From: a virus
Strand: one strand, 5' to 3'
Length of the DNA stretch: 26,121 nucleotides
IMG/VR virus record: IMGVR_UViG_3300034198_013009
Coordinates: 1-26,121 of that record
Positions 1 through 26,121 of this stretch are shown here, piece after piece. The notes under the pieces are model-generated. The model ran no database searches, was not told the origin of the DNA, and was given only the letters and a program-made list of their open reading frames with translations. Each line of letters starts with the position of its first letter. The stretch's first letter is position 1. Both the position numbers and the translations under genes were made by a program.

Positions 1-2
1 AA

Positions 3-134
3 GAAGCTATAGCTTTTAAAGAAAAACTTTTAGATGAGTTTTTGGATTATATTCAAGACTACGAAAAAAGAACAGGGCGTTTACCAAATTCTTATGAATG
101 CAAACATCATATACTACAATTGTTTAACAATTAA
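3..134 (+). CDS. C-terminal end of an unrecognised protein (5' end outside window)
   Basis: An open frame enters from the left edge and runs for 43 residues to a TAA at 132-134; the start lies outside the window. The visible part is charged and probably helical (KEKLLDEFLDYIQDYEKRTG), followed by a His/Cys-containing end (YECKHHILQLFNN). I do not recognise a family. It is read in the same direction as the two following small genes, with only 9 bases before the next start, so the three probably form one transcription unit. The reading as a real gene rests on the uninterrupted frame and the tight spacing; the fragment is short enough that chance is possible. Confidence 0.5.
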   Translation, partial: EAIAFKEKLLDEFLDYIQDYEKRTGRLPNSYECKHHILQLFNN

Positions 135-143
135 TAGTAATGT

Positions 144-338
144 ATGAACCAAGAGAAGGATAGCGAAGACGAAAGAGCTTCCCGGATTGCGTATCGAACA
201 AACGAATACCATTCGCTATTAGATAGTATCTATGAAGGCTTGGTTGACCGTGATTTTAAATTAGTTAGAAAAGAAGCACAGTTTCTAATTATGGAATTAA
301 GGTGCATACTAAAATCAACAGAAGAAGATGACTTTTGA
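144..338 (+). CDS. Small acidic hypothetical protein (64 aa)
   Basis: This 64-residue protein has no recognised family. It is hydrophilic, with an acidic N-terminus (EKDSEDER) followed by what looks like two helices (residues 17-35 and 38-58) and an acidic end. There is no signal peptide, membrane segment or metal-binding motif. The ATG at 144 is chosen because an overlapping ATG at 140 gives only a seven-codon frame. The stop overlaps the start of the next gene by 11 bases, which argues for translational coupling and for being a genuine gene. There is no Shine-Dalgarno sequence upstream, as elsewhere in the window. Such small proteins are typical of phage early or middle regions. Confidence 0.6.
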   Translation: MNQEKDSEDERASRIAYRTNEYHSLLDSIYEGLVDRDFKLVRKEAQFLIMELRCILKSTEEDDF

Positions 339-741
339 AACAGAGCAAGACTTAAAAAGAGAGCAGAAAGCTATAGAGACATTCGTAAATACTTTTGGAG
401 GTTCATTTCAAAAACTTGACCCATACGACATTGACTACAAAGTGTTTGATAAAAGCGGTAAATTAATTGCCTACGCTGAGGTAAAAGGCAGAATAAAAAC
501 TATGTACAACGCATATCCTTTACTTATAGCTGCAAGAAAAATTGTTAAGCTAACAGATAAAAGACTTAATCCTGTATTAATATGGGCTTGCGAAGATGGT
601 ATAATTTACGGTAAGGTTGATAAATTAAAAGGAGAAATCAAGTGGGGTGGAAGACCCCAACGTGATAACTCCTTTAATGATGATGAGCTTATGGTTTATT
701 ACGATAAACAAAAAGCTCTAAAGTATGTTAGGTTTGTTTAA
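328..741 (+). CDS. Putative PD-(D/E)xK-fold nuclease (137 aa)
   Basis: The protein has the signature of a small PD-(D/E)xK nuclease core. An N-terminal helix (residues 6-22) is followed by Asp36 in a beta strand (DPYDIDYKVFD, residues 31-41) and then by Glu51-Val52-Lys53 in AYAEVKGR (48-55). That gives the D...ExK catalytic arrangement. A following helix (about 61-75) and a strand with LIWACEDG fit the fold. Family knowledge: such small stand-alone nuclease-like proteins occur in many phages, and roles range from DNA recombination or repair to host DNA breakdown. The specific substrate cannot be told here. It overlaps the 64-residue gene by 11 bases. Its TAA is directly followed by the stop codon of the giant gene on the other strand, so the two are convergent with zero spacing. 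Fold assignment is inference from the motif. Confidence 0.6.
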   Translation: MTFETEQDLKREQKAIETFVNTFGGSFQKLDPYDIDYKVFDKSGKLIAYAEVKGRIKTMYNAYPLLIAARKIVKLTDKRLNPVLIWACEDGIIYGKVDKLKGEIKWGGRPQRDNSFNDDELMVYYDKQKALKYVRFV

Positions 742-3700
742 TTATTGACCAAACTTCTTACTCCCAAAACTACTCTTTGATGATTTACTTTCTCCAAGTC
801 CTTTATCTCCAAATTCTTTTGAGCCAAATCCTTTTTTATCTTTTGGAACGTAATTATTCATATCATCCTTAGCATCTCTTTCCTTGGCTTTTTCTATAGC
901 TTTAGCTTCTTTTTCGTCAATATGATTTTCATACCAATCCGATTTTTCTCCAAAAGTTTCTTCGTAAAGTTTAGGGTCGTATCGTTTCATATCTTCTCTA
1001 TTCTCATACCCTTGAAGTAGCTCCTTGCCTAATTCTCTATCTTCCTTGGCTAATTTCTCATCTCTTGATGTTTGTTTCTTCTTAGCCATTTTTATAGAAC
1101 CTCTTATAGCACCTGCTATTTCAGGAGGGAATACACCAATATTGGTCAAGAAAGCAGGACCTAATAAAACACCTAATGCTTTTCTATCTCTTTCAGATAT
1201 TTCGTGTTCTTTGTTGAAATCATCTTTGTATTTTCCTGTAGCCCATAATTTTACCATTCCAAACAATTGCATAGCTCTATCAGGAGCTATACCATACATC
1301 CCAAGAAATTTTACAAACTCCTCAGGTTTTGTTGAGTATAAAGACAGTCTATCTTCCTCATCCATATCTAAAGCATCTTGAACTCCTGCTAAGAAATTTG
1401 CAGCTCCTGTTTGAACAATTTTATCAAGAATAGGTAATGGAGAAAAAACATCCGTAACTACAGATGTAGCTTGACCTTTTAATACTCCATCTCTTCTTTT
1501 CTTTTCTTCATCATCAGTCTCTCCTTTGCCCATCATAGATGCAGCAGCATATCCTGTTAGTATAGCAATACCGGCAGACATAGCTCTAAAAGTAGCCATC
1601 TCCGCTGCATAACCCGCCAAAGACCTTGCGGCAACAATTTTGTCCTCTTTAGTTGAAACATTCCAATATCCTAATGTTGAAAGGTCAGCACCTAATCTTG
1701 ACGATTGGTTCATTCTGAAACTTGCAAAAGCCATAAATATCTTAGTAAGCACTTGCTTACCTGTTTCTTTAGAAGAAAATAAACTTCCTGCTAAATCGTG
1801 GTCAGATACGTTTTGCTGTCTATCTACCATCCTTTGAGCATAGTTTGCCGCTGTCTCATTTAGTGGATGGTCAGAGTAATCAATATTCTTATAGTCTTTA
1901 CCTTGTTGTTTCAAAGACTTCTCATAGTAAGCCTTGAAGGAAGCTCTTGCTACAGCAACATCGGGTCTAACCAAGAATGTTTTTAACCATTTTCTATTTG
2001 CTTCTTCAATAAGCTCCATCGCTCTTTTTGCGTTTGAGTTTGCTGCTTCTTCAATTAATTTATTAATTGATTCAACTTCTGCTTGAGACTCTATACCTCT
2101 ATTAGCAATGGCATATCCTGACTGTGAAATCCAATTATTAAAATCAGAATTGAAAGATGCTGTTAAGCTAAAAGTTCCTGCATTTACCCACGTATTTACA
2201 GCTACCGGAACAAACTGTTTGAAAACTTGAGTCGGTCCTCCTAATGCTTGTCCAACACCAAGAGTTGCTATTTTATTCAGTTTTCTAACTGCCTTAGAAA
2301 GCTCGTCATTTGAATATGGATTCTTGTTTCTTGTGTTGGCAACATATAATTGAACTCTATTAGTAAGTAGCTTTGCATCCTCAGGATTTGGAACTATTTT
2401 ACTAAAATTCTCAGAATTTAAAAACGCCTGAACCTGTCTTATTGGAGCTGCTGTCTCAATATCCACAAGTGCATCATACATAGAGTTAGAGTTGTTTCTA
2501 TCAAATGATAAATCAATATAACTCAATACGTTTTTATTTCCATTCATAGGAAGCGTGTTTGTTCCTGTTGTGTCCATCAAAACGCCTGTTTTTTTGTTGT
2601 ACAACACACCATTGGTATTATTGATAAATGCAGAATCGCTATTAGTCAAGTCAACATCTTGAGGAGCACTCTCTAATCTAACATACTTATCAGGAGAATA
2701 ATTCAAGTCTCTATCTAAGTTTTTGTTGTAAACATTAAGAGCTACATCCGCTAATCTGTCAAATTGATTATCCCATTGTTTATGCCAAAAGTAAATAGCC
2801 TCTAAATTTTTAGGGTCAGTATTGTCTTTTATTCCCTGAATATCATTTGCATCTGCGATTACTTTGTCATATACCTTTTGGTACAATTCTGCTTTCTTTT
2901 GCTCTTGTTCGTTACCTTTTCTTAAAGCTGCAATAGATTGGTCTATTAAACCTTTTCTTCTTCCAAACTCTATTTGCATTTCTTGCTCAGTTCCAATAAC
3001 ATTTCTAATCATAAACGCAGCCATACCTCTTTCAGTATTATTTTCTGCTGTATTAAACTTCTGCCCATTTGGTCTTACATCTTTATTGTAAAACTGTTTA
3101 ACGTAGTCGTTAATGATATTATTTGACTGAGTTTGTGCGTATGCCTTTCTGTTAATCAATTTTGTCAATCCCATTAAGTCCTGAACCACACCACCACGGT
3201 TAAACCCCTTGAACATTTTTTCAAAAAGAATATTTAAGTTGGTAGTTTGCTCCCCAAAAGTTCTACCAAGTTGTTTGAAGAAGAACTTTCTTAATGCGAT
3301 AGCTTTGATTCCTTTTCTTAAAACAATTTTTGTGTTATTATTTCCTTCGTATATAGAAGTAACAGCATCCATAGAAGCTGTTGATTTATTCTCTATGAAG
3401 TTGGCAAGTGCATCAACTGCGGCAAGAGCATTTTTAGTAGTCATATTTTTAGGGTCCATAGCCATAAATTTAGAGATGATTTCTTTTTCTCTTTTAGTAT
3501 ATTCTACTTCTTCTCCCGTAAACGCATCTACTCCGGTATCTATACTGTTCTGTATCATTGCAGAATAAATCTCAAATGCTGTGTTGATGGTATCTCTTAC
3601 TATACCCTCGTTTTTATCTGTCATTGGTTTATCTTCCTCTAACAGAGCCATCATCTCAGCCTCAGTAAAAGTAGAAGCATCTACACCCATTAAACTTTGT

Positions 3701-6700
3701 ATGTCAGCTATTCTTTCATCACGAATTATATTTGCTTGAGATTTCTCTTCTACATTGATATACTCAGTGGCATCTTGAATATTTACTGTGTTTGCAAACC
3801 TAACTTTCTGACCGCTTATTTTAGAGCCATCTACAGCCTCTTTTATTTTAGCTGCCATATCATTATAAACTTCGATATTTTTTGCAAGAGAGGGGTCTAA
3901 TTTTCCAAATTTAGCGGCTAAATCACGTAGGTTAGCATCTTTAGTTTTATCACGAGACAAACTTCTTATTTTCTTTCTTAATTTTTGAGCATCAGTTAAC
4001 CTTTGAGCGTAGTCGGCATTATTGTACACCTTGGTTACATAGTCAATAAGTCTTCTTGTAGATTTTTCACTAAGAACATTTGTGTTTCCTAATCTATTTA
4101 AAATAGCTTGCTCTTGAATTTTGTTTATTTTACCTAACTTTCTTAAATCTCTTATCTCTTTTATTAATGTCTGAGTAGCTTCTTTTACAGCTTTTACAGC
4201 ATATTTACCACCTCTAATTTGGTCTTTGAACTGTTTATTAAGTGCAACTCTTTCAGTCATTATTACTTTTCTGATGTCTCTTAATCTTCCAAGTATTCTT
4301 GCTACTGATGGAGCAGACTTTTCTTTGATACCAAACTGTTTACGCAATTGACGAACTAACGCCTCTCTCTGAACATCTGTAGCATTCTCATAAACTTTAG
4401 AGTCTTGTTGAAGATAATCAAGAGCTGCTTGAAATGCTCTTTCATTTGTTCCTCCTCTTTCTTTAAGTACCTTTTGAGTTATACCATCAACTATACTCAT
4501 CATTCGGTCATATCCCGGGAGTTCAACTTCAGATAATCCTTGTGTACCTAATTCTTCAGATGTAGTTTCTTCTACTTTTGTGGTTGGTTCTTCAGATGTA
4601 GTTTCTTCTACTTTTGTGGTTGGTTCTTGGAACGCTTCAAGAACATTACTTCTATCGTATTGTCTTGTTTGGTCTTCGGTTCCTTCGTTGATTGCTCCTT
4701 GGTAAGAAGATTTTTTGATAATAACATTGTGTCCATCCAACGCATTACTTCCGAGTGTTTGCCCGATTGCATTTGCGGTTGCACTTGATTTTGATTGGAA
4801 GTCTTTAAGTTTTTCATTGTATTGCTCATCTTTAGTTAGATTATTATTTTCAGGTAAAAAGGTAATTACTGATACTTCAACTTGATTATTATTGATGCTA
4901 AATGCATCAACTCCCTCATTTTCTAACGATACAGATAAGTCTGCTACTTGTTCGTCAGTTATTGGTTCAGCAAAGGTATAAATAATTTTTGGATAATGCA
5001 TTAAATCATTATCATAAAATTCAGTAAGAGGCATATCTACGTTACCATTAATCCATTCATCGTGTAATTCAGATTCAGTTTCTAATATAAATGCATCTTG
5101 AGAGTATTTTTCAGAAAAATCATAAAGCATATCACTAACCTTTTGAGTATCTGCATCAGGGCTAATAGACAAGTTCATATTAAAAGATGGCTCAAATTTA
5201 CCATCCCATAATCCACGATTGGTATCTTTAAATGTAACTTCTACTCCTTTTATGTCTGCTACTGCATCAATAATCTCTTGTTTTGCTACATCAGTTATTT
5301 GTGATTCAGTTTTCTTTATTTGTTCAAGAACTTTTGGGTTTTTGTCTTTTGAAAATTGCTTTACTAATTTGTCATATTTTAATGATAATGCCTTAATTTT
5401 TTTAGTAATTGGATTAAACCCACGCACTGTAGCAGGAGTTATAAGAACAGACACATCTTTAACAGATGTAGTTTTTGGTGCTTCAACATTTACTGTTTCT
5501 GTTGGTTGTCCATTTTCTTTTATTTTTTGAGCTTGTTTTAAATTTTTTCTAAGTTCTATCTTTAAAGAATTAGCTTCCTCATTTGTTATTTCGTTATCTC
5601 TAACTAAAACAGTTATTTCTTTATTTTTATCTCTAAACTGTTTAATCATAGTATTATAATCATCTACAACATCAATAGATGTGTTTGGGTCAGAACCAAT
5701 AGTTTGAGTTGTTGGTTGTGTCTTTGAAGACACTATTTCATCTAATTTAGCTTCTGCTTCTTCTCTTGTAGCATAAGATGGTGCAATTCCTCGTTCATCT
5801 GTTCCTTCTTCGTAAAGATTAGTTTTATCATTAAAAATTTTAAATCCATCTTCACTTTCTACTATTGTTAAGTCTTCTTGCGGTTTCGCATTAGTGATAG
5901 TTTCTTCGGTAATTGCTTGAGGTTGGGTGTTTCCTTCGACCACTCCTTGCAATCCCACCCCGGCTTCTTTTGTGCGTAGCACGCTTTCATTTGTTGTTGG
6001 CTCTTGAATGGCATCTTCTTCTTCGTTTAAAAGGTTACTTAATTCGTCTTCTGTTAATTGAGAGTTTGTTTTTTCTTTTATAATCTCTTGTATTTTTACT
6101 CCTGTTTCTTGGTCGTTTTTTACGCCAAGAGCTGAACGCAAAAGTCTTCTTGCTGTCATACCCTCAGTCTTCTCAATAAATTGTTCCTTGGTATATCTTA
6201 CACCATCAATCATATATTCAGCAACTCCTTTCTTAGTAGTTCCTAAAGTTTTACTAAGGTCAACTGAAGATTCTTCAGGAGCCAATTCTTTTGTATCAGC
6301 AATAACTGCTAACTCTTGATTTATCTCTTTTATCTTATCTGAATAGATTTCTCTCCTGTTAGTTGAGGAGGTAAGCTCTTCTTTGGCAGACATCAATTCC
6401 ATAGTCCTTACCAATACAGCAGGCTTAATTTTGTTTTTGTTTTCTCCTACAGATAAAGCCTCTCTTGCATCTCTTTTTAATCCTACGTTCTCTTGTATTC
6501 TTTGATTGGTATCAGCATCAATTTTACCAAGTTGGTGCATATTGTTAGCCCAAGATGATATTCTTGAATCAGAAGCAGATTCTGTACCTACAAAGCTAGC
6601 ATCGGTAAGTTTGTTTGCTATTTCTAAATTAGAATTATTTTTAATACCCCTGTAGGTATTGATAGCCATATTAGAACTATTATTCCCTAAACCTCCTAAA

Positions 6701-9237
6701 GCCTCAGCAGAGATTTCTTTCCAATCAACTTTTTGTCCTGCCGATACCTGTGCCGCAAGTTCTCCTGTGGCTTCTGCCAAGGGGTCAAATATAGCACGTT
6801 CTGCTACTTGAGTACCTACTTTTGCAGCTCTGCTTGCAAGTATGCTTGTTGGCTTAAATACTTTACCGGCAAGGTTTCCTGATAAGTAATCCACTACAGC
6901 AATTGGAATACCTCTTTTTATTCCTCTTTCACTTCCTTGTGCCCAAACAGCATCATCACTAAGACCTTCCGCTACTTGGTTCGGGTCATTTACATCATAA
7001 CCTTTTTCTCTCATCACATCAAGTACAGAATTGGTATATTCCATAGCTAAACTCGTAGCCGCCATACCTGTTCTAAATCCTTGAACTGCTCCCGCAATAG
7101 CTCCACCCGGAGTAGATACTATCCCTGTTGGACCCGCAAGAAACCCTGTTGACCCAATAGCTGCTCCTGTTCCCGCTCCAACCGCTGTACTACCGGCTAC
7201 TATCTTCATACCGTAAGGTAAGATTTGACTAAGACTTGTACCTGCCATAGTCAAAGCCAATTCAAAAGGATTATCTAAGAACACATCAAATCCTTCGGCA
7301 GCCCCTGAGGCTTGTTGCCAACGAGACATTACTCTACTTTGTTTTCCTGACTGATTAGTTAGATTATCTACAATGATTCTTGCAGCCTCTTCTTTATCTG
7401 TTTTGCTATTCACATCCTTTATTCCTAATGTAAATGCCAATATCTGCTGTGCTGCATTTCCATTCTTATAAGCATCGCTTACAGCATTAGAAAATCCTGA
7501 CCAATTGTCCTCAAACTCTCCTTGGATTTGTTTGTTTGCTTTTGCATCAAAATATGTTTTTGCATTCTCATATTTTTTTGCAGCATAATCCTGAGTTAGT
7601 TTTAAATCTTGGTAATTTTTAACCAACTCATCCTTCAAAGCCGCATCCTCAGAATTTTTAGGAACCACTGTATTTATTTTGTCAATAGATACACCAAAGC
7701 TATTTAAAGATTTTACATCAATATCAGCCTTCTGTTTCTTGGCATCTGCGTTAATTTTAGCAGCTTCTTGTGCTACTAAATTTGACTTCTTATCTAAGTA
7801 CAGGTCAAAATCTTCTCTTGCTTTTTCAACTTTTCCCTCAGTAATAAAACCTGAATCAAAAACTTGACCTCGCAATGCTTCTTCTTGTTTTTTGTACTTT
7901 TCTATTAATTTGTCAGTATCTGAACGCATTTTACCATTAATAACAAGGTTAGGATATTTTTTTGCCTCAGGACCGCCTGCATATCCTTTTTCCAAGAAGT
8001 CAACCATATCTCTAACTTTGATATACTCATCGTATGTTTTTTTATTGGACATATAGTCAATACCACGGGCTTTATAAAATTTGTCAGCTTCCAAATCTAC
8101 AGGGCTAACATCTTTCCAAGAACCTTTAGCAAAAGCCTTGGCTTCTTTATCTGTATTGAAGTCAAATACCTCTCCTCTTTCTCTTGCTCTTTTTACAGCT
8201 TCTTTAAATGGAAGCTCCTCCCAAGTTTTTGGGTCCGAAGAATAGTTGTTTGGGTCTTTAGGGAATAGAGTAGGAACCACTTTATATTTACCATCTTCTT
8301 CAAAAGAAGTAAACTTTACAGTAGATATAGTTCCATCAGGATTTAGCCTTCCGTTTTTACGAAGTTTTTGTGCTTGAACAGATTTAGACAATAAGTCGCC
8401 TGTAATAGGTGCGGCTATAGGAACAGCGTTTTCGCTTATAAATGATTTTAATTTATTTGATGCTTCTACATCTCCTCCTGAAGTCCAATTATCTAAGTCA
8501 ATCTCTATAGATTTTTTACCATCTAAAGTTTTTGCAATAATCTTATCAGTACCAAAGCCTGTTTCTTCAAAGTTAATTCCAAACTTAGAAAATTTTTGTC
8601 TCAATGTAACTATGGCATCTTCCTCAGTTTTTGCTATAAGATTAGAATCTATTGCATTAAGAGATTTTAAAAACTCAGGAGCTGACTTTAAACTTTTATT
8701 TAAAGCCTTAGACTCTTTTTGTTGCCTAACTTCTTCTTCAGCCTCTAATCCTTGTCTTCTTTTGGTTTCCTGACTAATTGCAACAGACTCTTTAAATTTC
8801 TTCTGTTGATTTTCAATGAATCTTTCTTGGTCTGTTTTATGAAAGTTAATTTTCTTTAAATCAGCCGCAGTAAAATTTTTCATTTCAGGCATTGCCTGTT
8901 TTACCTCATCTCCAAAAGTTGAGGCTGTTCTTTTAGTAGGAGTAGTAGCCGATGAACCATCTTCCGAAGACGAATCCATAGTAGTTTTTTGGTCCTTTCG
9001 AGGCGTGTCTGATACCGAAAAAACTTTTTTTTTTGAAGCAACAGGTTGCCCACTAACCCCCATTAAAGTTTTATATTCGTCAATGGTTTTAGTATATCCA
9101 TCGCTTACAAAAGCATCATAAGAATCTTTTAGTGCGTTTGGATTAGTGGCTAATAATTTTTTATATTCTTCAAGGCTTTTTGTATATCCTTGAGCAACGA
9201 ATAAATCATACGAATCTTGGATTGCTTCTTCGTTCAT
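742..9237 (-). CDS. Giant internal virion / ejection protein (2831 aa, T7 gp16-like position)
   Basis: This is the last and largest gene of the late block and most likely a capsid-packaged protein ejected with the DNA. Visible parts, approximate residues: two copies of a DSYD.FV..GYTK..(E/D)EYK module at 7-58; a basic, Lys/Gln-rich helical region at 110-200; a module at 295-375 (GTISTVKFTS ... VVPTLFP ... EAVKRARERGEVFDF) of a type that recurs in large phage virion proteins; a Gly/Ala-rich hydrophobic stretch at 655-735 that could insert in membranes; low-complexity linkers with a 12-residue repeat at 1537-1560; an alpha/beta region at 1325-1465; a long helical region at 1590-1800; more hydrophobic helices at 2320-2360 and 2535-2570; and a basic C-terminus at 2710-2780 ending in an FGSKxFG-repeat tail. 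I saw no lysozyme, protease or RNA polymerase DxDGD motif. The start at 9237 follows an A-rich leader 5 bases after the previous gene. The role is inferred from size, composition and synteny. Confidence 0.7.
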   Translation of the reverse strand: MNEEAIQDSYDLFVAQGYTKSLEEYKKLLATNPNALKDSYDAFVSDGYTKTIDEYKTLMGVSGQPVASKKKVFSVSDTPRKDQKTTMDSSSEDGSSATTPTKRTASTFGDEVKQAMPEMKNFTAADLKKINFHKTDQERFIENQQKKFKESVAISQETKRRQGLEAEEEVRQQKESKALNKSLKSAPEFLKSLNAIDSNLIAKTEEDAIVTLRQKFSKFGINFEETGFGTDKIIAKTLDGKKSIEIDLDNWTSGGDVEASNKLKSFISENAVPIAAPITGDLLSKSVQAQKLRKNGRLNPDGTISTVKFTSFEEDGKYKVVPTLFPKDPNNYSSDPKTWEELPFKEAVKRARERGEVFDFNTDKEAKAFAKGSWKDVSPVDLEADKFYKARGIDYMSNKKTYDEYIKVRDMVDFLEKGYAGGPEAKKYPNLVINGKMRSDTDKLIEKYKKQEEALRGQVFDSGFITEGKVEKAREDFDLYLDKKSNLVAQEAAKINADAKKQKADIDVKSLNSFGVSIDKINTVVPKNSEDAALKDELVKNYQDLKLTQDYAAKKYENAKTYFDAKANKQIQGEFEDNWSGFSNAVSDAYKNGNAAQQILAFTLGIKDVNSKTDKEEAARIIVDNLTNQSGKQSRVMSRWQQASGAAEGFDVFLDNPFELALTMAGTSLSQILPYGMKIVAGSTAVGAGTGAAIGSTGFLAGPTGIVSTPGGAIAGAVQGFRTGMAATSLAMEYTNSVLDVMREKGYDVNDPNQVAEGLSDDAVWAQGSERGIKRGIPIAVVDYLSGNLAGKVFKPTSILASRAAKVGTQVAERAIFDPLAEATGELAAQVSAGQKVDWKEISAEALGGLGNNSSNMAINTYRGIKNNSNLEIANKLTDASFVGTESASDSRISSWANNMHQLGKIDADTNQRIQENVGLKRDAREALSVGENKNKIKPAVLVRTMELMSAKEELTSSTNRREIYSDKIKEINQELAVIADTKELAPEESSVDLSKTLGTTKKGVAEYMIDGVRYTKEQFIEKTEGMTARRLLRSALGVKNDQETGVKIQEIIKEKTNSQLTEDELSNLLNEEEDAIQEPTTNESVLRTKEAGVGLQGVVEGNTQPQAITEETITNAKPQEDLTIVESEDGFKIFNDKTNLYEEGTDERGIAPSYATREEAEAKLDEIVSSKTQPTTQTIGSDPNTSIDVVDDYNTMIKQFRDKNKEITVLVRDNEITNEEANSLKIELRKNLKQAQKIKENGQPTETVNVEAPKTTSVKDVSVLITPATVRGFNPITKKIKALSLKYDKLVKQFSKDKNPKVLEQIKKTESQITDVAKQEIIDAVADIKGVEVTFKDTNRGLWDGKFEPSFNMNLSISPDADTQKVSDMLYDFSEKYSQDAFILETESELHDEWINGNVDMPLTEFYDNDLMHYPKIIYTFAEPITDEQVADLSVSLENEGVDAFSINNNQVEVSVITFLPENNNLTKDEQYNEKLKDFQSKSSATANAIGQTLGSNALDGHNVIIKKSSYQGAINEGTEDQTRQYDRSNVLEAFQEPTTKVEETTSEEPTTKVEETTSEELGTQGLSEVELPGYDRMMSIVDGITQKVLKERGGTNERAFQAALDYLQQDSKVYENATDVQREALVRQLRKQFGIKEKSAPSVARILGRLRDIRKVIMTERVALNKQFKDQIRGGKYAVKAVKEATQTLIKEIRDLRKLGKINKIQEQAILNRLGNTNVLSEKSTRRLIDYVTKVYNNADYAQRLTDAQKLRKKIRSLSRDKTKDANLRDLAAKFGKLDPSLAKNIEVYNDMAAKIKEAVDGSKISGQKVRFANTVNIQDATEYINVEEKSQANIIRDERIADIQSLMGVDASTFTEAEMMALLEEDKPMTDKNEGIVRDTINTAFEIYSAMIQNSIDTGVDAFTGEEVEYTKREKEIISKFMAMDPKNMTTKNALAAVDALANFIENKSTASMDAVTSIYEGNNNTKIVLRKGIKAIALRKFFFKQLGRTFGEQTTNLNILFEKMFKGFNRGGVVQDLMGLTKLINRKAYAQTQSNNIINDYVKQFYNKDVRPNGQKFNTAENNTERGMAAFMIRNVIGTEQEMQIEFGRRKGLIDQSIAALRKGNEQEQKKAELYQKVYDKVIADANDIQGIKDNTDPKNLEAIYFWHKQWDNQFDRLADVALNVYNKNLDRDLNYSPDKYVRLESAPQDVDLTNSDSAFINNTNGVLYNKKTGVLMDTTGTNTLPMNGNKNVLSYIDLSFDRNNSNSMYDALVDIETAAPIRQVQAFLNSENFSKIVPNPEDAKLLTNRVQLYVANTRNKNPYSNDELSKAVRKLNKIATLGVGQALGGPTQVFKQFVPVAVNTWVNAGTFSLTASFNSDFNNWISQSGYAIANRGIESQAEVESINKLIEEAANSNAKRAMELIEEANRKWLKTFLVRPDVAVARASFKAYYEKSLKQQGKDYKNIDYSDHPLNETAANYAQRMVDRQQNVSDHDLAGSLFSSKETGKQVLTKIFMAFASFRMNQSSRLGADLSTLGYWNVSTKEDKIVAARSLAGYAAEMATFRAMSAGIAILTGYAAASMMGKGETDDEEKKRRDGVLKGQATSVVTDVFSPLPILDKIVQTGAANFLAGVQDALDMDEEDRLSLYSTKPEEFVKFLGMYGIAPDRAMQLFGMVKLWATGKYKDDFNKEHEISERDRKALGVLLGPAFLTNIGVFPPEIAGAIRGSIKMAKKKQTSRDEKLAKEDRELGKELLQGYENREDMKRYDPKLYEETFGEKSDWYENHIDEKEAKAIEKAKERDAKDDMNNYVPKDKKGFGSKEFGDKGLGESKSSKSSFGSKKFGQ
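4552..4623. repeat. Perfect 36-bp tandem duplication inside the giant gene
   Basis: Two identical 36-base units (4552-4587 and 4588-4623) lie head to tail, and the next seven bases begin a third copy. The unit is in frame and encodes a 12-residue Thr/Glu-rich stretch (EPTTKVEETTSE) twice, in a disordered-looking linker of the 2831-residue protein. The lack of any mismatch suggests a recent duplication by slippage. Confidence 0.9.
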
Positions 9238-9242
9238 TTTTT

Positions 9243-11084
9243 TTAGTATTTAGCTGCGTTACCTGATTTTGTTAAAATTGTTTTTTTAGTGGCTGCCGGT
9301 GTATTTTTTTCTATCCACTCAATTACGTTAGCCATAGATGTATTGGCTTCATCCACTTCATCTGTATCATATCCTGTTTCAAATTCATACTCTGCATCTC
9401 CTATTTTTAAGTTTACAGTATTATAAGGATTTGCACCTGAATTAGGCACAATTACAATTCCTGTTCCTTTGATTATTTTAGCAAGTTCGGCAGAAGCCTG
9501 TTTATCTTTCATATAAGCTAATCCAACTCCCGGTTTCCCGCTACCTTTTATTTTAGCTACTTTATTACTAAATTCAACTTCAGGGTCTTTAACTTCTGTT
9601 CTTCCGGCTTTTACATTTGAGAAATCTTTTTGAGAACCTTTCATTATCATATTAGGGTCTCCGCCTTTATTACGTTTCATTACTTCTGCTACGTTATCAA
9701 TACCGTGAACCTCATTACCAAGTTCATTCCATTGTCTTAATGTAATGGTATCAGGGTCGTAATCTACTGTACGGTTTTTAACAGCATCAGCATACTTGAA
9801 TGTTAGTTTGCCCGGAACAGTTGTGTCAATATCTAATAATCCTCTTTCTTGAGCTATTTTAGTACCAAGTATTGTTTCAAATGCAGCTTTTTTACCCGCA
9901 GCAGTAGGCGATTTAAACGCATCTCCCCAAACTCCAAGTGCATTATCTTTTTCTTTTTGGTCGTCTTTTCTTTTCTTAGAGTCTTCAGACTCTTCATCTC
10001 TTGACACAGCACCTACAGCACTTGCTTCTTCTTTATAATCGTATTGTGCTCTCATTTGACCTCTAATGAAGTCGGCAGCATCTTTATCTTGCTCCTTAGT
10101 AAACTGCATAGCTCCCTGACCTGTGTTCGGGTCAATTACCTCTAATACCAAGTTTTGATTAGCGGCAGCTTCTTTAGGGTCATTTGTTATATCATAAGGC
10201 TTTCCGTTAGGAGCTACTTTTGCGTGGTCTAAAAGTACAGATAATTTATCAAAAGGAGTACCTAAAACTGCTTGAATAGCATCATTTTCTGCTGTTATAA
10301 ATCTAAACAACTCTTGTTTTGTAGTAGGGTCTATATCGACTCTACTTGTAATATCTTCAACACTTTCTATTTTACCTTGTCTTGTAATACCTCCAAGTTT
10401 AATAGCAGTTTTCTTTTCTTCTCCCAAGTTATCTACAAAAGTTTTTACAGGAGCAGTATAGTCATACTTATCCCATTCTCCAATAAGCATACCGTTTACC
10501 CAATCAACACTTGCTGTTTTTCCGGGTGCATCATCCATAGTAAATACTTTTTGCCCATTGATTATTTTTTCAGTCTTCATCCCGGACATTACCTTACCGT
10601 TTGGTGCAATAAATAAACCTGCTTTATTCCAATTACCAAATCCTTCTCCTTGTTCTCTTTTACGAGTCTCATACAAAGATGCTTTACCATCTCTATATCT
10701 CTGCATTGTATTGGCGTAATTTTCTTGATAAACTTTAAGTGCATTGAAAGCCAAGTCAGTACCATCATTAATATTTTGTCTATTAATGGTGTACTCTTTT
10801 AAACTTATCTGACCTCTTTTTAAAAGGTTTTCTTGTATTCTAACATAGTTTGATGCTTGGTCTGCATATTCTAACGCTGCTGTTCTTGCACCTTTATGTT
10901 CTCCGTTTGGAGATTTAGCCAATTCGTTTAATGTTTCACGAGTAGCTTGGTCTATTGCGGCTTTCTTTTCTTCCCGAACACGATTAGTTTCGGCAAGCAT
11001 ATCGCTCAGGTTTTTACCAACCTCAGCGTAATTTACCTGTGAATCTAATTCCCGTTCTGCATATTTATAGTAAGTTCCTGCCAT
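9243..11084 (-). CDS. Internal virion / ejection protein (613 aa, T7 gp15-like position)
   Basis: A 613-residue, soluble, charged protein with no signal peptide or membrane segment. The N-terminal half (residues 1-155) is strongly helical with coiled-coil character (ETNRVREEKKAAIDQATRE; YIRIQ-type helices). A more globular region follows (160-300, with GLFIAPNGKVMSG). A charged Lys/Asp/Glu-rich patch lies near 355-385, and a mixed C-terminal domain ends at the basic Lys/Thr tail. No enzymatic motif is evident. It sits between the 257-residue protein (8 bases upstream) and the giant protein (5 bases downstream), the place of T7 gene 15, whose 747-residue product is a middle ring or channel component of the ejected core. 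Assignment as an ejection protein is by position and character, not by sequence match; a tail-associated structural role is the alternative. Confidence 0.6.
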   Translation of the reverse strand: MAGTYYKYAERELDSQVNYAEVGKNLSDMLAETNRVREEKKAAIDQATRETLNELAKSPNGEHKGARTAALEYADQASNYVRIQENLLKRGQISLKEYTINRQNINDGTDLAFNALKVYQENYANTMQRYRDGKASLYETRKREQGEGFGNWNKAGLFIAPNGKVMSGMKTEKIINGQKVFTMDDAPGKTASVDWVNGMLIGEWDKYDYTAPVKTFVDNLGEEKKTAIKLGGITRQGKIESVEDITSRVDIDPTTKQELFRFITAENDAIQAVLGTPFDKLSVLLDHAKVAPNGKPYDITNDPKEAAANQNLVLEVIDPNTGQGAMQFTKEQDKDAADFIRGQMRAQYDYKEEASAVGAVSRDEESEDSKKRKDDQKEKDNALGVWGDAFKSPTAAGKKAAFETILGTKIAQERGLLDIDTTVPGKLTFKYADAVKNRTVDYDPDTITLRQWNELGNEVHGIDNVAEVMKRNKGGDPNMIMKGSQKDFSNVKAGRTEVKDPEVEFSNKVAKIKGSGKPGVGLAYMKDKQASAELAKIIKGTGIVIVPNSGANPYNTVNLKIGDAEYEFETGYDTDEVDEANTSMANVIEWIEKNTPAATKKTILTKSGNAAKY

Positions 11085-11092
11085 TTTTTATT

Positions 11093-11866
11093 TTATTTAG
11101 GGAATAATTGACTGTAGATGTCGTTCAATTGTGATTTTGGAAGTCCTGACATATAATCAGTAAATGCATCTCCTTTAAGTCCTCCAACACTTGATAGGTT
11201 TCCATATCCTGACTGAGAAGATAAACCTTGAACTTTATTTTGAAAATCAGCTTGAGATAAGCCTCCTGCTTTAGCACTTTCTTCAATTTTACCAAATGCT
11301 TTTGCTGAGCCTGATTTAGCAAACAATGGAACCATTGCCAATCCTTGTTGAAGCGTTGACGATACTCCTTGAAATCCTTCGCTTGTTGCTTGAGCTGATG
11401 CTCTTTCGGCATCTGCTGCTGCTTGTTGAGCACCTTCGACTTCTCCTAAATCTAATTGCACTCCTAAATCTCTTAAACGACTTTGTTCTGCTATTTGCTT
11501 ATTTTCGATGTCTGTCATTTCAGCACCCATAGCTGTACGAATACCTGCTTGAGCTTCGTTCTGAGCCATTTGAACTTTACCTGCTGTAGTGGCTGCACCT
11601 CTTTCTGATTCAACTCCGGCTTGAATAGCCTGAGCACCTGCCGAGAGCATTGCTTCTCTTTGAAGTTCGTAAGGCTCTTTCTTAACAGCTAATTCGTCAG
11701 TATAGTTTATTTGAAGTTTTTTACGTGCTTCTGCCATTGCCTGTGCTGCTTTAGCCTCTGCATCTCTTTGTTTACCTTTTTGTTCTGCTGCTTGAGAAAA
11801 AGACATTGCTGTTGTTGTAGCTGATATTGCTAAACCTCCAATTGCTACTGCTGTTGCTACTCCCAT
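11093..11866 (-). CDS. Small internal virion / ejection protein (257 aa, T7 gp14-like)
   Basis: The N-terminus (residues 2-24) is an uncharged Ala/Gly/Thr-rich hydrophobic segment (GVATAVAIGGLAISATTTAM). It is followed by a long Ala/Gln/Glu/Lys-rich region (about 27-170) with coiled-coil character, and a Gly/Ser-rich C-terminal third that ends in a short amphipathic stretch (SQLNDIYSQLFPK). This pattern is what I know for podovirus gp14-type internal virion proteins (T7 gp14, 196 aa), which enter the outer membrane at infection and start the ejection channel. The gene begins one base after the stop of the GNAT-like gene and is followed after 8 bases by the 613-residue gene, so the set is co-transcribed. 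The leader before the ATG is A/T-only, with no Shine-Dalgarno sequence. Function is inferred from composition and synteny. Confidence 0.65.
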   Translation of the reverse strand: MGVATAVAIGGLAISATTTAMSFSQAAEQKGKQRDAEAKAAQAMAEARKKLQINYTDELAVKKEPYELQREAMLSAGAQAIQAGVESERGAATTAGKVQMAQNEAQAGIRTAMGAEMTDIENKQIAEQSRLRDLGVQLDLGEVEGAQQAAADAERASAQATSEGFQGVSSTLQQGLAMVPLFAKSGSAKAFGKIEESAKAGGLSQADFQNKVQGLSSQSGYGNLSSVGGLKGDAFTDYMSGLPKSQLNDIYSQLFPK

Positions 11867-11867
11867 A

Positions 11868-12272
11868 TTATAATATTTTTATCATTTCACTTGTATATCC
11901 TTCTCCTTTTGACCAACCTAAATCCTCATAGGTTTTTATAAGGCTTCTGTTTTTAATCAAAGCATATCCATATTTACTTCCTGTGTTCTTACAAATATTT
12001 GTAAGAGACTCTATCAATAATTTTATAGCTTCTCTTCTTTTATCTTTTATCCTGTACTCTTTATTGGATATAATCCAATCTACCCAAGCCACTTTTGAAT
12101 TTGTAATGTATATGAATCCTGCGCATATAGGCGTATCTCCATCGTAAACTATCACTCCTCCTTTACCATCATCGGGTAAAAAATCTTTAGCAGGCGGTTC
12201 CCAATTCCATTGCTTCCACCATTCTACAAGAATATTTTCGTAATCAGTATCGTAAAGGTTTCTAATTTCCAT
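11868..12272 (-). CDS. GNAT-like protein in T7 gp13 position (134 aa)
   Basis: The protein has the layout of a GNAT acetyltransferase domain. A strand pair spans residues 39-58 (VIVYDGDTPICAGFIYITNS). A motif A-like strand follows at 62-74 (AWVDWIISNKEYR). A helix at 78-94 leads to a motif B-like end at 108-120 (NRSLIKTYEDLGW). The acetyl-CoA P-loop, normally R/QxxGxG/A, is replaced by a charged stretch without glycines (KDKRREA, 76-82), so catalysis is doubtful. Known family context: T7 gp13 (138 aa) is of the same size, lies immediately before the internal core genes 14-16 and has been linked to a GNAT-like fold. The same order is seen here. It may act in assembling internal proteins into the head. 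An active acetyltransferase modifying phage or host proteins is the alternative. Confidence 0.65.
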   Translation of the reverse strand: MEIRNLYDTDYENILVEWWKQWNWEPPAKDFLPDDGKGGVIVYDGDTPICAGFIYITNSKVAWVDWIISNKEYRIKDKRREAIKLLIESLTNICKNTGSKYGYALIKNRSLIKTYEDLGWSKGEGYTSEMIKIL

Positions 12273-12279
12273 ATTGATA

Positions 12280-12287
12280 CAAAGATA
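12280..12287 (-). promoter_or_regulatory. Possible Bacteroidota -7 box before the GNAT-like gene
   Basis: On the minus strand the bases read TATCTTTG, matching TAnnTTTG. The box ends 7 bases before the ATG, so a transcript started from it would be nearly leaderless. I see no matching -33 element. It is weak evidence on its own and is listed because two other gaps in the block carry the same box. Confidence 0.25.
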
Positions 12288-12293
12288 TTAAAT

Positions 12294-13109
12294 TTAAGGG
12301 AAACTTTTCATTACATTCGATTCAGCTGCAAATAATTCTATTTTACTCGTATAATCGTTCTGAAGTGTAAATGTACAATAGTGTCCTAAAACTCCGTGAG
12401 ATTCTGCAACTGAATTTTTGATATATAAGAAATAAGAAGTTTGTTCGGTTATAGGCGTTGTTCCCGGAATAGATGTGTTTATTGTTAATTGGTTTAATCC
12501 GTTTGGATAGTCAATTGAAATAGCCGTTACCTTACCTGCAAGTAAAGGTACAGTTGAAGGAGAATCAAAAAAATAAAGTAAATCTCCAATACTAATTATA
12601 TTACCTACAGCTACTAATGGTTCAATAGAGAATTTAATCACATTACCTCCTGTAACTTGATAACTTCTTCCGATACCATTTAAACTCCTTAGTGCTAATT
12701 GTCCTATATCGTTATTCCTAACAAATGCAAAATAAGATTGTTCTTTTTTGCTAAACCAACCTTGCTCGATAAATCCTGAGAATTGCAAATCAGTTTCTAA
12801 AGTAACACCCCAAGGCGCATCTCCTTGTATATTAATGGTTTTAAATAACTTGTTTTCAAGTACAGAGTTGTTGAATACACTCGTAATCAAAGATGGTGTA
12901 TAAGCCCTTGGAGAGGGATTAAGCTCATCTACTCGATTCCACCAAGGTTGATAGAATGTATTTCTATTTTCATTTACATTGTGTTTATAAATATTTCCTC
13001 CTTTAAAAGTGTAGAAATAATTATTCATTCCAATCATCCAATCAGGATTATAAGAATAGTAAGATACCCAACCGGCAACTCCTTCGCTATATGATAAAGT
13101 ATAATTCAT
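12294..13109 (-). CDS. Tail-associated structural protein, nozzle C-terminal-domain-like (271 aa)
   Basis: A beta-rich protein without signal peptide or membrane segment. Its first 60 residues (YSEGVAGWVSYYSY, PDWMIGMNNYFYTFKGG, IYKHN) resemble, from memory, the pattern found in the last part of long nozzle ('stabilisation') proteins of crAss-like and marine podoviruses, where a 'W.S.y.y.P.....NN.FYTFk.G' segment is normally fused to the rest. Here it is a separate gene, two genes downstream of the 1558-residue nozzle protein. The middle (residues 65-160) has alternating strand-like segments, and the end (200-271) is Ser/Thr-rich. It starts three bases after the 122-residue gene stops. A structural tail role is likely from context. 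A split-off nozzle domain is my inference, and a receptor-contact role is possible. Confidence 0.55.
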   Translation of the reverse strand: MNYTLSYSEGVAGWVSYYSYNPDWMIGMNNYFYTFKGGNIYKHNVNENRNTFYQPWWNRVDELNPSPRAYTPSLITSVFNNSVLENKLFKTINIQGDAPWGVTLETDLQFSGFIEQGWFSKKEQSYFAFVRNNDIGQLALRSLNGIGRSYQVTGGNVIKFSIEPLVAVGNIISIGDLLYFFDSPSTVPLLAGKVTAISIDYPNGLNQLTINTSIPGTTPITEQTSYFLYIKNSVAESHGVLGHYCTFTLQNDYTSKIELFAAESNVMKSFP

Positions 13110-13112
13110 TTT

Positions 13113-13481
13113 TTATAAAATACAACTTGTTGAAATTAAACTAACGGTAACTCCGCCTGTTATAGATGTAATACTGCCTTGTTTAGCACAAAAATCTATT
13201 GTTTCTCCTGCCAAAACATTTATGAATGTTGACGCTCCTATACAGTCAGTATAATAAACAACACCTCCTGTGCCTCCTGCTACAGCTTCATAAGTAACAC
13301 AAGGACAGGTAGAAGAACAGGCTACTGAAGTTAAAAGAAACCCACCTACTTGTTGTCTTGATATTATTCCATCTGAATAAAATCCATCAGGAGCTAATGT
13401 TAATAATGATGAATCCGAATATACTGATATAGCACTAGCAAAATCAGGTACGCTCATATAAAAAGTTGAACTTATTGCCAT
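13113..13481 (-). CDS. Small Cys-containing tail protein with GFYS module (122 aa)
   Basis: Residues 7-60 carry a module (FYMSVPDFASAISVY, then APDGFYSDGIISR, then GGFLL and a CxxxCxC cluster) that aligns with the C-terminus of the neighbouring 1558-residue protein. Residues 70-122 form a second, beta-strand-like unit (VVYYTDCIGASTFINVLAGE, then TIDFCAKQGS) of a type I know from Bacteroidota phage structural proteins, in which two cysteines flank a V.AG.T segment. Six cysteines in 122 residues is high for a phage structural protein. There is no signal peptide. It lies 11 bases after the nozzle gene and 3 bases before the 271-residue gene, so it is part of the same transcript. A tail-surface or host-contact role is inferred. 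Confidence 0.6.
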   Translation of the reverse strand: MAISSTFYMSVPDFASAISVYSDSSLLTLAPDGFYSDGIISRQQVGGFLLTSVACSSTCPCVTYEAVAGGTGGVVYYTDCIGASTFINVLAGETIDFCAKQGSITSITGGVTVSLISTSCIL

Positions 13482-13492
13482 ATTTTTTTTAA

Positions 13493-16400
13493 TTAAATTG
13501 TATCACAATTACAACACACATCCAAAGCACTTTCTCCATAACATAAAGTTATTGCATAAAAACAAGGTTCGCAAGATTGCTGTGGTAATAAAACTCCATC
13601 TCTTAATTCTCTTACTATACCTCCTTGAGAATAAAATCCATTAGCAGATGGATAAATTAAATTTGCATCTTGAAATATACCTGTAGCTTCGCTAAAATTA
13701 GCTCCATTTAAGTAATAATTACCTAAAGCACAATCGCAACAAGGATTTCTATCATTATTTTCAACAAAACATAATTCAGTTAATGTAGCTATTCTTAAAT
13801 CCCAAATCAAATAAAGATATGTACTGCCTGTATAAGGAACTATAAAGTCTGTGTAATACAAAGGAGTTGAACCCGAATTAGGAGTAGCTACCGTAGAAAG
13901 ACCTAATAAAGTATTTATATCTCCACTTGTATTATCATAAAATCTTCCGCTTTTTAAATATCTAAATTTATTTTTAGTTATATTAAACACAAAATCATCA
14001 GGAAAAATAGCATTTGTAAATAATCTCATAGTACTAAAATTAGGAGGGAATCCTCCTGTTCCTACAGGTCCTGAAGTTATATTATATCTCGATACAATAG
14101 GACTTACTGTTCCACTTGATAGCTGTACTAAATTGGATAAAAGAGGACCTATAAATGTATCATTTGTATATCTATACTGAGTATGTATTGTTTGACCTGC
14201 CTCTGAATTGTTATTTACCACAACTTCAACTATATACAAAGTATCAGCAAGAGGACAACTTAATACTACTGAAACTACCATATCTCCGGTATATCTTAAA
14301 GTAATAGTAGCTGTTTCTACAGATATGTTATCTTTATTAAAATTTCCACTTCCATTACTATTTACTAATCCTGAAGAAGTTGAACTTCCATTATACTCAG
14401 TTAATATCTCAAGAGTCGCTCCTTCTTGAATATTTGTAAATATCCAATTTATAGCTGTTTGTCCAACAGAAGAGCCTAAATTAACACAATAAACCAAATC
14501 TTTAATAGATTCAGAACCTATAGATAAATTAAAAGTTTGAGATGTTCCACAAGATATACATTGAGGAGTTACAGGTAATGGTTGGTCATTCATAGATAAC
14601 ACATACTCATTCATATAAGGGTCAAATCCTCCAAGCTTTTGATAATTGAATGATTCATTGAATTTATCTCTAAACCAAGTTCTCATATTTTGGTTTGATA
14701 TAGCTGTCAACTGTTCATTTTGGTCTTCTCCTCCTTTGAGTTGAATAACGGCTCCACGTTTAGCATCTGTAAAAAATCTATCGTAACCCCACTGAACATA
14801 ACTCTCAGGATTAAAACTAATACCATACTTTTCAGTACGTGCTATTTGCGTTCCTAATACTGCAGGAGTAGCTGTAATTATACCTCCGGCACTTGCATCC
14901 GATAATAAGTTTTTCTCCGCTAAAACGTAAGATATTTTATCTTCTTGTAAAGTAAGTACATCGGTATTTCTACCATCCAATAACATTATATCTCCGAATG
15001 ATGCTTCGCAATGTTTGAAGTTTGATAACCCCATATTAAACTCGTTGAGTTTATTTATATTACTCTCTCCGTTATAAATTCCGCTATAAGTAATATCAGA
15101 GAATCTATCAGCTTCTTTATAGTCTTGAGCAGCAACAGTAGTAACTCTTTCTCCAAAATTAAAAGACCTGCCTATAATTGAATCACGTATCTTATAACTT
15201 TCTGCTCCATTTCCAAAAGCAAAACAATTGTAAAACCCTGTATCTATAATTGCAGCTTGTCCTATATTAATATCTTGATTTTGAATATTTCCTTCGTGAT
15301 TACCATTGGCATCAATAGGAAGAGATAAATTGTTTTCAAAAAACACATCAGGCAAAGCATCAGATGGTTGAGTTTCAAATATAATAGTACTTATAGCTCT
15401 ATAAACTGTAAATTGCATATCAACAAACCATCTTCTATTATCAGCAGAAGCTCCTGAACAAGCCCACCCTGTAGTACAATTAAGCCAAAGTCTATTAGTA
15501 ACAGGGTCTCTCTCAAATCTAAGATACATTGTATTAAAACTACATAACCCCGGAGCTCCCAAACCCGGTATGTATTCAAAAGCAGCTCCTCCACATACGG
15601 TATTAGAAGGACTTTCTAATGTAACAGATACATTATCTCCATTCCACCAATCATACATATTATCATAATCTCTTGAGGCGATAAATTGAGTACTAAATAC
15701 GGCTTGTTGACATTCACAACTACTTCCAGTTCCTAATCTATTACCGTCTATAAAAATTTTTATTCTACTTCCTGCAGGAATAGAATAGTCTTCATATTCC
15801 CAAAGTGGATGCAAAGGGTCATATCCTACAGTTCTTTTAAGATTCATAGGATATTGCCCTAAAGGGCAACTATGGTCTCCAATACCTGCATAAACAAGAG
15901 GTCTTTCTAACCCCGGAGATACAATTGCATCAGGGTCTATAACAAGATTAAAAGAACTAGGGTTTAGTTTTATATAAAGTCCTGCTATTACAGTTACATT
16001 CTCTTTTGGAGTTATAAAATTATCCGCTTGAGATGTTTTCTCAAGAACAGTTGTGTATGTACAATTTATAGTAGGACCTGATGTGTCAGACTTAACCACT
16101 AATCTATCTCCGGTCTCAACTTTTCTCATATTCTCTCCCTCAATAAGAAACCAAACATTATTAGTATTAGGGTCTGTAAAAAAAATATTTGAGTAAATTG
16201 TTTCGTAATTCTCGTTATCAGGTTTGATTACAAATTTATACCTTGTAGCCCAAACAGGAGCCCTTTGAGTAGCAGGTATTGTAACTTGTATTGAGTTCTT
16301 GTTTGCAGAATTACCACAAGGTACAAATACTGTGTTGTTAAGACTCACTAATGCTGTAGTAGAACGATTAAATTCATCCATATATACGATACCAACCTCA

Positions 16401-18169
16401 TATCCTCTATTGCTATGCAAACTTGAAGGATTAGCTATTTCTTGATATACAGCTTTTGCAAACGTAAAAGAATAATACTCATAAACTCTTTGAGTAGGAG
16501 TAGTTAGATTATCAACATACTCCATAGCAGGAATTTGCAATCCAATAATATTACTTGAAGGAGTTGAAATTATTTTAACAGGTTGTAGTATTGCATTTAT
16601 ACCGCTTCCATATTTATAAAATGCATCTAAATTATTTGGTAAAAAACAATTTATTTGGTCTGTAAAAGTAGTACCATCGCAAGATGTTAAAGTTCCCGGA
16701 ATAGAACTATAAACAGGTTTAATATTTGTTATTGTACCTATAGCTTGTTGAAACTCAAGACTTGTAGATAAAGCATATACTGACGGATAATCAACACTTA
16801 AGTTAAAAACAAAGTTTAAATCAGTAAAATTTGTTGTTTCTGCAGGAGGAGTAGCACCGCTAAAATCAGCGTGGTCTATAGTCATACTTATTGTTATAGA
16901 CGAACCTGCTTTTAAACTCAATCCTGTTAAATCAAAAGTTACAATAGACGCATTAATTGTTTTATTTAATGCTGTTGGGTCTATATTATAATCCCCATTT
17001 CCTGAACCATCAACAATACTTGTTTGTCCTATAGGTTCAGATATTAAAGATGTAAAATAATCAAATTTTACAGGCACTCCATTTTTGTCAATTAAGTCAT
17101 AACCTTCAACATAATTACCATACATCAACCTATTACCCATAATAGTTTGAGCTTTAGCAAAACGAGGAACATTATCGTAAAGTCTTAAAATTTCAGCTTC
17201 ATTTAATACTGTAAATATTTTACTATTATTAAATGAATATTGCTGTATTTGATTATCTCCAATACCTAAATTGGCTTTGTCAAGTTTCTCAATAATTTTA
17301 ATTATATTCTTGTTTGATTCTTTAAACAACAAATCAATTCCAACTACAAGAGGACCTCCTGAGTTATAATTAATTATTGCTGCATTACAATAATTAACCA
17401 TTCCTTCATTAAGCATACTATTCTTGCTAAACTCAAAAGGCTGAGGAACAAATGCAGGTTCTGACCATTGAGATGTAGCAGAATACTCTCCATCTACATA
17501 TTTGTATCTGTAAGCAAAACATATAAATCTTGTTTCTAAGAAATTCTCTTGCCCATTTGTTTTTATAGGAGTTACAGACGGAGATTCAGTAGGCGGTTTT
17601 TTTATTACAAGCAAAACCTCTGCTGAAAATTGGTCAATATTTCCAATCGGGTCAGGATACCTATTAGTGGTAGGTCTTATATTTATAAATCTTGGAGGGT
17701 TATAATCATCAGTAAAGAATATTAAATTCTCAATAAGACTAATTCCTGTAATAAGATATTTAGGATTAAAATTTAATGTAGTATTTCTACCACCACCATC
17801 ATCTATACTAATAACGTGATATGTTAATCTGTTTGTTAATACATTAAAAGAAACTATTAAATCTAACCTAGCTGTGGCTCCAACATAATAAAACGTAGGG
17901 TCGTGAACAAACCAATAGATTGTTTCATTAGCACTATCTTCAATAGCACCAATACATCTTGCATCAATGCTTAAAGGATTTCCATCTATATATGTTAATG
18001 CAGTCAAAGGTAAATTTCCCTTAGTATTTGTAATGACTCCTACTTCGGCATTTTCCGTTGACCCCATTCTTACATTCATAGCATCAACATATTCACCATC
18101 AGGCAATAGTCGTTGGTCAACAACTTTGTTCATTCTACCTGCAATAAAATTCCTTGTTATGTTTGCCAT
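13493..18169 (-). CDS. Tail nozzle / muzzle ('stabilisation') protein (1558 aa)
   Basis: The N-terminus has the hallmark of nozzle proteins (T7 gp12 and P22 gp10 type): FIAGRMNKVVDQRLLPDGEY followed by DAMNVRMGSTENAEVG and a TKGN motif (residues 8-52). Beta-rich propeller-like sequence follows to about 400, with an inserted beta domain at about 400-520 and another Cys-containing insertion at 760-930. A strongly conserved-looking core sits at 1020-1170 (TYSGIYNGESNINKLNEFN; LTLQEDKISYVLAEKNLLSD; FFTDAKRGAVIQLKGG). From 1200 a Cys-framed beta domain begins, and the protein ends in a GFYS module (1485-1536) with clustered CxxC and CCxC cysteines. At 1558 residues it is about twice T7 gp12 (794) and comparable with crAss-like muzzle proteins. 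The gene is immediately followed by the 122- and 271-residue tail genes and preceded after one base by the tube protein gene. It probably forms the distal DNA exit of the tail. Confidence 0.8.
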   Translation of the reverse strand: MANITRNFIAGRMNKVVDQRLLPDGEYVDAMNVRMGSTENAEVGVITNTKGNLPLTALTYIDGNPLSIDARCIGAIEDSANETIYWFVHDPTFYYVGATARLDLIVSFNVLTNRLTYHVISIDDGGGRNTTLNFNPKYLITGISLIENLIFFTDDYNPPRFINIRPTTNRYPDPIGNIDQFSAEVLLVIKKPPTESPSVTPIKTNGQENFLETRFICFAYRYKYVDGEYSATSQWSEPAFVPQPFEFSKNSMLNEGMVNYCNAAIINYNSGGPLVVGIDLLFKESNKNIIKIIEKLDKANLGIGDNQIQQYSFNNSKIFTVLNEAEILRLYDNVPRFAKAQTIMGNRLMYGNYVEGYDLIDKNGVPVKFDYFTSLISEPIGQTSIVDGSGNGDYNIDPTALNKTINASIVTFDLTGLSLKAGSSITISMTIDHADFSGATPPAETTNFTDLNFVFNLSVDYPSVYALSTSLEFQQAIGTITNIKPVYSSIPGTLTSCDGTTFTDQINCFLPNNLDAFYKYGSGINAILQPVKIISTPSSNIIGLQIPAMEYVDNLTTPTQRVYEYYSFTFAKAVYQEIANPSSLHSNRGYEVGIVYMDEFNRSTTALVSLNNTVFVPCGNSANKNSIQVTIPATQRAPVWATRYKFVIKPDNENYETIYSNIFFTDPNTNNVWFLIEGENMRKVETGDRLVVKSDTSGPTINCTYTTVLEKTSQADNFITPKENVTVIAGLYIKLNPSSFNLVIDPDAIVSPGLERPLVYAGIGDHSCPLGQYPMNLKRTVGYDPLHPLWEYEDYSIPAGSRIKIFIDGNRLGTGSSCECQQAVFSTQFIASRDYDNMYDWWNGDNVSVTLESPSNTVCGGAAFEYIPGLGAPGLCSFNTMYLRFERDPVTNRLWLNCTTGWACSGASADNRRWFVDMQFTVYRAISTIIFETQPSDALPDVFFENNLSLPIDANGNHEGNIQNQDINIGQAAIIDTGFYNCFAFGNGAESYKIRDSIIGRSFNFGERVTTVAAQDYKEADRFSDITYSGIYNGESNINKLNEFNMGLSNFKHCEASFGDIMLLDGRNTDVLTLQEDKISYVLAEKNLLSDASAGGIITATPAVLGTQIARTEKYGISFNPESYVQWGYDRFFTDAKRGAVIQLKGGEDQNEQLTAISNQNMRTWFRDKFNESFNYQKLGGFDPYMNEYVLSMNDQPLPVTPQCISCGTSQTFNLSIGSESIKDLVYCVNLGSSVGQTAINWIFTNIQEGATLEILTEYNGSSTSSGLVNSNGSGNFNKDNISVETATITLRYTGDMVVSVVLSCPLADTLYIVEVVVNNNSEAGQTIHTQYRYTNDTFIGPLLSNLVQLSSGTVSPIVSRYNITSGPVGTGGFPPNFSTMRLFTNAIFPDDFVFNITKNKFRYLKSGRFYDNTSGDINTLLGLSTVATPNSGSTPLYYTDFIVPYTGSTYLYLIWDLRIATLTELCFVENNDRNPCCDCALGNYYLNGANFSEATGIFQDANLIYPSANGFYSQGGIVRELRDGVLLPQQSCEPCFYAITLCYGESALDVCCNCDTI

Positions 18170-18170
18170 A

Positions 18171-19094
18171 TTATTTTATTATCTTGTCCATACCTCTTAA
18201 ATTCATTAAGAGTCTTCCCGGATGAATGTTACTGATTCTTATTTTTGCATTTCTTAGCAATGCCGTTCTATCTTTTCTTGCTCTTGCTATAACATATTCT
18301 TGAACATTAAACTTAGAGTTTAATATCTCATACTTGATAGCAGCGTAGATATATTGTTCAAACAACTTATTTACAGTAATAAGTGAGTTATTTCCTCCTT
18401 CCATACCATCAGATATATACTCAACAATACAAGTTTGTCCTGACATACTTGAATCAAAATTAATAACTCCTGCTTTTTTATCAATTTTAAAAGTAGGATT
18501 AAAATTTGCTGTCTCTGTATTTAAACCAAATGCAGTATTAAAACCATAATCAAAATACCACATACCATCCATATACCAACCCTCTTGACCGTGGAATTGA
18601 TTGCCTTGGTTTAAGTAAATGCTTTTTTTTAACTTCATTAACCTATCGTAGTCAATATCAGAGTATTGAGGTCTAAGGATATTACCATTTTGGTCAAACA
18701 ATATATTTGCTTGTTGGTCTTGTAAATAAGCATTAGACGATATAGCTTGAATGTTTTCTGTTAATGGTCTCAACCAACCGTCTTTGTACAAAGAAATGCG
18801 AACCCAGTTCACATAGTCCGAAGGAAGAATATATCTTAAAGAATCTGCAACACTTAACTCTAACACTTTAATTTCTTTAAAAGCATCATAATTAAGCTCC
18901 TGTATAGCTCTTTTTGCGTGAAAGATTACTTTATATCGTTCTTCATTATTTACTAATGAATGGTTTCCCGAATACATCAACAGGAAATTGTTAACTACAT
19001 CATCTAAGCTGACATATTGATAAGACCCCCAATTTGCATCTTGAGGGTTATTTCCATTATTGTCATAGTATTCGTATTGAGATATATATGCCAT
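18171..19094 (-). CDS. Tail tube / tail hub protein (307 aa, T7 gp11-like position)
   Basis: A soluble 307-residue protein of a family I know from crAss-like and marine Bacteroidota podoviruses, usually labelled tail tubular or tail hub protein. Typical segments are visible: YKVIFHAKRAIQELNYDAFK (53-72) followed by EIKVLELSVADS, then LPSDYVNWVRISLYKDG (94-110) and LRPLTENIQ. Near the end is a long helical region (RARKDRTALLRNAKIR, IHPGRLLMNLRG). The second half (180-240) is beta-rich and Gly-containing. It lies directly before the nozzle gene with one base between, matching the T7 gene 11-12 pair, whose products form the tube between portal and nozzle. Position and family pattern agree; the exact ring it forms cannot be told. 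Confidence 0.7.
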   Translation of the reverse strand: MAYISQYEYYDNNGNNPQDANWGSYQYVSLDDVVNNFLLMYSGNHSLVNNEERYKVIFHAKRAIQELNYDAFKEIKVLELSVADSLRYILPSDYVNWVRISLYKDGWLRPLTENIQAISSNAYLQDQQANILFDQNGNILRPQYSDIDYDRLMKLKKSIYLNQGNQFHGQEGWYMDGMWYFDYGFNTAFGLNTETANFNPTFKIDKKAGVINFDSSMSGQTCIVEYISDGMEGGNNSLITVNKLFEQYIYAAIKYEILNSKFNVQEYVIARARKDRTALLRNAKIRISNIHPGRLLMNLRGMDKIIK

Positions 19095-19106
19095 TTCTTT
19101 TTATTT

Positions 19107-20078
19107 TTATTGTTGCATACTGAATGTAGGTTGTTCGTGTTGTTGTTGAGCAGTACCAAATGCAGATACTTCAAACTCTCTAATTTCAACTCCAAAGTAC
19201 TCTAACATTTTTGTTACTATTTTGTAACCATCTTCATTTGGTAATTCAAAGTCTTGATAATCAAGTTGTGATTGGTCAAATACAGGTTCTCCACTTGTTA
19301 ATGTTATATAGGTCCATTTTGGAGTTTTAGGGTATCTAAAATAAACTGCTTGTACTTGACCTACACTACTTATAGTATTTGGATATATTTTAATTGATTG
19401 ACCTTCAAGAGTATATGATGGATAGAAATTTGATGGCTTTGTTAACGTAGAAGCATTAAGCATTGTTATTTTGCCAACACTAACTTTATCTGCTTCTTTA
19501 AATTCAGATGATTTTAATATTGTATAACCGTAAGAACTATTATTAGTTGGATTTATATTTGATGCTAAAAGTAATTTGGTATTTGATACTATTGATGAAA
19601 TAGTAGTAGAAAGTCCAATATTTCTATCGATAACAATGTCTCCTACCGATAAGCCATCAGATAAAAAAGTAGCTGAAGAATCTAATAATTCTAAACCAAA
19701 TGACATAAGTGCTGCGCCTTCTGCAAGTTTATTAGTATAGCATATTATTTTAAGTATATAATATGCATCATTACCTACAGTAGCAAGCGTAGGTACAGAG
19801 AAAATATTATTTTGTACATTTCTATCAAAATTTCTTAAATAATCAGTAACTAAAAATGATTCTAATGTTTCCGCAATAGGTTGCTCTACATCTGCATAAT
19901 CTGTTCCTGATACACGTTGATTTTCAGCATTTATAACTTTATTATAACTACTAAAATATTCTTCATATATCTCCATTTGAGCATTAGCAGCCACTAAGTT
20001 GAAATCTGAAGGAGATATATATCCATAATTATTTTTATTTAATATGGATAATACTGTGTTTCTAACTTCGTTTATCAT
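19107..20078 (-). CDS. Head-tail connector / ring protein (323 aa)
   Basis: The N-terminus (VRNTVLSILNKNNYGYISPS, then DFNLVAANAQMEIYEEYF; residues 5-43) and the C-terminal part (VQAVYFRYPKTPKWTY; FDQSQLDYQDFELPNEDGYK; ending in a Gln/His-rich tail) follow a pattern I recall from structural proteins found just after the capsid gene in crAss-like and environmental podoviruses. A helical N-terminal part (1-45) is followed by a mixed beta region. No membrane segment or enzyme motif is present. The gene follows a terminator and a promoter-like box and is followed after 12 bases by the tube protein gene. A connector ring between portal and tail tube is the best inference. It could equally be a tube component. 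Confidence 0.65.
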   Translation of the reverse strand: MINEVRNTVLSILNKNNYGYISPSDFNLVAANAQMEIYEEYFSSYNKVINAENQRVSGTDYADVEQPIAETLESFLVTDYLRNFDRNVQNNIFSVPTLATVGNDAYYILKIICYTNKLAEGAALMSFGLELLDSSATFLSDGLSVGDIVIDRNIGLSTTISSIVSNTKLLLASNINPTNNSSYGYTILKSSEFKEADKVSVGKITMLNASTLTKPSNFYPSYTLEGQSIKIYPNTISSVGQVQAVYFRYPKTPKWTYITLTSGEPVFDQSQLDYQDFELPNEDGYKIVTKMLEYFGVEIREFEVSAFGTAQQQHEQPTFSMQQ

Positions 20079-20094
20079 TTTTTAAATCTTTTTA

Positions 20095-20102
20095 CAAATA
20101 TA
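20095..20102 (-). promoter_or_regulatory. Candidate Bacteroidota-type promoter -7 box before the connector gene
   Basis: The minus strand reads TATATTTG, an exact match to TAnnTTTG. It sits 16 bases before the ATG of the 323-residue gene and 3 bases beyond the U-tract of the terminator. Transcription started about 7 bases downstream would give a leader of roughly 10 bases. No convincing -33 TTTG is visible at the expected distance; that region is occupied by the terminator stem. Confidence 0.45.
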
Positions 20103-20105
20103 CAT

Positions 20106-20134
20106 AAAAAAAAGCACAGAAATAATTCTGTGCT
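20106..20134 (-). terminator. Intrinsic terminator after the 249-residue gene
   Basis: A perfect 9-bp inverted repeat (20113-20121 and 20126-20134; AGCACAGAA with TTCTGTGCT) encloses a 4-base loop. On the minus strand it is followed by seven further U residues (20106-20112). It lies 27 bases after the stop of the 249-residue gene. A smaller 5-bp hairpin (20146-20158, TGCTG/CAGCA) precedes it. On the + strand the hairpin is followed by only a weaker T-run, so the minus-strand direction is favoured. Confidence 0.85.
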
Positions 20135-20161
20135 AATTTTTGAACTGCTGATACAGCAACC

Positions 20162-20911
20162 TTATTTTTGCAAACTTGCTTCTAACATTTTAAGCGCATC
20201 TAAACCATCATCGCTAGTTAAGAAATATCCTGCTATATCATAAGGGTCTTCTCCAAAAGGAACTGATACCATCTTCTTTCTGTTAGTCGGTGTGTTGAAC
20301 CAAATCTCTTTATCGTTGTTTCGCAATGCTAATAACTTCTCTTCAAAGAACAAACGAACTTTAGCTTGAAACTGTAGCTCAGGGTCATTCAATGTAGCCA
20401 AGAATGATTTTGGGTCATTTTTAGCAAATACCAATATATCTCTTTTTAATTCTGATGTAGAAATAGTAGAAGGGTCTTTACCAAACATTACTCTTGTGAG
20501 TATTTCAAGTTGTTCTAATGAAAGTTTTCTTGCTTCAACTAATGCATCAATCTCAAGGTCTAAATCTTGAACCTCTCCTACTGCATCTTTCTCTTTATCT
20601 ACTTCAACGAAAACTCTTCCGTTTAAAGGATGGTAATGTAGAAATGCTTGTAATACAGGATTTTCTCTAGGAACTACTAATAGTCCATCTTCAAACATAA
20701 TTGGCTCAATGATTGCATTTCCATCTTGTTCGTCTTCAAATGGAGACTTTTGGTTTATTGCATATCTAAGAGCTCTGTTTTGATTTTTATCTTCATCAAA
20801 CCACATTAGTGGGAATCTAGGATGATTTCTTGATGCTAAACTATAGGAAAGTGGATTACCTATTGTTAATTTGTAAACTTTGTTTACTGGAATTATTTTT
20901 ACTGCTGACAT
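20162..20911 (-). CDS. Virion-region protein of unknown function (249 aa)
   Basis: I recognise the family pattern but not a function: similar proteins occur beside capsid genes in environmental phages (from memory). Visible parts are NPLSYSLASRNHPRFPLMWF (19-38), RALRYAINQKSPFEDEQDGN (46-65), a beta segment IMFEDGLLVVPRENP, then FVEVDKEKDAVGEVQDLDLE (101-120). A helical, charged middle follows (120-200), and the end is VPFGEDPYDIAGYFLTSDDG. There is no signal peptide, membrane segment or catalytic motif. The gene stands alone between two terminators: one between it and the capsid gene and one right after it. Its expression may therefore be tied to read-through from the capsid gene. Possible roles are a head decoration or head-completion protein or an assembly factor; none is shown by the sequence. 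Confidence 0.7.
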   Translation of the reverse strand: MSAVKIIPVNKVYKLTIGNPLSYSLASRNHPRFPLMWFDEDKNQNRALRYAINQKSPFEDEQDGNAIIEPIMFEDGLLVVPRENPVLQAFLHYHPLNGRVFVEVDKEKDAVGEVQDLDLEIDALVEARKLSLEQLEILTRVMFGKDPSTISTSELKRDILVFAKNDPKSFLATLNDPELQFQAKVRLFFEEKLLALRNNDKEIWFNTPTNRKKMVSVPFGEDPYDIAGYFLTSDDGLDALKMLEASLQK

Positions 20912-20942
20912 TTTATTTATGATTTAATTTGATTTAATAATT

Positions 20943-20977
20943 TTAAAAAATACAGAGCCCCACTAATGAGGCTCTGT
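20943..20977 (-). terminator. Intrinsic terminator after the major capsid gene
   Basis: An 8-bp inverted repeat (20952-20959 and 20970-20977; ACAGAGCC with GGCTCTGT) encloses a 10-base loop. On the minus strand it is followed by A and six U residues (20945-20950). It lies 15 bases after the capsid stop codon. I see no TAnnTTTG box between it and the next gene, so read-through must supply the 249-residue gene. Confidence 0.8.
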
Positions 20978-20992
20978 TATTTAAACTATATA

Positions 20993-22438
20993 CTATCCGA
21001 AACGGAATAATACGAAGTTGTTTGCACCTAAAGTACATACACATCTTTCAGACAAGAAGTTAACCTCCATTGCATCTAAATCAGATGTTTGAGCACCACC
21101 GGCAGAACCAGTAATCCACGTTTTGTAACGTCTATCCTCAGCTTCAGAAGCACGGTATCTTACGTGTAAGAATGGTCTCTTAGCGTTTTTACCCATAATT
21201 TGGTCATACACTGAAGTAGAACCTGCAGGAACTAAAAGCCCTGTAATTGTACCTGTAGCAGTAGATTTAGTTTGATTTAAACCACCTCTCATTGTTGGGT
21301 CGTTCAAATATTTCCAATCAGACTTGTAGAAATCATAACCTCTACGGAATCCTGTGAAACCTAAGTTTAACGCCATTGCAACATCATTGTCAAACAAACC
21401 AAATGAAGCACCTTGAGCAGGGGCAGTACCACCTGTTCCTGCAGTACCTAAACCATTCAATCCTGCTAACATATTGTCGATGTCAAAAGACAATCCACGA
21501 TTTACAAACAATACATTTTCTTCGATAGCACCTTGTTTATCTAAACGAGAAACAATTGTATCCCAATCAGCTAAAGTAGTTGGTGTACCACCACCCCAAA
21601 CATTTCCTCTTTTGTTTACAACATAGAAGATACCTTCAGAACCACCTTGTCCTGTACCTCCAAGGTAAGTAGATGCGCCTGAACTTGTTTCAGCAGGAAC
21701 TGCTTCAATCATTGCAGTTTCAATATAGTCTTCAAAACGTAAACGAGTTTCGTGCTCTGATTTCAAATACCACAAGTAACCTGTAGCACCGTTTTCAGTA
21801 GTAACTTCAACCCATCCGATTTGAGCCATATCAGAACCATTAACAGAATATTTATCTTTTAAGATAATAGGCTTGTTAGAGAAGATTTCGTCTTCTGCTT
21901 CTAATGAACCTGACATTCCTGAAGTTCCTTTTTTAAACTCAGAACCATAAATAAATACAGTACAAGTACTATTAAGTGCAAAAGCCTGTCCTCCTGCTTC
22001 GTAGAAAGCTACTGTAAAAGTAGTTGCAGAATCAACAGTTTTAACGATTGCTTTGTTGTAAACACCTGTAGAGTTGTTTTGAATCAATACAGTTTGATTT
22101 GGTCTAATTGCGATGTAAGCAACACCTGAATCAGCTACAGTAAACTGAGCACTAGATGCTGCTGCTGCTCCTTCCGCATTTACGCTTGTGTATTTGATAT
22201 GAAGACGACCTTGTTCTGCCCATTTGATTTGGTCAGAATTAGAAGGCATTTCAGCTCCTACCATTCTCAAGAATGATGCGATTGTACGATTTCCATAACG
22301 CTCAAATTCTTTTTCATAAGTATCAGGAAGATACTGAGTTAAGAAGTTGAAGTTAGTAATGTAATTTGTAATTGTAGCTACTTGCTCCGCTGCCGGTTGC
22401 AATTGATAAGTAGGCGAATTTAATAAAGCACTTGCCAT
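20993..22438 (-). CDS. Major capsid protein, HK97 fold (481 aa)
   Basis: The protein fits the crAss-like type of HK97-fold major capsid proteins. An N-terminal arm and helix (FNFLTQYLPDTYEKEFERYG, residues 30-49) are followed by FLRMVGAEMPSNSDQIKWAE (56-75). A beta-rich insertion (84-175) looks like the extra domain of this family. The P-domain-like core (180-310) includes LRFEDYIETAMIEAVPAETS. A Gly/Ala-rich loop lies at 324-345, and GFRRGYDFYKSDWKYLNDPT at 363-382. The C-terminus (425-481) carries HVRYRASEAEDRRYKTWITG and a beta end. It follows the scaffold candidate by 19 bases and is followed by an intrinsic terminator, fitting the most abundant late product. It uses TAG as stop. The leader is A/T-only without a Shine-Dalgarno sequence. 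Family identification is from remembered pattern and gene order. Confidence 0.85.
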   Translation of the reverse strand: MASALLNSPTYQLQPAAEQVATITNYITNFNFLTQYLPDTYEKEFERYGNRTIASFLRMVGAEMPSNSDQIKWAEQGRLHIKYTSVNAEGAAAASSAQFTVADSGVAYIAIRPNQTVLIQNNSTGVYNKAIVKTVDSATTFTVAFYEAGGQAFALNSTCTVFIYGSEFKKGTSGMSGSLEAEDEIFSNKPIILKDKYSVNGSDMAQIGWVEVTTENGATGYLWYLKSEHETRLRFEDYIETAMIEAVPAETSSGASTYLGGTGQGGSEGIFYVVNKRGNVWGGGTPTTLADWDTIVSRLDKQGAIEENVLFVNRGLSFDIDNMLAGLNGLGTAGTGGTAPAQGASFGLFDNDVAMALNLGFTGFRRGYDFYKSDWKYLNDPTMRGGLNQTKSTATGTITGLLVPAGSTSVYDQIMGKNAKRPFLHVRYRASEAEDRRYKTWITGSAGGAQTSDLDAMEVNFLSERCVCTLGANNFVLFRFG

Positions 22439-22457
22439 TTTTTTTTAATTTAAAAGT

Positions 22458-23573
22458 TTATATTCGTTTTATACTGCGGATTTTTAGACCTTTACCTGAA
22501 TCAGGATTTACCGCTTTTACCTGCATTCCATCCATCATTTTTGTAACTTGAGGAACTCTGTTTTCAGACATTTGAATATTTTTAATGCCTTTCATTGTTC
22601 CATCAATTGCATCTGCTTGTCCTTGTTCGTAAAAGAACTTTGCAAATCTTTCAGGATTCATAGCAACAGCTAATGACCTATGATAACCTGCTGCATCCTT
22701 AACTAAACCTTGCTCATCTAAAAACTTATTTATAAAGTTGTTAGGGGTAGCCTGTGCTTTTTTAAGTTCGTTAGCATCTCCGGGATTGAAAGTGATTCGC
22801 TTATCATTAACATTGAACTCAAAACCTTTGAACTCTCCGTTAAATACCTCATCAGTCTTTTGGTTAAACCAATTTCTTTTTCTTTCATTCTCCTCTTCAA
22901 TAGTCTTCGCCTGCTTGGTGTATTGCTTATAGCTTTCATAGACTTCTTTTTCCTCATCAGAAACAAATGCGGTGCTTGACTCAAGCGGCACTTTATACTT
23001 TTCTTTTTGATTATTAAAAAATTTCTTTGCTTCAGCAACAGCCTTTTTTCTTTCTAATTTTATTTTTCTAATAGTTGACTCTTCATCAATGTCTTCGTCA
23101 TATCTATACGATTCCATTAATGTGTCAATATCTTCAGCATCAAGACCTTCTTGTGTTGCTGATAGATAATTTTCAAGTAAGTCATTAGGGTCCATTGAAT
23201 CGTAATCTTTTTTAAGACTCAAAAAATCCTCAAAACCTCTACCTGTTTCTTTTTTGTATTTCATATAAGCAGCGACATCTTCAGGCAAAGCCTCAGCTTC
23301 TTGTCTTTCTGCCGTCAATTCATCTAATGAATTAATTTGCTTATTGTATCTTTTTCCAATATATGAAAGAACTTGCTCTTCGCTTAATTCTGTAGGCTCA
23401 TCAATTACAGGTGTCTCAACTACAGGTATTTCAATTGTAGGAGTTTCCACCACTGGAATATCTTGACCGGGTATTCTAACATCTTGAAATTGTTGTTCGT
23501 GCTTGTCTAGTAATTCTTGTTCTACTTGAGCTACACTTTTTTCTTCTGTTCCGTCTAATAATCTTACTTTCAT
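22458..23573 (-). CDS. Probable scaffolding protein (371 aa)
   Basis: A highly charged, mostly helical protein between portal and major capsid genes, where scaffolding proteins usually lie. The N-terminus is acidic and contains a direct repeat of IPVVETP (residues 39-45 and 49-55) in a Pro/Glu/Val/Ile-rich linker. The middle (60-250) is Glu/Lys-rich with coiled-coil character. The C-terminus is basic and short (VKAVNPDSGKGLKIRSIKRI), the pattern expected for a capsid-binding tail of a scaffold. No protease or enzyme motif is present. The gene is preceded by a TAnnTTTG box within a 48-base gap and lies 19 bases before the capsid gene. The role is inferred from composition and place; sequence similarity between scaffolds is usually too weak to confirm it. 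Confidence 0.7.
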   Translation of the reverse strand: MKVRLLDGTEEKSVAQVEQELLDKHEQQFQDVRIPGQDIPVVETPTIEIPVVETPVIDEPTELSEEQVLSYIGKRYNKQINSLDELTAERQEAEALPEDVAAYMKYKKETGRGFEDFLSLKKDYDSMDPNDLLENYLSATQEGLDAEDIDTLMESYRYDEDIDEESTIRKIKLERKKAVAEAKKFFNNQKEKYKVPLESSTAFVSDEEKEVYESYKQYTKQAKTIEEENERKRNWFNQKTDEVFNGEFKGFEFNVNDKRITFNPGDANELKKAQATPNNFINKFLDEQGLVKDAAGYHRSLAVAMNPERFAKFFYEQGQADAIDGTMKGIKNIQMSENRVPQVTKMMDGMQVKAVNPDSGKGLKIRSIKRI

Positions 23574-23595
23574 TTTGATTTGATTTAATTTTTTA

Positions 23596-23603
23596 CAAAG
23601 CTA
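23596..23603 (-). promoter_or_regulatory. Candidate Bacteroidota-type promoter -7 box before scaffold and capsid genes
   Basis: The minus strand reads TAGCTTTG, an exact TAnnTTTG match. It lies in the 48-base gap between portal and scaffold genes, 22 bases before the scaffold ATG, leaving a leader of about 15 bases. No clear -33 TTTG is seen. A promoter here would boost scaffold and capsid over portal, in line with the copy numbers needed. Confidence 0.4.
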
Positions 23604-23621
23604 TACAATTTTTTTGATATT

Positions 23622-26057
23622 TTAACGAGGCTCAAATTCTCCTAAATCAAACCCATCTAAACTGTCCTCATTTGATTCAAAATCTAATGGAGGTAAATTG
23701 TTTTTTCTTTGATTTATAAGTTTAGACTGTTGACTATTTTGAAGACTAACTCGTTTATCTTTAGCGTCTTCCTTCAGTTGGTCTCTTTTGGATATTTTGT
23801 TGACCTCCATATTATTTAGCTCTAAATTGTAATTAAACTCCTCAGCCATTAAGTGAGATTTTAATTCAGCTTCTACTTGCATAGTCTTAATATTGTACTC
23901 AGTTTCCATCTGTTTTAATTGCATTTTCATCTGCAATTGACCTTGCATATTTTGCATAGCCGACTGTGCAGCTAATTGCTGAGCTTGCATTTGTTGCTGA
24001 GAAACCATAGCTTGTTTTTGCATTTCCAACTTTTCTTCTCTATCTTGCTTCTTAACCCTTTTTTGTTTTAATAATTGATTTGCAAGTTTAAGATTTCTAA
24101 GCTCACGAATATCAATAGCATCTTCAAGATTAATATCCCCTTTAGATAATGCCATTTGTACGTTAGCCTCAAGTTGTGCTTTTTGTTCTTCATCAGGAGC
24201 AACTTCAATAAAAATACCAAAGTCATAAATGTAAAGGTCTGCAATATCTCCTAAAATAGAAACATTGTATTTACCTATCTGATTAATAAACTCATCTTTG
24301 AAGTCAGAGTATTCTAAAATATCTGCAATTCTATAAGTTAATGCTTCCGACATTGAGCGATAGATGTATAATCCACCATCAAGTATGTGTCGGGTAGCTG
24401 TATTTGAATTAAGAGCTGCTAATTTTTGTAATCCAACTAATGAATTAGGGTCAGGAGTAGAACCATCTCTTGCTTCATTTAATCCTGTTACCGTTCTAAT
24501 CATATCCATATAATGATTGTAATTGGTAATAAGCATTTGAGTTTTACCTGTTCCGTTGTTTGAGTTCAATTGAGTAATTGGAACTTTAGCATTATTAAAG
24601 TCTCCATCTTGAGTAAAACTTCTACCTACAACAGAACCTGTTTGAAAGTACAGTCTTAAAGCATCTTCAGGATTGTAAGCTGCTCCATTACCTAAATCAA
24701 CTTCGTTAAGACCATCGGCATCAATAAATACACCATCAGGAACAACACGATTTATTACTTGTTGTAATTTTAAATGAGTAAGTTGAATAAGGTCTGCAAA
24801 AGGTATCATTCTACGAACCAAAGACTCTATAGCTCCCTTATACATTCTTGGTGCACAGGCTATATAGTTTGGCAATGCGTGTTGTGATGCTGATTTTGGT
24901 CTAACCATATTCTCAGACATTTTCCACTGTAAAAGGATATTTGTTCCCATTACCATAATACCTTCATACCAAACATCAATAGTTTTTTCTATTTTCTCAA
25001 AATTACCTTCTTCCATCATTTGTGCAGGAGGATTAAAAGTATCATCCTTAGGTATTATTCGAGAACCACCATTGTCAAGAATTTTCTTCTTGTAAACTAT
25101 TTTCTTTGTGGTTTTATAGTTGAAGTACATCAAAGTACAAGTGTCTCTTGAGAATACACTATTCTCATAGAATTGAGCTACATTATAATAGTCATACCAA
25201 CCTTGACTGTATTGCGTTATTTCCTGTAAATCATCTTTGGTTAGTTTTTGGTCAATCTTCATTAATTCTGTAATTGCCATAGTTTTTATTTCTCCCCAAT
25301 AGAAACAGTCTCTAAAGTAAGGGTCTTCGGTATAACTATAAACAATATTTGCAGGGTCAACATAAGATATTTTAACTCCTGCTCCTTGAAGAAATTCGTG
25401 CTTAGCTATAGAGATACCAAGTACTGTAGCATCGTAATCAAGTCTTTTTCTAATGTCATCATAATGATTAACATCAAACATTGTATTTATAGCTTCTTCT
25501 TCTGCAATTTCAATAGCAGGTTTATAGTTTAGCTGCATATATAATGCTAACTCCTCATCAGTGTTTGGCAATTCTTCAGGGTCCATAACAAATGGGTCAA
25601 CTCCTGAAAGGTCTTTAATCTTTGTTAAGATTTCTTTACCTGCCATTTGAGATTCCATCATCTCCTGATATTTATTCCTTTTAGATTGAGACATTGCATC
25701 TTGTGCGTATGCTTTCACTTTAAACAATCTTTCAGACATTCCATTAACGACAATATCAACGAATTTTGGAATAACAGGAACCGGTGTCCAATCTAAGTTT
25801 AAATAAGACAAATCTCCATCAATAGCTAATTCATTTTTATATTTACCAACGGATTGTTCTCCTCTTGCATACAATCTCAATCTATGAAACTCTCTCCATT
25901 GACTGTAGTATCTACAATTGTTTCCATCCTTTCTGAACCATTCGTATTGAATAGCTTGACCAACTTGTAGCCCAAATTGTTGAGATGCTTTTTCCGCATC
26001 AGTAGCTAACTGACTTGGAAATGCTGATGATGTAATATCTATTGTTACGTTTTTCAT
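23622..26057 (-). CDS. Portal protein (811 aa)
   Basis: The N-terminal half follows the crAss-like portal pattern: REFHRLRLYARGEQSVGKYK, then NELAIDGDLSYLNLDWTPVP and IPKFVDIVVNGMSERLFKVK (within residues 56-120). A wing/stem core follows, including RMIPFADLIQLTHLKLQQVI and a TGLNEARDGSTPDPNSLVGL segment typical of portal helices. Residues 655-787 are a very long Gln/Met/Lys-rich coiled coil, fitting a barrel that reaches into the capsid. The end is acidic (FESNEDSLDGFDLGEFEPR), as I recall for this family. It forms the dodecameric DNA gate at the capsid vertex. The ATG overlaps the stop of the upstream frame by four bases (ATGA), which settles the start. The leader is A-rich without a Shine-Dalgarno sequence. 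Confidence 0.85.
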   Translation of the reverse strand: MKNVTIDITSSAFPSQLATDAEKASQQFGLQVGQAIQYEWFRKDGNNCRYYSQWREFHRLRLYARGEQSVGKYKNELAIDGDLSYLNLDWTPVPVIPKFVDIVVNGMSERLFKVKAYAQDAMSQSKRNKYQEMMESQMAGKEILTKIKDLSGVDPFVMDPEELPNTDEELALYMQLNYKPAIEIAEEEAINTMFDVNHYDDIRKRLDYDATVLGISIAKHEFLQGAGVKISYVDPANIVYSYTEDPYFRDCFYWGEIKTMAITELMKIDQKLTKDDLQEITQYSQGWYDYYNVAQFYENSVFSRDTCTLMYFNYKTTKKIVYKKKILDNGGSRIIPKDDTFNPPAQMMEEGNFEKIEKTIDVWYEGIMVMGTNILLQWKMSENMVRPKSASQHALPNYIACAPRMYKGAIESLVRRMIPFADLIQLTHLKLQQVINRVVPDGVFIDADGLNEVDLGNGAAYNPEDALRLYFQTGSVVGRSFTQDGDFNNAKVPITQLNSNNGTGKTQMLITNYNHYMDMIRTVTGLNEARDGSTPDPNSLVGLQKLAALNSNTATRHILDGGLYIYRSMSEALTYRIADILEYSDFKDEFINQIGKYNVSILGDIADLYIYDFGIFIEVAPDEEQKAQLEANVQMALSKGDINLEDAIDIRELRNLKLANQLLKQKRVKKQDREEKLEMQKQAMVSQQQMQAQQLAAQSAMQNMQGQLQMKMQLKQMETEYNIKTMQVEAELKSHLMAEEFNYNLELNNMEVNKISKRDQLKEDAKDKRVSLQNSQQSKLINQRKNNLPPLDFESNEDSLDGFDLGEFEPR

Positions 26058-26121
26058 TTTATTAATTGACTTGTTGAACCATCATTAGAATACCTTGCGA
26101 AGTTAATACTTATTTTTGAAT
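26054..26121 (-). CDS. C-terminal end of the gene upstream of portal (perhaps terminase large subunit)
   Basis: On the minus strand an open frame enters from the right edge and gives 21 residues (SKISINFARYSNDGSTSQLIK) before a TGA at 26056-26054, overlapping the portal ATG by four bases. Coupled ATGA overlap and gene order make a real gene end likely. In related phages the terminase large subunit often lies here, but 21 residues cannot identify it. Confidence 0.5.
   Translation of the reverse strand, partial: SKISINFARYSNDGSTSQLIK

Follow-up and report, generated by a model that had tools for sequence, protein, structure and literature searches.

Receptor-binding proteins such as tail fibres and tailspikes combine a conserved N-terminal anchor with an exchangeable C-terminal domain. 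In crAss-like phages the muzzle, which forms the gate, is thought to sense the cell surface, but no part of it is known to make the contact. In crAss001 it is the hexameric tail end, thought to contact the cell surface, and the tails are held together by disulphides (PMC10172136).

The locus described here lies on a 26,121-base stretch of a viral contig, hereafter the window, and resembles each of these systems in part. As in crAss001 gp44, the N-terminus of its long muzzle chain (MUZ) and the product of a separate gene (MUZC) match the muzzle families PF25731 and PF25729, but gp44 is one 1371-aa chain without the module named here GFYS, whereas in the window an additional gene separates two chains, the longer of which carries an extension. 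The muzzles of the elemo phages and of phi38:1 (Flavobacterium, Cellulophaga) are homologous along both chains, but are made as single chains devoid of extension and GFYS, which is the probable ancestral form. The Pachyviridae, represented by the Cellulophaga phages phi13:2 and phi19:3, have their muzzle split at the same place with a separate C-terminal gene, and their long chain ends in a domain of the family found in the variable part of GFYS proteins; unlike the window, they lack GFYS and their break holds no gene. With tail fibres and tailspikes the locus shares a constant N-terminal part and a variable, recombining C-terminal part, but its anchor belongs to no catalogued family, is encoded in the break of a divided muzzle and is also found joined to the muzzle itself, and binding is here only putative. 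In kind, receptor-binding proteins built of modules and crassvirus muzzles with insertions are already known. No description of a split muzzle with a clip gene in its break, or of the module family, was found in the libraries and literature searched, an absence that is no proof of novelty.

A muzzle encoded as two chains

The window is part of the region covered by the 60,648-base record IMGVR_UViG_3300032266_000396, with which the genes compared are 100% identical, except two at 99.6-99.7%. Every large gene is carried by the minus strand, from portal to tail (Table 1), and the order of portal, MCP, ring proteins and muzzle is the one expected around a crassvirus muzzle. Both muzzle genes score over the curated Pfam cut-offs: MUZ against crAss_MUZ (PF25731; E 4e-12, 45.5 bits for a cut-off of 27) and MUZC against crAss_MUZ_C (PF25729; E 2.5e-12, 47.5 bits for a cut-off of 27). 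MUZ also matches the virion structural protein family phrog_14478 (E 2e-209), and MUZC the last 35 positions of the crAss_MUZ model (1188-1222 of 1224).

Table 1. Features of the muzzle locus in the window (positions from the first base of the window)
Feature	Position	Strand	Basis
Portal	23622-26057	-	
MCP	20993-22438	-	
Two putative tail-ring proteins	18171-20078	-	Position and PHROG virion structural families; no named match
Muzzle (nozzle) protein, N-terminal chain MUZ, 1558 aa	13493-18169	-	Pfam, PHROG, alignment
Muzzle residues 1192-1465, clade-specific extension, predicted beta-sandwich (Ig-like) domains	13775..14596	-	AlphaFold; missing from single-chain muzzles
Cysteine cassette 1, LCFVENNDRNPCCDC, muzzle residues 1466-1480, end of the conserved part of the muzzle chain	13730..13774	-	
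Fused GFYS module, muzzle residues 1485-1536	13562..13717	-	BLASTP E 5e-8 to the free copy; HMM 85 bits
Cysteine cassette 2, LCYGESALDVCCNC, muzzle residues 1542-1555, end of the muzzle chain	13505..13546	-	
Free GFYS gene, 122 aa	13113-13481	-	ORF; equivalent place in all related loci
GFYS module of the free protein, residues 4-62, putative conserved N-terminal anchor	13296..13472	-	HMM 91 bits; AlphaFold pLDDT ~70-95
YTDC module of the free protein, residues 59-120, beta-rich	13122..13307	-	HMM
MUZC, muzzle C-terminal chain as its own gene, 271 aa	12294-13109	-	Pfam
134-aa gene	11868-12272	-	phrog_17252

Residues 1-1191 of MUZ align with the single-chain muzzles of phi38:1 and the elemo phages, as well as with the muzzle of phi13:2. 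In phi38:1 the position equivalent to residue 1191 is followed, after about six residues of the same chain, by the equivalent of MUZC residue 3, and MUZC aligns with residues 1199-1284 of the 1371 of crAss001 gp44 (E 2e-11). Since phi38:1, the elemo phages and crAss001 encode both parts in one chain, the muzzle of the window is split. Judging from these alignments, the 271-aa gene is the muzzle's own C-terminus, turned into a separate gene, and the muzzle is a protein that tolerates being made as two chains; the ring-joining, propeller, IG and C-terminal parts, elsewhere on one polypeptide, are shared in the window between two genes. The first-pass annotation had overlooked that the gene at 12294-13109 belongs to the muzzle, and with it the splitting of the muzzle around the GFYS unit. 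We read the window as carrying the muzzle locus, at the tail end, of a crAss-like phage whose muzzle is made as two chains.

The IG2/crass part of crAss001 gp44 spans residues 318-1021 (PMC10172136). The break, at about gp44 residue 1199, lies past it and so falls probably in the propeller or ring-joining region, and the extension present at this point may be placed sideways on the muzzle instead of at its very tip. This extension (residues 1192-1465) is absent from the phi38:1 and elemo muzzles; AlphaFold predicts it as all beta, mostly with pLDDT >85, the stretch 1210-1457 being confident and beta-rich, and a fold search with it returned only beta-sandwich matches of poor TM.

A second break interrupts the long chain of L016 (461-1543) and L021 (470-1543), at about residue 177 and with ~180 extra residues on the first piece, and that of L031 (3145-4251), at about residue 367. 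In L021, a glycosyltransferase-like gene (7119-8348) follows the GFYS gene in the place where MUZC is expected, and the contig runs on for 3 kb. The 134-aa gene stands 3' of MUZC in many loci and is replaced elsewhere by an unrelated-looking gene of 173-182 aa; in MW202828, a relative bears the annotation acetyltransferase subunit.

GFYS modules in the window and in related loci

Within the interval 13113-13640, the first-pass annotation had recognised a module shared by the end of the muzzle chain and by the next gene. Both open reading frames are as it described them, with the reservation that the end of the interval cuts the fused copy (13562-13717), and the likeness is real: BLASTP aligns muzzle residues 1484-1536 with residues 6-61 of the free protein (18/56 identities, 32/56 positives, E 5e-8), and an HMM based on the two copies together with their relatives gives 85 bits to the fused copy and 91 bits to the free one. 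The pairwise test that it had advocated gave a Smith-Waterman score of 87, compared with a maximum of 71 over 2000 shuffles (mean 39.2, SD 5.4; Gumbel p ~7e-6); similarity at the DNA level is weak, its score being reached by 9/1000 shuffles. As it had also noted, the copies are adjacent, one fused and one free, and the unit goes with the muzzle, the protein of the tail end.

The similarity between the copies ends at a CxxC. Beyond this point the free protein consists of another module (Y.YTDC.G...C), and a cysteine cassette, LCYGESALDVCCNC, which the free copy does not have, is found 3' of the fused copy; in L004 and L066, the free genes of 81 aa end in the same way. The cysteines of the first cassette (C1467, C1477, C1478 and C1480) are invariant over 11 aligned muzzles, and most muzzles hold at least one cassette (LC..........CC.C), although none was detected by that pattern in a marine subclade. 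The free protein of the window, with a variable part of only ~60 aa, is the shortest of the complete long forms, YTDC occupying the place of the more common domain.

AlphaFold models the free protein as two small beta-rich parts of uncertain mutual placement (mean pLDDT 85.7, pTM 0.51), and the muzzle tail with the fused copy with a pLDDT <50. The structural comparison proposed beforehand was fruitful in part only: the order of the short strands agrees between the two copies, which is consistent with one fold, and the pLDDT <50 of the fused copy precludes a confident fold comparison. The module has no match in Pfam, PHROGs, NCBIfam or PDB. A fold search with the free protein gave nothing in PDB and only uncharacterised viral proteins in BFVD, and a sequence search of solved structures gave no match for P0001, the muzzle, MUZC or the profiles of the last two. 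One free GFYS protein (L027 8001-8552, MW202828.1) was annotated by its submitter as a putative glycosidase, a label that found no support in Pfam, PHROG or the other searches.

The P0001 search retrieved one phage record as well as 24 related IMG/VR loci, and a search with the module alignment retrieved 144 stretches, 80 of which were fetched. In all 106 module-bearing loci (some sharing a contig), the module is on the muzzle or directly after it, and the order muzzle, GFYS, MUZC is kept in the 92/92 loci having all three (some again sharing a contig); MUZC was not found in 14 of the 106, mostly through contig ends, L021 being an exception. Fused and free copies, which the first-pass annotation had suggested looking for, both occur among these relatives. 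Counted over 80 distinct muzzles, four arrangements were found: one free GFYS gene, by far the commonest (69); a fused short unit plus a free gene (6: the window, L007, L039, L045, L047 and L056); the whole GFYS protein fused to the muzzle in one chain of 1904-1905 aa (3: L074, L077 and L079); and two free GFYS genes side by side (2: L004 and L066). According to a quick muzzle tree, the fused plus free state needs at least three changes, and L047 (fused) and L066 (two free) are sisters. Toggling of a stop codon was considered as a switch between fused and free forms and rejected: the muzzles of L047 and L066 are sisters, yet their units fall in different groups of the module tree. The module is absent from the isolates with intact or split muzzle, and no isolate with a GFYS gene was found; relatives of the phage have hosts among the Flavobacteriia, for instance Flavobacterium and Cellulophaga.

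In free proteins GFYS is always N-terminal, and conserved cysteines are abundant in it. Behind it, most free proteins carry a third domain, which is fused to the muzzle in L074, L077 and L079; its family is also found, without GFYS, at the muzzle end of phi13:2 and phi19:3 (E ~1e-15), where the annotation is virion structural protein. YTDC, for which an HMM built without the window finds the window copy at E 4e-9, is carried by the muzzle tail or by the free protein, depending on the phage, and by both in L012; it ends the muzzle in L008, L012, L017, L023, L027 and others. That the free protein acts on the muzzle is supported chiefly by these fusions.

Some occurrences lie outside this frame. 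The phage of L066 encodes, ~16 kb from its muzzle, a 238-aa protein (L115 1949-2665; G006:C1:26948-27664) with a degenerate GFYS (GYYSDG, E 5e-11) and with stretches resembling the cysteine cassette and YTDC; as this set of modules lies far from the muzzle, the module need not be muzzle-specific. A weaker GFYS module (E 1e-4) was found at L116 1396-1857. Finally, CP070801.1 (L108, L122, L123), deposited as the chromosome of a Candidatus Aenigmatarchaeota MAG, holds genes of a phage relative, namely an MCP 73% identical to that of the window, a GFYS gene, a MUZC gene and a muzzle fragment; a chimera created in assembly is more probable here than an archaeal host.

Conservation of the module and exchange behind it

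Twenty disjoint pairs of related phages were compared part by part. The part behind GFYS was less identical than GFYS itself in 17/20 pairs (sign p 0.003), that is, the N-terminal part is conserved and the C-terminal part faster, and it was less identical than the muzzle core in 15/20 (p 0.04). It did not differ from the muzzle tail, being less identical in 11/20 pairs only, so that the muzzle tail and the variable part of the free protein evolve equally fast.

The clearest case is that of L039 and L045, two near-identical phages between which the C-terminal part has been replaced. Their DNA is 100% identical through the GFYS module and slightly beyond, to base 7679; from there to the stop, successive 60-base windows are 65, 95, 100, 97, 88, 75, 72 and 85% identical, and identity is 100% again over ~1 kb 3' of the stop of the GFYS gene, as well as in MUZC. 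Behind GFYS dS reaches 0.51, against 0.013 in the muzzle core. The same contrast is seen in L008/L011 and, for the second half, in L055/L058, in both cases over a less uniform background; the opposite holds for L018/L022 and L059/L065, where dS is lower behind GFYS than in the muzzle core. The number of domains varies as well (552 vs 304 aa, 396 vs 298 aa) between phages whose muzzles are 95-97% identical. The GFYS module has a low dN, indicating constraint, and no codon-level positive selection was seen in the exchanged parts; as dN/dS is <1 there, the evidence is for allele replacement and not for point-wise positive selection.

From these comparisons, GFYS is best described as a conserved anchor, and the domain behind it as what is exchanged. 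The earlier expectation that such units diversify is thereby shifted: it holds for the neighbourhood, and the GFYS unit itself is the part that stays constant. The replacement was observed in relatives and not for the allele of the window, of which no close relative with a different free-protein allele was found among the loci compared; the free protein of the window being short and YTDC-bearing, what is seen in relatives is extended to it on the ground of homology.

Possible role of the free protein and competing explanations

The reading that we favour, and judge rather probable from sequence comparisons, is that of a split muzzle on which GFYS docks an exchangeable recognition domain. MUZ and MUZC would fold together, and the GFYS module would be a docking clip holding the variable domain on the muzzle extension, perhaps with the involvement of the conserved cysteines. 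The variable domain would contact the host surface and be replaced by recombination, the homology arms being supplied by the identical GFYS module on one side and by the MUZC gene on the other. In the window, a short unit of GFYS and cysteine cassette, corresponding to the free 81-aa gene of relatives, would have become the C-terminus of the muzzle chain. Presence of the free protein in the virion is inferred from the fusions to the muzzle in L074/L077/L079 and phi13:2, and surface contact is plausible given the position of the muzzle at the tail end and its proposed contact with the cell (PMC10172136). The more specific picture of a three-part muzzle, in which two chains jointly complete a broken beta-propeller region and an exchangeable protein is clipped into the break by a dedicated 57-aa module, is put forward tentatively, as somewhat doubtful in its details.

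The module could instead serve assembly or capping, closing the broken muzzle or joining neighbouring subunits, with the variable domain as mere decoration. It is indeed the conserved part, rich in cysteines and always N-terminal in free proteins, and disulphides hold the tails of crAss001 (PMC10172136); but capping leaves unexplained why the domain behind the module is replaced between near-identical phages and why whole domains are gained or lost, and the module is absent from isolates whether their muzzle is intact or split. We regard it as unlikely. Still less credit can be given to the GFYS gene as a passenger in the break, either a mobile or selfish cassette or the debris of a longer insertion in the muzzle. 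Its modules shuffle freely and the muzzle is broken elsewhere too, apparently harmlessly (~177 in L016/L021, ~367 in L031), but the gene order is kept in every complete locus of a diverse clade, the low dN points to constraint on the module, and no mobility genes stand beside the GFYS gene within the window.

The first-pass annotation had explained the fused and the detachable unit by a recent tandem duplication in this genome. The two copies are adjacent and clearly homologous, and an older duplication of the unit must have occurred at some time, as L004 and L066 have two adjacent free genes. However, the copies of the window are only 28% identical to each other, the lowest of all comparisons (rank 70/70), whereas the free copy is 35-56% identical to other free copies (mean 46%; mean 36% to fused ones) and the fused copy 43-48% to other fused copies (mean 46%), so that each is closer to its counterparts elsewhere. 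In the module tree, which is weak with its 58 columns, both form long branches on opposite sides of a 95/89 branch, the free copy among free copies and the fused one on the side of fused and short copies. Forcing them together over these 58 columns costs 9.8 log units, which the AU test does not formally reject (p 0.088). The same fused plus free layout also occurs in four further distinct muzzles (L007, L039/L045, L047 and L056). These sequence comparisons largely refute a recent duplication, which appears very improbable.

For annotation, the split muzzle means that the 271-aa gene should be assigned to the muzzle and not treated as a separate protein. If the reading of GFYS as a clip for exchangeable domains is true, it provides a concrete candidate for the contact part of the muzzle, together with a natural experiment in the form of near-identical phages differing only in this domain. 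If the three-part muzzle is true as well, host contact would change at the gate itself, beside or instead of tail fibres, by the swapping of a short gene whose conserved start would be both clip and recombination arm.
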